Of a stretch of DNA of 64,000 nucleotides, positions 1 to 64,000 are shown piece by piece. The DNA is taken from contig CACEOY010000003.1 in assembly GCA_902561155.1 (NCBI GenBank), positions 62,001 to 126,000 of the forward strand, read 5' to 3'. The notes beneath the pieces are model-generated. The model was not told the DNA's origin. It did no database searches and saw only the letters and a program-made list of their open reading frames with translations. Position 1 is the first letter of the stretch, and every line of letters starts with the position of its first letter. A program made the position numbers and the translations under genes. The stretch comes from an uncultured Pelagibacteraceae bacterium (GTDB lineage: Bacteria > Pseudomonadota > Alphaproteobacteria > Pelagibacterales > Pelagibacteraceae).

Positions 1-1013
1 TTTCTTAATCTCTTTAGCCACCAATCTAAATTTTCTGCGTGAACTTCTAAGTGTTCAGAGGCATACTTATCACTTACTTCAGCCATTTCTTCATTGGTGT
101 CACATAATATTACTTCACCATAATCTTTCCAAGCTGCTGTTGCATTTACTTTTGCTAATTCAGGTAATTCATTTATTAATTCAGGTACTCTTTTCATTGT
201 AAAGTCAGCTAACTCTTTATCTGTGGTGAATAACCAAGCTGGAGAATTGTATCCATGTTCCATTTGACCAACTAAATCAACTGCTACAATTTCTTTGTCA
301 GCAGTCTTATCTGCAATAATTGCGATTTCTGTAGGTCCAGCAAATTGATCTATACCTACTTTTCCATAAACTATTCTTTTTGCTTCAGCTACATATTGGT
401 TTCCAGCTCCAACAAGAAAATCAACAGGCGGGTTATCAAAACAACCGTGTGTTAAAGATCCTATTGCAGCTACGCCACCTAAATTCATAATAACGTCTGC
501 GCCACAATGATTGGCAGCAAAAATTATTCCTGGGTTTGCACCCTCTTTATCTTTTGGTGGACTAGCGCAAATAATAGTTTTGACACCAGCTACTTTTGCT
601 GGGGTAATTGCCATTACTGCTGAAGATATATGCGCGTATCGACCTCCTGGTATATAACATCCAGCTGTATCGACTGGAATTAATCTTTGACCTGCAAATA
701 AACCATCTGATAACTCAACTTCAAAGCTATTATTCATGCTCTTTAATTGATGCTCTGCAAATTTTTTAATTCTATCGTGAGCGAATTTAACGTCATCTTT
801 AGTTTTTTGATCAACTTTTTTTATAGCTTCTTCAATTTTTTCTTTTGATACAATGACTTCTCCCTCATACTTGTCAAATTTTTTATTTAGTTCTTTAAGA
901 GCTACTTCTTTTCTTTTTGCAATGTCGTTTAAAATATCTTGCACTGCTGCTTGTGTTTTATGATCATCCGTCTCCGGAGTTTTAGATGCTTTTTTTATAT
1001 ATTTAACTGCCAT
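1..1013 (-). CDS. Histidinol dehydrogenase family protein, candidate sulfopropanediol dehydrogenase HpsN (partial, C-terminus off window)
   Basis: The reading frame is open from the ATG at 1013 to the left edge, giving about 337 residues and lacking the C-terminus. It shows the HisD-family signatures AGPTEIAII and a Q-x-E-H metal-binding motif in the form GQMEHGYNSPAW. Family knowledge: HisD oxidises histidinol in two NAD-dependent steps, and the paralogue HpsN oxidises (R)-2,3-dihydroxypropane-1-sulfonate to sulfolactate. Its start overlaps the end of the TRAP permease gene by 11 bases, so it is co-transcribed with the transporter, not with histidine genes. That context, with suyAB and xsc within 12 kb, favours a catabolic role. 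HpsN is an inference; family membership is firm. Confidence 0.72.
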   Translation of the reverse strand, partial: MAVKYIKKASKTPETDDHKTQAAVQDILNDIAKRKEVALKELNKKFDKYEGEVIVSKEKIEEAIKKVDQKTKDDVKFAHDRIKKFAEHQLKSMNNSFEVELSDGLFAGQRLIPVDTAGCYIPGGRYAHISSAVMAITPAKVAGVKTIICASPPKDKEGANPGIIFAANHCGADVIMNLGGVAAIGSLTHGCFDNPPVDFLVGAGNQYVAEAKRIVYGKVGIDQFAGPTEIAIIADKTADKEIVAVDLVGQMEHGYNSPAWLFTTDKELADFTMKRVPELINELPELAKVNATAAWKDYGEVILCDTNEEMAEVSDKYASEHLEVHAENLDWWLKRLR

Positions 1014-2337
1014 AAAGTAATGTTGGTAACCACAAAGCAATTTGTGGAAATAGTACTATTAATACTAATCCAATAATTTGCAATACCATAAATTGCATCA
1101 TTCCATAATAAATATCTTTTAAATCCCATTCAGGTACAACACCTTTTAAAAAATAGGCTGAAAGTGCGACTGGAGGAGATAACCAGGCGGTTTGTAGATT
1201 GACGGCAACCAATATAGCAAACCATGTTAAATTAAATCCAAGAGCTTCTACTAATGGTAAAATTATAGGGATTATAATCATTACTATTGGTACCCATTCT
1301 AAAGGCCAACCTAAAAGAAATATCATTACCATTATCATTGCTAATATAAGATATTTATTCATTTCTAAACCTAATAGAAATTCAGTAAGTAAGGTTGGTG
1401 TACCTAATCTTGCAAATACCGCTCCAAAAAAGTTTGATGCAGCAACTAAGACCATAATAAGTGCTGTAATTTCTAAAGTTTTAACTAAAGCTTCTTGTAA
1501 CTTTGGTAATGTTAACTTTTTGTAAGCTAAAGATAAAAGAAGTGCGCCCATTGCTCCACATCCAGCTGCTTCTGTTGGAGTAGCAAATCCAAATAAAATA
1601 CTTCCTAACGCTGCAAAAACTAAAGCCGCTGGTGGTACTAAACCCAAAAAGAATTCAATCCAAACTTTTGTCATGCTTGTAGCTCTCATATCTTCAGGTA
1701 GCGGCGGACCTAATTTAGGATCCATCATACATCTTATTGTAGTGTAAGCTGCATATAATGTAGCAAGAAGGATTCCTGGGAAAATTGCAGCTGCAAATAA
1801 ATCTATTACAGGAATTTCCATAATTGGTCCCATAACAACAAGCATGATGCTAGGCGGAATTAGTATACCTAGCGTACCTCCAGCAGTAATAGTTCCAGCT
1901 GCGAGTCTGACATTATAACTAGACCTGTTCATAGATTTAGCAGCCATTATTCCTAAAATGGTAACTGAAGCACCCACTATTCCTGTTGCTGCCGCAAATA
2001 TAACAGAGACAAATAAAACCGCGTAATAAAGTGATCCTCTAACTTTTGCTAACATTAATTGAAACGCCGAAAATAGTCTTTCCATTAGTCCAGCTTGTTC
2101 CATCATAATGCCCATAAAGACAAAGAGCGGGACAGCGGCGAGAGTTTGTTCTGTCATCACCATAGAAAACTGCAATGTCATTAAATAAAATACTAGCTTT
2201 CCAAAACCTAAATATCCGAATACGAAGCCTAAAAAAATTAATGTAAATGAAATTGGAAAACCAACAAATATCGCAAAAAGCATTACTCCGACTAAAATAA
2301 ACCCTAAGACTGCTGGATCAATTAATTCTGCGATCAT
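1003..2337 (-). CDS. dctM: TRAP transporter large permease subunit (DctM family)
   Basis: This 444-residue protein is almost entirely hydrophobic, with roughly a dozen membrane segments, and has the usual DctM length. It forms the ion-coupled channel of a tripartite ATP-independent periplasmic transporter in the inner membrane, working with the DctQ subunit and the periplasmic binding protein. The typical DctM signature GILIPPSIMLVV lies near the middle, and GWPLEW with a proline-rich segment follows towards the C-terminus. The start codon overlaps the dctQ stop by four bases (ATGA), indicating translational coupling, and the stop overlaps the downstream dehydrogenase gene. The substrate cannot be read from this subunit. 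Family assignment is very secure. Confidence 0.93.
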   Translation of the reverse strand: MIAELIDPAVLGFILVGVMLFAIFVGFPISFTLIFLGFVFGYLGFGKLVFYLMTLQFSMVMTEQTLAAVPLFVFMGIMMEQAGLMERLFSAFQLMLAKVRGSLYYAVLFVSVIFAAATGIVGASVTILGIMAAKSMNRSSYNVRLAAGTITAGGTLGILIPPSIMLVVMGPIMEIPVIDLFAAAIFPGILLATLYAAYTTIRCMMDPKLGPPLPEDMRATSMTKVWIEFFLGLVPPAALVFAALGSILFGFATPTEAAGCGAMGALLLSLAYKKLTLPKLQEALVKTLEITALIMVLVAASNFFGAVFARLGTPTLLTEFLLGLEMNKYLILAMIMVMIFLLGWPLEWVPIVMIIIPIILPLVEALGFNLTWFAILVAVNLQTAWLSPPVALSAYFLKGVVPEWDLKDIYYGMMQFMVLQIIGLVLIVLFPQIALWLPTLLYGS

Positions 2338-2948
2338 TTACTTTCTCCTGGCCACTCACCTTTTTTTGAAGCCCAATAACTTTTCAATAATTCTGAAACT
2401 CCTTGGACAAGAAGAAAAATAATACCAATTAGTAAACAAGTTTTAATTGGCCACATGTAAGGCATCCAAGTCGTATCCATTCCTCGTTCTCCTCTTCGAA
2501 TAGACTCTTCTACGTAACCCACTGTCATGTAAAAAAAGACAAATAAACCTGGAAAGTAAAATAATATATATAACCAAAAATCTATCAGACCTTGGTTCTT
2601 GACTTTAAAATTTCTGTATAAAAAATCTGCTCTAATGTGAACACCTCTGGAGAGAGCATACGCTGCTCCAAGCATAAATAAAGCTCCATATAAAAATCTA
2701 CTAATATCATAGGCCCAAATTGTAGGAGCCAAGAATAATTTTCTCATGATGACTTCATAAGTCATTGCAAAAATTAAGGGCATCAATATCCAACAAACTA
2801 CGTTACCTACCCACTTACTAAACTTATCTATTGATGTAATTGTCTTTGCCATCCACAAAGGCATGTCTGCTGGCATTTTGCCTGAGCCGCCTCGCCTTTC
2901 GGCTATCATTTCGTCTGAGATATCTAATTTTGATTGTTTATCACTCAT
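2334..2948 (-). CDS. dctQ: TRAP transporter small permease subunit (DctQ family)
   Basis: This 204-residue protein has four predicted membrane helices, as expected for the small membrane subunit of a TRAP transporter. About 45 mostly polar residues precede the first helix, which is longer than in minimal DctQ proteins. The motif GVHIRADFLY after the second helix resembles the conserved G-x-H-I-R-x-D segment of the family. It lies between the binding-protein gene and dctM, overlapping dctM by four bases, and pairs with DctM in the inner membrane. A strong stem-loop separates it from dctP. The substrate is unknown. Confidence 0.92.
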   Translation of the reverse strand: MSDKQSKLDISDEMIAERRGGSGKMPADMPLWMAKTITSIDKFSKWVGNVVCWILMPLIFAMTYEVIMRKLFLAPTIWAYDISRFLYGALFMLGAAYALSRGVHIRADFLYRNFKVKNQGLIDFWLYILFYFPGLFVFFYMTVGYVEESIRRGERGMDTTWMPYMWPIKTCLLIGIIFLLVQGVSELLKSYWASKKGEWPGESK

Positions 2949-2965
2949 AGCTCACCTTAAACAAT

Positions 2966-2992
2966 TAGAGCGGACTTTAAAAGTCCGCTCTA
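2966..2992 (-). promoter_or_regulatory. Intercistronic stem-loop between dctP and dctQ
   Basis: A near-perfect inverted repeat (arm TAGAGCGGACTTT, 13 bases) lies in the 64-base gap between the binding-protein gene and dctQM on the minus strand. No long T-run follows, so complete termination is unlikely. Such hairpins in TRAP and ABC operons commonly protect the upstream message or cause partial termination, so that more binding protein than permease is made. That role is inferred. Confidence 0.6.
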
Positions 2993-3012
2993 TTAATTCT
3001 TTAATTATTTTA

Positions 3013-4107
3013 TTACTTTAATGTCGCTGCGTGAGCCATTCCTAGCTTAGCATTTGACATTTGTGCACCACTCCAGAAAGGAACAGCAATATCAGCAAAT
3101 TCTTTCATTGATTTGTAAACTTTCGCGAAAAATTTATTTTCCGCTGCGTTTTTGTTCAATGTTTTCTTCGCTGCTGCCATATATTCTTTAAAGTAGTCTG
3201 TTGGAGTGTCTTCTAAAATTACTCCGTGCTTAGTAGTTAACTCTCTTAAAGCTTTTCCATTCTCGTATATTCTGTAGCTTAGAGATTTAGCTAATGAAGC
3301 GTTTGCGGCTACTTCAAGAGATTTTTTCTCATGAGCAGTCATTTTATTATAAGTTTTTCCAGTAATATAAAAGTCAGCATTTACTACTACTTGGTGTAAA
3401 CCTTGTAGATAGTAGTGTTTTAATACCTTTTGGAAACCAAATGTTAAATCTGGTTTAGGGCAACACCACTCTGCTGCATCGATAGTACCTGCTTGTAATG
3501 CTGGTAAAATATCTCCACCACCCATTGCCACAGAAGCTATACCGATATCTTTATATGTTTGACCAGGAATTCCTGGAGGAGTTCTGAATTTATATTTTCT
3601 AAAGTCAGCCATATCTTTAATCGGTTTTGGAAACCAACCTAAAGCTTCTGGTCCAACTGGTTGAAGCATAAATCCTTTTATGTCTCTTCCCATTTCTTTC
3701 CATAATTGGTCGTACAATTCTTTTCCACCACCGTACTGAAACCATGATAAAAATGCTAAATTGTCTATACCTACTCCACCACCTGCTACTGGTGAGCCAA
3801 ATAACATAGCTGCTGGATGATCACCTGACCAATAGTGTGTCCAAGCGAAACCACAATCGATTAATCCTTTGTCAACTGCGTCCAAAGTTTCTTTTACTCC
3901 TACAACAGCACCTGCTGGTAAAATTTCAAATTTTAATGAACCATCAGTAAGTTCTGTTACAGTGTCAGTAAAGTCCTTTAACATTTTCACTTCATCAGCT
4001 TTAGTGTTAAGAACGGTCTGACATTTAAGTGTTTTAGCGTTTGCTGAAGTTATAGAAATACCTATAAATACAGCTAATCCTAAAACAATTGATAATAGTT
4101 TTCTCAT
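3013..4107 (-). CDS. dctP: TRAP transporter substrate-binding protein (DctP family, TakP-like)
   Basis: This 364-residue periplasmic protein begins with a classic signal peptide, probably cut after residue 24 (SANA). It captures substrate and delivers it to DctQM. The segment PGIPGQTYKDIGIASVAMGG and the later AAEW motif around residue 210-215 match the TakP branch that binds 2-oxo acids and other small organic acids, where the Glu-Trp pair helps hold the substrate carboxylate or cation. Here AAEW is followed by Cys-Cys-Pro instead of the usual x-Gly-Pro, which may alter specificity. The neighbouring dehydrogenase suggests a sulfonate or hydroxy-acid substrate, but this is not shown by the sequence. 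A GGGGG run close upstream of the ATG is the ribosome binding site. Confidence 0.9.
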   Translation of the reverse strand: MRKLLSIVLGLAVFIGISITSANAKTLKCQTVLNTKADEVKMLKDFTDTVTELTDGSLKFEILPAGAVVGVKETLDAVDKGLIDCGFAWTHYWSGDHPAAMLFGSPVAGGGVGIDNLAFLSWFQYGGGKELYDQLWKEMGRDIKGFMLQPVGPEALGWFPKPIKDMADFRKYKFRTPPGIPGQTYKDIGIASVAMGGGDILPALQAGTIDAAEWCCPKPDLTFGFQKVLKHYYLQGLHQVVVNADFYITGKTYNKMTAHEKKSLEVAANASLAKSLSYRIYENGKALRELTTKHGVILEDTPTDYFKEYMAAAKKTLNKNAAENKFFAKVYKSMKEFADIAVPFWSGAQMSNAKLGMAHAATLK

Positions 4108-4139
4108 TTATCCCCCGTTAAGTTTATTAATTATTTACT

Positions 4140-4168
4140 AGTATGTTTGATTGGTTTATGAGAGTCAA
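4140..4168 (-). promoter_or_regulatory. Putative sigma-70 promoter of the TRAP operon
   Basis: On the minus strand TTGACT (4163-4168) is followed after exactly 17 bases by CATACT (4140-4145), a good match to the vegetative consensus. It lies 32 bases upstream of the dctP start in the divergent gap with the GMC gene. Seen by eye only. Confidence 0.45.
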
Positions 4169-4243
4169 ACATTTGTCATAAAACCCAGGGTTGTGCTAGA
4201 CTTATTGGTAATAATAAATTATCTAACCTATAAGTAAAATATT

Positions 4244-5863
4244 ATGGATGAATTTGATTACATAATAATCGGAGCAGGCTCGGCTGGATGCGTTTTGGCC
4301 AATAGACTTTCTGCTAAAAAAGAAAATAAAGTTTTACTTTTAGAAGCTGGTGGAAAAGATAATTATCCATGGATACATATTCCAGTTGGCTACTACAAAA
4401 CCATGCATAATCCAAAAGTGGATTGGTGTTTTCGTACAGAAAAAGACGAAAGCATGAATAACAGATCTATAAGGTATCCAAGAGGTAAAACACTTGGAGG
4501 TAGTTCATCTATCAATGGGCTTTTATGGATAAGAGGTCAAAGCAATGACTATGATAATTGGAGACAAATGGGAAATAACGGTTGGGGCTGGAATGATGTT
4601 CTGCCTTATTTTTTAAAATCTGAAAATAATGAATTAGGTAAAAGTGAATTTCATAACAATAGCGGACCAATTATGGTTTCTAATAAAAAAATTAATCTAA
4701 AAATGTTAGATGAGTTTCAAAATGCAGCTGAAGAATGTGGAATTCCAAAAACTAATGATTTTAATACTGGAGATAATACTGGAATAGGTTTTTTTCAATT
4801 TACTACAAATCATAACAAGTCTTTACTTAAATTAAGATGTAGTGCTGCAAAAGGATATTTAAATCCTGTAAAAAAAAGAAATAATTTAAAAATCATAACT
4901 GAAGCGCATGTTCAAAAAATTAACTTTGATGGAAAAAAAGCAGAAAGTGTGAGTTTTTTTCAGGGCGATAAAGTTGTTACCGTTAAAGCCCGAAGAGAAA
5001 TTATTTTATCAGCAGGTTCGATAGGATCACCTCATATACTTCAAGTTTCCGGTGTGGGGGAATCAAATAAACTTAAAAAAAATGGCATACAAACTATTAA
5101 TGAATTAAAAGGTGTTGGTAAAAATCTGCAAGATCACTTAATGTTTAGACCAGTTTATAAGGTAAAAAATTTGAAATCGTTAAATGGAAAAATAAATAGT
5201 TTATTTGGTAATTTTTTAATTGGTTTAGAATATGTATTTAAACAAAGTGGACCTATGACAATGGGAGCAAGTCAAGTTTGTGGATTTGCTAAAAGTGACC
5301 CATCAAAAGAGACACCTAATTTACAATTTCATGTTCAACCAATTAGTACAGATATTTTAGGAGCATCAAAACTTCACGACTTTGATGGTATCACCCCAAC
5401 TGTTGCAAATATTAGGCCTTCAAGCAGGGGAGAAATTTCAATAGTAAGTAATGACAGTAGAGTAAATCCCAAGATTAAAATGAATTACTTGTCTACACAA
5501 GATGATCGAATAGTTGCAGCTCAAGGACTAAAACTTGTAAGAAAAATTATGTTAGAAACTGAAACTTTTAAAAAATATGAACCAGAAGAGTATAGACCTG
5601 GTATTCATATTACTGATGATGAGGAATTGGTAAAAGCTGGTAGCGAGTTTACCCAAACTATTTTTCACCCCGTGGGCACGTGTAAAATGGGTAAAGATGA
5701 TAATGCAGTTGTTAATGATAAATTATGTATCCATGGACTTAAGAATTTAAGAGTAATAGATGCTTCAATAATGCCAAATATTACTTCAGGAAATACCAAC
5801 GCTCCAACAATAATGATTGCTGAAAAAGGTGCAGAATTTATTTTGAATAATCAAACTCAATGA
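4244..5863 (+). CDS. GMC-family FAD-dependent dehydrogenase (choline dehydrogenase-like)
   Basis: This 539-residue protein has an N-terminal FAD-binding motif (GAGSAG, residues 10-15), the GMC signature PRGKTLGGSSSING near residue 85, and the C-terminal catalytic region FHPVGTCKMG followed by NTNAPTIMIAE. It oxidises an alcohol to an aldehyde or acid using FAD and passes electrons to a membrane acceptor. Length and motifs match choline dehydrogenase relatives, but the substrate range of this family is wide. Isethionate dehydrogenase IseJ also belongs to this family, so with xsc and a TRAP transporter nearby isethionate is a candidate substrate. That is inference. It overlaps the following terC gene by four bases. 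Confidence 0.85.
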   Translation: MDEFDYIIIGAGSAGCVLANRLSAKKENKVLLLEAGGKDNYPWIHIPVGYYKTMHNPKVDWCFRTEKDESMNNRSIRYPRGKTLGGSSSINGLLWIRGQSNDYDNWRQMGNNGWGWNDVLPYFLKSENNELGKSEFHNNSGPIMVSNKKINLKMLDEFQNAAEECGIPKTNDFNTGDNTGIGFFQFTTNHNKSLLKLRCSAAKGYLNPVKKRNNLKIITEAHVQKINFDGKKAESVSFFQGDKVVTVKARREIILSAGSIGSPHILQVSGVGESNKLKKNGIQTINELKGVGKNLQDHLMFRPVYKVKNLKSLNGKINSLFGNFLIGLEYVFKQSGPMTMGASQVCGFAKSDPSKETPNLQFHVQPISTDILGASKLHDFDGITPTVANIRPSSRGEISIVSNDSRVNPKIKMNYLSTQDDRIVAAQGLKLVRKIMLETETFKKYEPEEYRPGIHITDDEELVKAGSEFTQTIFHPVGTCKMGKDDNAVVNDKLCIHGLKNLRVIDASIMPNITSGNTNAPTIMIAEKGAEFILNNQTQ

Positions 5864-6432
5864 CAGAAGAACTAATAATTTTAATACAGATAATATTTAT
5901 AGATCTGGTCTTAGCTGGTGATAACGCAATTATTATTGGTATGGTTGCCTCAAAGTTTGATGCTGACAAAAGAAAAAAAATAATTTTTTGGGGAATTAGC
6001 GCTGCAGTTATTTTAAGAATATTATTCACATTAATTACAACTTATTTATTAATGATCACCGGCCTTAGATTAATTGGGGGTATTTTACTTCTTTATATTT
6101 GTTACAAATTGTATGTCGACGTAATTAAAGGCCAAATTGAAAAGAAAGATTTTAAAATTGACAATAGTTCATTTAGCAAAGCAATTTTTACAATTATTAT
6201 GGCTGACGTTACAATGAGTCTTGATAATGTTTTGAGTGTTGCTGGAGCAGCAAAAGGTCATTTTATATTATTAATATTTGGTTTAGCTTTATCTATTGCG
6301 TTAATGGCATTTGCAGCTAATCTGATAGCTAAATGGATTGAAAAATACAAATGGATAGGATGGTTAGGTTTATTAGCTATACTATTTGTGGCAATAGATT
6401 TAATATACACAGATTTAAAATTGATTTTATAA
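5860..6432 (+). CDS. TerC family integral membrane protein (YjbE/Alx type)
   Basis: This 190-residue protein has about six or seven membrane helices and carries both TerC signature segments: LAGDNAIIIGM in the first helix and MSLDNVLSVAGAA in the second half, whose Asp-Asn pairs are thought to bind metal. Relatives export manganese or support metal loading of exported proteins. It overlaps the GMC gene by four bases (ATGA), so the two are probably co-translated. A second paralogue lies at 54823-55443. The exact ion is unknown. Confidence 0.85.
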   Translation: MTEELIILIQIIFIDLVLAGDNAIIIGMVASKFDADKRKKIIFWGISAAVILRILFTLITTYLLMITGLRLIGGILLLYICYKLYVDVIKGQIEKKDFKIDNSSFSKAIFTIIMADVTMSLDNVLSVAGAAKGHFILLIFGLALSIALMAFAANLIAKWIEKYKWIGWLGLLAILFVAIDLIYTDLKLIL

Positions 6433-6434
6433 AC

Positions 6435-7202
6435 ATGTTTCTTAAAAAATATAATTTAAAAGGTAAATATGCTTTAGTGACTGGGGCTGGTAAGGGCCTT
6501 GGTAGAGCATGCGCCATTGCATTAGCTGAAGCTGGTTCGAATTTGATTTTAATAAGTAGAACACAAAAAGACTTGGACTCAGTTTCAAAAATAGCAAAAA
6601 AATACAAAGTAAAAAGTAAAACCTATGTATGTGATTTAACAAACTATATGAAGCTTAAAAAAATAGTTGAAGAACAAAAAAAAATTGATGTTTTAATAAA
6701 TAATGCAGGGACAAATATTCCTGAACATTTTTTAAAAATTCGTAAACAAGATATGGAAAAGGTTGTTAAGATAAATACAATTGCAGCGTTTAATGTTGCA
6801 AATTTAGTTGCATTGAAAATGGTGGAGACAAAAAACAGAAAAAAAATTGGAGGTGCAATAGTCAATATGTCATCTCAAATGGGTCATGTAGGAGGTCCTA
6901 TAAGAAGCGTTTATAATATGACAAAATTTGGAATTGAAGGGTTAACAAAAGGGATGGCAATAGATTTAGCCAAATATAATATAAGAGTTAATAGTATTGC
7001 ACCTACATTTGTTGTTACTCCAATGACAAAAAAATTCTTTAAAAATAAAAATTTTAGAAAAGAAGTTTTGGGTAATATTCCTTTAGGAAGATACGCAGAA
7101 TTATCTGAAATATCATCCGCGGCAGTTTTTTTAGCTTCAGATGCAGCTTCTATGGTAACTGGAACTTCATTATTGGTAGATGGTGGATGGACAGCAAGAT
7201 AA
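6435..7202 (+). CDS. Short-chain dehydrogenase/reductase (SDR)
   Basis: I place the start at the ATG at 6435, just after the terC stop, because the domain begins there; the frame is open further upstream but runs inside terC. The 255-residue product has the NAD(P) motif TGAGKGLG (16-23), the NNAG motif, the catalytic Ser and YNMTK motif, and ends with the usual SLLVDGGWTAR tail. This is the classical FabG-like SDR pattern, comparable to gluconate 5-dehydrogenase relatives. The substrate is unknown. The next gene starts 16 bases before its stop, so a terC-SDR-peptidase operon is likely. Confidence 0.87.
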   Translation: MFLKKYNLKGKYALVTGAGKGLGRACAIALAEAGSNLILISRTQKDLDSVSKIAKKYKVKSKTYVCDLTNYMKLKKIVEEQKKIDVLINNAGTNIPEHFLKIRKQDMEKVVKINTIAAFNVANLVALKMVETKNRKKIGGAIVNMSSQMGHVGGPIRSVYNMTKFGIEGLTKGMAIDLAKYNIRVNSIAPTFVVTPMTKKFFKNKNFRKEVLGNIPLGRYAELSEISSAAVFLASDAASMVTGTSLLVDGGWTAR

Positions 7203-7993
7203 TAAGATTACTAATCTTCTTTTTTTTACTACCTTTAAATTCTTATGCAACTGAATTTCAAGGAAGTTTTAAACAAGGTTCGTTTATTCTGGGAAAAACA
7301 AACCAAAATTCAGAAGTTTATATCGATAGAAAAAAAGTCAGAGTTACAAAAGATGGGTACTTTGCTTTTGGGATAGATAGAGACAGAAAAAATAATGTAA
7401 TTATTAAAGTAATAAATAATGGAAAAACAGAGATTATAGAAAAAAAGATATTTAAAAAAAAATATATAATTCAAAGAATTGATGGTTTGCCTCCTAAACA
7501 AGTTACACCTCCCAAAGAAGTTTATGATAGAATTAAAGCTGACAATGTTTTGATTGGTAAAGCTAGATCTATAAATAGTAATTTAACATTCTTCAAAAAT
7601 AAGTTTAAAGCTCCACTAAAAAATTCAATTGTTACTGGTGTATATGGAAGTCAAAGAATACTAAACGGAAAGCCTAGAAGACCTCATTACGGATTGGATT
7701 TTGCCTCACCAGAAGGCACCCCAATTAAAGCTATGTTAGAAGGTGTAGTTACTCTCGCAGAAGATGATCTATATTTTACTGGAGGCACAATCATCTTTGA
7801 TCACGGACATGGGGTTAGTACATTATATATGCATTTAAAAGATGTAGATGTAAAAGTTGGACAAAAAATTAAACAGGGTCAAAAAATTGGTACAGTTGGA
7901 AAAACTGGTAGATCAACAGGGCCACATTTAGATATCAGATTAAATTGGTTTGATGTAAAATTAGATCCTGCAAGTGTTTTAAAATTAAATTAA
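7187..7993 (+). CDS. M23 family metallopeptidase, secreted
   Basis: This 268-residue protein starts with a signal peptide ending near residue 22, an extended beta-rich N-terminal region, and a C-terminal M23 (LytM) domain from about residue 145. Metal-site motifs visible are H167-x3-D171 and H216, while the terminal H-x-H motif reads H247-L-D249, with Asp in place of the usual zinc-binding His. This HLD variant occurs in some alphaproteobacterial M23 proteins. The protein would cleave peptidoglycan cross-links in the periplasm or act as a non-catalytic regulator. It overlaps the SDR gene by 16 bases. Confidence 0.85.
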   Translation: MDSKIIRLLIFFFLLPLNSYATEFQGSFKQGSFILGKTNQNSEVYIDRKKVRVTKDGYFAFGIDRDRKNNVIIKVINNGKTEIIEKKIFKKKYIIQRIDGLPPKQVTPPKEVYDRIKADNVLIGKARSINSNLTFFKNKFKAPLKNSIVTGVYGSQRILNGKPRRPHYGLDFASPEGTPIKAMLEGVVTLAEDDLYFTGGTIIFDHGHGVSTLYMHLKDVDVKVGQKIKQGQKIGTVGKTGRSTGPHLDIRLNWFDVKLDPASVLKLN

Positions 7994-8955
7994 TTATTAT
8001 TTAATTTTTTAATTAAAAGATTAGAAACAAACTGATGACCACTTTCAGATAAGTGAACAGGATCATAATTTAAAAAAAGTTTTTTTTCCTTTTCTTGACA
8101 AAATTCATTAGTCAAATCAAAAAGATTAATTTTTAAAGAAGTAAAAATTTCATTAATTTTTTTTTGGGGGTCTAGAAATTCCTTATTGCAATTTTTCTTT
8201 AATTGATAAGAGTAGGGTAACATGACATAGTCTACTTTAATTTTCTTTAGTTTTGAAAAGTTGTGTAATTCTAAAATAGTATTCTTATATTCTTTTAAAA
8301 TATTTTTGTTATTATAGTAATCTGTCAGAAGATCAAAATGTCTTTCATCCGACTTTGTAAATTTCGATTTTAGTAAAACGAATAATGCTGATTTATTTCT
8401 TAAATAGATATTAATTTTCTGAAGAATTTTAATGTAAAATATTTCTGAATTATCCTTTTCTTGTAACTCAACGTTTTTAATTACCCCTTTAGCAAAATGA
8501 ATGTCGTTTAAACAAATAAACACTATAACTTTTGATATATCCTCAAAAGTTTGGTTGTATTCTTTAATTAAGTTAGAATAATCAATAATATTGTGTCCTG
8601 CTACAGAGGCATTATAAATATTTGAATTTATTTTATTTCTTAGAATTCCGATGAATGTTTTAATTTCATCAACGCCAACACCAAAGCTAACACTATCGCC
8701 TAAAACTAATATTGATGAGCTATATTTATATTTAAAATCTTTTGATGGTATCCTAAATCCATATTTATCAGTGTAAGCCGTAATTCCAAAAATAACTGCT
8801 TCAGTATTACGTTGGTTTAGAACTGTTTCGCTCTTTAAATTCAAGAGATTTCTATCTACACCTTGAAGCTGTGATAGTTTAAGAGTTCTAATTATAATTT
8901 CTGCAGAAAGTATTATTAACGAAAAAATAATTAAATTTATAATTATAATTCTCAT
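7990..8955 (-). CDS. Membrane-anchored SGNH/GDSL hydrolase-like protein
   Basis: This 321-residue protein has one N-terminal membrane helix (about residues 3-22) followed by a domain with SGNH features: a nucleophile-type motif LGDSVSFG near residue 84, an N-D in CLNDIHF, and a C-terminal D-x-x-H in DPVHLSESGH near residue 300. These match the block I, III and V positions of SGNH hydrolases. It could be an esterase or O-acetyl-modifying enzyme on an envelope polymer. The stop overlaps the convergent peptidase gene by four bases. The substrate is unknown; a similar protein lies at 17500-18717. Confidence 0.75.
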   Translation of the reverse strand: MRIIIINLIIFSLIILSAEIIIRTLKLSQLQGVDRNLLNLKSETVLNQRNTEAVIFGITAYTDKYGFRIPSKDFKYKYSSSILVLGDSVSFGVGVDEIKTFIGILRNKINSNIYNASVAGHNIIDYSNLIKEYNQTFEDISKVIVFICLNDIHFAKGVIKNVELQEKDNSEIFYIKILQKINIYLRNKSALFVLLKSKFTKSDERHFDLLTDYYNNKNILKEYKNTILELHNFSKLKKIKVDYVMLPYSYQLKKNCNKEFLDPQKKINEIFTSLKINLFDLTNEFCQEKEKKLFLNYDPVHLSESGHQFVSNLLIKKLNNN

Positions 8956-8969
8956 TAAATTAAAAGTAT

Positions 8970-10751
8970 TTAATCAATACTTTTTTGCGGTCTCATGTCC
9001 TCTTTTTTAATACCAGCAACTTTTACTGGTTTTTTCATAGCATCTCTTCTAAAAGGCTCGCCTAATTCTTGGTTAAGTATTACTTCAATAAAAGTTGTTA
9101 TTCCTTTTTTTTGATCTTCACAAGATTGTTTTATTGCTTTGGTTGTTTCTTCCATTGTTTTTACTGTTACACCTTTTAAACCACAAGCGTTTGCAACTTT
9201 GGCAAAGCTTAATTCTGGGTCAAGCTCAGTTCCAATAAAGTTATTATCAAACCATAAAGTTGTATTTCTTTTCTCTGCTCCCCATTGATAATTTCTAAAA
9301 ATTACCATTGTTATTGCTGGCCATTCTTCTCTGGCACATGAACTCATTTCATTCATACTAATACCAAAGGCTCCGTCTCCAGCAAAACCAATTACTGGTA
9401 CATCAGGACAACCAATTTTTGCTCCAAGTATAGACGGAAACCCATAACCACAAGGACCAAACAAGCCTGGTGCTAAATATTTTCGTCCTTTTTCAAATGT
9501 TGGATAAGCATTTCCAATAGCACAATTGTTTCCAATATCACTTGATATAATTACATCTTCTGGCATACCTGCTTGAATTGCTCTCCATGCTTGACGAGGA
9601 GACATTCTATCTTTATCTCTAGATCTAGCTTCCTTATTCCATACAGTTCCTGGATCATCATCTTCGTGATCTAAACTTGATAACTTTTGAAGCCAAGCTG
9701 ACTTAGTTTGATGTATTAAATCTTTTCGTTTTTGTCTATCCGTATCGCCTGCATTTTTAGAAATTTTATTTAATAGTTGCTGAGCAACTAGTTTGGCATC
9801 GCCGCAAATACCCACTGTCACTTTTTTGGTTAAACCAATTCTATCTGAATTCATATCTACTTGAATAATCTTTGCATTTTTAGGCCAATAATCAATTCCG
9901 TATCCTGGTAAAGTAGAAAAAGGATTTAATCTTGTGCCTAAGGCTAAAACAACATCAGCTTTAGATATTAATTCCATTGCTGCCTTCGATCCATTGTAAC
10001 CAAGAGGTCCAACAGCTAAAGGGTGACTTCCAGGAAAACTATCGTTATGTTGGTAGCCTGAACAAACTGGAGAGTCTAATTTTTCAGCTAATTTTTTACA
10101 ATCTTCAATAGCTCCACCTATAACTACTCCCGCTCCAGATAATATAACAGGGAACTTAGCGTCTGATAATAATTTTGCAGCTTTATCTATAGCGTCTGCC
10201 CCGCCTGCTTGTCTTTCTAATCTAACTATTGGTGGTAATTCTATATCAATAACTTGAGTCCAGTAGTCTCTTGGCACATTTATTTGAGCAGGAGCTGATC
10301 CTCTTATTGCTTTTTCAATTACTCTATTTAAAACTTCTGCAATTCTTGAGGGGTCTCTAACTTCTTCTTGGTAGCAAACCATATCTTTAAATAAATTCAT
10401 TTGTTCAACTTCTTGAAAACCTCCTTGTCCCATAGTTTTATTTGCGGCTTGAGGAGTTACTAAAAGTAACGGCGTATGATTCCAGTAAGCAGTTTTAATT
10501 GGTGTTACTAACCCTGTGATACCAGGTCCATTTTGAGCAACAACCATTGACATTTTTCCAGTTGATCTTGTGTATCCATCTGCAATTAAACCGCCATTTG
10601 TTTCATGAGCAACATCCCAGAAGGTTATACCGGCGTCAGGAAAAATGTGAGAAATAGGCATAAAAGCTGAACCTATTATTCCAAATGCATGCTCAATACC
10701 ATGCATCTGTAAAACTTTTACAAAAGCTTCTTCTGTGGTCATTTTTGCCAT
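8970..10751 (-). CDS. xsc: Sulfoacetaldehyde acetyltransferase
   Basis: This 593-residue thiamine-diphosphate enzyme converts sulfoacetaldehyde and phosphate to acetyl-phosphate and sulfite, the desulfonation step of taurine and isethionate catabolism. Its first 180 residues match the Xsc family closely in what I recall (MTTEEAFVKVLQMHGIEHAF, PLLLVTPQAANKT, GGFQEVEQM), which separates it from acetolactate synthase. The C-terminal GDGAFGISM motif near residue 456 is the ThDP-magnesium site. Length is normal for Xsc. It is transcribed away from suyAB, with a 74-base gap that should hold both promoters. Confidence is high. Confidence 0.93.
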   Translation of the reverse strand: MAKMTTEEAFVKVLQMHGIEHAFGIIGSAFMPISHIFPDAGITFWDVAHETNGGLIADGYTRSTGKMSMVVAQNGPGITGLVTPIKTAYWNHTPLLLVTPQAANKTMGQGGFQEVEQMNLFKDMVCYQEEVRDPSRIAEVLNRVIEKAIRGSAPAQINVPRDYWTQVIDIELPPIVRLERQAGGADAIDKAAKLLSDAKFPVILSGAGVVIGGAIEDCKKLAEKLDSPVCSGYQHNDSFPGSHPLAVGPLGYNGSKAAMELISKADVVLALGTRLNPFSTLPGYGIDYWPKNAKIIQVDMNSDRIGLTKKVTVGICGDAKLVAQQLLNKISKNAGDTDRQKRKDLIHQTKSAWLQKLSSLDHEDDDPGTVWNKEARSRDKDRMSPRQAWRAIQAGMPEDVIISSDIGNNCAIGNAYPTFEKGRKYLAPGLFGPCGYGFPSILGAKIGCPDVPVIGFAGDGAFGISMNEMSSCAREEWPAITMVIFRNYQWGAEKRNTTLWFDNNFIGTELDPELSFAKVANACGLKGVTVKTMEETTKAIKQSCEDQKKGITTFIEVILNQELGEPFRRDAMKKPVKVAGIKKEDMRPQKSID

Positions 10752-10825
10752 AAAAAACTTCCTAATAATATAATTAAACTATCTTCCAATATATCAAAAT
10801 TTAGTTTATATCCATAAAATACTTT

Positions 10826-11113
10826 ATGTCACAGCCTGATTTAATTATCCACGATGAAAAAGATAATGTTGGTGTAGTAGTTATTGAAACTACGAAAAAA
10901 GGCCAAGAATGTAATGCTTGGATAATGGAAAACGATAAAACTGTGAACGTCAGCTCAATTAATGAGGTCCCTTTAGGTCATAAAATTGCTCTACAAGATT
11001 TAAAAGAAGGTGATACCATATTAAAATATGGTCACGATATTGGTAAGGTTGTTAAATCTATAAAAAAAGGTGAACACGTGCACGTTCATAACGTAAAAAC
11101 AAAGAAATGGTAA
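10826..11113 (+). CDS. suyA: (2R)-sulfolactate sulfo-lyase small subunit (UxaA N-terminal/SAF domain)
   Basis: This 95-residue protein is a stand-alone SAF domain of the altronate dehydratase UxaA family, with the typical end [16 protein letters not shown]. In SuyAB the small and large subunits together cleave (R)-sulfolactate to pyruvate and sulfite in the cytoplasm. The next gene, four bases downstream, encodes the matching large subunit. Small altronate or galactarate dehydratases look similar, so the sulfo-lyase call rests on the split two-gene arrangement and on the neighbours xsc, tauE and apr. Confidence 0.82.
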
Positions 11114-11117
11114 ATTA

Positions 11118-12284
11118 ATGGAAATTCCAAAAAGTTTTTTAGGATATAAAAGAGAGAATGGAAGGGCTGGAACAAGAAACCACGTCATTATACTTCCTGT
11201 TGACGATATTTCAAATGCATGCGCTGAAGCTGTAGCAAATAACATTAAGGGAACAATTGCCTTACCTCATTCTTATGGAAGATTACAATTTGGAGCGGAT
11301 TTGGAATTACATTTCAGAACAATGATAGGAACTGGAAAAAACCCTAATGTTGCAGCTGTTATTGTTATAGGTATTGAGCCTAAATGGACAAAAAGAATTG
11401 TTGATGCAATAGCAAAAACTGGAAAACCAGTAGAAGGTTTTCATATCGAAAGAACTGGCGATATAGGAACAATTATGAAAGCATCAAAAAAAGCTCAAGA
11501 ATTTTCACAATGGGCCTCTGAAAAACAGAGAGAAGAATGTCCACTAAGCGACCTATGGATTTCTGTTAAATGTGGTGAGTCAGATACAACATCTGGTTTA
11601 GCCTCAAATCCAACTGTGGGAAACTTAATGGAAAAATTGGAACCGTTTGGTGTCCATCTCTGTTTTGGAGAAACTTCTGAATTAACTGGTGCTGAAAAAG
11701 TTTGTGCAGCTAGAGGCGCGACTGCTGAAGCAAAAGAAAAGTTTATGAAAACTTGGAATGCTTATAATGATTTTATTTTAAAAGAAGCAACAGATGACCT
11801 TTCAGAAAGCCAACCAACTGCTGGTAATATTGCAGGAGGATTAACAACTATAGAGGAAAAAGCTTTTGGAAACTTTCAAAAAATTGGAAATTTAAAATTT
11901 ATTGATGTATTAGAGCCTGCTGAGGAGCCTACTAAAGGCAAAGGTTTATATTTTATGGATACCTCATCAGCAGCTGCTGAATGCGTTACTCTGCAAGCTG
12001 CAGGTGGGTTTAATATACATTTATTTCCAACAGGCCAAGGTAATATTATAGGTAATCCTATTGAACCAGTTGTTAAATTGACTGCCAATCCTTTAACTGC
12101 CAAATTAATGAAAGAGCATGTAGACTGTGATGTTTCAAAAATATTATCAAGAGAAATGAATTTATCTCAGGCTGGAGATGAGCTTATAAAGACTATGTTA
12201 AAAGTTGCTAATGGACGATTAACATGTGCCGAGGCTTTGGGTCACAGAGAATTTGTAATGACTAAACTTTACAGAAGCGCTTAG
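11118..12284 (+). CDS. suyB: (2R)-sulfolactate sulfo-lyase large subunit (UxaA C-terminal family)
   Basis: This 388-residue protein starts with the UxaA family motif [19 protein letters not shown] and contains [19 protein letters not shown] and [18 protein letters not shown], conserved in the large subunit of altronate, galactarate and sulfolactate lyases. The length of about 390 residues fits SuyB. Its Cys residues (for example in VKCGES) probably help hold the catalytic metal. With SuyA it would release sulfite and pyruvate from sulfolactate, joining the dehydrogenase at the left edge to the sulfite-handling operon that follows. An altronate dehydratase is the main alternative. Confidence 0.82.
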
Positions 12285-12300
12285 TAAACAATTATACATT

Positions 12301-13431
12301 CTATTTTTCTGGAAATTTTACTTCATCTACTTTTTTTATTTCTTTTTTTCTAAAGTCGCTTAACATTTTTCTAATTACGGGACTTAGAATTTTTCTCATA
12401 AATGCTATTAACGCACCAAGAGCCACAGCTAATAAAATTGCAAGCGTTCCATATAAGAAAGGTGCTTCACTCGCAAAATTAACAGTAAATTCTGCTAAAG
12501 AGTTTAAATCTGTTTTAATAATTTTTTCTCCATTAAAATTTGATTTATCTCTAAAAAAAGAGTCATAACCAATTGCAATTGCTACCGAAATCAGAAGAAT
12601 TGCAAATAAGGATTTTAATTCTGTGCTATCTAAAAACTGACCAAGCTTTTGACCAATTTGAACACCAACTATAGAACCAAGTATAAGTGGAATAACTAAA
12701 AATAAATCGATAGATCCATAATTGAATGCATGCAGTATAGTTACTATTGCACTTATAAAAATGGTAACAAATAATGAAGTTCCTGGAATTAATTTGATTG
12801 GCATTCCAACAATATAGATCATCGCTGGAACCATTAAGAATGCACCTCCAATACCCATCATTGCTGCTACAAATCCGACTACTAAACCTAATAAAATTGG
12901 AGTTAAAGCGCTTTCATATAGTTTTGATTTCGGAAATCTCATTCTTATTGGCAATCCTTGAAGCCAATTATGTTCATGAAGTTTTTGTTTTATTGAAATT
13001 TTTTTTCTTTGTAGAACTTTTTCTCTATAAGTTTGGATTAACATTAGTGTTCCAACCATTGCAAGTAAATACATATATAATAAAGAAATTATTATGCTTA
13101 TTTTTCCTATGTCAGAAAAAAATGCAAATGTTGTTATTCCTAATATTGTTCCTGCTACACCGCCAGAAACAATCATTAAGCCCATCTTATAATCTAAAGT
13201 ATTCTTGTACCAATGTGTCAGAGATCCAGAGACTGACGTTGCTAAAATATTATTAACTTCATTTGGCACAGCGTAAACAGGGGGTATTCCCATAAATATT
13301 AAAAACGGTGTCATTAAAAAGCCTCCACCTACACCGAATAATCCTGATAATACGCCTACTGCTAAACTTAAAAATAATAATAAAAAGATGTCTATATTGA
13401 CCTGTGCGATTGGAAGATAAATTTCCAGCAT
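12301..13431 (-). CDS. TauE/SafE-type sulfite exporter family protein
   Basis: This 376-residue membrane protein has two copies of the TauE/SafE signature: GLFGVGGGFLMTPFLI near residue 32 and AAMMGIGGAFLMVPAMI near residue 190, with about eight or nine helices. Family members export sulfite, sulfoacetate or related anions. It is the last gene of the minus-strand run that includes aprBA, 36 bases after the unknown 116-residue gene, so it probably provides an overflow route for sulfite released by Xsc and SuyAB. The transported ion is inferred from context. Confidence 0.86.
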   Translation of the reverse strand: MLEIYLPIAQVNIDIFLLLFLSLAVGVLSGLFGVGGGFLMTPFLIFMGIPPVYAVPNEVNNILATSVSGSLTHWYKNTLDYKMGLMIVSGGVAGTILGITTFAFFSDIGKISIIISLLYMYLLAMVGTLMLIQTYREKVLQRKKISIKQKLHEHNWLQGLPIRMRFPKSKLYESALTPILLGLVVGFVAAMMGIGGAFLMVPAMIYIVGMPIKLIPGTSLFVTIFISAIVTILHAFNYGSIDLFLVIPLILGSIVGVQIGQKLGQFLDSTELKSLFAILLISVAIAIGYDSFFRDKSNFNGEKIIKTDLNSLAEFTVNFASEAPFLYGTLAILLAVALGALIAFMRKILSPVIRKMLSDFRKKEIKKVDEVKFPEK

Positions 13432-13467
13432 ACTTCTAAGTATGCCTGAAAATAGACCTTGTCAATA

Positions 13468-13818
13468 TTAATAAATTGTTGCTCCAAATACTTTTACTGT
13501 TTCGCCTTCAATTCCTAAAACTAATCGACCTAGAAATTCTCCTTTAACGGTATCGCTTTTTTGCTTATATAAAACAGTAATAAAATTATCTCTTCTTATG
13601 CAACCTAATACTTCTTGTTGCTCTGATAAACTTGTAAGTAATTTATTGCTTGCCCATTGTTTTCCAAGCTCTACTTCATTGGCTCCATAAAGCATCTGTG
13701 AAGAGAAATCTTTTGTAAAACCGCCGTAATCCTTAATGTTTGAAGATTTAATTAAATTAGACCAGATAGGACTGGCGATCTTAATGATTTCATCATCACT
13801 TTTATCTAACAAATTCAT
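13468..13818 (-). CDS. Unknown 116-residue protein in the apr operon
   Basis: I do not recognise this protein. It is soluble, without signal peptide or membrane segment. It begins with a helical segment (DKSDDEIIKIASPIWSNLI), and its second half alternates short strands (NFITVLYKQ, GEFLGRLVLGI, TVKVFGATIY), a pattern that would suit a small cystatin or NTF2-like fold, though that is a guess. It lies nine bases after aprA and 36 bases before tauE on the same strand, so it is almost certainly co-transcribed with the sulfite oxidation genes. A role in sulfite or APS handling is inference from position. Confidence 0.7.
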   Translation of the reverse strand: MNLLDKSDDEIIKIASPIWSNLIKSSNIKDYGGFTKDFSSQMLYGANEVELGKQWASNKLLTSLSEQQEVLGCIRRDNFITVLYKQKSDTVKGEFLGRLVLGIEGETVKVFGATIY

Positions 13819-13827
13819 GGAAATGTC

Positions 13828-15687
13828 TTAGGAAGCTTTCTGTTTCTTTTCGTCCCCAACGATATGATAAACTGGCATTTTTTCTAGCGTAAATTTTCCA
13901 GTTTTAGGATCTCTTCTCGATACGGTTAAACAATGCCAATTTTCATCATCAAGTTTAAGTTTATCTCCTCTATAATAATATCCTGGCCAACGAGTTTCTT
14001 CTCTAAATAAAGTATGCTCGGTCACACATTGAGATGTTAGTGTTCTATGTTTTAATTCCCAGGCCCTCATTAATTGGTGATAATCTTCTGCACCAACATT
14101 CTCAAGATCCTCTTGAAGCCAGTCTAATAGTTCTAATCCTTTTTTTAATAAATTATCATTAGTCATATAATTTGCTGTTATACCACCAACATATTCATCC
14201 ATTATTTTTTGAAGTCTTTGTAAACCTTGAATTGGAGAAATATAACTTGGTGAAACTGTACCACCGGTTATTTCATTTCTTCCTACCGTGTAATTATCGA
14301 GAGGTTTATAAATAATATTTTTTAAATTTTCACATTGTTTATCACTAACATTTATGTCATTAGCTTTTTTATCTTGAATGTATTTAACAGCTGCCTTAGC
14401 TGCTAGTCTACCTTCTGTAAAAGAACCTGATGAGAATTTATGAGCGCTGCCTCCTACTGTATCTCCAGCTCCAAAAAGACCTTCTATAGTAGTCATTCTA
14501 TTATAGCCCCAAAAATATTCTGGAGGAGCAATATCTTCTGGACCGCTAACCCAAGCTCCTGAACAAGTTGCGTGTGATCCCATAACATATGGTTCAGACG
14601 TTGTTAATTCTGGATTTGTATATTTTGGATCAATGTTTTGTGATGCCCACACAACTGCTTGACCTACTGTCATTCCAAGAAAGTTCTCCCAGCCAACTGT
14701 TTCAAGGTGTGGATCTTGAAAAGCTTCTTTGGTTACCATGTGAATTGGACCGTTTCCAGCCATTACTTCTTGAATAAAAGCATGATTTCGCAAACATGTT
14801 GGTGTTGGATGATGATCAATATATTCTCCAACTAATTCTTTAGTTTTCTCGTACCATTTCTTTTCATAATTTTCTCCGTTGGCATTTTGCGTATAAGTTT
14901 TTAAATGTAAAAAATAAGCACCTACCGGACCGTAGCCATCTTTAAATCTACATAAAACAATTCTATTTTCCATTTGAGTCATTTTCGCTCCTGCAGCGAT
15001 TGGCAGCGCGTAAGCAGAGCCATTGCTCCATGGAGCGTACCAAGTTCTTCCCATACCTTCACCAACTGATCGAGGTTTAAATATGTGTGAAGCTCCGCCA
15101 GCAGCGACGATTACAGTTTTTGCTCTAAACACGTGGTAATCACCAGTTCTCATATTAAAGCCGACAGCACCACCTACTCTATTATTATTACTTTCATCCA
15201 TAAGTAAATGTGTAATCATTATTCTATTATAAATTTTATCAGCTGATTTTTTGGCTGCTTCGGCAACTATTGGTTTATAACTTTCACCGTGTATCATAAT
15301 TTGCCACTTACCTTCACGTTGATATCTGCCAGTTTTTTTATCTTTCATCATTGGAAGACCCCATTCGTCAAACATATGAACTGTTGAGTCAACATGACGA
15401 GCCATGTCATAACCTAAATCTTCTCTTACTAATCCCATTAGATCATTTCTTGCATATCTTACATGATCCTCGGGTTGATTTTCGTTCCATCTCATACCCA
15501 TATAACAATTAATTGCATATAGTCCTTGAGCTACTGCTCCACTTCTATCAATATTTGCTTTTTCAACACAAAGTATTTTTAAATCCCTGCCCCAGTGTCT
15601 GGCTTCAAATGTTGCTCCAGTTCCAGCCATACCTCCGCCAACAATTAGTACGTCGCAATCTTCTTGTATGGTTTTATTTTTAGGCAT
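13828..15687 (-). CDS. aprA: Adenylylsulfate reductase alpha subunit
   Basis: This 619-residue flavoprotein has an N-terminal FAD motif VGGGMAG (residues 16-22) and the long-range pattern of AprA, including RWNENQPEDHVRYARNDL and the C-terminal RTLTSQCVTEHTLFREETRW. AprA interconverts sulfite plus AMP and adenosine 5'-phosphosulfate. In organisms that do not respire sulfate it is expected to run towards APS, oxidising sulfite. Its ATG overlaps the aprB stop (TAATG), so subunits are translationally coupled. The neighbours fit a role in disposing of sulfite from sulfonate breakdown. Confidence 0.94.
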   Translation of the reverse strand: MPKNKTIQEDCDVLIVGGGMAGTGATFEARHWGRDLKILCVEKANIDRSGAVAQGLYAINCYMGMRWNENQPEDHVRYARNDLMGLVREDLGYDMARHVDSTVHMFDEWGLPMMKDKKTGRYQREGKWQIMIHGESYKPIVAEAAKKSADKIYNRIMITHLLMDESNNNRVGGAVGFNMRTGDYHVFRAKTVIVAAGGASHIFKPRSVGEGMGRTWYAPWSNGSAYALPIAAGAKMTQMENRIVLCRFKDGYGPVGAYFLHLKTYTQNANGENYEKKWYEKTKELVGEYIDHHPTPTCLRNHAFIQEVMAGNGPIHMVTKEAFQDPHLETVGWENFLGMTVGQAVVWASQNIDPKYTNPELTTSEPYVMGSHATCSGAWVSGPEDIAPPEYFWGYNRMTTIEGLFGAGDTVGGSAHKFSSGSFTEGRLAAKAAVKYIQDKKANDINVSDKQCENLKNIIYKPLDNYTVGRNEITGGTVSPSYISPIQGLQRLQKIMDEYVGGITANYMTNDNLLKKGLELLDWLQEDLENVGAEDYHQLMRAWELKHRTLTSQCVTEHTLFREETRWPGYYYRGDKLKLDDENWHCLTVSRRDPKTGKFTLEKMPVYHIVGDEKKQKAS

Positions 15688-16157
15688 TAAAAGTAGACAC
15701 CCTTTTTAAAAGAGTCTTTACTTATAGTAGGTAAATCTTTTTTGGTATCTAAACCTTCTGGTTCTGAGTAAAGAACTTCTGAATTCATTTCACCTTGTCG
15801 AGGCTTATCCCCTTCTGCTAATTTAGGAATAAATTTACCCCAAGGCTTAGTTGTAATTGGTGAAACAAAATCTTTTTCCGTTCCATTTCTAAACTTTATT
15901 TTCCAAGATATGGTCCCTTTTTCTTCTTCTCTTCTTACTCTTACGCTATGACCCATGGGTGCAAAATCTGCGTAGCCTCTAACATCTATAGCGTGATTAG
16001 GGCAGGCTTTAACACATGAATAACATTCCCAACAAAAATTAGGTTCAATGTTTTTGGCTCTTCGAATAGTTTCATCAATGTGCATGATGTCTGAAGGACA
16101 AATATCTACGCAGTGTCCGCATCCATCACATCTTGTCATATATACAAAAGTAGACAT
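15687..16157 (-). CDS. aprB: Adenylylsulfate reductase beta subunit (iron-sulfur)
   Basis: This 156-residue ferredoxin-like protein has two 4Fe-4S cluster motifs: C10, C13, C16, C20 and C42, C45, C48, C52. The C-terminal tail (GFLT-type beta region, here ISWKIKFRNGTEKDF and beyond) wraps AprA in known structures. It passes electrons between the FAD of AprA and the membrane partner AprM. It lies between aprM (63 bases upstream) and aprA (one-base overlap). Length agrees with the family. Confidence 0.94.
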   Translation of the reverse strand: MSTFVYMTRCDGCGHCVDICPSDIMHIDETIRRAKNIEPNFCWECYSCVKACPNHAIDVRGYADFAPMGHSVRVRREEEKGTISWKIKFRNGTEKDFVSPITTKPWGKFIPKLAEGDKPRQGEMNSEVLYSEPEGLDTKKDLPTISKDSFKKGVYF

Positions 16158-16220
16158 AATTATTTCCTCTTAATTTCTATATTAGCTTTAAATAATATAC
16201 TAGTTTTTTTCATCATGATG

Positions 16221-17012
16221 TTAATAATGTTTTGGCTGTTCTCTTTTAATTCCAAGGCCAAATTGCTCTGGTGCATCAGCTGGAGGGGGCAAATTGTCTC
16301 TAGATCCGTCAGCTTCAGCTAAATTTTTTTGAATAGCTGCTCCTGGTTTGTAAAACATATGCGCAAATTTAGACCAATAAACTCCACCGAATAAAGCAAG
16401 ATTCGCAAGAATAAATAAAATTAAAAATAAGTAACTTAATCCTATCATACCTGATGATTGTAAAAATGACCAAGCTAATCCAAAGGTAGCGCAAGCAAGT
16501 AAAGCTAAAACAAATAAATCAGCGGTAATAATTCTATACCAAGGATGTGCCTCTGCTGACACATCTACTCTTAAAAAAAACCAAAACCAATATCCGCCTA
16601 TACAAGTCATTATTGCTCCTACATGCCACATAATTGGAATATAGGTTGGAGCAGCAGCACCATTTGAATATTTAAATATTAAAACCACTGAAGCTATCCA
16701 AAAAAGAATTGTTCCGTACATTCCAAGTACATGTGCAAGTCTTCTTTTTCCAAATCCAAGTTCGGATGTGGTTGCAATATCGCTAGCTACTGTTTTTAAA
16801 ATTACAGCTGTTTTTTTTCCTGCACTTAATTCTTTTTTTGCAGATTTTTTTGCTTTTATGGCATTTCTAAAAAAATAAACTACATTTTTTTTGTGTAGCA
16901 TGTCTAAACCTGTGCCAATGATAATCAACAATACCATCGCAATTACAAATGATTGCAAAACCAAAGAGGGTATTACTGTTGATAGCTCCGCAAAAGGATT
17001 AATTGTTAGCAT
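16221..17012 (-). CDS. aprM: Membrane anchor of APS reductase (AprM)
   Basis: This 263-residue protein has five or six membrane helices with several helix-embedded histidines (HVLGMYGTILFW, MWHVGAIMTC, FAHMFYKPG) that could bind haem b, as in QmoC and NarI-like quinone-interacting proteins. Family knowledge: aprM accompanies aprBA in sulfur oxidisers and SAR11 and replaces the Qmo complex, linking sulfite oxidation to the quinone pool in the inner membrane. The short charged C-terminal tail is cytoplasmic by prediction. It follows the nucleotidyltransferase gene by 49 bases and precedes aprB. Confidence 0.88.
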   Translation of the reverse strand: MLTINPFAELSTVIPSLVLQSFVIAMVLLIIIGTGLDMLHKKNVVYFFRNAIKAKKSAKKELSAGKKTAVILKTVASDIATTSELGFGKRRLAHVLGMYGTILFWIASVVLIFKYSNGAAAPTYIPIMWHVGAIMTCIGGYWFWFFLRVDVSAEAHPWYRIITADLFVLALLACATFGLAWSFLQSSGMIGLSYLFLILFILANLALFGGVYWSKFAHMFYKPGAAIQKNLAEADGSRDNLPPPADAPEQFGLGIKREQPKHY

Positions 17013-17061
17013 AAATAATTTTATTAGTTTGACGTATACAGGTCAAGTGAGAACTTCACGA

Positions 17062-17442
17062 TTATTTCAGCTTCCCATCCTTCCTCATTTGTTCTCTAAT
17101 TTTAGTTGCAGAAATTTGCTGCGTCTTTTCGTCGAGAACTATTTCTTCTATTTTATAGCCCACTCCCCGTCCATAACAAATGTTGGTAATATTTGGTACT
17201 AAAGTAACTTTTATTCTTCCCTCATAATCTTTTAATGCTTCTAAAATATTTTTTTTTACTGTTTCAAAGTTAAAAGGATTGTCATCTACACCTTGAACAT
17301 CCCTAACCATGATAATTACCTGACCGGTTTTTTTTAATATCTCTTCGAATAACTTTTGGTGTCCAGCATGCCATGGTTGCCATCTTCCAAGCATTTGAGC
17401 TGTTGGTTTTTTGTTATCCCATTTATAATTGTCATTTTTCAT
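17062..17442 (-). CDS. Small nucleotidyltransferase (cytidylyl/adenylyltransferase-like) heading the apr operon
   Basis: I choose the ATG at 17442; an in-frame TTG lies three codons upstream. The 126-residue protein has the nucleotidyltransferase alpha/beta phosphodiesterase signature GRWQPWHAGH (H25-x2-H28) and the C-terminal ISATKIR motif (110-116), resembling the NadM/NadR adenylyltransferase group. Such enzymes exchange a nucleotide monophosphate with pyrophosphate release or uptake. It precedes aprM by 49 bases on the same strand and appears to be the first gene of the apr operon. An enzyme that removes AMP from APS, replacing ATP sulfurylase, is an attractive but untested idea; NMN or another small alcohol phosphate could be the substrate instead. 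Confidence 0.82.
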   Translation of the reverse strand: MKNDNYKWDNKKPTAQMLGRWQPWHAGHQKLFEEILKKTGQVIIMVRDVQGVDDNPFNFETVKKNILEALKDYEGRIKVTLVPNITNICYGRGVGYKIEEIVLDEKTQQISATKIREQMRKDGKLK

Positions 17443-17499
17443 AGTTTTCAAGGGTTTAAAATTTTGAAAATATCACATTAACAATATAATTTCTTAAAT

Positions 17500-18717
17500 C
17501 TAGTCTAAACTTTTCTCAATGATTTCAGCTATTTTCTTATAACCTTTCGAATTATAGTGGCCCAGAAAATCCAAAGGATAATATTGCTCAATATTATCTA
17601 TTTTATCAAAGTAATCTGTCAAATCTAAAACTTTTATATTTTTCGAATTTAGATTATTAATAATTTCCTTTTTTAAGTCTATTTTTGCATCATATTTAGT
17701 AAATTTTGTAAAATATCTTGACCAGGTAGGCACATATACAAAAATATAATTACCATTCCATTTTTTTGTATCATTATTCATTTTTTCAACAGTTTTATAT
17801 AAAAGGTTTAAATCATAGAACTTTTCCTGTTTTTTAAGAATTTTATATTTGAATATATTTCTTAGATTATTAATTTCTAAAATATCCTTTAAATGAGCCT
17901 TCAAAATATCGAATTTGTTTTTTTTATTTGGTAAAAAAGAATTTTTTGATTTTGCATAAATTATTTTCTCTGTTTCTTGCTCGGCTTTGACTAAAAAAGA
18001 CTTGATGTCATCGTATTTATTCAAATAATCTTGATTAAAATTGTCAATTAAATATTTAGTTAAAGTGGCATCTTCTTTTTCATAATTGAGTTCATCTAAA
18101 TCATTTCCTTCAAAATATAGATATATTACATTTTTAGGCTTAAAATAATTTCCAAATTCTCTTAAAATTGCTAAAGAAATTAAAGGCCCAGTGCCAGTTA
18201 CACCAAGGTTAACGGTGTAAATTTTTTTTTCATTTAAATGTCCTGCAATATCATTTTTGTTGTTCTCGCATAAGCCTTCAGCATAAGAGTCTCCTAATAA
18301 AAAGTTTTGTATTTTTTTTTCGTAAATAATGTTATTATTTTTGAAACCATATTTATCGTTTTTTATTAATTTATATTGTAGATCTTCTGCGCAGGATACT
18401 GTTAAACTATTTATTGGACCTCTAAAAGGAATGATTTCATTATTTTTTTTTGCTTCTTTAAAAATCTTTAAATTATTAAAATGTTTTGCATATAGAAATC
18501 CAGGTTTAATACTTTCATTTTTACTTTTTAAATCAACATAAACTTGCTCTTGTGATCTCACATCAAAGTTTATTTTTTTTTCTATAGCTAATTTTATTCT
18601 AGTGTTTTTGACATCAACCATGTTTTTTTGTTCACTAGGAATAAATAAAAATGTAAGAATTTCTAAACTATAAATTATTACAATTAAATAAATAACAAAT
18701 AGTTTAACAATTCTCAT
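17500..18717 (-). CDS. Membrane-anchored SGNH-like hydrolase
   Basis: This 405-residue protein has an N-terminal membrane helix (residues about 5-27) and a large extracytoplasmic domain. SGNH-type motifs are LLGDSYAEG near residue 144, the glycine-rich GVTGTGP block, FEGNDLDEL, and GHYNSKGYKKIAE near residue 388 with the terminal histidine. It resembles the protein at 7990-8955 in layout but is longer. It may modify a glycan or lipid in the periplasm. It is very rich in Lys, Asn and Ile, in keeping with the local base composition. The substrate is unknown. Confidence 0.72.
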   Translation of the reverse strand: MRIVKLFVIYLIVIIYSLEILTFLFIPSEQKNMVDVKNTRIKLAIEKKINFDVRSQEQVYVDLKSKNESIKPGFLYAKHFNNLKIFKEAKKNNEIIPFRGPINSLTVSCAEDLQYKLIKNDKYGFKNNNIIYEKKIQNFLLGDSYAEGLCENNKNDIAGHLNEKKIYTVNLGVTGTGPLISLAILREFGNYFKPKNVIYLYFEGNDLDELNYEKEDATLTKYLIDNFNQDYLNKYDDIKSFLVKAEQETEKIIYAKSKNSFLPNKKNKFDILKAHLKDILEINNLRNIFKYKILKKQEKFYDLNLLYKTVEKMNNDTKKWNGNYIFVYVPTWSRYFTKFTKYDAKIDLKKEIINNLNSKNIKVLDLTDYFDKIDNIEQYYPLDFLGHYNSKGYKKIAEIIEKSLD

Positions 18718-18754
18718 AATACTAGCGTACGATGGATTTGATTATTAATCTGTT

Positions 18755-19420
18755 TTAAGCTGCAGCTTGTATTTTGTGCTTTGTGGACATCCCGCTTAAG
18801 AAGTTCCAAAGATATCTTGCAGTCAACATTGAAGCTTTCTCTGCTTTAGATTTTTCTTCTTCTGTCAAAGCGTCTAAAAGTTTTTCACATTCTTTTCTAT
18901 GAATTACGTCAGCAGCTTTATGGGCTTCAAAAAACTCTAAACCTTCTTTTGATGTAACTCCATAAAAATTTTTAAGTCCTCTTATTTTTGTTTCAGCAAT
19001 TTCAGGGATTTGCCTTTCGTAAGTATATAAAGAGGCTAAACCTTCAGCATATGATTTTCTCGCTTGATGAAAAAAGTTTTCAATCATATCATTTGTAAAC
19101 CATTCTCTCTTTACATCTTCGATTTCGTCTTTGTCAGCACCCATTGCTAATGCAAAGTTTTTCCATAGCTTTGGATGGTCTGCGTTTGGATTTTCCTCAT
19201 CTTGAAGATTTTCTAAAAGAATTTTTCTTTTTTCAATGTCCTCACAAATTGAATGTGTAGCGCTTATATATCTTGGAAATGCTTTTACGTGTTGGTAATA
19301 TTGTTCTGCGTAATCTTTGATTATTTCTCTTGTTAATTTTCCTTCATTCCATGATTTATAGAATGGATGATTTAATAAATGGTATTGATCTAATTTTTTA
19401 TTTAATTCTTGTGAAAACAT
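18755..19420 (-). CDS. CADD-type haem-oxygenase-fold protein, candidate p-aminobenzoate synthase
   Basis: This 221-residue helical protein resembles Chlamydia CADD and the PqqC/TenA fold. Diiron ligands are visible in DEEN (75-76), H82, E135 of YTYE, and H167-x3-D171-x2-H174. CADD makes p-aminobenzoate by sacrificing one of its own tyrosines, with nitrogen from a lysine. From memory of the chlamydial sequence, its Tyr27 (HTFYVKW) aligns with Y21 here (HPFYKSW), and its Lys152 (EKIRGL) with K145 (TKIRGL). Both key residues are therefore kept. This would feed folate synthesis without pabABC. The function is inferred from that alignment; the family call is strong. Confidence 0.85.
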   Translation of the reverse strand: MFSQELNKKLDQYHLLNHPFYKSWNEGKLTREIIKDYAEQYYQHVKAFPRYISATHSICEDIEKRKILLENLQDEENPNADHPKLWKNFALAMGADKDEIEDVKREWFTNDMIENFFHQARKSYAEGLASLYTYERQIPEIAETKIRGLKNFYGVTSKEGLEFFEAHKAADVIHRKECEKLLDALTEEEKSKAEKASMLTARYLWNFLSGMSTKHKIQAAA

Positions 19421-19564
19421 ATTTCTCCTTGGTTAATTAACATTATTAAAACAATTTAAATTTAGAAATAGAATAATGATTTATCCACATTAAGTACACT
19501 AAAAAAGGTGCGATGTTCTTGTTTTGATTCACCTTTGATTCCGATTTAGACTCAAAATACAACC

Positions 19565-20791
19565 TTAAATTGTTACTTCAGATCTTTGAATTGGTTGCTC
19601 ATTTATTGGATAATGAACAATAGTGGCAAATATTGAAAGAGCTATTGCCATGTAAAAAGCGTAGTCATAAGAACCATACTGATCATAAAAATATCCCCCA
19701 AGATAGGCTCCGATAAATGCACCTACCTGATGACTTAAAAATACAATACCAAAAAGTGAACTTAAATATTTAGTCCCAAAGATTTGAGCAACTATACCAT
19801 TAGTTGGCGGAACAGTAGAAAGCCAAAGTAAACCAAAGCTGACACCAAAAATGATAGACATTATTGTTGATGGAGGTGAAAAAATAAAAATTGCAATCGC
19901 TAAAGCTCTTAATGCATAAAGTATACAGAGTAAACTTTTTTTTCTATACTTAGTTCCTAAATAACCCATACCTAATGTTCCAAATATATTAAATAATCCA
20001 ATAAGAGCTAGAATTATTGTTGCTGACCAACCTCCCATACCTCTTTCTTGCATGTATCCAGGAATATGTGTTGCCACTAAAGTTATTTGAAAACCACAGA
20101 CAAAAAAACCAGCATTAAGTAGTAGATAGCCTTTATGAGAAAAAGCTTCTTTTAAGGCTTCAAAAAATGATTGTTTTTTAACAACAGATTGTTTGTGTTC
20201 AACTAATTGTTTTGGACGAAATATAAAAATTGAGACCATGGAACCAAATAAAATAAAATAAAGAAAAAATCTCAATGTTTCCTCCCATCCAAATTCTCCC
20301 AAAGAATATTTGGTAAAAAGTGGAGCAATGAAATAGCCAACAGAAGCAGCGGCGGTCACCATACCTGATGCGATTGTACGTCTTTCATTAGGAAAGTGTT
20401 TACTTACCTCAGAAACGGGAACACTTATAGCTGTAGCTCCTAAAGCTATACCAATTAATACTCCAAGACTTATTTGAAAAAAAATTCCAGTGTTAGGACC
20501 TGAATAAAGCATATATATTCCAGCTCCAAAAATTAAAAATCCAATAAATACAGCTTTATTGCCGCCAAATCGATCTGCAACTAAACCAAATAATGGAGAA
20601 AACATTCCCCAAAAAATCATTTGAATTCCTATTGCTAAGCCAAATTCTGTTCGGGTGCATCCTATTCCTTCCTCGAAAGCTTGGAAAAACAAACCAAAAG
20701 TCTGTCTGAGACCCATTGAGATCATTATTACGACACAAGCTGAAATTAAAACAATAAGGGTTAATCTATTATTAATAAATTTTTCTGACAT
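19565..20791 (-). CDS. Major facilitator superfamily transporter
   Basis: This 408-residue protein has twelve predicted membrane helices and the MFS signature GLVADRFGG between helices 2 and 3, with a related KYRKKS loop in the second half. The motif RQTFGLFFQAFEE in helix 1 is typical of the OFA/monocarboxylate branch, which carries small carboxylates. It sits one base from the metC start on the same strand, so the two are co-transcribed. The substrate cannot be inferred; a small organic anion is most likely. Confidence 0.85.
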   Translation of the reverse strand: MSEKFINNRLTLIVLISACVVIMISMGLRQTFGLFFQAFEEGIGCTRTEFGLAIGIQMIFWGMFSPLFGLVADRFGGNKAVFIGFLIFGAGIYMLYSGPNTGIFFQISLGVLIGIALGATAISVPVSEVSKHFPNERRTIASGMVTAAASVGYFIAPLFTKYSLGEFGWEETLRFFLYFILFGSMVSIFIFRPKQLVEHKQSVVKKQSFFEALKEAFSHKGYLLLNAGFFVCGFQITLVATHIPGYMQERGMGGWSATIILALIGLFNIFGTLGMGYLGTKYRKKSLLCILYALRALAIAIFIFSPPSTIMSIIFGVSFGLLWLSTVPPTNGIVAQIFGTKYLSSLFGIVFLSHQVGAFIGAYLGGYFYDQYGSYDYAFYMAIALSIFATIVHYPINEQPIQRSEVTI

Positions 20792-21982
20792 TTATTTTAC
20801 AAGTTTTAAAGCTTTGTTAAGATCGGCAATAAGATCTTTTGGTTCTTCTAATCCAATATGTAATCGTACTATATGTTCGTCTTTACCAAAACGGTAGAAA
20901 TGTCGCCCTTTTATGTATTCAGTGTTTTTTTTTAAATCTTGTAAAATTGCCAAACTTTCAAATCCACCCCAACTATAACCAATTCCAAATAATTTAAGTG
21001 AATTTACAAATTTGATTACTGAAGATTTTTTTTTACTTTTAATTACTATAGAAAACAAGCTTGTTGCACCAGAATAATACTTTTTCCAAAGTTTATAATT
21101 TTTAGATGATGGTTTGTAAGGAAATAAAATTTCTCTTACTTTTTTATTTTTTTTTAGATAATTAATAACTTTCATAGCATTTTCATAATGTTGTTTTAAT
21201 CTTACATCTAAAGTTCTGAGACCTCTTATGATTAAATAAGCTTCGTCAGCTGACATTCTATATCCAGATAATTTGTAAAAAAACATGATTTTTTTATAAA
21301 CTTTTTTATTTACTGCCAAAGTTCCCCCCATTGCATCTGAGTGGCCAGAAAAATATTTTGTTGCAGATGAGAATGATATATCAAAGCCAATTTTGAGTGG
21401 TTTTAAATATAGCGGTGTACCCCATGTATTATCAAGCATGGTCACAATTTTTTTCTTTTTTGCAATTTTGACAATTTTAGTTAAATCTTGAAACTCAAAA
21501 GTATTACTTCCTGGATTTTCTACAAATACCATCTTAGTTTTTTTTGTAATTTTATTTTGTAGATCCTCCAGTTTCTCTGGGTTGTAAAACTTAGCGACAA
21601 TATTAAATTGTTTTAAGAGATCTTCAGTGATTTCCTTAGTCGGGCCATAAACATTGTCTGAGACAATTATTTCGTCACCTGGCCTACATAAACTCATTAA
21701 GGCTAAGGATATTCCTCCAAATCCAGTACCAGTTAAAAAAACGTGATAAGCTTGCTCAAGTTTTTTAATAATATTTTCCAGTTCAATTGTTGTTGTGCTA
21801 CCATACCGTCCATAAGAGTAGTGAGTAATATTTTTGTGTAATCTAATTTTTTTCTCATGGGAAATCATCTCTTGCATTGTATTAAAAAGTATAGTCGAAG
21901 CTCTTGTAACAGGTGGATTTGCAGATCTATTAGCATTATCTTTAGTGGGATGTTTTAAAAATGTGTTTATAGACTTTTTCAT
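20792..21982 (-). CDS. metC: Cystathionine beta-lyase (Cys/Met metabolism PLP enzyme)
   Basis: This 396-residue fold-type I PLP enzyme has the lysine motif SFSSATKYFSGHSDAMGG near residue 208 and the LTGTGFGGISLAL segment near residue 82. It cleaves cystathionine to homocysteine, pyruvate and ammonia in methionine synthesis, or acts on related thio-amino acids. The RFGKDEHIVRLHIGLEEPKDL end is family-typical. Cystathionine gamma-synthase and gamma-lyase are similar; the short N-terminus and the WGTP segment favour the MetC group. It precedes the MFS gene by one base. Confidence 0.83.
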   Translation of the reverse strand: MKKSINTFLKHPTKDNANRSANPPVTRASTILFNTMQEMISHEKKIRLHKNITHYSYGRYGSTTTIELENIIKKLEQAYHVFLTGTGFGGISLALMSLCRPGDEIIVSDNVYGPTKEITEDLLKQFNIVAKFYNPEKLEDLQNKITKKTKMVFVENPGSNTFEFQDLTKIVKIAKKKKIVTMLDNTWGTPLYLKPLKIGFDISFSSATKYFSGHSDAMGGTLAVNKKVYKKIMFFYKLSGYRMSADEAYLIIRGLRTLDVRLKQHYENAMKVINYLKKNKKVREILFPYKPSSKNYKLWKKYYSGATSLFSIVIKSKKKSSVIKFVNSLKLFGIGYSWGGFESLAILQDLKKNTEYIKGRHFYRFGKDEHIVRLHIGLEEPKDLIADLNKALKLVK

Positions 21983-22033
21983 AAAAAGAGTATAATTGAA
22001 CTTTATATAAGTTTATTTAATTAAGATATAAAA

Positions 22034-22040
22034 AAGGAGG
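22034..22040 (+). promoter_or_regulatory. Consensus Shine-Dalgarno (AAGGAGG)
   Basis: AAGGAGG lies seven bases before the ATG of the 27-codon gene at 22048. It is the longest anti-16S match I noticed in the window, where most genes have weak or no such site, and it supports translation of the very short frame. A TATAAT hexamer lies upstream at 21991-21996. Confidence 0.75.
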
Positions 22041-22047
22041 CAAAAAT

Positions 22048-22131
22048 ATGGGTTATCCGAAAAAACATAGAGGTAGAAGAAAAATAGGATCAAAAAAAAG
22101 AAGAGCGCGAAAAAGAAATAAGCGTAAATAA
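22048..22131 (+). CDS. Very small, highly basic protein (27 residues), unknown
   Basis: The frame encodes 27 residues starting MGYPKKHRGRRKIG and ending RKRNKRK; 17 are Lys, Arg or His and there are no acidic residues. Such composition is typical of rRNA-binding proteins such as THX or bL34-like peptides, or of nucleic-acid binding tails, but I do not recognise a named family. A perfect Shine-Dalgarno seven bases upstream argues that it is real and well translated. The next gene starts ten bases after its stop. A ribosome-associated role is inference. Confidence 0.7.
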   Translation: MGYPKKHRGRRKIGSKKRRARKRNKRK

Positions 22132-22141
22132 AATAATACAA

Positions 22142-22846
22142 ATGAGAGAAATAATTCAAATCCGTAAACTAAGTTTATGGATTTTTTTCCTACCTTTGAT
22201 AGCTATAAATTTATGCTTGTTTATTTCTGTCAATCCAAGCCTTTTAGAAGGAACTATTTTTACTGTAGATCAAATAGGAAGGTCAGGTTTTTCGATTCCT
22301 TATTTAGATGGAAGTCTCTCAATAAGCAGAGCATCTAGGACTTTTCCTCAATATTTAATTTTTAAACCTTCGATGATTGTTACTGGCATTCTATTATTTT
22401 ACTATTGGAATAATAATAATAATTTAATTTGCAAAATGAGAAATACAGAGAATTTTAAATATAAATTTCGTTTATTTGGGATATTGTCAGCCATATTTTT
22501 AATTATTCATTCAATTTTTTTAGGAATTAAATTTGATATTCAACTTTATAAGTTATTCAGAAGAGTCGTATTACTTTTATTTATTATATTTGAATTGATT
22601 GCTCAAGGTATGCTGGTTTATTATTTATTTAATATAAAATCAAAAATTTCTGAAATTACGAATAAAAATATTCTATTAATTAAAATAATATTAGTTTCTA
22701 TTTTAGTTATTGTGGCTATAGCCAGTCTTCCTATATTAGTCACAAAAGGCAATACACATTTTAAACACGCTCTGGAATGGAATTATTTTGTTGGTGTAAT
22801 TACTTTTTACATGCTTACATTTTTTTTCTGGAGGAGAACCACTTAA
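22142..22846 (+). CDS. Membrane protein of unknown function, possibly Frag1/DRAM/Sfk1-like
   Basis: This 234-residue protein has six predicted membrane helices and no signal peptide beyond the first helix. A first loop with TVDQIGRSGFSIPYLDGSLSIS followed by ASRTFPQYLIFKPSM recalls the Frag1/DRAM/Sfk1 membrane family, whose bacterial members have no known role. I hold this only loosely. The gene follows the 27-residue basic gene by ten bases and ends directly at the hairpin of the structured RNA region. Confidence 0.62.
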   Translation: MREIIQIRKLSLWIFFLPLIAINLCLFISVNPSLLEGTIFTVDQIGRSGFSIPYLDGSLSISRASRTFPQYLIFKPSMIVTGILLFYYWNNNNNLICKMRNTENFKYKFRLFGILSAIFLIIHSIFLGIKFDIQLYKLFRRVVLLLFIIFELIAQGMLVYYLFNIKSKISEITNKNILLIKIILVSILVIVAIASLPILVTKGNTHFKHALEWNYFVGVITFYMLTFFFWRRTT

Positions 22847-23018
22847 ATTTCTAGGCTTTCGCCCAGAAATTTAGTAGTTTTGGTTCGTCGTTGTAGGCGC
22901 TACCGCCGAACCGCCCGATCAACCATTTTAGCGCTACTCAGTTGACCTTTCTGCCCTTTAAGCTTGAACCTCTCGGTTTTTCCTTAATTGGCCAGTTAAG
23001 AGTTGCCTCTTAATTAAT
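22845..23018 (-). ncRNA. Structured non-coding RNA candidate
   Basis: This 235-base gap is far richer in G+C than its surroundings and folds well only on the minus strand. In minus-strand order I see: TTAAGAG-GCAA-CTCTTAA; a long hairpin with GCC/GGC, TTAAG/CTTAA and AACC-GAGA-GGTT; GGTCAAC/GTTGATC around a 17-base loop; GGTTCG/CGAACC enclosing GGCG-GTAG-CGCC; and AAATTTCTGGGC-GAAA-GCCTAGAAATTT (22845-22872). Three loops are GNRA tetraloops on this strand, and two helices pair by G-U where the plus strand would have A-C. AGTAG in the third loop can pair with CTACT downstream. I find no long coding frame, tRNA arm, SRP motif or RNase P core. Identity unknown; ends approximate. Confidence 0.6.
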
Positions 23019-23082
23019 GTTATTAAATCACAAAAATTAAAATTGTGTATCACTTATTGGTTGACTTAAATTTGGTTGTGGA

Positions 23083-24213
23083 TTAGGTGGATAAATTATT
23101 ATTAAATGTCTTATCTATCCATCCCCCGCCTAAAACTTTATCCCCAGTCTCGTCATTTAGATAAAAAACACATGCTTGGCCAGGCGAAATACCGCTTTCA
23201 CCGTCTAAAATATTTATCTCGGCTTTATTAGAATTTATTTTTACTCTAGCTCTAAGTAGCTTTCCAGTAGATCTAACTTTTATTTTAATTTCATTTTTTA
23301 AATCATTTTCACTACCTAAAATGTTTAATTCTCTTAAAGTAACTTTATTTATTTTTAAAAACTCTTTTGGACCCACAATTACAGTATTTTTGTTGTTGTT
23401 TATCTTAATTACATAAAGGGGATCTTTATCTGCAATTTTAATTCCCCTCCTTTGTCCAATGGTATAATTTATAATCCCTTCATGTTGGCCTATTACATTG
23501 CCTTTAATATCTAAAATATTTCCAGGATTAAAAGACTCTGGCCTAAATTTTTTTATTACAGAGCTATAGTCCCCGTTAGGAACAAAGCAAATATCTTGGC
23601 TATCAGGTTTTTCAGCCACATTTAAATTAAGTTTTTTTGCTATATTTCTGGTTTCTATTTTTTCAATATCTCCTAAAGGGAATCTTAAAAAATCAAGTTG
23701 TGCTTGTGTTGTGCTAAACAAGAAATAACTTTGATCTCTGGAAAAATCTTTGGCTCTGTACATATAGCTTTTTCCATTATTTTGAATTCTCTTGATGTAA
23801 TGACCGGTTATTAAAGCGTCTGCTTTTAAATCTTTAGAATATTTAAACAAATCTCTAAATTTGACTGTTTGATTGCATTGTACGCAAGGTATAGGAGTTT
23901 CTCCTGAAGAATAGCTGTCTATAAAATTATCAATAACTTCTTGCTTAAATTTTTTTTGATAATATAAAATTTCATGATTTATGTTTAATTGCTCAGAGAC
24001 CCTTTTGGCATCCAAAATGTCCTGTCCTGCACAACATTGTCTTCCCTCTTTAGACTGCTTAGCATCATCATATAATTTTAAGGTAATTCCTGTAACGTCA
24101 TACCCTTCTTCTTTCATAAGACCTGCGACCACAGAAGAGTCTACTCCCCCAGACATAGCTACAACTACTTTAGTTTTTTTTTTTGGTTTATTTATTCCTA
24201 GTGAATTGATCAT
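23083..24213 (-). CDS. mnmA: tRNA-specific 2-thiouridylase
   Basis: This 376-residue enzyme activates and thiolates U34 of tRNAs for Lys, Glu and Gln. The N-terminal PP-loop [11 protein letters not shown] is at about residues 18-28, the catalytic cysteines appear in PCVQCNQ near residue 110 and DICFVPNG near residue 207, and the C-terminal beta domain ends with SPGQACVFY. Length and motifs are canonical. It is divergent from the DUF3553-cysQ pair, with a 37-base gap. Confidence 0.95.
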
Positions 24214-24250
24214 ATAAAGTATATATTATATATATTATTTAATTTCCATA

Positions 24251-24430
24251 ATGCAATTTGATTTAGAACCAGGTGATTTCGTTATAAACCCTAAGAATAA
24301 AGAGTGGGGTACAGGACAAATACAATCGATTATTAAAAATAAAATAACAGTCAATTTTCAAAATAGCGGTAAAAAAGTTATTGATCTAAATCACGTACTT
24401 TTAGAAAAGGTTAAAATTAATGAAAATTAA
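24251..24430 (+). CDS. DUF3553 family small protein
   Basis: This 59-residue frame begins MQFDLEPGDFVINP and contains the pattern WGTGQIQSIIKNKITVNFQ and GKKVIDLN, which matches the DUF3553 family of alphaproteobacteria, a small SH3-like beta barrel resembling the CarD/RapA-type KOW region. Function is unknown; a nucleic-acid or polymerase contact is often guessed. Its end overlaps the cysQ start by 11 bases, suggesting coupled translation. Confidence 0.8.
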   Translation: MQFDLEPGDFVINPKNKEWGTGQIQSIIKNKITVNFQNSGKKVIDLNHVLLEKVKINEN

Positions 24431-25196
24431 TTATAAAAAGATTACTGAAGAACTAATTCCTATTTTTGAAGAAGCAGGCAAAGAATCAATAGATTTATAC
24501 AATAAAGGGTTAAAGATTGAAATTAAAGAGGATGGATCACCAGTCAGTAATGGAGATTTAAAAGTAAATAAATTAATTAGTAAAAAGATTGAGCAACTTA
24601 CACCGGATATACCTATTATTTCAGAGGAAACTGTTAATATAAAAGAGAAAAATAAAAATTCTATTTTTTGGTTAATTGACCCTATTGATGGAACAAAAGA
24701 ATATATTTCTGGAAAAGATGAATATACTTTAAATGCTGCATTAGTAGTTGATAAAAAGCCAATTATAGGCTTAGTGGGTGTCCCTAAAAAAAAACAGTTA
24801 TTCTATTCCTATGCTATAGGTCAAAGTTTTGTAAGACAAAATGGAGAGGATAAAAAAATAGAATGTAAAAAAAAAAGTGTTAGAAATAATGTTATTGCAG
24901 TCTCTAGTATGAGAAAACCGTCAGAATTAATAATGAAAAAATTAAATGAGTATAAAGTTTCTTCAGTTGCAAAAGTTGCAAGCTCTTACAAATTTTGTCT
25001 AATTGCAGATGGTACTTTTGATATTTACGCAGCAAAAGAAAGGGCTAACGAGTGGGATTATGCTGCAGGTCATGCTGTTGCAGAAAATGCTGGAGCAATT
25101 ATAACTACATTAGATAATCAACCTTTTCTTTATGGTAAGGAAGATTATAAAAATCCAAGTTTATTAATGCTTAGATCAAAAAATTTAAATGACTAA
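24420..25196 (+). CDS. cysQ: 3'(2'),5'-bisphosphate nucleotidase CysQ (inositol monophosphatase family)
   Basis: This 258-residue protein has the magnesium-dependent phosphatase motifs EDGSPVSNGD (37-46), SEE near residue 76, DPIDGTKEY near residue 89 and the C-terminal EWDYAAGHAV. The order and spacing fit CysQ, which hydrolyses 3'-phosphoadenosine 5'-phosphate to AMP. Because SAR11 is known to lack assimilatory sulfate reduction, the relevant source here is likely 3',5'-ADP released when holo-ACP is made. It overlaps both the upstream DUF3553 gene and the downstream 45-residue gene. Confidence 0.86.
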   Translation: MKINYKKITEELIPIFEEAGKESIDLYNKGLKIEIKEDGSPVSNGDLKVNKLISKKIEQLTPDIPIISEETVNIKEKNKNSIFWLIDPIDGTKEYISGKDEYTLNAALVVDKKPIIGLVGVPKKKQLFYSYAIGQSFVRQNGEDKKIECKKKSVRNNVIAVSSMRKPSELIMKKLNEYKVSSVAKVASSYKFCLIADGTFDIYAAKERANEWDYAAGHAVAENAGAIITTLDNQPFLYGKEDYKNPSLLMLRSKNLND

Positions 25197-25326
25197 AACA
25201 ATTTTAATAATATTAATTTCTGTCACAATTTTTGGATTAGTCATTTTTGTTTTGGTAAGAAATGCTTTAAAAAGAAAAATAGATCAGTTGGTAGAAGAAG
25301 AGAAAAAATCAAATAATTTTGATTAA
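25189..25326 (+). CDS. Small single-pass membrane protein, unknown
   Basis: This 45-residue frame starts inside the last codons of cysQ and encodes one hydrophobic helix (residues 4-24) followed by a charged tail (RKIDQLVEEEKKS). Its 3' end overlaps the convergent recX gene by 18 bases. Small size and lack of a family match limit certainty, but the translational overlap and clean topology suggest it is real. Confidence 0.5.
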   Translation: MTKTILIILISVTIFGLVIFVLVRNALKRKIDQLVEEEKKSNNFD

Positions 25327-25872
25327 TTTTTGAAATTCTTCTTGCTCTAAATTTAAAACTCTTTTTGATAGGTCATAATCGAATCCTGCTCTAGCAAGAA
25401 CACCCATATCTTTTTTATAAAATAATTCTCTGTTAGCGTTTGGCCTAATTGCTCCGATACGCCGTCTTTTGCAAAGTTTTAGAGCTGATACAAAATCTGG
25501 TTCTATTTCTTTATTCTTAATTTTTTCTATGCTCTGTTTGATGAATTTTTGATCTATTCCTTTCATTCTAAGAGATTGATTTATCTTATTTATTGAATAG
25601 CCTCTTCTCAGTAAAGTTCTTGATTTTGAATCGGAGTACAATTCATCATTTAAAAATTTATTTTGTTCTAGATTAATGAGAACATTATCAATTAATTCTG
25701 AAATTTCTTTTTTTGATTTAGTACTTTTAAATTTAATCAAAACTTTTTTCATTAAATAGACTTTAAGCTGTTGTTTAGATGGACTATATTTCTCGATATA
25801 TGAATAAGCCAAGTCTTTCAAAGCAGTACTTAGTTCATCAAAATCTTTCTTATTAGATGTGGGATTCATCAT
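25309..25872 (-). CDS. recX: RecX family regulatory protein
   Basis: This 187-residue protein is composed of three-helix repeats rich in Lys and Leu, with RecX hallmarks such as YSPSKQQLKVYLMKK, LLRRGYSINKINQSLRMKGI and a C-terminal RRRIGAIRPN motif. RecX limits RecA filament growth. recA is not adjacent. The C-terminal stop overlaps the small membrane protein gene on the other strand. Assignment is good, helped by the RRIG motif. Confidence 0.8.
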   Translation of the reverse strand: MMNPTSNKKDFDELSTALKDLAYSYIEKYSPSKQQLKVYLMKKVLIKFKSTKSKKEISELIDNVLINLEQNKFLNDELYSDSKSRTLLRRGYSINKINQSLRMKGIDQKFIKQSIEKIKNKEIEPDFVSALKLCKRRRIGAIRPNANRELFYKKDMGVLARAGFDYDLSKRVLNLEQEEFQKLIKII

Positions 25873-25895
25873 TCTAATATACTATATTATTTTAA

Positions 25896-26366
25896 ATGAT
25901 AAATAACTTTGAAGAATATTTAACTTTAGAAAATATATTTCTTTTAGCTAATTGGGGAGTAATTCCTTTTTGGTTGCTTTTGTTATTTTCCCCAAATAGT
26001 AATTTTACACGTTTTTTTGTGCATTCAATTTTAATTCCATTATTTCTTGGAATTGCTTATGTGTTTATTGTTTACCAGATTTATCTGAATGATAATTTCT
26101 TCAATGGTTTTGAACTATATTTGGGTATAGAAAATCTTTATGCAGTTTTTTCTGATGAAAACTTTCTTTTAATATTTTGGCTACATTTTCTCTCATTAAG
26201 TCTCTTCGTAGGATCATGGATAGCCCGTGACTCAACAAGATACTCCATTCCAAGAGTATTAATGGCGATATCCTTAATAACGACTTATTTTACAGGTCCC
26301 CTAGGTATATTTATACACTGGGTAATCAGAATTTTCTTTGCAAAAAAAATTTCTTTAAATGAATAA
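25896..26366 (+). CDS. ABA4-like membrane protein (DUF4281)
   Basis: This 156-residue protein has four or five membrane helices and the family pattern LANWGVIPFWLLLLF, HSILIPLFLGIAYV and WLHFLSLSLFVGSWIARD. The plant homologue ABA4 acts in neoxanthin formation, and bacterial members have no firm role, although carotenoid isomerisation has been suggested. It overlaps the next gene, a DsbA-fold isomerase, by eight bases, so the two are coupled. Confidence 0.8.
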   Translation: MINNFEEYLTLENIFLLANWGVIPFWLLLLFSPNSNFTRFFVHSILIPLFLGIAYVFIVYQIYLNDNFFNGFELYLGIENLYAVFSDENFLLIFWLHFLSLSLFVGSWIARDSTRYSIPRVLMAISLITTYFTGPLGIFIHWVIRIFFAKKISLNE

Positions 26367-26946
26367 ATCTTTTGACTTTTATTTTGATTTTATTAGCCCT
26401 TATGCATTTATTGCACATAATAAAATAAAAAAAATTGAAAAAGAATATACGTTTAAAATAAACTACCAACCAATTCTTTTAGGCGGATTACATAATCTAC
26501 ACGACATCAAAGCTCCAGCTTTCATACCATCAAAAGCAAAATTTATGATTAGAGACTGCAAAATGGTCGCTGAAAAAAATAAAATAAATTTTAAATTTAA
26601 TTCTTACTTTCCAATAAAAAGTTTAAATCTTATGAGAGGTGTTTTTGTAGCTTCAGAAGATGGTATTAAAGATTTATATATAGATAAAATATTTAATGCA
26701 GTATGGGGTGACGGTCTAAACATGAATGATGAAGTTGTGATTGAAAAAGTTTTAAAGAATATAGATATTAATCCAAAAACTTTTGTTTTAAGAGCACAAA
26801 GTCAAAATATTAAAGATCAGTTAAGGTCAAAAACAAATCATGCTTATAAAAAAGGGATTTTCGGAGCTCCAACTTTTATAGTCAAGGATAAAATTTTTTG
26901 GGGGCAGGATAGACTTCAGTATGCCATTGCGGAGGCGGTTAAATAG
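26359..26946 (+). CDS. 2-hydroxychromene-2-carboxylate isomerase-like (DsbA-fold) protein
   Basis: This 195-residue protein starts with FYFDFISPYAFIAHNKI, the N-terminal signature of the kappa-GST/HCCA isomerase group, where the Ser of SPYA replaces the DsbA CxxC. The end GIFGAPTFIVKDKIFWGQDRLQY is the cis-proline region and family signature. NahD uses glutathione to isomerise hydroxychromene carboxylates in naphthalene breakdown, but the true substrate here is unknown. It shares an overlap with the ABA4-like gene. Confidence 0.85.
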   Translation: MNKSFDFYFDFISPYAFIAHNKIKKIEKEYTFKINYQPILLGGLHNLHDIKAPAFIPSKAKFMIRDCKMVAEKNKINFKFNSYFPIKSLNLMRGVFVASEDGIKDLYIDKIFNAVWGDGLNMNDEVVIEKVLKNIDINPKTFVLRAQSQNIKDQLRSKTNHAYKKGIFGAPTFIVKDKIFWGQDRLQYAIAEAVK

Positions 26947-27345
26947 TCACTTCTTTTCTTTTTGAATAATTTCAAGGCCTGCATTTTTTAATGCATCAAA
27001 TCCACCAGAAGCATTAGCAACATTTTTAAATCCCATTTCTTTTAAAGCTTTGGTTGCAAGTGCTGATCTAAATCCTAAAGCACAGAACAAAACAATGTTT
27101 TTCATTTCACCAATTTTTTTTTCTTGAAAATAAGAACCTTGAGGATCTAACCAAAACTCCAACATACCTCGAGGAATATGAATTGAGTTTTTAATAGTAC
27201 CTTCTTTCCATAGTTCTCTGATATCCCTTATATCTATTAAAGTTATATCTCCTTTTTCATAAGAAGACTTTACTTCTTCAGCGTTCAAAACTTTTATTTC
27301 TTTATTGGCTTCATCAACAAGCTCTTTAGATGTTTTTATATTCAT
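26947..27345 (-). CDS. Rhodanese-like domain protein
   Basis: This 132-residue single-domain protein carries LIDIRDIRELWKEGTI and IHIPRGMLEFW, then the active-site loop with C88 (FCALGFRSA). It would transfer sulfane sulfur, for example from thiosulfate or a persulfide, in the cytoplasm. It is convergent with the upstream isomerase gene with no gap. Its role in the sulfur economy of this cell is plausible but not shown. Confidence 0.87.
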   Translation of the reverse strand: MNIKTSKELVDEANKEIKVLNAEEVKSSYEKGDITLIDIRDIRELWKEGTIKNSIHIPRGMLEFWLDPQGSYFQEKKIGEMKNIVLFCALGFRSALATKALKEMGFKNVANASGGFDALKNAGLEIIQKEKK

Positions 27346-27378
27346 GGTAATAAGATATTAGATAATAATTAAATTGCA

Positions 27379-28401
27379 ATGAGACAATTAAATAAATCAA
27401 AAAAAAAAGGTATTTTAAAAAAATTTTTTGTAAAATTATCAAGACTATTGGGTTACGAGCTTATTGACCAAGCTGATATGTCTTTCGTAACATCTAAGGA
27501 TATTAAAAATCCGTCAATTAGTGGAAAAAAATCTATAACATTGCCGTTAGGAGAAGTAAAAATTACAAGAAAAGTTCAAAGTTTTAATATTATTTTAAAA
27601 ACATGTACTTCAGTGAATTTAGTCTCTCAAAATAAAAAGAGGATATTTGAACAACCAAAATCAGAGTATACGATGAGAACTATCAACTCATTAATAAAAA
27701 GTATTAAAAAAGCATCAAATGATAAGAGTAATATAAGTTTTGTTATAACAATTATAGACTCAGGTTCTCCAAAAGAAAACATAGCCACAATTGATAGTGT
27801 TTTAAAAAATTCACAATTAAAATTTAATATAATTAGTTTAAATTTAAACGAATATTCTAGAAGAATTAAAGTTATTAAAAGAAATAACCCTCAAATTGAA
27901 AATAATATGAAATCAACGATGGCAAGTATAATTAAGTCTTTTGAGCTTGCAAAAAATCTTGATGACCTGGTTTATTTTGTAGAGGATGATTACATCCATG
28001 ATGATGAAAGTATTTCAGAGATGATATCCGCTTATGAGAAATTTTCTACTATTTTGAAAGATGAAATATTTATAATTCCAGTAGATTACCCTTATCTTTA
28101 TCAAAAAAATCAATCTACTAATATCTTAATAGGCCAAAAAAATCATTGGAGGTCTGTAAAAGAATCTTTGCTAACATTTCTGACCAGTAAAAAAATGGTC
28201 AATAAGTATTACAGTGATCTTATAAAGATGGGTGAAGTTGAGCATGAGCCTTATGAAACTATATTGCATGATATTTATGATAGAGAAAACTGTTTTTCTC
28301 CCATTCCCTCATTAGCTTTGCACTGTACTAATATAAACTCAGTTTTTGGATTATCCCCAAATATTAATGCCAAAGAGTTGTGGGAAAAGAACAGAAATTA
28401 A
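27379..28401 (+). CDS. Glycosyltransferase-like (GT-A fold) protein
   Basis: This 340-residue protein has a strand-helix pattern of a nucleotide-diphospho-sugar transferase: SFVITIIDSGSPKENI, then LVYFVEDDYIHDDES with an acidic metal-binding motif near residue 203, and a conserved-looking GEVEHEPYETILHDIY region in place of the catalytic base. The first 90 residues are basic and not recognised. It probably adds a sugar to an envelope glycan or lipid, but donor and acceptor are unknown. It ends shortly before a bidirectional terminator. Confidence 0.65.
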   Translation: MRQLNKSKKKGILKKFFVKLSRLLGYELIDQADMSFVTSKDIKNPSISGKKSITLPLGEVKITRKVQSFNIILKTCTSVNLVSQNKKRIFEQPKSEYTMRTINSLIKSIKKASNDKSNISFVITIIDSGSPKENIATIDSVLKNSQLKFNIISLNLNEYSRRIKVIKRNNPQIENNMKSTMASIIKSFELAKNLDDLVYFVEDDYIHDDESISEMISAYEKFSTILKDEIFIIPVDYPYLYQKNQSTNILIGQKNHWRSVKESLLTFLTSKKMVNKYYSDLIKMGEVEHEPYETILHDIYDRENCFSPIPSLALHCTNINSVFGLSPNINAKELWEKNRN

Positions 28402-28411
28402 AATAAAAAAA

Positions 28412-28436
28412 AAGGCCCAGCGGGGGGCTGGGCCTT
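28412..28436 (-). terminator. Rho-independent terminator for amtB (possibly bidirectional)
   Basis: A ten-base-pair stem (AAGGCCCAGC/GCTGGGCCTT) with a five-base loop is followed on the minus strand by a run of nine T and more beyond. It lies 43 bases after the amtB stop and 10 after the glycosyltransferase stop. It is one of the clearest terminators in the window. Confidence 0.88.
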
Positions 28437-28479
28437 AAGTTTTCTCCAACTAACGAGGGAGGAGATAAGATAAGAAGTT

Positions 28480-29772
28480 TTAGTCTCTTATACCGTAAGC
28501 GACAACTCCTACTTCAGCTTTGTCAGTTCCAAGTCTTTCAGCTTCCTTACTGATTCTTAGACCGATCGTAGCTTTCATGATTTGGAACACTATTAGTGAT
28601 ACTACAAAAACAAATACCACAATTGAAATTGTTCCTAGGAATTGAGCTCCGAAAGAAACGTCTCCATTAGTTAATGGAACAGCTAATGTACCCCATACGC
28701 CAGCTACTAAGTGGGCCGGGATCGCTCCAACTACATCATCTATTTTTAGTTTAAATAGAAGTTTTGTTGAGAAATACATTACTAATCCACCAATTGCTCC
28801 AATAAATATTGCAGCTAATGGACTTGGTGTTAATGGTTCTGCCGTAATTGCTACTAAACCTGCAATCGCACCATTTAGCATCATTACTACATCTGTTTTA
28901 CCACCAAGTAATCTTGAAATTACTGCAGCAGTCATCACTCCACCGCCGGCAGCTAAGTTTGTATTAATGTAAATTGTTGCTACTGAAGTTACATCGTCAA
29001 ATGTTCCTGCAGCTAATTGTGAACCACCATTAAAACCGAACCAACCTAACCAAAGTATAAATACTCCAAGTGTTGCTAACGGAATTGATGATGCAGCAAA
29101 TGGTGTCATCGCTTTAACTCCACCGCTTGAACTAAATCTACCAGTTCTTGCACCTAGTACAATTGCTCCTGCTAAAGCGGCAGCTCCACCAGCGGCATGT
29201 ACTAATGTTGAACCAGCAAAATCTGAAAATCCAGCAGCTGATAACCATCCACCGCCCCATTGCCAGCCCATTTCAATTGGATAAATTATTCCAGTTAAAA
29301 TTGCAGCAAATAAGAAGAACGGCCAAATTTTAATTCTTTCAGCTAATGTTCCAGATACTATAGACATTGTTGTTGCACAGAACACCATTTGGAAAAACCA
29401 ATCTGATCCGTCTGAATAACCAGTATCTACTGCAGATCCATCACTCCATGGAGTAAATGATCCGATATATCCACCTTCTGGGATACCATAAGCTAAATTG
29501 TATCCAACCAACCAGAACATTAATCCTGCGATTGAATAAAGACCTATATTTTTAGCACAGATTGCTGAAACACTTTTAGATGTTACTAAGCCTGATTCTA
29601 ACATTGTAAATCCAGCTGCCATCCACATTACTAAGAAACCTGACATTAAAAATAATAGGGTGTTAAATATATATTGAGTCTCTGCTGATACAGTTGTCTC
29701 GGCATAACCAAGACCTGCAAAACCGAAGTAAACTGCAGTACCTGCAAAGAAATATCCTACGTATTTTTTCAT
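28480..29772 (-). CDS. amtB: Ammonium transporter
   Basis: This 430-residue protein starts with a signal-like hydrophobic segment ending near GYAET and then about eleven membrane helices. Amt signatures include GWQWGGGWLSAAGFSDFAGS, the twin-histidine positions in STLVHAAGGAAALAG and AIPAHLVAGVWG, and WLGWFGFNGGS. It conducts ammonium across the inner membrane. No glnK lies beside it in this window, so nitrogen control is not visible. A GGGAG ribosome site precedes the start and a strong terminator follows. Confidence 0.94.
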   Translation of the reverse strand: MKKYVGYFFAGTAVYFGFAGLGYAETTVSAETQYIFNTLLFLMSGFLVMWMAAGFTMLESGLVTSKSVSAICAKNIGLYSIAGLMFWLVGYNLAYGIPEGGYIGSFTPWSDGSAVDTGYSDGSDWFFQMVFCATTMSIVSGTLAERIKIWPFFLFAAILTGIIYPIEMGWQWGGGWLSAAGFSDFAGSTLVHAAGGAAALAGAIVLGARTGRFSSSGGVKAMTPFAASSIPLATLGVFILWLGWFGFNGGSQLAAGTFDDVTSVATIYINTNLAAGGGVMTAAVISRLLGGKTDVVMMLNGAIAGLVAITAEPLTPSPLAAIFIGAIGGLVMYFSTKLLFKLKIDDVVGAIPAHLVAGVWGTLAVPLTNGDVSFGAQFLGTISIVVFVFVVSLIVFQIMKATIGLRISKEAERLGTDKAEVGVVAYGIRD

Positions 29773-29870
29773 AATAAACTCCCTTGTTTGTTGAAGTTGA
29801 ATTTATAAGACTTTGAAAAATTTAAAGAATTGAAATCTATTGATTTTAGCTATGCAGTTTTTGCAAGTAG

Positions 29871-29906
29871 TTTAGCCCTTATTTGATAGTTCAAATAAGG
29901 GCTAAA
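29871..29906 (-). terminator. Hairpin downstream of the HU gene
   Basis: A 16-base-pair perfect inverted repeat (arm TTTAGCCCTTATTTGA) with a four-base loop begins nine bases after the HU stop on the minus strand. It lacks a long T-run on that side, so it may act as a terminator or as a 3' stabiliser for an abundant message. Confidence 0.7.
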
Positions 29907-29914
29907 AATAATAT

Positions 29915-30190
29915 TTATCGGTTAAACATCTCTTTTAAGCTTTTAGCAGGTAAAAACTTAACTTTTTGAGAAGCTGCTATTTGAATGGATTCCCCTGTTC
30001 TTGGATTTCGACCAACTCTAGCTTTTCTTTTAGCTACTTTATATGTTCCAAAACCAGCGATTTTTACTGTATCGTCATTCTTTAGCGCATCTAAAATAAT
30101 AGTCGTAATTGAGTCAAAAGTTCTTTCAGCATCAGCTTTACTCTGGCCCAATGTGGACGATATTTTTGCTACTAATTGTTTTTTATTCAT
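29915..30190 (-). CDS. HU family DNA-binding protein
   Basis: I place the start at 30190 (MNKKQLVAKI), since the upstream extension has no HU homology and a GGGGC site precedes this ATG. The 91-residue product has the full HU fold, with the DNA-contact arm GRNPRTGESIQIAAS and FGTYKVAKRKAR. It compacts and bends DNA in the nucleoid. It is monocistronic, with its own 3' hairpin and a long A+T-rich upstream gap. Confidence 0.93.
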   Translation of the reverse strand: MNKKQLVAKISSTLGQSKADAERTFDSITTIILDALKNDDTVKIAGFGTYKVAKRKARVGRNPRTGESIQIAASQKVKFLPAKSLKEMFNR

Positions 30191-30322
30191 TTTTGCCCCT
30201 ATGGTTGTTTCTAATCTCAACAAAAACTGAGTAAAATCAACATTATTTTTAGTATAAAATAAATATATTAACACTAAATATAGTGTTTAAAAAAGTGTTG
30301 AATTTACTTGCTTTTTTGAGGT

Positions 30323-30345
30323 AAAAAAACGGCTTAAAATAAGCC
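30323..30345 (-). terminator. Terminator overlapping the rseP stop codon
   Basis: On the minus strand the stem GGCTTA-TTT-TAAGCC is followed by a G and seven T. The TAA stop of rseP is contained in the 3' arm. This saves space, as expected in a streamlined genome. Confidence 0.65.
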
Positions 30346-31449
30346 TAAATCTTTAAGATCGTTAAATGTCGTGAAAAACATGAGAGAAAAAAGCAAAAAT
30401 AACCCGATTCGAAAAAAACCTTCTTGAGTTTTTTGAGAGAGTGGTTTCCCAAGTATTTTCTCAAAAGCATAAAACATTAAATGTCCACCATCTAAAAGTG
30501 GGATTGGAAATAAGTTTATTAAACCTAAACTAATTGAAATATAAGCCATTATACTTAAAAAGGCTATCAAGCCAAATTGAGCTACCTGACCAGTTATTTT
30601 TGCTATTCGTATAGGTCCACCTAACTGTGAACTATCCCCTTTTCCTTGAAACATAGATCCTACAAACTTTAAAGTGGTTTTAGTTACAAACCATGTTTCT
30701 GACAACGCATAATACATGGCTTTTGTTGGCCCTAATTTTTGTTTATCAAATTCATTATTAAGAGGAGATATTTTTATACCAATAATTTTCCTTTTAACTT
30801 TATTTCCTAAATTATCTTCACTTATTACTTCTTTAGGTTCTATTATGAATGACAATTCTTGGTCATTTCTTAAAACTTTAATTTCAACATTTTCATTTGT
30901 TGTTGCATTAATATGTGTAGAAACCTCTAGAACACTACTTATTTTATTATCATTAATTTCTGTAATAACATCATTTACTTTTAATCCTGATGAAAAAGCA
31001 GGGCTATTTTTTTCTACTTCAGATATTTTAGCTGGCGTGAAATCTTTGCCGGAAAACATATATATAAAAGTAAAAATAAAGATAGCCAAAATAAAATTTG
31101 CTAATGGACCTCCGAAGACAATTAGTGATCTTTGATAAAGAGGTTTTACAACAAAAAGTTTTTTTCTATCACTCTCATTGTATCTTTTTAAAAGTTCCGC
31201 TTGTTCATCTTGGCTAAAAACGTTTCTGTCACCAAAAAACTTAACATACCCACCTAAAGGTATTAAACAAAATTTCCATCTTGTTCCGTTTTTGTCATTA
31301 ATTCCGAATAATTCTCTACCGAAGCCTATTGAGAAATCAGTGACACCTACTCCATATTTTCTAGCAAAATAATAATGACCATATTCATGAACAAATACAA
31401 CAATAGTAAGTAGGACAATAAATGGTATTATAAAATTTAAAATTTCCAT
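30334..31449 (-). CDS. rseP: Site-2 intramembrane metalloprotease RseP
   Basis: This 371-residue protein has the zinc motif HEYGHY near residue 21 in the first helix, a central PDZ domain (about residues 130-215), and the second metal motif region NLFPIPLLDGGH near residue 315. It cuts transmembrane anti-sigma factors and remnant signal peptides within the inner membrane. Usual partners dxr and bamA are not adjacent here; instead a LysR gene lies upstream with a 13-base overlap. Confidence 0.93.
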   Translation of the reverse strand: MEILNFIIPFIVLLTIVVFVHEYGHYYFARKYGVGVTDFSIGFGRELFGINDKNGTRWKFCLIPLGGYVKFFGDRNVFSQDEQAELLKRYNESDRKKLFVVKPLYQRSLIVFGGPLANFILAIFIFTFIYMFSGKDFTPAKISEVEKNSPAFSSGLKVNDVITEINDNKISSVLEVSTHINATTNENVEIKVLRNDQELSFIIEPKEVISEDNLGNKVKRKIIGIKISPLNNEFDKQKLGPTKAMYYALSETWFVTKTTLKFVGSMFQGKGDSSQLGGPIRIAKITGQVAQFGLIAFLSIMAYISISLGLINLFPIPLLDGGHLMFYAFEKILGKPLSQKTQEGFFRIGLFLLFSLMFFTTFNDLKDLGLF

Positions 31450-32327
31450 TCACTTACCTTACTAAAAAGAAAGTTTCTGAATGCAATTAATCTGGCATTA
31501 TTTTTAAGTGATTCTGGATAAACAAAATGTGTTTCTGTTGGTTTTCCAGGTTCGGTTGGTAAAACTTTTGTAATACCACTTATATTGTGTGCTATATAGT
31601 CTGGTAATGCCGCTAAACCAACACCACTTTGGACTGCTAATAAAAGTCCATAAACACTATTTACTTTTAACAAAGACTTCCTTTTTTTTCCGTCTTTTGT
31701 TCCCACTTTTAATACCCAGTCTGGATTGTAAACAGGAGAAGGCGCGCCTTTTCCGTAAGTAATAAATTTATGTTTATCTAAATCCTTTAAAATTTTTGGA
31801 TAACCATTTTTTTCTAAATATTCACTTGACCCATAAATATGATAATTAAAATCAACAAACTTTTTTTGAATCAAATTGAGTTGTTTTGGTCTTCTCATTC
31901 TGATAGCAACATCGGCTTGACGAGTTGCCAAATCAAGTTCTCCATCATCAAATATTAATTCTACTTCCATCCCAGGGTGAAGATCCATAAACTCTTTTAT
32001 CCGAGGGGTTAACCATGTAGTTCCAAAACTTACAACAGTAGTGACAACAAGTTTACCGCTCAGCTTATCTTTTTCTTCACTTAAATTATACTCTACGTCT
32101 TTAAGTTTTGATATTACCTCATGCGCTGTTTTAAAAAGGTACTTGCCATTATCAGTTAGAGCTAATCCCCTTGCGTGTCTCTCAAAAAGCTTTATTTTAA
32201 GGTCACTTTCCAAAGATTGGATTTGTCTACTAATGGCTGATTGACTTAAATTCAAAATTGTTGATGCTTTAGTGAAGCTGCTAGCCTCAGCAACTGTATG
32301 AAAAATCTTTAATTTATCCCAATCCAT
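31437..32327 (-). CDS. LysR family transcriptional regulator
   Basis: This 296-residue protein has an N-terminal winged helix (FTKASTILNLSQSAISRQIQ at about 18-37) and a C-terminal effector-binding domain ending with a family-typical FRNFLFSKVSEW. It is the first gene of an overlap with rseP and follows the acrylyl-CoA reductase-like gene, all on the minus strand, so it is not divergent from an obvious target. Its effector and regulon are unknown. As SAR11 has few regulators, its conservation would be of interest. Confidence 0.9.
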   Translation of the reverse strand: MDWDKLKIFHTVAEASSFTKASTILNLSQSAISRQIQSLESDLKIKLFERHARGLALTDNGKYLFKTAHEVISKLKDVEYNLSEEKDKLSGKLVVTTVVSFGTTWLTPRIKEFMDLHPGMEVELIFDDGELDLATRQADVAIRMRRPKQLNLIQKKFVDFNYHIYGSSEYLEKNGYPKILKDLDKHKFITYGKGAPSPVYNPDWVLKVGTKDGKKRKSLLKVNSVYGLLLAVQSGVGLAALPDYIAHNISGITKVLPTEPGKPTETHFVYPESLKNNARLIAFRNFLFSKVSEWKF

Positions 32328-32343
32328 TAGAAAAGATTATAAA

Positions 32344-33345
32344 TTATTTGTTAGGATTTACTATAGCTCTTCCAAAGAACTTGCCTTCTAAAAGCTTTGG
32401 ATATGTGTCTAAAAGTTCAGAAAATGAGAGAGATTTTGTAAATGATTTCAATTTATTAAAATCTATAAGTTTTACAGCTTCATTCCATAAAAATTCTCTC
32501 CTTCTAATTGAGGCGCCAGAAGAGTCGATACCCCATAGTTTTACTCCTCTTATTATAAAAGGCATGACAGTTGTATTTATTTTTATTCCCCCAGCGTTTC
32601 CACAAGATGCAACAATACCATTTGGCTTTACCTGAGCTAATATTTTTGTAAGTGATGCTCCGCCCACAGTATCAACGACACCGTCCCACGTTCCTTTTTC
32701 TAATAACTTACTTTCTCCCTCAAATTCTTTTCTATCAACAATATTTTTTGCACCTAAATCTTTCAAATAATCATTTTTATCTTTTTTTCCTGTCACAGCA
32801 TAAACATTGTAACCCATTTTTGATAAAATCATAACCGCAATGCTTCCTACTCCACCTGTAGCTCCGGTTACAAGAACGTCGTTTACTTTTTCACCTAAAA
32901 GAAGTTCTTCTCTTGCCTTAATCGCAAATGAACATTGTAAAGCTGTAAACCCTGCAGTGCCTAACATCATAGATTGTTCAGTATCAATGTTTTTTGGATT
33001 CTTAATTAAGAAATTTGAATCTACTTTTGCGTACTGCGAAAACCCACCATAATACATTTCTCCAACTCTAAAACCTGTGCAAATTACATTTTCATCTTTT
33101 TTAAATTTATCATCACCACTTTCGACAACCTTGCCAGAAAAATCAATACCAGGAACAAATGGAAATTTTCTAACTATTTTTCCACCATCTTTAAGGATTA
33201 AAGCATCCTTATAATTCAAACTCGAGTAATCAATTTTGATTAAAACATTTCCATCTTTTAAATGACTGCTGTCGATTTCTTTGATATCTCTTGTAAATTT
33301 TTCGTTTTGGTTATCTATAACTACTGCTTTGAATTTTACAGCCAT
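32344..33345 (-). CDS. acuI: Zinc-free medium-chain oxidoreductase, acrylyl-CoA reductase AcuI/YhdH-like
   Basis: This 333-residue MDR protein has NYKDALIL and PGIDFSGKVVESGD in the catalytic domain and an NADPH motif TGATGGVGSIAV near residue 160. The pattern, with RRREFLWNEAV and FFGRAIVNPNK at the end, is that of the YhdH/AcuI group, which reduces acryloyl-CoA to propionyl-CoA. In marine bacteria AcuI detoxifies acrylate derived from DMSP. Neighbouring genes do not include DMSP lyases, so the role is inferred from family alone. Its stop is 17 bases before the LysR start. Confidence 0.82.
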   Translation of the reverse strand: MAVKFKAVVIDNQNEKFTRDIKEIDSSHLKDGNVLIKIDYSSLNYKDALILKDGGKIVRKFPFVPGIDFSGKVVESGDDKFKKDENVICTGFRVGEMYYGGFSQYAKVDSNFLIKNPKNIDTEQSMMLGTAGFTALQCSFAIKAREELLLGEKVNDVLVTGATGGVGSIAVMILSKMGYNVYAVTGKKDKNDYLKDLGAKNIVDRKEFEGESKLLEKGTWDGVVDTVGGASLTKILAQVKPNGIVASCGNAGGIKINTTVMPFIIRGVKLWGIDSSGASIRRREFLWNEAVKLIDFNKLKSFTKSLSFSELLDTYPKLLEGKFFGRAIVNPNK

Positions 33346-33953
33346 TATTTTCCGATGTGCTTTAAATATCTATTTTGAAGAGAAAGATCTTCTTTAAATG
33401 TTCCTAAAAAATAATTTGTAAGAGTCATCGCTTTTTCTTTTTTAATACCTCGCATAGTCATACACTGGTGAGAGGCATCTATAGTTACGGCTACACCTTT
33501 CGCCTCTAATCCGCTCATTAAAGTCTTAGCTATTTGCATATTTAATCTTTCTTGGGTTTGTAATCTCTTAGCATAGACTTCTACGGTTCTAGCTAGTTTA
33601 CTTAAACCAACGACTTTTTTGTTTGGAATATAAGCGATATGAATTACACCGATAATTGGAGCCATGTGATGCTCACAATGACTTTCAAAAGAAATATTTT
33701 TTTCTAATACCATGTCATCATATCCATCAACATCTCCAAAAGTTTTATTTAGAACTTTGCTGGCATCTTGATGATATCCACTGAAATACTCCTTAAATGC
33801 TTTAACCACCCTTTTTGGTGTTTCTTTAAGACCTTCTCTATCTGGATTTTCGCCTATCCACTTCAGAATAGTCTTGAAAGCATCCTCTACTTCTTTATCA
33901 GTGACTCCAGTCTGATTTATCGATGATTTTTCTAAATCTTTGACTAATTTCAT
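33345..33953 (-). CDS. folE: GTP cyclohydrolase I
   Basis: This 202-residue enzyme converts GTP to dihydroneopterin triphosphate, the first step of folate synthesis. Zinc-site motifs are SHCEHHMAPIIG near residue 92 and HQCMTMRG near residue 163, both intact. The last base of the stop overlaps the acuI start. Its role complements the CADD-type p-aminobenzoate candidate at 18755-19420. Length is typical. Confidence 0.95.
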   Translation of the reverse strand: MKLVKDLEKSSINQTGVTDKEVEDAFKTILKWIGENPDREGLKETPKRVVKAFKEYFSGYHQDASKVLNKTFGDVDGYDDMVLEKNISFESHCEHHMAPIIGVIHIAYIPNKKVVGLSKLARTVEVYAKRLQTQERLNMQIAKTLMSGLEAKGVAVTIDASHQCMTMRGIKKEKAMTLTNYFLGTFKEDLSLQNRYLKHIGK

Positions 33954-34031
33954 AATTTTTTAAACACTATTATAGGACATATGTTGTTAATGCAAATTGC
34001 TATTTTGTCTTTTTTTCACTATTTTAACTAC

Positions 34032-34499
34032 ATGTTTAAAAAAAGAGACAGTGTTTTTGAAGTTGAAGAGGGAAAATTTTTGTCTCCTAAATTTGATAGC
34101 CAAGGCCTAATTCCAGTAATTACAACAGACAGTAAAACTGGAGAAGTTTTGATGCATGGGTATATGAATTCTGAAGCTTTGAAAAAAACTATAGAAACAA
34201 AAGAAGCCCATTACTGGAGTAGGACGAGAAAATCTATTTGGCACAAAGGAAAAACAAGTGGTTTTACTCAAAAAATAATTCAAATAAGAATAGATGATGA
34301 TCAAGATTCTGTTTGGTTAAGTGTTGATATAGGAAACGGTGCTAGTTGTCATGTGGGTTATAAATCATGTTTTTATAGATCGATACCATTAGGTAAAATA
34401 GATCATTCTGAAAAAGTTGAGATGAAATTTGAGGAAAAAGAGAAAAAATTTGATCCAGAAAAAGTTTATAAAGGACAACCCAATCCAACTAAACTTTAA
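34032..34499 (+). CDS. hisI: Phosphoribosyl-AMP cyclohydrolase
   Basis: I choose the ATG at 34032, because the 17 residues upstream in the open frame are hydrophobic and unrelated to the family. The 155-residue product has LMHGYMNSEALKKTIET, YWSRTRKSIWHKGKTSG and the zinc-site region SCHVGYKSCFYR, the pattern of HisI. It opens the purine ring of PR-AMP in histidine synthesis. Other his genes are not adjacent. It precedes a DUF2237 gene by two bases. Confidence 0.92.
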   Translation: MFKKRDSVFEVEEGKFLSPKFDSQGLIPVITTDSKTGEVLMHGYMNSEALKKTIETKEAHYWSRTRKSIWHKGKTSGFTQKIIQIRIDDDQDSVWLSVDIGNGASCHVGYKSCFYRSIPLGKIDHSEKVEMKFEEKEKKFDPEKVYKGQPNPTKL

Positions 34500-34501
34500 A
34501 G

Positions 34502-34879
34502 ATGTCTAAAGAAACTCAAAAAAATGTTTTTGGCGAACCTCTCGAACCTTGTTCAAATGAACCTTTAACGGGTTGGTTTAGAGATGGGTGTTGCAATACT
34601 GATAAAAATGATCGTGGAGTTCATACTGTGTGTGCAAAAGTTACTAATGAATTTTTAGAATGGTCCAAAAAAGTAGGAAATGATTTAATCACACCGCATC
34701 CCGAGTTTGGTTTTCCTGGTTTAAAAGATGGAGATTGTTGGTGTGTATGTGCTACTTGGTTCGCGAGATCAATTGAGGAGAATAAAGCTTGTACTATTTT
34801 TTTAAAGAAAACAAATATCAAAACACTCGAATTAATACCTATGGAAAAATTAAAAAAATTTGCTGCTGATTTGTCTTAG
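34502..34879 (+). CDS. DUF2237 family protein
   Basis: This 125-residue cytosolic protein has FGEPLEPCSNEPLTGWFRDG, HTVCAKVTNEFLEWSK, and GDCWCVCATWF, which identify the DUF2237 family. Several conserved cysteines suggest metal binding or redox activity, but no function is known. It follows hisI by two bases and overlaps the end of a convergent TPR gene by four. Confidence 0.85.
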   Translation: MSKETQKNVFGEPLEPCSNEPLTGWFRDGCCNTDKNDRGVHTVCAKVTNEFLEWSKKVGNDLITPHPEFGFPGLKDGDCWCVCATWFARSIEENKACTIFLKKTNIKTLELIPMEKLKKFAADLS

Positions 34880-35364
34880 TAAATTTTTGATCCTCGAGTT
34901 TTAATTATTAACTGAAGTTCTTGAAATTCTTTGCAGTTACAGTTTTTAAGAACTGCCAGTCTTTCTTTTGCTTTTTCAATTCTGTTTGTTTGAACATAAA
35001 GTTCACCTAGGTATTCATTAATTCCGTTATGCTTTGGATCTAAGCTTAAACCTTTTAAATAAAACTTTTCTGCTTCATTAAAATTTCCAGACTTTCTTGA
35101 TGTAAAACCCATATAATTTAATATGTCTGGGTTGTTTTTGTCTTTTTTATTAGCTGTTTCTAACTTGTTAAAAGCTTCTTTATAAAGTTTAACTGCTTTA
35201 TCTTTTTTATCTTTTTTCTCAAGCTTTCCTGCTCTTTTAATTAATTTTACAGCTTCGTCATACATTGAGATTTTTGAAGAACTTCCTCCACTATCTCCAC
35301 CAGCTGCAAGTGCAAAATTGTTTATAAAATAAAAACTTATTAAAATAATTAAAATTTTTTTCAT
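34876..35364 (-). CDS. Secreted TPR-repeat protein
   Basis: This 162-residue protein has a signal peptide (probably cut after ALA near residue 20), a Gly/Ser-rich linker, then tetratricopeptide repeats (AVKLYKEAFNKLETANK, NYMGFTSRKSGNFNEAEKFYLKGLSLDP and following). It probably scaffolds another protein in the periplasm. Partners are not apparent. A Cys pair (NCNCKE) near the C-terminus is unusual. Confidence 0.82.
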   Translation of the reverse strand: MKKILIILISFYFINNFALAAGGDSGGSSSKISMYDEAVKLIKRAGKLEKKDKKDKAVKLYKEAFNKLETANKKDKNNPDILNYMGFTSRKSGNFNEAEKFYLKGLSLDPKHNGINEYLGELYVQTNRIEKAKERLAVLKNCNCKEFQELQLIIKTRGSKIY

Positions 35365-35395
35365 AATACTTCTTTAGTATTTTTTTTTTAATTTG

Positions 35396-36106
35396 TCATG
35401 CGACAGATGATCTTCCCCCATCAACTCCAATAATCTGTCCAGTTATCCAGGAACTATCTTTGCTTAATAAGAAATTCACTAAAGAAGAAAAATCATCACC
35501 TTCACCTATTCTTTTCAATGCATGCATTTTTGCAATACTTTCAGCCATCTTCTCATTTTTTAACATTGGTCCAGCCATCTTTGATTTTGAAAGACTTGGT
35601 GCTATACAATTTACCCTCACATGCGGCGCAAACTCAGCTGCCAATGCAACAGTTAAACCCTCTACAGCTGCTTTTGCAGAACTTATGATGCTATGATTTA
35701 AAAATCCTTTTCTAGCAGCAACAGTTGAAAACAAAACTATAGAACCTTTATTTTTTTTTAATTTATCATAAGTCGCTCTTATAATTTCAGTTGCAGATAT
35801 AAGATTTAAATTAAAGCACTGCATGTAATCACTTTTTTTTGTAAGTTTTAAAGGCTTTAAATCTATTGACCCTACACAAAAAGCTAAACCATCAATTTCA
35901 TCATTTCCTAAGTCGCTAATAATTTTATCGCTAAAATTTTCGTTTAATGCATCGGCCACAGTAAAGGAAGAGCCAAGTTCATTTGCTAGACTTGAGACAT
36001 CTTTCTCATTCCTACCTACTAAATGGGTTTTTCCCCCGTTTTTTTGAATATTTTTTGAAACTGCGGATCCAATAGAACCAGTAGCGCCTATAATTAATTT
36101 TTTCAT
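35396..36106 (-). CDS. Short-chain dehydrogenase/reductase
   Basis: I place the start at 36106 (MKKLIIGATGSIGS), since the 34 residues upstream in the open frame do not belong to an SDR. The 236-residue product has GATGSIGS as its nucleotide motif, and NHSIISSAKAAVEG as the active-site region where the usual Y-x3-K appears to be changed to I-x3-K (I-S-S-A-K). It ends ITGQIIGVDGGRSSVA. The missing catalytic Tyr points to an altered or atypical SDR. It is divergent from the photolyase gene. Confidence 0.78.
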   Translation of the reverse strand: MKKLIIGATGSIGSAVSKNIQKNGGKTHLVGRNEKDVSSLANELGSSFTVADALNENFSDKIISDLGNDEIDGLAFCVGSIDLKPLKLTKKSDYMQCFNLNLISATEIIRATYDKLKKNKGSIVLFSTVAARKGFLNHSIISSAKAAVEGLTVALAAEFAPHVRVNCIAPSLSKSKMAGPMLKNEKMAESIAKMHALKRIGEGDDFSSLVNFLLSKDSSWITGQIIGVDGGRSSVA

Positions 36107-36191
36107 AAGGTTAAATACCATGATCTGAGAAATTGGACAGCCTAATAATGACGCGTGTATTTTGTAATAAAAACAATATAAATTGATACCT

Positions 36192-37673
36192 ATGAAACTA
36201 TTCATCATTCTAGGAAATCAGCTGTTTAATCCAAAATATTTAAGCCCGTATAAAGATCACTTATTTTTTATGGCTGAAGATTATAACCTTTGCACCTTTG
36301 AAAAACATCACAAACTAAAAATACTTCTTTTTTTATCGTCCATGAGATCTTTTAAAGATGAATTAAAATCTAAAAATTTCAATGTTTTTTATAGAGACGG
36401 AAATAAAGATTTTAAACTTTCTTATGAAAAAAAACTTGAAAAAGTAATTAAAGAAAAAAAAATAAAAGAAATATCTTTTTTTGAAATAGAAGATAAATTT
36501 TTTGAGAAAAGAATTTTGTCATTAACTAAAAAAAACTCTTTAAAAGTAAATCAAATTAAAACGCCAATGTTTTTAATTAATAGAGATGAATTTAAAAACT
36601 ATCTTACAAAAAATAAAAGGCCCTTTATGGCTAATTTTTATAAAATAGTAAGAACTAAAATGAATTTACTAATGAATAAGAATGGCACGCCAAAAGGAAA
36701 TAAATGGAGTTTTGATGAAGAAAATAGAAAAAAATTACCAAATTCGATAAAAATTCCTAAAATTTCAAAAGTTAGAGAAACTAAGGAAACTACAGTGCTT
36801 AAAAAATTTATAAGCTCTAATTTTAAAAACCATCCAGGAGATCTTGATAAATTTTGGTTTCCAACGACTAGAAAAGATGCAAACAAATGGCTAGATGAAT
36901 TTTTAAAAGAGAGAATAAAATTATTTGGTGATTATGAGGATGCAGTAACTAATAAATCTAATACTGTATTTCATAGTGCTCTAAGCCCATTAATTAATTT
37001 AGGATTAATAACACCAAATGAAATTATAGAGAAATTAAAAAAAATTGAGAATAAAGTTCCAATAAATTCTTTAGAAGGTTACATAAGGCAAATTATTGGC
37101 TGGAGAGAATTCATGAGAGGAATTTATCAAAATTTTGACCAAAGATTAGAGAAAACAAATTTTTTTAATCATAAAAGAAAAATGAAAAATACTTGGTATA
37201 ATGGAACCACTGGTTTGGATCCTCTCGATCATGCAATTAATAATGCAAAAAATTTTGGATGGTCACATCATATAGAAAGGTTAATGATATTAGCGAACAT
37301 CATGAATCTATGTGAAATTCATCCTAAACAAGTTTTTAAATGGTTTATGGAAATGTTTGTAGACTCTTCTGACTGGGTAATGTCCCCTAACGTTTATGGT
37401 ATGGGTTTATTTAGTGACGGCGGTATATTTGCAACAAAACCATATATTTGTGGATCTAGTTATTTTTTAAAGATGATGCATTTTAAAAAAGGTCCTTGGT
37501 GTGATGTGATGGATGGATTATATTGGAAATTTATCGACAGGCATAAAACTTTTTTTTTAAAAAATCCTCGCCTTGCAATGATGGTAAGAATTTCAGAAAA
37601 AATGAATAAAGAGAGAAAAACAAGAATATTTAAAGCAGCAAATAATTTTATAAAAGAAAATACAAATGGTTAA
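36192..37673 (+). CDS. Cryptochrome/photolyase family protein (FeS-BCP/PhrB-like) lacking most cluster cysteines
   Basis: I use the ATG at 36192; a TTG three codons upstream is also open. The 493-residue protein has the PhrB-type layout: an N-terminal alpha/beta antenna domain from MKLFIILGNQLF, and the FAD domain with GYIRQIIGWREFMRG, WYNGTTGLDPLDHAI, WSHHIERLM and NVYGMGLFSDGG. In PhrB four Cys bind a 4Fe-4S cluster. By alignment from memory three of these are gone: one site reads P in GLDPLD, and the paired NYCxxC segment is missing; only C in GPWCDVMDG remains. It is probably a (6-4) photolyase relative without the cluster. Confidence 0.82.
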   Translation: MKLFIILGNQLFNPKYLSPYKDHLFFMAEDYNLCTFEKHHKLKILLFLSSMRSFKDELKSKNFNVFYRDGNKDFKLSYEKKLEKVIKEKKIKEISFFEIEDKFFEKRILSLTKKNSLKVNQIKTPMFLINRDEFKNYLTKNKRPFMANFYKIVRTKMNLLMNKNGTPKGNKWSFDEENRKKLPNSIKIPKISKVRETKETTVLKKFISSNFKNHPGDLDKFWFPTTRKDANKWLDEFLKERIKLFGDYEDAVTNKSNTVFHSALSPLINLGLITPNEIIEKLKKIENKVPINSLEGYIRQIIGWREFMRGIYQNFDQRLEKTNFFNHKRKMKNTWYNGTTGLDPLDHAINNAKNFGWSHHIERLMILANIMNLCEIHPKQVFKWFMEMFVDSSDWVMSPNVYGMGLFSDGGIFATKPYICGSSYFLKMMHFKKGPWCDVMDGLYWKFIDRHKTFFLKNPRLAMMVRISEKMNKERKTRIFKAANNFIKENTNG

Positions 37674-38016
37674 AGTTTTTTTCAATAATTCTTGTAATAT
37701 ATGTAGGACAGAAATTAATCATTATAAAAAACATAGTGATGAAAATATTAATTGGATTGATGTTACAGATAATCAAGAAGCACAAAATGTTACCTCAAAA
37801 TCTTATAAAGAACTTTTAAGAAGGATGCACGTTATACAAGACGGTAAGGTTATTGATGGTGCTGAGTCATTTTTGATTATATGGAAAAATATTCCAAAAT
37901 ATAAATTTTTATATAAAATTTTTAAAATTAAACCCTTATTTTTTTTTCTAAATATTTTTTATGAAATTGCCGCTTATTTTTTATTTTTAAAAAATAAACA
38001 CCTTTTAAAAAAATGA
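37666..38016 (+). CDS. DCC family thiol-disulfide oxidoreductase-like protein (DUF393)
   Basis: This 116-residue protein has the N-terminal C10-x2-C13 motif (NSCNICRTE) and an aspartate-rich second segment of the DUF393 family, then a hydrophobic C-terminal stretch (about residues 80-105) likely to be a membrane anchor. It overlaps the photolyase gene by eight bases and the DUF2256 gene by four, indicating a translationally coupled unit. Members often sit near photolyases. The function is unknown. Confidence 0.85.
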
Positions 38017-38147
38017 AAAAGAGCCAACTTCCAAAGAAAGTTTGCCCCGTATGTAATAAATCTTTTAATTGGCGCAAAAAATGGAGGCTTAATTGGGAAA
38101 AAGTAAAATATTGTTCTAAGAAATGCTCTAAATCTAGTTCAATTTAA
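38013..38147 (+). CDS. DUF2256 family small zinc-ribbon-like protein
   Basis: This 44-residue frame begins [18 protein letters not shown] and has C11, C14, C34 and C38 arranged as a small zinc knuckle, with [15 protein letters not shown] between, which is the DUF2256 pattern. It overlaps the DCC gene by four bases (ATGA) and is convergent with the second photolyase by 14 bases. DUF2256 genes are frequent next to cryptochrome/photolyase genes in other bacteria, as I recall. Confidence 0.78.
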
Positions 38148-39273
38148 AAGTAGATAATATTATTGGTATATTTGACTTAAAATTAAAATAACCTTTATTA
38201 GAGAACTTCCAACAAAACTCATCTTCATTTCGGGTAATGAAATTTAGAGCTAGGTCATTATTCTTTATCAATCTTTTTAAAAAAGAGAAATTTTCTCCGA
38301 TTGAAGGGTATACAACATCAAATTTTTTGGAGTTTTTAATTAAATTTATTAAACCGTTTCCATCTAATAATTCAGCCTTAAATTGATATTCATTAAATTG
38401 TGATTTAACAACAGCTTTTTTATAGTCTATAACTTTTGAAGATAGCTTAAGAGACCTATTTTTATTATCCAATAAAACAAAATAAATTTTTTTGTATTTT
38501 TTTAGATCAAAAAAATCAATATGCATTTCATTTTCAAATACAATCAATTGTTCGTTTATTTCTTCACTTTTATTTATTTGAAAGGGTGAAATTTTATATT
38601 CTCTTTTGTCAATAATCGGTAAGGCAGTCTCATTCAGCTTAACATTTTTATATTTATTATTTGTAAATTTACTTATATTCCATGATTGGGCTAAATAATT
38701 TTTTCCTTTTGTTTGTATTCCAGCAACCCATCGCCAACTTAAAGTATTGGAGGCTGCATCCCCATCAAATAAATGTTTCATGAAAAACTCTGCTCCCTTT
38801 TGCCAGGGTAATCCTAGTGTGAATATCCAAATACTAGCAAACAACATCCGCGTGTGATTATGAAGATAATTAAAATTTTTAAGTTCGTTTACCCAATCAT
38901 TAAAACATTCAATTTCAGTTTCACCTTTGACGGCTTTAAGATATTTTTCGTCTTCTTTTATAGTTTTAAGATCTTCTATGAAATCAGTCCAAACTTTTGG
39001 TCTTAGTTCGAGCCATCCTTTCCAGTATACTCTCCAAAATATTTCTTGAATAAATTTATCTACTTTTTGGAAAGGATATTTCTTCAGTACAAGTTTCGTA
39101 GTTTCATATTCGTTAATTAATCTATGAGTAATATATGGAGATAAACAAGAAACATTACTCCTATTATTTACACCAAAATCAAAATTTCTTTTTGAATTAT
39201 AATTTGAAATATCGTTTTCAATATATTTATTAAGCTTATCTAAAACTTCTGATCTTGAGGTTACAAATTGCAT
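38134..39273 (-). CDS. Photolyase FAD-binding-domain protein with an N-terminal FAD domain and a C-terminal extension
   Basis: This 379-residue protein has a photolyase/cryptochrome FAD domain in its first 205 residues ([57 protein letters not shown]). There is no N-terminal antenna domain. Instead residues about 250-379 form strand-helix segments ([28 protein letters not shown]) that could be a Rossmann-like domain placed after the FAD domain. This looks like a permuted or derived photolyase. Whether it repairs DNA is unknown. It is convergent with the DUF2256 gene. Confidence 0.75.
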
Positions 39274-39473
39274 TAATCCTCGTCATCCCTCCAGTCATCT
39301 ATATACAATTTCCAACAAGCAAATGTTACGCAAATTATTCCAACAGAAAATCCTAGAAGCACTCCATTTTCTTTTCCTAAATATATAGAACCATAGTGAG
39401 CGCTTAAAATTGGCGGTCCTACTAGAATCAATCCAACTATAATATATCTATAAATGAAAGGAGGACGTTTCAA
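39273..39473 (-). CDS. Small two-helix membrane protein with TTG start
   Basis: This 66-residue frame has two predicted helices (about 10-26 and 36-54) and an acidic tail (DDWRDDED). The first codon is TTG, which overlaps the upstream TGA stop as TTGA, so translation by re-initiation is likely; no in-frame ATG follows nearby. Its stop overlaps the photolyase start by one base. Function unknown. Confidence 0.55.
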   Translation of the reverse strand: MKRPPFIYRYIIVGLILVGPPILSAHYGSIYLGKENGVLLGFSVGIICVTFACWKLYIDDWRDDED

Positions 39474-39925
39474 ATAGTGTTCCCTTGATCAAATGGTTGT
39501 GAAACAGCAGAAGTAAACCAGCAATCGCTGCAATCTTTATCATTGCCTTTTTGTACATGCCACTCGTAAAAAAATAATTTCTTATCATCGTCTAATACTT
39601 CAACACCATAAATAAAAGTATTAGGGCTATTACTAATTAAATTTATTTTATGTGACGAATGGTTTAAAAGAATTTTATACTGCTGGCCAAGCAACATACC
39701 CTCAAATCTTTTGTATGGGCCAGTAAATTTTTTATTATCTGGGTGAGCAAAAAGCCAAGTTTGTTTTATTCCATCATTAAACTTGTTATTTTTTTTTAAT
39801 GCTTCTAGTTGAATTTTTACTACATCGAAAGCAGATAAATCTTTTGATGGTTTAATCATTTCTGCATTTAGAGTATTAAATGTAAGTACAAATAATAAAG
39901 TTATAAATATTTTTTTCAATTCCAT
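39470..39925 (-). CDS. Secreted DUF4864-like protein
   Basis: This 151-residue protein has a signal peptide (cleavage near residue 21) and a compact domain with DVVKIQLEALKKNN, GIKQTWLFAHPDNKKFTGPY and FFYEWHVQKGND, resembling the DUF4864 family of photosynthetic and marine bacteria. A CSDC pair near the C-terminus may form a disulfide. It lies between msrA (10-base overlap) and the small membrane protein. Function is unknown; the context suggests stress response. Confidence 0.65.
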   Translation of the reverse strand: MELKKIFITLLFVLTFNTLNAEMIKPSKDLSAFDVVKIQLEALKKNNKFNDGIKQTWLFAHPDNKKFTGPYKRFEGMLLGQQYKILLNHSSHKINLISNSPNTFIYGVEVLDDDKKLFFYEWHVQKGNDKDCSDCWFTSAVSQPFDQGNTI

Positions 39926-40488
39926 ATCTTTTTTAATGTTTCTTCTCTTTTACAAGCGTTTTTGTACATTAGATAACGAATAAAATTTTTTTCATAATAA
40001 TCTTGGTGATAATTTTCAGCAGGGTAAAAAATGTCAAATTTCCAAACTAAAGTAACGATTTTTTTATCAAATTTTTTTTCTATTTCTTTAAATGATTGAT
40101 CAATAAGTTCTTTTTGACTATTATTTTCAAAAAAAATCACAGATCTATAACTTTTGCCTTTATCACAAAATTGACCTGAAGCATCGAAGGGATCAATATT
40201 TTTCCAATAAACATTTAATAAATCTTTATAGCTCACCAATAAAGGGTTATATGTAACCTCTATTACTTCTACGTGACCAGTATCTTTGTAAATAACATCC
40301 TCATATTTTGGATTTTTTAAATGCCCTCCCGAGTAACCAGAAATTGATGATAAAACTCCATCTACTTGATCGTAAGATTCTTCCATACACCAAAAGCAAC
40401 CTCCTGCAAAATATGCTTTTTTAGTTTCTATTGCGAATACGTTTAGGTTTAAAAAATAAATAAATAAGATTAGAGTAATTTTTTTCAT
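39916..40488 (-). CDS. msrA: Peptide methionine sulfoxide reductase MsrA, exported
   Basis: This 190-residue protein has a signal peptide ending near residue 19 and the MsrA signature GGCFWCMEE with catalytic C31. SGYSGGHLKNPKYEDV and DGTGHVE-like KDTGHVEVIEVTY follow. It reduces methionine-S-sulfoxide in periplasmic proteins. It leads an operon with the DUF4864-like protein, the small membrane protein and the second photolyase. Export of MsrA suits protection from photooxidation. Confidence 0.93.
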   Translation of the reverse strand: MKKITLILFIYFLNLNVFAIETKKAYFAGGCFWCMEESYDQVDGVLSSISGYSGGHLKNPKYEDVIYKDTGHVEVIEVTYNPLLVSYKDLLNVYWKNIDPFDASGQFCDKGKSYRSVIFFENNSQKELIDQSFKEIEKKFDKKIVTLVWKFDIFYPAENYHQDYYEKNFIRYLMYKNACKREETLKKIWN

Positions 40489-40512
40489 TGAAAAGATGAT
40501 ATATTAATTATT

Positions 40513-40677
40513 ATGAAAAACGATGATCAAATTGTCATAGATGAAAATAATGATTTAAATAATATTATCTGTGAGGAATGTAAAAAAGAAGATGAAAGTG
40601 TCAAACAAAATTTAATTATGCATGGTTTTAAATTTTGTAATAGCTGCAAACTATCAAAAACAATTTTTCCGATCTAA
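40513..40677 (+). CDS. Small double-CxxC protein, unknown
   Basis: This 54-residue frame has C20-x2-C23 and C42-x2-C45, spaced as a small zinc ribbon, with an acidic N-terminal half. I do not recognise a family. It is divergent from msrA with a 24-base gap and overlaps the convergent YIP1 gene by four bases. The regular Cys spacing suggests it is real. Confidence 0.55.
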   Translation: MKNDDQIVIDENNDLNNIICEECKKEDESVKQNLIMHGFKFCNSCKLSKTIFPI

Positions 40678-41195
40678 AAATTTCTAAATAAAATTAAAAT
40701 TGTAAATAATAAAATCGCTTGAAATAACCAGGCTACAATTACAACGCCTAAAGCTCTCCACAAAGATTTGTAGTCTAAAGCAGCTCTCACCCCAACTACC
40801 ATACAAGCTAACATCCAGAAAGCTGACCCAATAAAAGTTACCGCCATTAGATCTGGTGTTACACCAAATACCCTTAACAAACCTGGAGCGCTAGAAAATC
40901 CTATAGTTCTTAATAACTCACCATGATTACTCTTAGTATTTTTTTCAGGAAATAATTTTACGCCAACAAAATAAATAATATATGCCCACACGTACCAACT
41001 GATTAGAGAAAAAATTGGAGCTAATAAAAAATTAGATGCTCCTAATTGTAAAGCGCCCACACCTGCAGCTATACTTGAAAGTACAACGACTAGGCCAGCT
41101 TGGATTGTTGCTGACTTATCTCGCTCCACCTCTTCATAGAGCTCAACATCAATTTTGATGGCTCTAAATATTCTATTCAAAAAATTTTTAAACAT
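40674..41195 (-). CDS. YIP1 family membrane protein
   Basis: This 173-residue protein has a cytosolic N-terminus with an acidic patch (DVELYEEVERDKSA) and five predicted helices, including FSSAPGLLRVFGV and MLACMVVGVRAALDY, characteristic of bacterial YIP1 proteins. Their function is not established. It follows the hisN-like gene by seven bases on the same strand. Confidence 0.82.
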   Translation of the reverse strand: MFKNFLNRIFRAIKIDVELYEEVERDKSATIQAGLVVVLSSIAAGVGALQLGASNFLLAPIFSLISWYVWAYIIYFVGVKLFPEKNTKSNHGELLRTIGFSSAPGLLRVFGVTPDLMAVTFIGSAFWMLACMVVGVRAALDYKSLWRALGVVIVAWLFQAILLFTILILFRNF

Positions 41196-41202
41196 TCAAA
41201 AA

Positions 41203-41985
41203 TTAACTCTTTAATAGCTTTAATAGTTTATAATGCAATTTTTTATTTGAAGTTGCCAAGATATTTCCAGCTTTTTCAGCATTTTTATTATTCCATGTGG
41301 TAATAAAACCACCAGCATTTTCCACAATTGGAATAATTGCGGCAACATCATATATTTTAAGATTAGACTCTATTACTGCATCTAATTTACCTTCTGCAAG
41401 TAAACAATAACTGAATGCATCAAGTGTAATCCTGTTTATATTCTTACTCAATCTATCTAACTTTTTTAATATTTTTAAATTTTTATTTTGATTATGAAAA
41501 TTGCACAGAATTTTTGTTTTTTTGAAATTAGTTACCGAATTTGTTTTCAATTTTTTTTTTTTATTTTTGTCTAAAATGTATGAAGTGTTATTATAGCTTA
41601 TATAGGTTTTTTTTAATTCTGGAAAATTAGCCATACCTATTATTGATTTCTTTTTGTAAATCATACCAACTAAATTAGACCAAGTAGGAAGACCAGCAAC
41701 AAATGCCTTTGTTCCATCTATTGGGTCAATTATCCAGTAGTTTTTGTTTTTGGTTTTTTTCTCTTTAAATTCCTCTCCAATAATCCCGTCATTGGGAAAT
41801 GATTTTACAATAAAAGCTCTTATCATCTTTTCAAAACTTTTATCGAAATTAGTTACTGGATTGAATATTTTTTTTCTTTTTGATTTATTGTTTATAATTA
41901 ATTTTTTTTTGGAATTTAATTTATAAAATTTATTTAGTTTAGAGGATAAATTATATAAAAATTTAATAGCTTTATTCTGGTCCAT
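41203..41985 (-). CDS. hisN: Inositol monophosphatase family protein, candidate histidinol-phosphatase
   Basis: I choose the ATG at 41985 (MDQNKAIKFL); the upstream part of the open frame is hydrophobic and unrelated. The 260-residue product has the family motifs VTNFDKSFEKMI, GEEF, DPIDGTKAFVAGLPTWS and the C-terminal IYDVAAIIPIVENAGG. The FVAGLPTW segment is typical of the HisN type, which dephosphorylates histidinol phosphate. A general inositol phosphatase is possible. Its function complements hisI at 34032-34499. Confidence 0.75.
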   Translation of the reverse strand: MDQNKAIKFLYNLSSKLNKFYKLNSKKKLIINNKSKRKKIFNPVTNFDKSFEKMIRAFIVKSFPNDGIIGEEFKEKKTKNKNYWIIDPIDGTKAFVAGLPTWSNLVGMIYKKKSIIGMANFPELKKTYISYNNTSYILDKNKKKKLKTNSVTNFKKTKILCNFHNQNKNLKILKKLDRLSKNINRITLDAFSYCLLAEGKLDAVIESNLKIYDVAAIIPIVENAGGFITTWNNKNAEKAGNILATSNKKLHYKLLKLLKS

Positions 41986-42019
41986 ATAAGTATATAACTT
42001 AATTAAAAAGTTTTTAAAT

Positions 42020-42490
42020 ATGAAAATAAACGAAAAGATAATCCCAATAATTTTAGGTTTATCAGCGGCACTGATCATAGGAGTGTTGGCTTTTTTGAGT
42101 TTTGAGACTTCTTATGGATATTGGTTAGTATTTTCCTTTGGCGCTACAACTTTTAGTGTTTTAGTATTTTATCAAGCCGATATGGCTCAACCCAAAAATG
42201 TTTTCTTTGGTCATCTTGTATCAATAACAATAGGTATCTTATTTAATGAAATTTTTGGAATGTCATTTATTACTTTGGGATTAGCAGTTGGATTTGCTTT
42301 AGCCTTGATGATGTATTTTAAAGTGGAGCATCCTCCAGCAGCCGCAAATCCTTTGATAGCCCTTTTATCAGATGTATCATTTGAATTTATCTTCTTGCCT
42401 GTCGCAGCTGGAGCAATAATTATAATTATTTTATCAATTTTAATAAACAAATATTTATTAAAAAGAAATTATCCAACAAAATTTTTCTAA
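42020..42490 (+). CDS. HPP family membrane protein
   Basis: This 156-residue protein has four membrane helices and the eponymous EHPPAAANPL motif near residue 105. Family members include a chloroplast and cyanobacterial nitrite transporter, but most bacterial ones are uncharacterised. It is divergent from the hisN-like gene and convergent with tspO, overlapping by four bases. Confidence 0.85.
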   Translation: MKINEKIIPIILGLSAALIIGVLAFLSFETSYGYWLVFSFGATTFSVLVFYQADMAQPKNVFFGHLVSITIGILFNEIFGMSFITLGLAVGFALALMMYFKVEHPPAAANPLIALLSDVSFEFIFLPVAAGAIIIIILSILINKYLLKRNYPTKFF

Positions 42491-42948
42491 TTATAAATAA
42501 AAATATAGCTATTTAAAATTAACGCATATGAACTCCATAAAAAATAAGGGATCATTAAATAATAGCTGATCTTGTCTATTTTAAAGTATTCTTTCAAAAG
42601 AAATATGATGAACGCTAATATAATAATTAAATTTATTAATGCTAAACCTATTTGGTGAAATCCAAAAAAGGCAATGCTCCATGTACTATTAAAAAAAAGA
42701 TGAATAAAATAAATCTTAAGAATATATTTATTTTTTGTATTAAACCAAATTTTCCATATTGCTACTGACATCAAAATATATAACGTTGTCCAAACAGGTC
42801 CGAAAACCCATGCTGGAGGATTAAAAGGTGCTAGTGTTAATTGTGAGTACCAAGGTTCTTTAAAAGCTGAAGTAGTAAAACCGCCAATTGCAGAGGCTAA
42901 AAAAGTAATGGTTAATATTATAAATAATGATAAATATTTATTATTCAT
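42487..42948 (-). CDS. tspO: TspO/MBR family tryptophan-rich sensory protein
   Basis: I place the start at 42948 (MNNKYLSLFI), as upstream residues in the open frame lack family similarity. The 153-residue protein has five helices and the TspO hallmarks EPWYSQLTLAPFNPPAWVFGPVWTTLY-like region and WSIAFFGFHQIG. TspO binds porphyrins and affects oxygen- and light-dependent responses in alphaproteobacteria. It is divergent from an SDR gene with a 20-base gap. Confidence 0.87.
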   Translation of the reverse strand: MNNKYLSLFIILTITFLASAIGGFTTSAFKEPWYSQLTLAPFNPPAWVFGPVWTTLYILMSVAIWKIWFNTKNKYILKIYFIHLFFNSTWSIAFFGFHQIGLALINLIIILAFIIFLLKEYFKIDKISYYLMIPYFLWSSYALILNSYIFIYN

Positions 42949-42968
42949 TATTAAAATATAAACTTTAT

Positions 42969-43721
42969 ATGTCAGAAAAACAGAAAAAAATTTGGATAAC
43001 TGGTGCAAGTAGCGGGATAGGAAAATCAGTTGCTGAAAAGTTTGCCAATGAGGGTTGGAAAGTTGCAGTGTCAGCTAGAAGAAAAGAACTTCTTGATGAA
43101 TTAGCTAAAAATCCTAATATAGTATCTTTTCCTCTCGATGTTACTAATCGAAATCAAATTAATGAAGTTTTTAAAAATATTCTAGATAATTTTGGCGAAT
43201 TAGATATATGTTTATTTTCTAGCGGTACATATGAGCCGAAAGACGAACAAAATATCGATCCTGACAAAATAAAGAATGTAATAAATGTAAATTTTATAGG
43301 TGTAATCGATTGTGTAAAATCTGTTGAAAGGTATTTTAAAGATAAGAAATCTGGACATATTTCAATAGTTTCATCTATTGCGGGTTATAGAGGGTTGCCA
43401 AATTCAAGTGGATATGGACCATCTAAAGCTGCCTTAACTAATTTTAGTGAGAGCATTTATTTTGATTTTAAAAAATTTGGAGTGAGAGTTTCAGTTGTAT
43501 CACCCGGGTTTATAAAAACCCCATTGACTGATAAAAACGAATTTCCGATGCCATTTTTAAAAACTCCTGAGTATGCAGCAGAAAAAATTTTTAATGGCTT
43601 AGTAAAAAGTAGTGCTTTTGAAATTCATTTTCCAAAAGGATTAACTTTGACCTTAAAATTTTTAAGAATATTGCCTTATAGACTTTATTTATTTTTAGTA
43701 GAAAAGCTCGTTAAGAGGTAG
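42969..43721 (+). CDS. Short-chain dehydrogenase/reductase
   Basis: I choose the ATG at 42969 (MSEKQKKIWI), since the upstream frame lies over the tspO start. The 250-residue protein has TGASSGIG, the catalytic SSIAGYRGLPNSSGYGPSKAALTNFSE-like region with Y-x3-K (YGPSK), and a basic C-terminal tail that may touch the membrane (KFLRILPYRLYLF). This SDR type is common beside flavin amine oxidase, DUF1365 and CFA-like genes in other proteobacteria, as I recall. Its stop meets the convergent sod gene exactly. Confidence 0.87.
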   Translation: MSEKQKKIWITGASSGIGKSVAEKFANEGWKVAVSARRKELLDELAKNPNIVSFPLDVTNRNQINEVFKNILDNFGELDICLFSSGTYEPKDEQNIDPDKIKNVINVNFIGVIDCVKSVERYFKDKKSGHISIVSSIAGYRGLPNSSGYGPSKAALTNFSESIYFDFKKFGVRVSVVSPGFIKTPLTDKNEFPMPFLKTPEYAAEKIFNGLVKSSAFEIHFPKGLTLTLKFLRILPYRLYLFLVEKLVKR

Positions 43722-44306
43722 TTAGAGAAGAGACTCAACAAATTCCCAATTAATTAATTTATCGAAAAAATTTTCCAAATAAACTGGTCTTTTGTTTTTA
43801 TAATCTAAATAATAAGAATGCTCCCATACATCGCATCCTAAAATAGGTTTCATATTATGAATTATGGGATTTTCAGCATTAGGTGATTTAGTAACTACAA
43901 GCTTATCTTCTTTTAAAGATAGCCAACACCATCCAGATCCAAACTGAGTAATCCCAGCATTGATGAATTCTTCCCTAAATTTATCAAAACTTCCAAAATC
44001 TTGTTTAATCTTATTTTCAAGTTTAGATGGAACATTTCCACCGCCATTAGGTTTCATACATCTCCAAAAAAGATTATGGTTCCAGTGTTGACTAGCATTG
44101 TTAAAAATACCTGATTTTTTTTCAGTAGATGATTTTTTTATTATATCTTCCAAAGTCAATTTTTCATATTCAGAATCTTTTATAAAATTATTTAGATTTG
44201 TAATATATGTTTGATGGTGTTTACCGTGATGTAAATCTAGAGTCTGTTCTGACATTATTGGAGAAAGAGCTGAATTAGCGTAATCTAATTTGGGAAGTTC
44301 AAACAT
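43722..44306 (-). CDS. sodB: Superoxide dismutase (Fe/Mn type)
   Basis: This 194-residue enzyme shows the metal ligands in LDLHHGKHHQTYI, NNASQHWNHNLFW, and GCDVWEHSYYLDYKN. It converts superoxide to peroxide and oxygen. The QHWNHNLFW segment is typical of the iron form, but metal choice cannot be settled by eye. It has no signal peptide, so it is cytosolic. It follows the DUF3833 lipoprotein gene by one base on the same strand. Confidence 0.94.
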   Translation of the reverse strand: MFELPKLDYANSALSPIMSEQTLDLHHGKHHQTYITNLNNFIKDSEYEKLTLEDIIKKSSTEKKSGIFNNASQHWNHNLFWRCMKPNGGGNVPSKLENKIKQDFGSFDKFREEFINAGITQFGSGWCWLSLKEDKLVVTKSPNAENPIIHNMKPILGCDVWEHSYYLDYKNKRPVYLENFFDKLINWEFVESLL

Positions 44307-44307
44307 A

Positions 44308-44832
44308 TTAATCTTTTACAAACATTACAGTTAACTCTGCGACTTTAATTCCGAACTTAGTCATTGTAGCTCTGTTTATTGCTACACGCTCGTCTTGCAT
44401 AAAAATCCAATCATCAAAAGAAATTTTAATATTTTTACCTTTTACTGGTACAAGTAAAACATATTCAAATTTAAAGGCAGGGCCATATGAATAGCCTTTT
44501 GCAGTTCCAACTACATCTGAGGCGGTTCCCTCATAATTATGTTCATCTACTTTATTAATTGTCCATTGTCGGGTTTGTCTTTCCCCATCATTCCAATTAA
44601 ATACCTCATCTAAAATTAATTTCGAACCGTCCCACTTTCCGTTTAAATCTGCTTTGAATTGTCTTGTAACCTTTCCAGATCTATTCTGTAATACTCCCCA
44701 GGCTTTAACATTGCCTGATAAATAATTTTCTATGACCAATCTAGGTTTTTGATCTTTAAAATCAGTTGGTTTCATTTTATTTGCACATCCTGTTATTAGA
44801 ATTAGTAAAAAAAGTCCTATAAATTTTTTCAT
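44308..44832 (-). CDS. DUF3833 family lipoprotein
   Basis: This 174-residue protein has a lipobox (LITGC at 13-17) giving an outer- or inner-membrane-anchored lipoprotein, and a beta-rich domain with RLVIENYLSGNVKAWGVLQNRSG-like start and WIFMQDERVAINRATMTKFG near the end, which are DUF3833 hallmarks. Lipocalin-like folds are suspected for this family. It is the last but one gene of the cyclopropane-synthase cluster, overlapping it by one base. Confidence 0.85.
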   Translation of the reverse strand: MKKFIGLFLLILITGCANKMKPTDFKDQKPRLVIENYLSGNVKAWGVLQNRSGKVTRQFKADLNGKWDGSKLILDEVFNWNDGERQTRQWTINKVDEHNYEGTASDVVGTAKGYSYGPAFKFEYVLLVPVKGKNIKISFDDWIFMQDERVAINRATMTKFGIKVAELTVMFVKD

Positions 44833-46019
44833 TAAGAGTATCTATTCGACATAGAGAATTGAATCAAGTTAATGTTTCTAGACTTAAAGCCGCCCTCACA
44901 ATAAGATAGATAAAATTCCCACATACGTCTAAAATAATCGTCAAAACCAAGTGGGCTTATTTTGTCCCAGACACCTAAAAAATTTTTTCTCCAAGTAGAT
45001 AAAGTTCTAGCATAATCATCGGAATAAGTATTTATTTTCTCAAGTTTGAGATTATTTTTTTTTATAAGTTTTTCCATAAAATTTATTGAGGGTAAAAAAC
45101 CGCCAGGAAAAATATATTTTTGAATGAAATCTTCATTTGCTCGATACCTTTCAAATAATTCATCTTTTATAACAATACCTTGAATTGCAGCAGTGCCATT
45201 ATTGTTTAAAACTTTTTTTATAGTTTGAAAATATTTATCCATATAGTTTTCACCTACAGCTTCTATCATTTCTATTGAAGCAACATGATCATATTTATCC
45301 TTTAAGTCTCTATAATCCAAAAATTTAACATTAACTTTATTATCCAGGCCTGACTTAAATATTCTCTTTTTTGTAAAATCATATTGGTTTTTTGAAATCG
45401 TTATACAATCAATACTTACATCATATTTCTTTGCTAAAAATTCAGCAAATCCACCCCAACCACAGCCAATTTCTAATATCTTATTTCCTTCTTTAATATT
45501 GAGTAAATTAATAAGTTCTTGAAATTTATTTTTTTGTGCTTTTTCTAGATCATCTTTTTCGTCTTTGTAAACCGCACTTGAGTAAGTAAGAGTTTTATCT
45601 AACCATAATGAAAAAAAATCATTACCTAAGTCATAATGCTTTGAAATATATTTTTTACTTTTAGATTTAGTATTGGACGCAAATATTTTTTTTAAAAAAT
45701 TCTTTATTTTTTGTAATTTTAAACTTCCTGAAAAAGAATAAATAGTATTAATATTTCTTGCAGTAAGTTCGATTAAATTCGTTAAATTTGAGGTGTAAAA
45801 GTCTCTTTTTATATGTGCTTCGCCTAAAGCAGAGCTTCCACCTAGTATAACATTTAAGTAAAAACTTGGATTATTAACTTTGATATCTGTAGATAGTTTA
45901 CTTTCTAAATCCCCAAAATGAAAAACCTTCCCATCATAATTGATTAATTTTAAATTTCCTTGTGAAATATCTTTAAGTTTGTTTAAAACAAATTTTTCAG
46001 AAATTTTAGTTAAAGTCAT
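44832..46019 (-). CDS. Cyclopropane-fatty-acyl-phospholipid synthase-like SAM methyltransferase
   Basis: This 395-residue enzyme has the SAM-binding motif LEIGCGWGGFAEFLA near residue 183, and YSSAVYKDEKDDLEKAQ, ECIS-like region and GGFLPSINFME, typical of the CFA synthase family. It methylates double bonds of membrane phospholipids. Within this DUF1365/amine oxidase context, relatives belong to the singlet-oxygen regulon in Rhodobacter and include the furan fatty acid methylase. The precise product is inferred. Single-base overlaps with both neighbours show tight coupling. Confidence 0.88.
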   Translation of the reverse strand: MTLTKISEKFVLNKLKDISQGNLKLINYDGKVFHFGDLESKLSTDIKVNNPSFYLNVILGGSSALGEAHIKRDFYTSNLTNLIELTARNINTIYSFSGSLKLQKIKNFLKKIFASNTKSKSKKYISKHYDLGNDFFSLWLDKTLTYSSAVYKDEKDDLEKAQKNKFQELINLLNIKEGNKILEIGCGWGGFAEFLAKKYDVSIDCITISKNQYDFTKKRIFKSGLDNKVNVKFLDYRDLKDKYDHVASIEMIEAVGENYMDKYFQTIKKVLNNNGTAAIQGIVIKDELFERYRANEDFIQKYIFPGGFLPSINFMEKLIKKNNLKLEKINTYSDDYARTLSTWRKNFLGVWDKISPLGFDDYFRRMWEFYLSYCEGGFKSRNINLIQFSMSNRYS

Positions 46020-46777
46020 TAATTTTCCTCAAAACTTAAATTATTTTTTAATTTAATTTCTCTTTTTCTATATATTGCTCCTTTTTTCCATAATAGTAAT
46101 GCTTCATAATGTATCGAACTAATAATTTTTATCGTCATTAATGGGTACTTTAAAAAATTAATTGCAAGCTGTTTAAAGCTAAATTCTTTTCTATCTCCTG
46201 TTTGAGTTGCAGTTAAAACTGTTTCATCTGCATCTGTCTGTTTTATAAAAACTGATAGCTTGTCATTTGGATTTGATAATTTAAAGTTATAAAAAGTTTC
46301 CATATCCATAAAGGGAGATACATAAAACTTTTTTCTACATTTTTGAATTATTTCCTCATTATTTTTAATTTTAAAAATATACGTATGCTGTTCATTGAAA
46401 GTGTTTTTTACCTCATAAAAAATTGCTACTAATTTATCTTTTTCATAGCAATAAAAAATGCTCAAAGGATTAAAAACGTACCCAAGTATTCTGGGATAAC
46501 AAAGCAATTTAATGTTTGTTATATTTTCTTTTATCCGAAATTTTTTAAGATTTGAAATTACCCAATCTTTTAAATTACCTCCATCTCGATCTCCATGATC
46601 TTTGTCATAAAAACTAAAAATATTAAATTTATTATGTGAAAAAATACCTATTGATTTGTCCAAAAGATCAGTCTCATCTAAATCAATTAAAAGTGAAAAA
46701 GTTTTATATTTTAGAAAATGCCTAACAGGCTTAAATCTTGTATGAGTAACTTCACCATTATATATACAAGAGTTCAT
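46019..46777 (-). CDS. DUF1365 family protein
   Basis: This 252-residue protein starts CIYNGEVTHTRFKPVRHFLKY and has LLCYPRILGYVFNPLSIFYCY and VSPFMDMETFYNF, the conserved DUF1365 blocks. No enzymatic role is proven. It always seems to accompany the amine oxidase and CFA-like genes in this cluster type, suggesting work on the same lipid substrate. It is tightly overlapped by one base at each end. Confidence 0.88.
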   Translation of the reverse strand: MNSCIYNGEVTHTRFKPVRHFLKYKTFSLLIDLDETDLLDKSIGIFSHNKFNIFSFYDKDHGDRDGGNLKDWVISNLKKFRIKENITNIKLLCYPRILGYVFNPLSIFYCYEKDKLVAIFYEVKNTFNEQHTYIFKIKNNEEIIQKCRKKFYVSPFMDMETFYNFKLSNPNDKLSVFIKQTDADETVLTATQTGDRKEFSFKQLAINFLKYPLMTIKIISSIHYEALLLWKKGAIYRKREIKLKNNLSFEEN

Positions 46778-48003
46778 TAAATTTTAAAATTGTTTATTAA
46801 TTCAATTGATGATTTTAGTCCATCTTCATGGAAACCGTAACCAAAATAACTACCACAAAACCAGGTCCTTTTTTTACCTTGAATCTTGTGTAAATCTTTT
46901 TGAAGTAGCGTATTCTCAGTGTTTAAGTATGGATGAGTAAAATTTATTTTTTTTATAATCAGGTTATCTTGTATATTATGGATAGGATTTAAAGTTAAAA
47001 AATAGTTTCTAGGTGTTTTTAAATTTTGAAGTTTGTTTAACCAATAAGTTATACATGTTCTTTTTCCATCTGAAATAGAGTTCCAGCTAGACCAGGCTCT
47101 TTTTTTTTGAGGCATTAGACTTTCATCAGTATGTAAAATAGCTTCATTTTTAACATACTTAAATTTTCCTAAAATATTTTTTTCCTGTGTAGTCGGTTTT
47201 TCTAACATTTCTAAACTTTCATCAGCATGGGAAGCTAAAATAACTTGATCATAATCAACGTACTCATTTCCAATCATAATTCGAACATTATCATCACTTC
47301 TAACTATTTTGTTAACTTTATAATTTTTAAATATTTCACCGCTGATTTTATCAGTAACTTTTTTAATATAAGTTCTACTTCTATTTGTGACTGTGTACCA
47401 CTGTGGTCTATTTTTTAATTTAAATAACCCGTGATTAATAAAAAAATTTAAAAAAAATTTTATTGGCATTTTTTTTGCTTTGTCGAACGGCATCGACCAT
47501 ATAGCTGCTACCATAGGTATTATATGGTGCTCTATAAAATAGTCTGAAAGTTTTTTTTTATTTAAAAAATCCCCTAAAGATTGCTCTGTTATTTTATTTT
47601 TAAGTATTTTTGGTGCAGTTTTGTAAAAAGATATTATCTCTTTTATCATTATTAAAAATTTAAAATTTAAAAGATTAATTCTATTTGAAAAAATTCCGCT
47701 AAGACCGCTTCCACTATATTCTATGTCAGTATTTTTTATTGAAACAGAGAAAGACATATCGCTTTTTTCATATGGAACATTTAGATCTTTAAAAAATTTA
47801 ACTAGATTTGGGTAGGTTACTTCATTGAAGACAATAAAACCTAGATCAACTGGTATAATTTTATCACCCTCTTTGATATCATAGGTAAAAGAATGACCTC
47901 CAAAATGATCAGCTTTCTCATATAAGTCAACTTTAAAATTTTTTGACAGAAAGTACGCAGAAGATAGTCCGGATATTCCAGAGCCAATTACTGCTATTTT
48001 CAT
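46777..48003 (-). CDS. FAD-dependent amine oxidase-like oxidoreductase
   Basis: This 408-residue flavoprotein begins with IAVIGSGISGLSSAYFL and EKADHFGGHSFTYDI, and ends with WFCGSYFGYGFHEDGLKSS, characteristic of the NAD(P)-binding Rossmann amine oxidase group found with DUF1365. Relatives in Rhodobacter are thought to desaturate or oxidise methylated fatty acids. It starts three bases after gcvP on the same strand, so read-through from the glycine operon is likely. Confidence 0.87.
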   Translation of the reverse strand: MKIAVIGSGISGLSSAYFLSKNFKVDLYEKADHFGGHSFTYDIKEGDKIIPVDLGFIVFNEVTYPNLVKFFKDLNVPYEKSDMSFSVSIKNTDIEYSGSGLSGIFSNRINLLNFKFLIMIKEIISFYKTAPKILKNKITEQSLGDFLNKKKLSDYFIEHHIIPMVAAIWSMPFDKAKKMPIKFFLNFFINHGLFKLKNRPQWYTVTNRSRTYIKKVTDKISGEIFKNYKVNKIVRSDDNVRIMIGNEYVDYDQVILASHADESLEMLEKPTTQEKNILGKFKYVKNEAILHTDESLMPQKKRAWSSWNSISDGKRTCITYWLNKLQNLKTPRNYFLTLNPIHNIQDNLIIKKINFTHPYLNTENTLLQKDLHKIQGKKRTWFCGSYFGYGFHEDGLKSSIELINNFKI

Positions 48004-48006
48004 TTA

Positions 48007-50874
48007 TTAAGCAGCTTCATCTTTATATTCATCCATAGATGGGCAAGAACATACAAGATTTCTATCCCCATAAACATTGTCAACTCTTGCAACTGGAGGC
48101 CAATATTTATTATTTTTTACAAACTCGGTTGGAAAAGCCGCCTCTTCTCGGGTGTATTTATGTTTCCAGTCATTTGAGGCTAATTCAATGTAAGTGTGGG
48201 GAGCGTTTTTTAATGGATTGTCAATTTTATCAAATTTTGATGACTCCACTAAATCAATTTCTTTTTTTATTTTAATTAATGCATTACAAAACTTATCTAT
48301 TTCTTCTAAATTTTCACTTTCTGTAGGCTCTATCATTATTGTTCCTGCAACCGGCCAAGACATAGTTGGGGCATGATAACCAAAATCGATCAATCTTTTA
48401 GCTAAATCTTCTTCTGAAATTCCTGAACTAGCTTTAATTGGTCTAATATCTATTATGCATTCATGAGCTACATTTCCATTTTTACCGGTATATAAAACTT
48501 TGTAGTCTTTGGATAATTTCTTTGAAATATAATTCGCGTTTAAAATTGAAATTTGTGAAGCTTTTTTTAAACCCTCAGCCCCCATCATTTTTATATACAT
48601 CCAAGATATAGGTAAAATGCTTGAACTTCCCCACGGTGCAGCCGAAACAGCCCCCATTCCATTTTTTGGTCCTGCGTCTTTAATTATTTCATGAGTTGGA
48701 AGAAAATCAGCTAAATGTTTCGCACACGCAATCGGTCCCATTCCTGGTCCTCCACCACCATGTGGTATGCAAAATGTTTTGTGCAAATTAATATGACAGA
48801 CATCTGGTCCAAATTTTCCTGGTTTTGCGATACCAACTAGAGCATTTAAATTTGCTCCATCCATATATACCTGGCCACCATGTTTGTGAATAACGTCGCA
48901 AATTTCAATAATTTTTTCTTCAAATACTCCGTGAGTTGAAGGGTAAGTAACCATTAAAGCCGCTAAATTTTTTGAATATTTTTCTGCTTTATTTTTCAAA
49001 TCATCTAGATCCACGTTACCGTCTTCATCACAGTTTACTACAACCACTTTCATTCCACTCATTTGAGCACTTGCTGGATTTGTTCCATGCGCTGAGTTTG
49101 GAATTAAACATACATCTCGATCACTTTCTCCGTTGCTTTCATGAAATTTTCTTATTGTCATTAAACCAGCGTATTCACCCTGAGCGCCTGAATTTGGTTG
49201 TAAAGAAACTGCGTCATATCCGGTAATTTCTTTTAAATCATTTATCAGATCATTAAATAGAATTTTATACCCTTCCATTTGATCTGTTGGCACAAATGGA
49301 TGAGGTAAGGAAAATTCTTTCCAAGTAATAGGCATTAACTCGGCTGTTGCATTAAGTTTCATAGTGCAAGAACCTAGAGCAATCATGGATCGATTAAGCG
49401 CAATATCACAATCTTCGAGTTTTTTTAAATACCTTAGCATCTCCGTTTCTGAATGATATTTATTAAAAACAGGATGAGTTAGATATTTTGATGTTCTTAA
49501 AAGATTTTTAGGAAGATTTTTAAGTTCAACTTTTACATCCTGATCAATTATTTTAGAAACTCCAAATATTTTTAACAGTGTATTAACATCATTAAGTTTT
49601 TTCGCTTCATCAAATGCAACTGATATATGTTTATCATCAACTTTTCTTAAGTTAATATTTTCACTTAGGGCGCTTTGATAAATAGAGTTTGTCTTATCGT
49701 TTGTTTTAATGGTTACAGTGTCAAAAAAATGCTCTGATAAAATTTGGAAGCCACTTTTTTTGATTTCGTCAGCAAATAATTTTGCTAATTTAGAAGTCCT
49801 ATTAGCTATTTTAAGTATCCCCTCAGGCCCATGATAAATAGCAAAGGCTGCAGATATTATTGCTAATAATGCTTGTGCAGTGCATATGTTGCTAGTTGCT
49901 TTATCTCGTCTGATATGTTGTTCCCTTGTTTGTAAAGAAAGTCTGTATGCTTTTTTTCCGTGTCTATCTTTCGATACACCTATAATTCTACCAGGCATTG
50001 ATCTTTTAAATTCTTCTTTAGTTGCAAAAAATGCTGCATGTGGCCCACCATAGCCCATAGGAATACCAAACCTTTGAGCACTACCTACAGCTATATCAGC
50101 GCCAAGTTCTGCAGGAGTTTTTAACTTAGCTAAAGATAATAAATCACATATTAAAATTGCTTTTCCATTTTTTTTATGAATTTGACTTATGCTTTCGCTT
50201 GGATCTATTATTTCACCAAGAGTCCCAGGATAAGCTAAAACCCCGCAAATTATATCTTGATTAATTTTTGATAACTCACTTTTTTCATCACCAATAATAA
50301 GTTCTAATCCGAAAGGCTTTGTACGAGTTTTAATAAGATCAATTGTCTGTGTGTTGCAATTACTTGAAATAAATATTGTTTTTGCGTTTGTTTTATCTAA
50401 TCTTTGGGATAAGCCGACTGCTTCTGCAGTAGCTGTTGCCTCGTCTAGTAAAGAGGCGTTAGCAATATCCATTCCTGTAAGATCAATTATTGTTTGTTGA
50501 AAATTTAGAAGCATTTCAAGACGGCCTTGAGCTACTTCAGGTTGGTAAGGTGTATAAGAAGTATACCAGCCTGGGTTTTCTAAGATATTTCTCAAGATTA
50601 CATTTGGAGTAATAGAATTATAGTAACCCATGCCAATAAAGTTTCTAAAAATTTTATTTTTTTTAGATATAGATTTTAATTTTTTTAAAGCGTCATTTTC
50701 AGACAATGGCTCATCTATATTAAGATCATCTTTTAATAAAATTTTTTCTGGAACAGTATTTTTCATTAAATCTTCAAGCGAATTGTATCCAACATGTTGA
50801 AGCATTTTTGACTGCTCATCATCTGAAGGTCCAATGTGTCTTTTTATGAATTCTTTTGAATTATCATCAATCAT
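48007..50874 (-). CDS. gcvP: Glycine dehydrogenase (decarboxylating), P protein
   Basis: This 955-residue homodimeric-type P protein has the PLP lysine in NLHKTFCIPHGGGGPG near residue 700. It begins with FIKRHIGPSDDEQSKM, a family signature, and has two homologous halves. It decarboxylates glycine and passes the aminomethyl group to GcvH. It follows gcvH without a gap (one-base spacing). In SAR11 glycine cleavage provides one-carbon units and energy. Confidence 0.96.
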   Translation of the reverse strand: MIDDNSKEFIKRHIGPSDDEQSKMLQHVGYNSLEDLMKNTVPEKILLKDDLNIDEPLSENDALKKLKSISKKNKIFRNFIGMGYYNSITPNVILRNILENPGWYTSYTPYQPEVAQGRLEMLLNFQQTIIDLTGMDIANASLLDEATATAEAVGLSQRLDKTNAKTIFISSNCNTQTIDLIKTRTKPFGLELIIGDEKSELSKINQDIICGVLAYPGTLGEIIDPSESISQIHKKNGKAILICDLLSLAKLKTPAELGADIAVGSAQRFGIPMGYGGPHAAFFATKEEFKRSMPGRIIGVSKDRHGKKAYRLSLQTREQHIRRDKATSNICTAQALLAIISAAFAIYHGPEGILKIANRTSKLAKLFADEIKKSGFQILSEHFFDTVTIKTNDKTNSIYQSALSENINLRKVDDKHISVAFDEAKKLNDVNTLLKIFGVSKIIDQDVKVELKNLPKNLLRTSKYLTHPVFNKYHSETEMLRYLKKLEDCDIALNRSMIALGSCTMKLNATAELMPITWKEFSLPHPFVPTDQMEGYKILFNDLINDLKEITGYDAVSLQPNSGAQGEYAGLMTIRKFHESNGESDRDVCLIPNSAHGTNPASAQMSGMKVVVVNCDEDGNVDLDDLKNKAEKYSKNLAALMVTYPSTHGVFEEKIIEICDVIHKHGGQVYMDGANLNALVGIAKPGKFGPDVCHINLHKTFCIPHGGGGPGMGPIACAKHLADFLPTHEIIKDAGPKNGMGAVSAAPWGSSSILPISWMYIKMMGAEGLKKASQISILNANYISKKLSKDYKVLYTGKNGNVAHECIIDIRPIKASSGISEEDLAKRLIDFGYHAPTMSWPVAGTIMIEPTESENLEEIDKFCNALIKIKKEIDLVESSKFDKIDNPLKNAPHTYIELASNDWKHKYTREEAAFPTEFVKNNKYWPPVARVDNVYGDRNLVCSCPSMDEYKDEAA

Positions 50875-51255
50875 TTAATTTGGATTCTCCTTGCAAAATT
50901 TATCGTATTCATCTTTTGACATTAATAAGTCAAGTTCACCTTTATCTTTTATCTTTAATTTAAAAAACCAACTCGCTCCCTCTGGATCTCCATTAACACT
51001 TCCTGGGTCATCAGATATAGCTTTATTTCCTTCTGTAACTTCTCCTGAAATTGGTGAATAAACATCACTAGCTGCCTTAGTCGATTCTACAACAGCGGCC
51101 TGCCCCTCTTTTTCTATAGATTTTCCCGCGTCAGGCACTTCAACAAAAACTATATCTCCAAGCATTTCAGTTGCATGTTTAGTTATACCAACTGTTGCTA
51201 TATCTCCCTCTAAAGAAACCCATTCATGTTTTTTTGAAAATTTTTTTTCACTCAT
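50875..51255 (-). CDS. gcvH: Glycine cleavage system H protein
   Basis: This 126-residue protein carries the lipoyl-lysine motif [14 protein letters not shown] near residue 62, and [20 protein letters not shown] at the N-terminus. The lipoate arm shuttles the aminomethyl group between GcvP, GcvT and the dehydrogenase. It lies 14 bases after gcvT in the same operon with a GGGGG ribosome site. Confidence 0.96.
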
Positions 51256-51269
51256 TAATATCCCCCTTA

Positions 51270-52364
51270 TTATTTAACATAACTTTTTTTATAAAATGGT
51301 AGCTCTGAAACTTTACCATCATATTTTTTCCCTCTAACTTCAAGCTTTATTGGAGTTCCAATTTCTGAAAATTCTGATTTAATATAGCCCATTGCTACTG
51401 GCCTGTTTACACTTGGGCCAAAAGTTCCACTTGTAACTAAACCTATTTCTTCACCATTAGAAGAATAAATTTTTGTATTTTCTCGAGCTATAACTTTTCC
51501 TTCTGGTTTTATGCCAATTCTTATTTTTTCACTTCCGTTTGTTAACAAATTTTTTATTTTACTCCATCCATTAAAGCCACCAGTCTTTTTCCTTTTTTTT
51601 GCAATCGCCCATTTAAGATTGGCTTCTATAGGATTAATTTTTTCGTTTAAATCATGACCGTATAAACAAAGTCCGGCTTCTAATCTTAGAGTATCTCTAG
51701 CACCTAAACCTATGGGCTTAACTCCATTTTTTATCAAAAAATCAATTAAGTTTTTTACTTTTTTATTAGATATTGAAATTTCAAAACCATCCTCGCCTGT
51801 GTATCCAGATCTTGTAATGTAAAGACTTTCACTATCATAACTAAAATTATTTCCTGTCATAAATTTTAATTCGGAAACACCTGGTATGAGTTTCTCTAAA
51901 ATTTCTACTGACTTAGGTCCTTGTAATGCGATTAAAGATAAATCATTGTTCAAAAAATAATTATGATTTTTGCCCAAAAATTTTGATATATGTTTGATAT
52001 CATTTTCTTTGCAAGCTGCGTTCAAAATTATACAGAAACCTTTATTTGTTTTTGTAACGATTAAATCATCAATAATTCCACCGTTATCATTTAGTAAAAA
52101 AGAATATTTTGAGTGATTGATTTTTAATGACTTTAAATCTGAAGGAATAATTTTTTCTAAGGCTTCTACTAAGGTTTCGTCTCCCTCTAAAAAAAATTGC
52201 CCCATGTGTGATACATCAAAAAAACCAGCGTGCGTCCTTGTTGAAATATGTTCTTTAACAACACCATCCCTATATTGGATAGGCATTTCATAACCTGCAA
52301 AAGCAACGAATTTTGCTCCTAAACTTTTGTGCAAATCGTATAAAGCTGTTTTTTGTACACCCAT
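51270..52364 (-). CDS. gcvT: Glycine cleavage system T protein (aminomethyltransferase)
   Basis: I place the start at 52364 ([10 protein letters not shown]), not at the in-frame ATG seven codons upstream, because that ATG forms part of the riboswitch 3' end (CAGATGGGG) and an AAGAG site precedes the inner one. The 364-residue protein has [32 protein letters not shown] and the folate-binding [12 protein letters not shown]. It transfers the one-carbon unit to tetrahydrofolate. It heads the gcvTHP operon. Confidence 0.94.
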
Positions 52365-52378
52365 AATAACTCTTTTGT

Positions 52379-52530
52379 ACCCCATCTGTTTTGAAACCTG
52401 AGAGATTTACTCCTTCGGTGAGGCAGAGCCTGCTTTCCAGAGTTATTACGATAACGGTCCTTTTGCCTGAGAGTTTCCGGGGTGGTTGCTCCTTCGGCGC
52501 TATATAAAATAGACTCTCCCGTTACCAGTG
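52379..52530 (-). promoter_or_regulatory. Tandem glycine riboswitch upstream of gcvT
   Basis: On the minus strand the leader contains a first aptamer from GGGAGAG through GCGCCGAAGGAGCAA and GGAAACTCTCAGGC to AAAAGGACCG, then a second from ACTCTGGAAAGC through CACCGAAGGAG and AAATCTCTCAGGT to CAGATGGGG. These are the conserved glycine aptamer blocks in the normal order. The site ends 14 bases before the chosen gcvT start, so control of translation initiation is plausible. SAR11 glycine riboswitches before gcvT are described. Boundaries are approximate. Confidence 0.94.
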
Positions 52531-52565
52531 GACTTTCGTTCATTAAGGCTAAAAAGTCAATTATT

Positions 52566-53432
52566 TTAGTCGCTTATTTTTAGCGATTTATCGAAACTTT
52601 TTAAAATAACAGCAGATATTATTATCGCGCCACCCATAAATACACTTATTGGTGGAACTTCATTTAAGAAAATCCAAACCCAGATAGGCGCGAATATTGT
52701 TTCTAGTAACATTAGCAGACCAACAGTTACAGCCTTAGTAGTTTTTGTTCCTATTGTTACGCAAATAAATCCAAAGGCAAGTTGTGGAACACCTAATAAA
52801 AAACCCATTAGAATATCATTAGATGAAAAAATTAGGTTATTTGCTAAAAGTAAACCATATATTCCACTAAAAATACCAGAATAAAAAATTGCAGGTACCA
52901 TATCGAGATCAGGAAACTTTCTTATTATCATTACAAGTATTGTAAAATTAATTGGAATAGCAAAAGCAACAATATTTCCGAATAAAGTTCCTTGATTAAT
53001 AGAACTTCCCACCATTACTAACATGCCTACAAAAGCCAAAGTTATAGCTATTAATCCTTTAAAAGTAATTTTTTCTTTTAAAAACAAAAAGCCAAACAAA
53101 GCTAAAAAAATTGTTTGTGTGCTGATTATAAAAACAACGTTGGCAACTGTTGTTTTAGACATTGCAACGACGTAAGCTACAAAGCTAAGTGATAAAAATA
53201 AACCTGCAATGATTGCAGGAAATCCTGAATTTTTTATTACTATAATTGTATTTTTTTTGTAGGTTAGAAATAAAAAAACCGATAGAGCAATTATAAAAAA
53301 TAAAGATCTTATTAAAAGAATTTGCCAAATATCATTAGTTTCAAAAGACCGTATTATAAGACCTCCCCAACTTAAAAAAAAGCCTCCGAGTAAACAAAGT
53401 ATATAACCAGGTATTTTATAAATTATATTCAT
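52566..53432 (-). CDS. EamA/DMT superfamily transporter
   Basis: This 288-residue protein has ten predicted helices in two EamA repeats (about 5-140 and 150-283). Members export amino acids or other metabolites. It overlaps the MATE transporter gene by four bases. The substrate is unknown. Confidence 0.88.
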   Translation of the reverse strand: MNIIYKIPGYILCLLGGFFLSWGGLIIRSFETNDIWQILLIRSLFFIIALSVFLFLTYKKNTIIVIKNSGFPAIIAGLFLSLSFVAYVVAMSKTTVANVVFIISTQTIFLALFGFLFLKEKITFKGLIAITLAFVGMLVMVGSSINQGTLFGNIVAFAIPINFTILVMIIRKFPDLDMVPAIFYSGIFSGIYGLLLANNLIFSSNDILMGFLLGVPQLAFGFICVTIGTKTTKAVTVGLLMLLETIFAPIWVWIFLNEVPPISVFMGGAIIISAVILKSFDKSLKISD

Positions 53433-54763
53433 TTAAATTTGTTTAGTATTTTCGAAAAATAAAAATGTAAAGTGGATGCCCTTAATATCATAAATAATAG
53501 CAGAGAAAACCATATCCCATAATTATGTAATTGTTTGGTTAAAAAAACGGATAAAAGAAGATATGTAGTAACAGAGACTATCATTGCATTTCTTAGTTCT
53601 TTAGTTTGAGTTGCACCGATAAAAATTCCATCAAGTTGATAAGCAATAGATGCTATTGGAGGAATAAAAATTACCCAAAGTAAGTATTTATAAGTTAAGA
53701 ATCTTAAAATTTCTAAATCAGTGATCAAATTTATAATTTCTTTTGCAAAAAAAAGAAAAAAAATTGAAATTAATAAACCTGTAAAAAAACTTAAAATTAA
53801 GGAATTTTTTGCTGTACTAATAAACATTTTTGTAGATTTTTTCCCTATAGAATAGCCTACGATTCCTTCGGTAGAAAAAGCATAAGCATCTAAAAAAAAG
53901 GAAGAAATAAAGATTAACTGAAGAAGAATTGAGTTTACAGCCACATATTCTTCACCAAGAGTTGAACCAAGATAAGTTACCCAAAAAAATGAGGAGGTTA
54001 AAAGAATAGTTCTAATAAAAATATTAAAATTTATATTCAAAAGTTTAATTATTTTTTTTAAATTAAATAATTTTTTGTATTCAAATCTTGGAATAACTTT
54101 AAATTTATTAATTATATAAAAATATGTATAAAAAGAAAATAACAAGACTGTGATATAAGCAGAAAATAATGTTCCAAATGCAACTCCTTTTACGTTTAAA
54201 TCTAATACATTTACAAAATATATACTAAAGCAGATATTAAGTATGCTAAGTGTTATAATAAGAAGGCTTGATATTATAGTTCTTTGAATACCAAGAAAAA
54301 ATCCAGTTAATACATAAACGGTTAACTCAGCCGGTGCAGAAAATACACGAATTGAAATATAATCTTTAATAAAAGAATTAGTTTCGGAAGAAACAGAAAA
54401 AATTTGAAAAATAACATTTATCAAAATCGGTTTTAAGATAATTATTAAAAAAGCGATGATGAAAGCTATGCAGAAATTTCTTAATATTATATTTACTAAT
54501 TCTCGATAATCACTTTTTCCAAATGTTTGTGATACTAAACCAACCGTACCCATTCTTAAAAATCCAAAACTCCACAAAATAATTGTTAAAAAAGTTGATG
54601 ATATACTCACAGCAATTAAGTATTTTTCACTCTCTAGGTGGCCCATAAGGCCTGTGTCTACTATACCAACTAATGGTATAGCTAAATTTGAAAAAAAAAT
54701 AGGAATGGATAATTTAAATATTTGCCATTTTGTTACATTTGAAGTTAGCTTAACACTAAACAT
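53429..54763 (-). CDS. MATE family efflux transporter
   Basis: This 444-residue protein has twelve helices, with LSIPIFFSNLAIPLVGIVDTGLMGHL near the start, a typical MATE N-terminal motif, and a matching AFSTEGIVGYSIGKKS loop in the second half. It would export organic cations or toxins with sodium or protons. It is divergent from the terC gene with a 59-base gap. Confidence 0.9.
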   Translation of the reverse strand: MFSVKLTSNVTKWQIFKLSIPIFFSNLAIPLVGIVDTGLMGHLESEKYLIAVSISSTFLTIILWSFGFLRMGTVGLVSQTFGKSDYRELVNIILRNFCIAFIIAFLIIILKPILINVIFQIFSVSSETNSFIKDYISIRVFSAPAELTVYVLTGFFLGIQRTIISSLLIITLSILNICFSIYFVNVLDLNVKGVAFGTLFSAYITVLLFSFYTYFYIINKFKVIPRFEYKKLFNLKKIIKLLNINFNIFIRTILLTSSFFWVTYLGSTLGEEYVAVNSILLQLIFISSFFLDAYAFSTEGIVGYSIGKKSTKMFISTAKNSLILSFFTGLLISIFFLFFAKEIINLITDLEILRFLTYKYLLWVIFIPPIASIAYQLDGIFIGATQTKELRNAMIVSVTTYLLLSVFLTKQLHNYGIWFSLLLFMILRASTLHFYFSKILNKFK

Positions 54764-54822
54764 GTCTATGGATAAATTATTCTTTATTATGAAACAATTA
54801 AATTATATAAGAAGTTAATAAA

Positions 54823-55443
54823 ATGTTAGAACAATTTGTAATTGCTATACAAATCATACTTATTGATATTGTGATGGCCGCCGACAACGCGATCATTATA
54901 GGTCTTATCGCTGCAAATTTCGCCCCTCAAAATAAAAAGAAAATAATTGCTTGGGGAGTAGCGGGAGCTTTTATCTTTAGAATATTTTTTGCTTTTGGAA
55001 CAGATTACATGCTTGAATATGCTTGGATAAAGATTTTAGGAGGGTTGGCACTGTTATGGATTGTTTACAATATTAGACAAGATTTATTTGGTAAAAATAA
55101 AATTAAATCCCCAGAATTAAAATCTAAAGAGCCCGTATCCTTTAAAACTGGTGTTTATAGAATCTTAATAGCCGATATAACTCTCAGTTTTGATAATGTA
55201 TTAGGAGTAGTTGGAGCAGCAAAAGATTATTATTATCTAATGATAACTGGATTGCTTCTTTCAGTTTTTTTAGTTGCAACGCTTGCGACATATTTTGCTA
55301 ATTATATTAAGGATCATAAATGGTTAGGTTATGTAGGAATATTTGTAATTATAATTGTTGCGTTACAACTTATCATTGGTGGTCTAGTTAATCTTGAAAT
55401 CCTTACAATAAAAGAACAATACGAATTCTTATTTAGCATATGA
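54823..55443 (+). CDS. TerC family integral membrane protein
   Basis: This 206-residue protein has about seven helices with AADNAIIIGLIAANF near residue 18 and LSFDNVLGVVGAA near residue 125, the two TerC motifs. It is paralogous to 5860-6432 and similar in length. It overlaps the following renalase-like gene by four bases. Metal export, possibly manganese, is the best family-level guess. Confidence 0.85.
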   Translation: MLEQFVIAIQIILIDIVMAADNAIIIGLIAANFAPQNKKKIIAWGVAGAFIFRIFFAFGTDYMLEYAWIKILGGLALLWIVYNIRQDLFGKNKIKSPELKSKEPVSFKTGVYRILIADITLSFDNVLGVVGAAKDYYYLMITGLLLSVFLVATLATYFANYIKDHKWLGYVGIFVIIIVALQLIIGGLVNLEILTIKEQYEFLFSI

Positions 55444-56402
55444 TAGATTTTTGTGTTTTGGGGTCCGGAGTGTCTGGGTCCACAATAGCAAACATTTTAT
55501 CTAAAAAATACTCAGTACATGTCTTTGATAAAGCTCGAGGTCCTGGCGGCCGTTCATCAAATAAAAGATTTAAAAATAATCTAAGCTTTGATCATGGCGT
55601 TCAATATATTTCTCCAAAATCGAAAATATTTACTAAATATATTAAAAAACTTTATAAAAATAAAATTTTAAAAACTTGGGATGAAAATCATTTAGATTTT
55701 ACGTTTGAAAAAAAAAAATTTTCATCAAAATATATAGGAAAAAAAGCTAACAATGATTTTATCAAATATAATTTAAAAAATGTAAAGAAATCGTTTAGTT
55801 CGTTAATTACAAAAGTTAGTTTTAATAAATATTTTTGGGAAATAACTTTAAAAGATAAATCTAAATATCAATTTAAATCTTTAATATTAACTTGCCCATT
55901 TCCTCAATTGAAAAAGTTAGCCAAAAAATATTTAGATAAAAAGATCTTAAAACTCAATGTTCAGATGCAGCCAAATATTACTGTGATGATTGCTTTGAAA
56001 AATCAGGAGAGTCTACCTATAAGTTCAATTAAATTTAATGATGACATTTTAGCTTGGGCTGCAAACGAAAATAGTAAAAATAGATTTAAATCAAATATTA
56101 ATTTATGGACACTCCAGGCAACACTTATGTGGTCAAAAAAAACTATTAACAAATATAAAATTGATAAATCAATTATGAATCAATTAATTACACGTTTTAT
56201 AAAATTAACAGGATTTGAAAAAAAAAAAATAATCTTTAAAAGAATTCATGGCTGGAAGTATTCATACAATTATAAAAAAACACCCTACCTTAGTTTATGG
56301 AATAACAAATATAATTTAGGCATTTGCGGTGATTGGTTTAATGGTCCAAAAGTTGAAAATGCTTGGCTAAGTGCAAACGATCTTGCAAAAAAAATTAAAT
56401 AA
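55440..56402 (+). CDS. Renalase-like FAD-dependent oxidoreductase
   Basis: This 320-residue protein has the FAD motif GSGVSGSTIA near residue 8, RGPGGRSSNKR near residue 35, FDHGVQYIS near residue 51, and a C-terminal FAD contact in GICGDWFNGPKVENAWLS. This is the short NAD(P)/FAD oxidoreductase group related to renalase and to bacterial amine oxidases. The substrate is unknown. It is co-translated with terC. Confidence 0.84.
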   Translation: MIDFCVLGSGVSGSTIANILSKKYSVHVFDKARGPGGRSSNKRFKNNLSFDHGVQYISPKSKIFTKYIKKLYKNKILKTWDENHLDFTFEKKKFSSKYIGKKANNDFIKYNLKNVKKSFSSLITKVSFNKYFWEITLKDKSKYQFKSLILTCPFPQLKKLAKKYLDKKILKLNVQMQPNITVMIALKNQESLPISSIKFNDDILAWAANENSKNRFKSNINLWTLQATLMWSKKTINKYKIDKSIMNQLITRFIKLTGFEKKKIIFKRIHGWKYSYNYKKTPYLSLWNNKYNLGICGDWFNGPKVENAWLSANDLAKKIK

Positions 56403-57908
56403 TTAAAAAATACCTTTACTGCTTTTAGATTTATCTTTTATAGAAGATTTAACCTCTACATTCAAATCTATTAATTCTTTAGCTTTTAAATTAGGAAGAT
56501 TTTGTACACATTTTAAAAATCGATCTGACTCTTTGTGTGAAATAATTCCGTCGGTTAAAGTTTTAAACTTATTAATGTATTCTTTGCGTGTAAAAGGCCT
56601 TTTTCCTGCTGGATGAGCATCTGCAACATTAATTTCCTCTGAAATCTTAGATCCGTCTTTCATTGTAATGATTACTTTTCCACCAAAACATTTATTTTTA
56701 GGGTTAGGATCGTGATATTTTTCAGTCCATTTTGAGTCTTCTTTAGTAGAAATTTTACGCCAAAGTTCAACTGTGCTTTTTCTTTGTGCTCTTTGCGGAG
56801 TATATGATTTTACGTGATGCCACGCACCATCTTCAAGAGCTACAGCAAAAATATACATTATAGAATGATCTAAGGTTTCCCTGCTTGCTTTTGGATCCAT
56901 TTTTTGAGGATCATTTGCTCCGGTTCCGATTACGTAATGAGTATGATGACTTGTCTCAATAACAATATTATTGATATCTCTAACATTGGAAATTTTTTTA
57001 TGTAAGCTTCTAGCTAAATCAATTAAAGCTTGAGATTGATATTCTGCTGAATGTTCTTTTGTGTAAGTTTCAAGAATTGCTCTTTTAGGTTCATTAATAT
57101 TTGGTAATGGAACTGTATATTCTTTATCTGGACCTGATAAAACATAAGCAATAACACTATCCTCTCCCTCATAAATTGGGGATGGCGCACCCTCGCCGCG
57201 CATACATCTATCTACTGCCTCAACTGCAAGCTTGCCAGCATGCGCTGGCGCAAAAGCTTTCCAGCTAGATATCTCTCCTTTTCTAGATTGTCTTGTTGAA
57301 ACTGTTATATGTAATGCTTGCTGAATGGATTGAAAAATTTGATCTGTTTTTAAATTTAATAAACTTCCTAAACCAGCTGCTACACTGGGACCTAAATGAG
57401 CTATATGATCAATTTTATGTTCATGTAAGCAAATACCTTTCACTAAATTAACTTGCACTTCGTAGCCTGTAAGTATCCCCTTAATTAAATCTTTACCATT
57501 ACACCCTTTTTGTTGAGCAACTGCTAAGATTGCAGGAATATTATCGCCTGGGTGACTATAATCAGCTGCTAAAAAAGTGTCATGATAATCTAATTCTCTT
57601 ACAGCTGTGCCATTAGCCCATGTAGCCCACTCACAATCGACTTTAATCTTTGAATTTAAACCAAAAACTGTAGCTCCCGATTTTCTGGAGTGAGCCAAAG
57701 CCATTGCTCTCGCTGAAACAACAGGGCTTCTATTAAAAGAGGCGATAGCAACTGATGCATTATCAATAATTCTATTAATAACCATATCTACTGCATCTTT
57801 ATCTATTTTTGCTCTATCTGATGCAATCTCTGCAATTTTCCAAGCTAATTGATCTTCTTTTTTTAAATTTGATTTTGAAGGGTGAACTTTTACTCTAATA
57901 TCTCTCAT
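56403..57908 (-). CDS. prpD: 2-methylcitrate dehydratase (MmgE/PrpD family)
   Basis: This 501-residue protein has the PrpD landmarks [41 protein letters not shown] and [18 protein letters not shown]. PrpD dehydrates 2-methylcitrate in propionate breakdown. It directly follows acnA with no gap on the same strand, so the aconitase may also serve as 2-methylaconitate hydratase. Propionyl-CoA from AcuI activity would link to this route. MmgE-type alternatives are less likely given the [12 protein letters not shown] motif. Confidence 0.85.
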
Positions 57909-60584
57909 TTAATTTGCAAGCATGTTTCTTAAAACATACTGTAAAATTCCTCCGTTTTTATAATATTCAACTTCATTAGCAGTATCAATTCTACAAAGCA
58001 TTGGAATTTTTTTACTAGTTCCATCTTGATATTTAATTTCACAAGTTACCTCTTGTCTTGGCTTTACACCTTTGTCGATATCTATAACCGAAACTAATTC
58101 TGCTCCAGTAATATTTAATTTTTTTCGATTAAAACCTTCTTTAAACTGTAAAGGCAATACACCCATTCCAATTAAATTTGATCTGTGAATTCTCTCAAAA
58201 CTTTCTGCTAAAACAGCTTTAATTCCCAAAAGTTTAGTTCCTTTTGCTGCCCAGTCCCTAGAAGAACCTGTTCCGTATTCTTTGCCAGCTATTACAACTA
58301 AATCGTTTTTTCTTTTTTTGTATTCCATTGCAGCTTCATAAACGCTCATTACTTTTCCTTCCGGCTGCAACGTTGTAAATCCACCTTCAGTACCAGGAGC
58401 CATTTCATTTCTAATTTTAATATTTCCAAAAGTTCCTCTCATCATTACTTCATGATTTCCTCTTCTTGCGCCATATGAGTTAAAATCTTTTTGTTGTATT
58501 TGATGCTTCATAAAATAATCGCCAGTTGGACTTTCTTTTTTAATACTTCCTGCTGGTGAAATATGATCTGTAGTTACTGTATCAGCTAATAATAAAAGAA
58601 TTCTTGCGTCATTAATTGGTTTAAAACCCTCTGGTTGATCGGGTAAATCATCAAAAAATGGTGGTTTTTTTACATATGTAGAATTAGCTTCCCAGTTATA
58701 AATATCACTATCTGTTGTATTGATAGCTTGCCATTCTTTAGGTCCTTCCGAAACATTTGAATATCTTTGTTTAAACATATCTGCATTTAAAGAGCTTAAC
58801 ATTAAATCTTCAATCTCTTTATTGCTCGGCCAAATATCTTTTAAAAAAACATCTTTGCCATTTTTATCTTTACCAAGCGCAGATTTATACATATCAAAAT
58901 TCATGTTACCTGCCAGAGCATAAGCTACAACAAGCGGGGGTGAAGCTAAGTAATTTGCTTTTACATCTGGATTAATTCTTCCTTCGAAATTTCTATTTCC
59001 AGATAAAACTGAAACAGCGTAAAGATCATTTTTGTTTATCGCATCTGATATATTTTGATTTAAAGGTCCAGAGTTGCCAATACAAGTAGTACAGCCATAA
59101 CCAACTAGGTTAAAACCAAGTTCATCTAAATATTTATTTAAATCTGCTTTTTTTAAATAGTCAGTTACAACTTGTGATCCTGGTGCTAATGAAGTTTTTA
59201 CCCAAGGTTTAACTTCAAGTCCTTTTTCATGAGCTTTCTTCGCTAAAAGACCTGCGCCAATCATTACGCTCGGATTTGAGGTGTTTGTGCAGGATGTTAT
59301 CGCAGCTATTACAATATCACCATCTTTTAAGTTAAAGTCGGTCCCTTCAACCTTAACTTCTATGGGCTTATCTCTTTTTGCATTTTCTTTATAAACTTTT
59401 GCAAAAGCAGTTGAAGCCTCTGTAAGTAAAACTTTATCCTGTGGTCGTTTTGGTCCAGAAATGCTTGTAACTACACTGCCAACATCTAATGAAAGAGTAT
59501 CGGTGAACACAACATCATTGCTTGCCCAAAGACCTTGTTCTTTTGAATATTGCTCGACTAAATCTATTGTTTCTTGATCTCTTCCAGATAATTTTAAATA
59601 TTTAAGAGTTTCGTCATCAACTGGAAAGAAACCACATGTAGCTCCATATTCAGGAGCCATGTTTGCAATCGTTGCTCTATCAGCTAAAGTTAAATTTTTT
59701 AAACCCTCTCCATAAAACTCAACAAATTTTCCAACTACACCTTTTTTTCTGAGCATTTCAACAATAATTAAAACTAAGTCTGTTGCAGTTGTTCCTTCTT
59801 TTAATTTTCCTCTAAGCTCCACGCCAATGACTTCTGGAATTAACATTGAAATTGGCTGACCTAACATTGCAGCCTCAGCTTCTATTCCTCCAACACCCCA
59901 ACCTAAAACTGATAATCCATTAACCATTGTTGTATGACTATCGGTTCCAACTAAAGTATCTGGATAAGCGTATAAATCATTTCCACTTTTTGATGACCAG
60001 ACAACTTTGGATAAATATTCTAAATTTACTTGGTGACAAATTCCTGTCCCTGGAGGTACAACTCTAAAATTATCAAATGCTTTCTGTCCCCATTTTAAAA
60101 ATGAGTATCGCTCACCGTTTCTTAAAAATTCTCTTTCAACATTTTGGTTAAAAGATTTTCCAGATGCATATTCATCGACCATTACTGAATGGTCTATAAC
60201 TAAATCAACAGTAGATAATGGATTAATTTTTTCTGGATCTTTATTTTTATCTTTAACGGCGTCTCTCATGGCTGCTAAATCGGCAATAGCCGGAATTCCT
60301 GTGTAATCTTGCAATAAAGTACGTGCAGGTCTGTATGCAATTTCTGTATTCGATTTTTTGTTTTTAAGCCAATCTTTTAAAGCTAATATTTGTTTTTTAT
60401 CTACCGTTACATTGTCCTCATATCTCAAAAGGTTTTCTAATAAAACTTTGAGTGACTTTGGTAGTTTAGAAATGCCCTCTAAACCATTTTTTTCTGCAGT
60501 TTTTAAATTGAAGTATTTATAATCTTTACTAGAAGAATTAAGAGTATCTAATGATTTAAAGGAATTTTTACTATTAAATTTCAT
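57909..60584 (-). CDS. acnA: Aconitate hydratase A
   Basis: This 891-residue enzyme has the iron-sulfur ligands in SCTNTSNPSVM near residue 430 and GCTTCIGNSG near residue 500, plus the C-terminal swivel domain with GKEYGTGSSRDWAAKG. It interconverts citrate and isocitrate in the TCA cycle. Length and motifs are those of AcnA/IRP1-type aconitase, not AcnB. It is the first gene of a pair with prpD; the LysE gene follows upstream by three bases on the same strand. Confidence 0.96.
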   Translation of the reverse strand: MKFNSKNSFKSLDTLNSSSKDYKYFNLKTAEKNGLEGISKLPKSLKVLLENLLRYEDNVTVDKKQILALKDWLKNKKSNTEIAYRPARTLLQDYTGIPAIADLAAMRDAVKDKNKDPEKINPLSTVDLVIDHSVMVDEYASGKSFNQNVEREFLRNGERYSFLKWGQKAFDNFRVVPPGTGICHQVNLEYLSKVVWSSKSGNDLYAYPDTLVGTDSHTTMVNGLSVLGWGVGGIEAEAAMLGQPISMLIPEVIGVELRGKLKEGTTATDLVLIIVEMLRKKGVVGKFVEFYGEGLKNLTLADRATIANMAPEYGATCGFFPVDDETLKYLKLSGRDQETIDLVEQYSKEQGLWASNDVVFTDTLSLDVGSVVTSISGPKRPQDKVLLTEASTAFAKVYKENAKRDKPIEVKVEGTDFNLKDGDIVIAAITSCTNTSNPSVMIGAGLLAKKAHEKGLEVKPWVKTSLAPGSQVVTDYLKKADLNKYLDELGFNLVGYGCTTCIGNSGPLNQNISDAINKNDLYAVSVLSGNRNFEGRINPDVKANYLASPPLVVAYALAGNMNFDMYKSALGKDKNGKDVFLKDIWPSNKEIEDLMLSSLNADMFKQRYSNVSEGPKEWQAINTTDSDIYNWEANSTYVKKPPFFDDLPDQPEGFKPINDARILLLLADTVTTDHISPAGSIKKESPTGDYFMKHQIQQKDFNSYGARRGNHEVMMRGTFGNIKIRNEMAPGTEGGFTTLQPEGKVMSVYEAAMEYKKRKNDLVVIAGKEYGTGSSRDWAAKGTKLLGIKAVLAESFERIHRSNLIGMGVLPLQFKEGFNRKKLNITGAELVSVIDIDKGVKPRQEVTCEIKYQDGTSKKIPMLCRIDTANEVEYYKNGGILQYVLRNMLAN

Positions 60585-60587
60585 GCG

Positions 60588-61175
60588 CTATACATAAAAC
60601 AAAATTACGCAAACGATAAGCAAAAAAGACATGGTGTAATTGAAATTCTTAATAAATTTATCACTTGTGGCGAATTTTCTCATATATTTTCCCATTAAAC
60701 ACCAAGCAGTTTGACTGCCAACGGCCATAAAGAACCAAACCGACGTTAAGATTATTGAGTCTCTTAAATAATTATTTTCAGTATCTATGAAGAGAGAAAT
60801 GGAAGTTAATCCAACAATAATGCTTTTTGGATTTATAAACTGAAACCAGAATGTATTTAGAAATGTTACTGGTTTTGGATCAATTTTATTATCTTTTGTT
60901 TGGCCGCCAAATGAAAGCTTAAATGCCATATATAAAAGATAAATTGATCCAAGAATTTTTATTGTGGTTTGAATGAATTGATATTTCTCAAAAACTGCAG
61001 CGGATGTTAATTGCAAAAGTATAATCAAAAGCGTCCATCCAATTATTACACCAAGCATTGTAGGTATAGCTTTTCTAAAACCAAAGTTAAATGCCGTATA
61101 AGACGTCATTATATTATTAGGTCCAGGTGAAAAAGCTGTAGCAATACCAAATAAGATCAATGGAATAATTTGCAT
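60588..61175 (-). CDS. LysE family translocator
   Basis: This 195-residue membrane protein has six helices with the N-terminal motif FSPGPNNIMTSYTAFNFGFRK, typical of LysE/RhtB exporters of amino acids. FQFINPKSIIVGLTSISLF is the second family block. It is upstream of acnA by three bases on the minus strand and five bases after the cytochrome c gene. The substrate is unknown. Confidence 0.9.
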   Translation of the reverse strand: MQIIPLILFGIATAFSPGPNNIMTSYTAFNFGFRKAIPTMLGVIIGWTLLIILLQLTSAAVFEKYQFIQTTIKILGSIYLLYMAFKLSFGGQTKDNKIDPKPVTFLNTFWFQFINPKSIIVGLTSISLFIDTENNYLRDSIILTSVWFFMAVGSQTAWCLMGKYMRKFATSDKFIKNFNYTMSFLLIVCVILFYV

Positions 61176-61180
61176 TTTGT

Positions 61181-61618
61181 TTAGTGTGGAGCTCTGAATC
61201 GATTATGACATGATGAACAATTATTCCACATTAATTCTTTCTGAATTTTTCGAAAATCTTCAACTGTATCAATAGTTTTTGAAAGTTTTATCATATCATC
61301 TGAGGCTTTTTGCATTAATGAATTAAATTCATCTTTATTTTCCCAAATACTAGGTAAAGCTTCTGTTTTAAAGCCTTCCTTTGTATTTTCAGGAAAATAA
61401 TTTAACAGTTCTTTATAGTTATTTGAAATTTTTTCCATAAGAGGTTTGGCCTCATCTATTCTTTTTGACTTTAATAAAATGGATATTTTTTTAGCGTTTT
61501 GATAGTTCTCGCTAAACATTGCTTTTCTTCCTTTGATAATTTCTTCTACGCTTTGATTAGAATGTGACGGTATAAAAAAGATTGAAAAAAAGATTAATAT
61601 TAAAATTAATTTTTTCAT
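61181..61618 (-). CDS. Class II (c-556/c'-like) cytochrome c
   Basis: This 145-residue protein has a signal peptide (cleavage near residue 20), a four-helix pattern, and a C-terminal haem motif C134-x2-C137-H138 (CSSCH). This is the layout of cytochromes c' and c-556. It is periplasmic. It follows the DUF411 gene by three bases, which suggests a small redox or metal-handling operon. Confidence 0.87.
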   Translation of the reverse strand: MKKLILILIFFSIFFIPSHSNQSVEEIIKGRKAMFSENYQNAKKISILLKSKRIDEAKPLMEKISNNYKELLNYFPENTKEGFKTEALPSIWENKDEFNSLMQKASDDMIKLSKTIDTVEDFRKIQKELMWNNCSSCHNRFRAPH

Positions 61619-61621
61619 ATT

Positions 61622-62104
61622 TTATATTGTCATGAATACAGAGAATTTCCCATCAATTAATTGATAAATAACATAAGGCTCTTCTTTTTCTCCGGGCATT
61701 CCAGGTGTTCCTATTGGCATCCCAGGTAAAGCTATACCGTCTATATCAGGTTGTTCTTTTAACAATTTATTAATTGCCTGAAGTGGAACGTGACCTTCTA
61801 TAAAATATTTACCCATAATAGTAGTATGACAAGACTGCATTTCAAGTGGAATGTTGTATTTTTTTTTTAATGAATGAAGGCTTCTCATATCTGTCTGCTT
61901 AACATTAAATTTTTCCTTTTCTAAAAACAAAACATATCCATAACAACATCCACAGGATGGGGTCTTAAAAACCTCAACATTCAGTTTGTTACTACTTGTA
62001 TTTGCTAATACTTCTTGTTTATCTGCGACAAAATAAAAAGCATAAAAAAATGATGCTGATAAAATTAGTATTATAATAAATTTAGTTAGGTTTTTTAAAA
62101 TCAT
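61622..62104 (-). CDS. DUF411 family metal-binding protein, exported
   Basis: This 160-residue protein has an N-terminal membrane or signal helix (about 8-26) and the DUF411 motif VFKTPSCGCC (C51, C53, C54), then HTTIMGKYFIEGHVP and GIALPGMPIGTPGM with several Met. Copper binding is the usual inference for this family. It is divergent from a cytochrome b561 gene and precedes the cytochrome c gene. Confidence 0.88.
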   Translation of the reverse strand: MILKNLTKFIIILILSASFFYAFYFVADKQEVLANTSSNKLNVEVFKTPSCGCCYGYVLFLEKEKFNVKQTDMRSLHSLKKKYNIPLEMQSCHTTIMGKYFIEGHVPLQAINKLLKEQPDIDGIALPGMPIGTPGMPGEKEEPYVIYQLIDGKFSVFMTI

Positions 62105-62121
62105 ATGATTTTTAGTTAATA

Positions 62122-62652
62122 ATGAAAATTTATAATAGCGGTAAAGAGTATGGTCTATTAGGCAAATTGTTCCATTGGATTACTTTTTTAGCTTTATTAT
62201 TGCAGGTTCCATTTGGATTTTATCTAGTCGGTCTTGAATTTTCAAGTGAGAGGATAGAACTTGAAAACGTTCATATATTAGTTGGCATAACAATTTTTTA
62301 TTTTACTTTGTTTCGATTAATTTGGAAATTTTTTAATACTAGTCCTTCTGAAACTAAAAGTTTTTTTAAAGGACAAGTGTTCATCGGAAAAGCTAATCAC
62401 TTTTTATTATATGTAACTATATTTACCATAACCATTTCAGGTATACTTAAAAAACTATATATGGGAGAAACACTTAATTTTATTTTTTTTGAATATGGTT
62501 TTAAAAAGGATAATTTTATTTTAGCCGGTACCTATTATGATGTTCATGTTTACTCTAATTATTTACTTTTAACACTTGTAACACTTCATATTCTTGCAGT
62601 AATGGCTCATCATTTTATTTTTAAAGATAAAATTCTAAAAAAAATACTATAA
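62122..62652 (+). CDS. Cytochrome b561 family protein
   Basis: This 176-residue protein has four helices and conserved histidines for two haems (LFHWITFLALL, ENVHILVGIT, KANHFLLYVTIF, LVTLHILAVMAHHF). It carries electrons across or along the inner membrane, often oxidising quinol or reducing superoxide-like species. It is divergent from the DUF411/cytochrome c pair with a 17-base gap. Confidence 0.88.
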   Translation: MKIYNSGKEYGLLGKLFHWITFLALLLQVPFGFYLVGLEFSSERIELENVHILVGITIFYFTLFRLIWKFFNTSPSETKSFFKGQVFIGKANHFLLYVTIFTITISGILKKLYMGETLNFIFFEYGFKKDNFILAGTYYDVHVYSNYLLLTLVTLHILAVMAHHFIFKDKILKKIL

Positions 62653-62674
62653 ATTTTAAAAATATTCTTAATAA

Positions 62675-63010
62675 TTAAGCAATATCCAAACCATTTTCAG
62701 TTTTTTGGGAAGGATGTACTAAGACAACTTTTCCATCTTTTTCTATTGCTCCCAATACTAATACCTCTGAAATGACACCAGCTATATTCTTAGTTGGAAA
62801 ATTACATACTCCAATAACTTGTTTGCCCACTAAATTTTCAGCGCTATAATAATGTGTGATTTGAGCAGAAGATTGCTTAATGCCAATATCTTTTCCAAAA
62901 TCTACTTTTATAACTAAAGAGGGTTTTCTAGCTTTCTCGTTTTTTTTTACCTCTAAGACTGTCCCAACTTTTATAAAAACTTTTTTAAAATCATTGTAAC
63001 TTATTTCCAT
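62675..63010 (-). CDS. CsaA-like tRNA-binding domain protein
   Basis: This 111-residue protein is a stand-alone OB-fold EMAP/tRNA-binding domain: NDFKKVFIKVGTVLEVKKNE, KVDFGKDIGIKQSSAQIT, QVIGVCNFPTKNIAGVISEVLVLG. CsaA proteins act as chaperone-like or tRNA-binding factors. It lies downstream of the LivJ gene and is separated from it by a strong terminator. Confidence 0.85.
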   Translation of the reverse strand: MEISYNDFKKVFIKVGTVLEVKKNEKARKPSLVIKVDFGKDIGIKQSSAQITHYYSAENLVGKQVIGVCNFPTKNIAGVISEVLVLGAIEKDGKVVLVHPSQKTENGLDIA

Positions 63011-63027
63011 AAAATCTCCTTATAAAA

Positions 63028-63051
63028 AAAAGGGGGCTTACGCCCCCTTTT
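63028..63051 (-). terminator. Rho-independent terminator after the LivJ-type gene
   Basis: A ten-base-pair stem (AAAAGGGGGC/GCCCCCTTTT) with a TTAC/GTAA loop is followed on the minus strand by a further T-run. It lies 20 bases after the stop of the binding-protein gene. Confidence 0.88.
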
Positions 63052-63070
63052 AAAATATTAAATTAAATAA

Positions 63071-64000
63071 TTATAATTGTTTATAATTACCTTTGCTCCA
63101 TTCGTAGAAAACGTAACCTGGTAAGCTTACGTCACCTTTTTTATCAAAGCTTAAAGTTCCAAGCACAGTATTAAATTTACCTTTTTTCATTGCTTTAAGA
63201 ACTTTTTTTCTATCGATTGATCCCGCTTGAGTTGCGGCTTGCTCAAATACTTGCAATGCAGCATATGAGTAAAGTACGTAACCTTCTGGTTCAATTCCGG
63301 CAGCTTTAAATTTTTTAACTAATGGTGCAGCTTCTGGATTATTTCTGGGGTCTGGGCTGAAAGTCATTAAAGTACCTTCGCCAGCATCACCAGTAATCTG
63401 CCAATACTCGGCAGTAACCAAAGCATCTCCACTGATCAATTTAGTTTTCATACCTTGATCTCTCATTTGTCTTACGATTAGACCGCCTTCAGTATGGTAA
63501 CCTCCAAGATAAACAGCGTCGATACCGTTTGATTTTAATTTAGAAACTAAAGCAGAGTAATCTTTTTCACCTGCTGTGAATGCTTCGTACATAGTTTCTT
63601 TTAATCCACCTTTATTCATGTTTTTCTTTGTAGCATCTGCTAAACCTTTTCCGTAAGCAGTTTTGTCATGAATTATTGCAACTTTTTTTCCACTGTATTC
63701 TTTTGCTAGGAATGCGCCAGCAACTTCACCTTGCTGGTCATCTCTACCGCAAACTCTAAATACATTCGGTCCACCTTTGTCTGTGAACGCTGGATTAGTT
63801 GATGCTGGAGATACTTGGATAATACCTTCTTCTGTGTAAACTTTAGAAGCTGGTATTGAAGATCCTGAGCAGAAGTGTCCTGCAACATAAGTCACGCCTT
63901 GACCTGCAAATTTATTTGCAACTGCTACAGCTTGTTTTGGATCACAAGCATCATCACCTATCACTAATTTAACTTTTTCTCCCAAAATACCACCTTTTGC
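63071..64000 (-). CDS. livJ: Branched-chain amino acid-type ABC transporter substrate-binding protein (partial, N-terminus off window)
   Basis: The frame is open through the right edge; a TTG at 63985 is not the start, because the reading continues as AKGGILGEKVKLVIGDDACD, the usual LivJ N-terminal block after the signal peptide. About 309 residues are present. GHFCSGSSIPASKVYTEEGI, FRVCGRDDQQGEVAGAFLA and AYGKGLADATK are hallmarks of the periplasmic Leu/Ile/Val binding family. It delivers substrate to a Liv-type ABC transporter. Exact ligand is unknown. The signal peptide and promoter lie outside. Confidence 0.92.
   Translation of the reverse strand, partial: AKGGILGEKVKLVIGDDACDPKQAVAVANKFAGQGVTYVAGHFCSGSSIPASKVYTEEGIIQVSPASTNPAFTDKGGPNVFRVCGRDDQQGEVAGAFLAKEYSGKKVAIIHDKTAYGKGLADATKKNMNKGGLKETMYEAFTAGEKDYSALVSKLKSNGIDAVYLGGYHTEGGLIVRQMRDQGMKTKLISGDALVTAEYWQITGDAGEGTLMTFSPDPRNNPEAAPLVKKFKAAGIEPEGYVLYSYAALQVFEQAATQAGSIDRKKVLKAMKKGKFNTVLGTLSFDKKGDVSLPGYVFYEWSKGNYKQL

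Follow-up and report, generated by a model that had tools for sequence, protein, structure and literature searches.

The feature analyzed here lies in a 64,000-nucleotide stretch of contig CACEOY010000003.1, from an uncultured Pelagibacteraceae bacterium, hereafter called the window. It occupies the minus strand between mnmA and the gene for a convergent hydrophobic protein. The features of this region, listed from mnmA onward, are as follows.

23083 to 24213, minus strand: mnmA (tRNA 2-thiouridylase), upstream of the RNA on the same strand (Pfam PF03054, PF20259, and PF20258)
23077 to 23094, minus strand: two DnaA-box-like 9-mers (TTATCCACC and TAATCCACA) that overlap mnmA at its 3′ end
23048 to 23064, minus strand: conserved upstream element TCAACCAATAAGTGATA, with 0 mismatches to TCAMCNANNAAGTGATA
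23022 to 23030, minus strand: extended -10-like box TGATTTAAT, its TGnTAnnnT-type columns conserved in 70 distinct upstream regions
22837 to 23015, minus strand: predicted IMES-2 transcript over its whole length of about 179 nt, the promoter-like block and the terminator-like stem serving to place its ends
22880 to 23020, minus strand: full-length match to RF02035 (IMES-2), model positions 1 to 141 of 141
22996 to 23013, minus strand: hairpin 1, 7 bp with a GCAA tetraloop
22951 to 22995, minus strand: hairpin 2, two helices flanking an asymmetric internal loop, with a GAGA tetraloop
22917 to 22947, minus strand: hairpin 3, 8 bp with the 15-nt loop GAGUAGCGCUAAAAU
22929 to 22934, minus strand: loop 3 half, GCGCUA, complementary to 22897 to 22902
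22882 to 22912, minus strand: hairpin 4, about 9 bp, one position of which is never paired
22897 to 22902, minus strand: loop 4 half, UAGCGC, complementary to the GCGCUA of loop 3
22837 to 22879, minus strand: hairpin 5, an intrinsic-terminator-like stem with a GAAA loop, containing CUACU at 22873 to 22877
22142 to 22846, plus strand: convergent hydrophobic protein of 234 aa, unmatched in Pfam at E 0.001

A covariance model search of the window against Rfam, a check that the first-pass annotation had proposed, identified the minus-strand block as RF02035 (IMES-2) with a score of 158 bits against a gathering threshold of 54.7 (E = 1.6e-41). The feature is a member of this known RNA class, and it can no longer be called unassigned, as it had been when it was read from the letters; such a clear match to a described class was one of the outcomes that the first-pass annotation itself had named as refuting its proposal. 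It shares with the Rfam model the same four hairpins and nearly identical conserved letters over the full length, and the four-hairpin consensus of the family was recovered with covariation support in our alignments of IMES-2 homologues. Two differences from the model were found. First, the model stops short of the fifth stem described below. Second, its structure line as printed does not include the pairing between loops 3 and 4 that is supported here. The five remaining matches at 22700 to 23200 in an Rfam search at E up to 10 were all far under their own thresholds, and models of RNase P, SRP RNA, tmRNA, and 6S RNA gave no match at the locus, which agrees with the earlier finding of no SRP loop or RNase P core. 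Only RF02035 and a glycine riboswitch (RF00504, at 52445 to 52531 on the minus strand, 72.3 bits) were over threshold in the window. The RNase P gene of the source genome is on a different contig. IMES-2 is present in one copy in this genome, which is 83% complete, and among the genomes listed each positive genome had a single match. IMES-2 was reportedly first described in 2009 from ocean DNA as a structured RNA of unassigned function and is said to be an abundant marine transcript. Our literature search, with the original 2009 papers lying outside it, found no paper on IMES-2 in SAR11 and none naming IMES-1 or RF02035; a passage of a giant squid paper mentions IMES-2 as possible contamination. 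To the known class the present analysis adds a host range that includes a named strain, a promoter-like block, a terminator-like stem, a loop 3-loop 4 pairing, and a gap in the distribution of 6S RNA.

Folding of the minus strand from 22840 to 23024 gave -59.4 kcal/mol (z = -5.45), and none of 200 shuffled sequences folded equally well. With the strong covariation in relatives described below, this bears out the earlier proposal of a structured minus-strand RNA at about 22837 to 23020 with about five helices, now seen as about five hairpins. The proposal that the block folds only on the minus strand was overstated, as the plus strand also beats its shuffles, although less strongly (z = -3.83, 0 of 200). 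The three GNRA loops that had been noted are also present: GCAA caps hairpin 1, GAGA caps hairpin 2, and GAAA caps the terminator-like fifth hairpin.

Compensatory changes, which the first-pass annotation had suggested looking for, were scored in two alignments over the Rfam helices together with the pairing of loops 3 and 4. In the first, of 40 distinct homologues, 94.3% was paired and 24 of 45 pairs had changed on both sides. The second contained 53 matches (52 distinct) that we picked for diversity among the loci at hand; 93.8% of its cells were paired, both-side changes were found at 34 of 45 pairs, and none of 500 shuffles did as well on any of five measures. When the partners were slid by 1 to 3 columns, at most 41.6% of the cells were paired. 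Among the 52 distinct homologues, hairpin 1 was paired in 100% of cells, and its GNRA core loop was found in all 53 homologues. The two helices of hairpin 2 were paired in 93.9% and 91.0% of cells, with both-side changes at 12 of 15 pairs, and its loop was GAGA, GCAA, or GAAA in 46 of 53 homologues. The corresponding figures were 95.2% and 8 of 8 pairs for hairpin 3, and 88.2% and 7 of 9 pairs for hairpin 4.

Further analysis of the loops supported a conserved complementarity between loop 3 and loop 4, as judged from the alignment. This pairing was present in 296 of 312 cells (94.9%) in the 52 distinct rows, compared to 87.4% in shuffles, and both-side changes occurred at three of the six pairs, in 23 cells compared to 3.7 in shuffles. 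The percentage paired, the both-side cell count, and the covariation score were each reached by 0 of 500 shuffles. Two coarser measures, the number of both-side pairs and the number of pair types, were reached by 125 and 154 of 500 shuffles, respectively, because only six pairs were tested. In slid controls, which keep the relatedness of the rows whereas shuffles do not, at most 56.4% of the cells were paired and at most 12 cells had changed on both sides. The alignment itself had been made to a model without the loop 3-loop 4 helix. A good example of the co-variation is the set of loop combinations in the 53 rows: GCGCUA:UAGCGC was found in 28, GUACUA:UAGUAC in 4, and GUGCUA:UAGCAC, GUUCUA:UAGAAC, and UCGCUG:UAGCGA in 2 each. 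GCACUU:UAGUGC was found in 6 rows, with five of six bases paired in the tested register, and the other nine rows had five further combinations with one or two pairs broken. The co-varying cores were thus GCGC:GCGC, GUAC:GUAC, GUGC:GCAC, GCAC:GUGC, GUUC:GAAC, and UCGC:GCGA. When the loop columns were left out of tree building, loop class had to change nine times on the tree, and some of these changes were one-sided. The resulting kissing contact could be formed within one molecule or between two, and it offers a handle for probing and mutation. The purine riboswitch likewise has a neighboring pair of hairpins with loops that pair with each other. IMES-2 differs from it in having no evident closing helix or ligand pocket and no fixed downstream gene, and in carrying a promoter-like block and a terminator-like stem of its own.

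The first-pass annotation had overlooked the match to a curated family, the promoter-like block, and the loop 3-loop 4 pairing. The long-range contact that it suggested instead was a pseudoknot between AGTAG in a loop and CTACT downstream. The letters are present, but only 12 of 53 homologues allow an exact pairing of AGUAG in loop 3 with the stretch after hairpin 4, and 23 of 53 allow it when G-U pairs are counted. In the predicted fold the CUACU of the window copy forms the base of the fifth hairpin, and in 49 of 53 predicted folds at least four of six bases at this place belonged to the 5′ strand of that hairpin. With CUACU taken up in this way, the pseudoknot was rejected, and the supported partner of loop 3 is loop 4.

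The fifth stem looks like an intrinsic terminator in these predicted folds. A stem was found at this position in 52 of 53 homologues, and the remaining one ends at a contig edge. The stem is kept despite letter changes (locus L005 is one example), and the letters of its loop vary among homologues. A run of at least four U's follows the stem in 40 of 53 homologues; the window copy and several close relatives have no clear run.

On the other side of the RNA, the conserved element had a consensus of about TCAMCnAnnAAGTGATA across homologous loci. A strict form of this pattern matched 80 of 171 anchored loci and always ended 36 to 39 nt before hairpin 1. Most of the 91 loci that the strict pattern missed had a looser element by eye, and one (L102) had none. 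The 171 anchored loci include copies of one place, and the per-column figures are based on the 70 distinct matching regions. The same promoter-like block was present whether the neighboring gene was mnmA, an integrase, DUF2938, or a nuclease. A role for the upstream element as the operator of a regulon was considered and rejected. In 10 genomes, 63 matches with at most two mismatches were found, compared to 80 for a reversed control, and the second exact match in the source genome is within coding sequence; therefore, no regulon was found. An Rfam scan at three upstream-element matches in the source genome found nothing. DnaA-box-like letters (TTATCCAC, then TTMACA) also precede IMES-2 in several unrelated neighborhoods, by eye. 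The two 9-mers in the window raised the possibility of a replication origin, which was rejected, as there was no lasting sign change in the GC skew of the window at the RNA. With one mismatch allowed, 19 such 9-mers were found in the window compared to 20.5 in shuffles, so they are no commoner than expected.

The neighborhoods of IMES-2 were surveyed at 139 loci (133 distinct 210-nt regions), counting open reading frames of at least 100 aa. The nearest one upstream was mnmA at 69 loci, a phage-type integrase on the opposite strand at 43, DUF2938 at 14, and a nuclease at 4; at the other 9 loci it was something else or the contig ended. Unrelated neighborhoods, combined with a constant promoter-like block and a terminator-like stem, point to transcription on its own and to action in trans, which is the most likely mode of action on these sequence comparisons. 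Carriage by phages or viruses was also considered. A single pattern match in viral contigs was inside an open reading frame without a model match and was taken as chance, and phage records gave three short matches at E = 5.

At least 119 genome records matched IMES-2, and all were titled Pelagibacteraceae, Pelagibacterales, or Candidatus Pelagibacter except for one, Alpha proteobacterium HIMB114, a cultured strain. A model search with stricter filters found IMES-2 in 12 of 14 genera of the family and in 199 of the 297 family genomes searched; among the more complete of these it was found in 70 of 127. RF02035 was found in only 3 of 385 genomes across the class, all three of them within the Pelagibacteraceae, and in the sister family neither RF02035 nor a more sensitive model gave a match in any of 16 genomes. 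In three closed family genomes (G247, G337, and G428), mnmA is kept but IMES-2 is lacking; therefore, the RNA is not indispensable. These three had no model match beside mnmA, and none of their 15 upstream-element matches was followed by 80 nt as G+C rich as in the window copy (maximum 0.45 compared to 0.54), so relics were not seen. In G247, a convergent gene whose protein is 46% identical to that of the window follows mnmA after a few bases, with no RNA between them. Weak model matches in two other genomes (G557 and G477, 17.4 and 11.8 bits) did not have the conserved letters and were put down to chance. In the source genus, at least 17 genomes without a match were seen among those listed. 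In nine of the ten that were checked no mnmA was detected, and in the tenth it was cut by a contig end. Assembly gaps are therefore the simplest reading, and true absence was set aside for these ten genomes. Table 1 of PMC2704228 shows that in HTCC1062 the regions of more than 34% G+C without tRNA or rRNA all carry other named RNAs, so no place for IMES-2 is seen there as far as that table goes.

SAR11 bacteria are among the most numerous marine cells and have few regulators. The tie of IMES-2 to SAR11 genomes, including that of HIMB114, offers a host in which it could be tested. Based on the conservation described above, we consider it probable that IMES-2 in SAR11 is a stand-alone gene with its own promoter that yields a trans-acting RNA of about 180 nt, with a compact kissing-loop body that binds protein rather than pairing with messages. 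It would be transcribed from this promoter as a discrete RNA and adopt a compact shape, which the kissing loops and perhaps also the GNRA loops would hold in place. Protein binding is favored over message pairing since internal pairing takes up the loop letters that are most conserved. A protein-binding regulatory RNA shaped by kissing loops is thus the most likely description, and the likeliest partner would be a core machine, for example RNA polymerase or the ribosome.

Two more far-reaching proposals, that IMES-2 replaces 6S RNA in SAR11 or that it self-assembles through intermolecular kissing of loops 3 and 4, are doubtful even when taken together; if either were true, it would mean a new RNA-based control of a core machine in very abundant bacteria. 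In the first, IMES-2 would bind the housekeeping RNA polymerase and tune transcription with the growth state. 6S RNA itself is an RNA that binds RNA polymerase and templates a product RNA. The two RNAs are of similar length and single copy, and IMES-2 has its own promoter-like block. 6S RNA (RF00013) was found in 102 of 142 genomes of the class, compared to none of 197 from the order under stricter filters. Two of these 142 genomes belong to the Pelagibacteraceae, and both were without 6S. None of nine genomes of the order, including the source genome, gave a 6S match at E up to 10, and RNase P was detected in all nine. Passages of PMC6429828 mention both SAR11 and 6S RNA. Several observations weigh against a replacement. 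First, 6S RNA is one long hairpin with a central open bubble, whereas IMES-2 is a row of separate hairpins with a kissing pair, and RF00013 was absent among the matches at the locus at E up to 10. Second, the contrast between presence and absence amounts to one clade. Third, 40 of the 142 class genomes also had no 6S match, which means that a missing match is not rare. Finally, G247, G337, and G428 lack both RNAs, and IMES-2 is absent from all 16 sister-family genomes, one of which (G025) was also without 6S when tested. With one clade, the 40 class genomes without 6S, and genomes lacking both RNAs, the 6S gap counts as a lead rather than as evidence that IMES-2 replaces 6S RNA, and we regard the replacement as unlikely. 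The lack of a recognizable 6S RNA in the order nonetheless poses a concrete question of function, namely whether IMES-2 binds RNA polymerase.

The linker between hairpins 3 and 4 bears on the second proposal. It is 3 to 6 nt long (4 nt in 33 of 53 homologues), and by a rough estimate from standard helix dimensions this looks short for stems of 8 to 9 bp and a 6-bp loop helix placed end to end. Pairing between molecules, leading to dimers or larger rings, would avoid this, but side-by-side loop contacts inside one molecule occur in other RNAs, and there is only a small chance that IMES-2 forms such multimers. The parallel would be GOLLD and ROOL, bacterial RNAs reported to form multimers. They too are structured noncoding RNAs of unassigned function, and loop-contact multimers would be the likeness; IMES-2 is far smaller and is known here from its sequence.

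A small RNA whose conserved loops base-pair with messages and silence them has similarly low odds. It would fit the two loops of about 14 to 15 nt with very conserved letters, and the terminator-like stem with a U-run in most homologues is like that of many such RNAs. The letters of the two loops, however, can pair with each other and co-vary, and loops that each tracked an outside target would not be expected to do so.

Finally, a riboswitch or cis-acting leader would be expected at a fixed place before a conserved same-strand gene, and IMES-2 was not found in such a place, as its neighbors vary and the downstream gene in the window is convergent. At 30 of the 139 loci, the next open reading frame lies on the same strand immediately after the RNA and is a 6-O-methylguanine methyltransferase-like gene, and shorter forms of this gene may sit in some of the 28 loci at which the count took a later gene, but the convergent hydrophobic protein gene is next at 57 of 139 loci, including the window, a terminator-like stem follows the RNA in nearly all homologues, and the promoter-like block and the RNA travel together while the flanking genes change, so that a cis-acting leader for the next gene is very improbable. 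Read-through control of the methyltransferase-like gene at those 30 loci is possible. At L021, L024, and many relatives, IMES-2 is found between the phage-type integrase and 6-O-methylguanine methyltransferase-like genes, and at L019 and in HIMB114 (L088) it is flanked by a nuclease gene and an SRAP gene.
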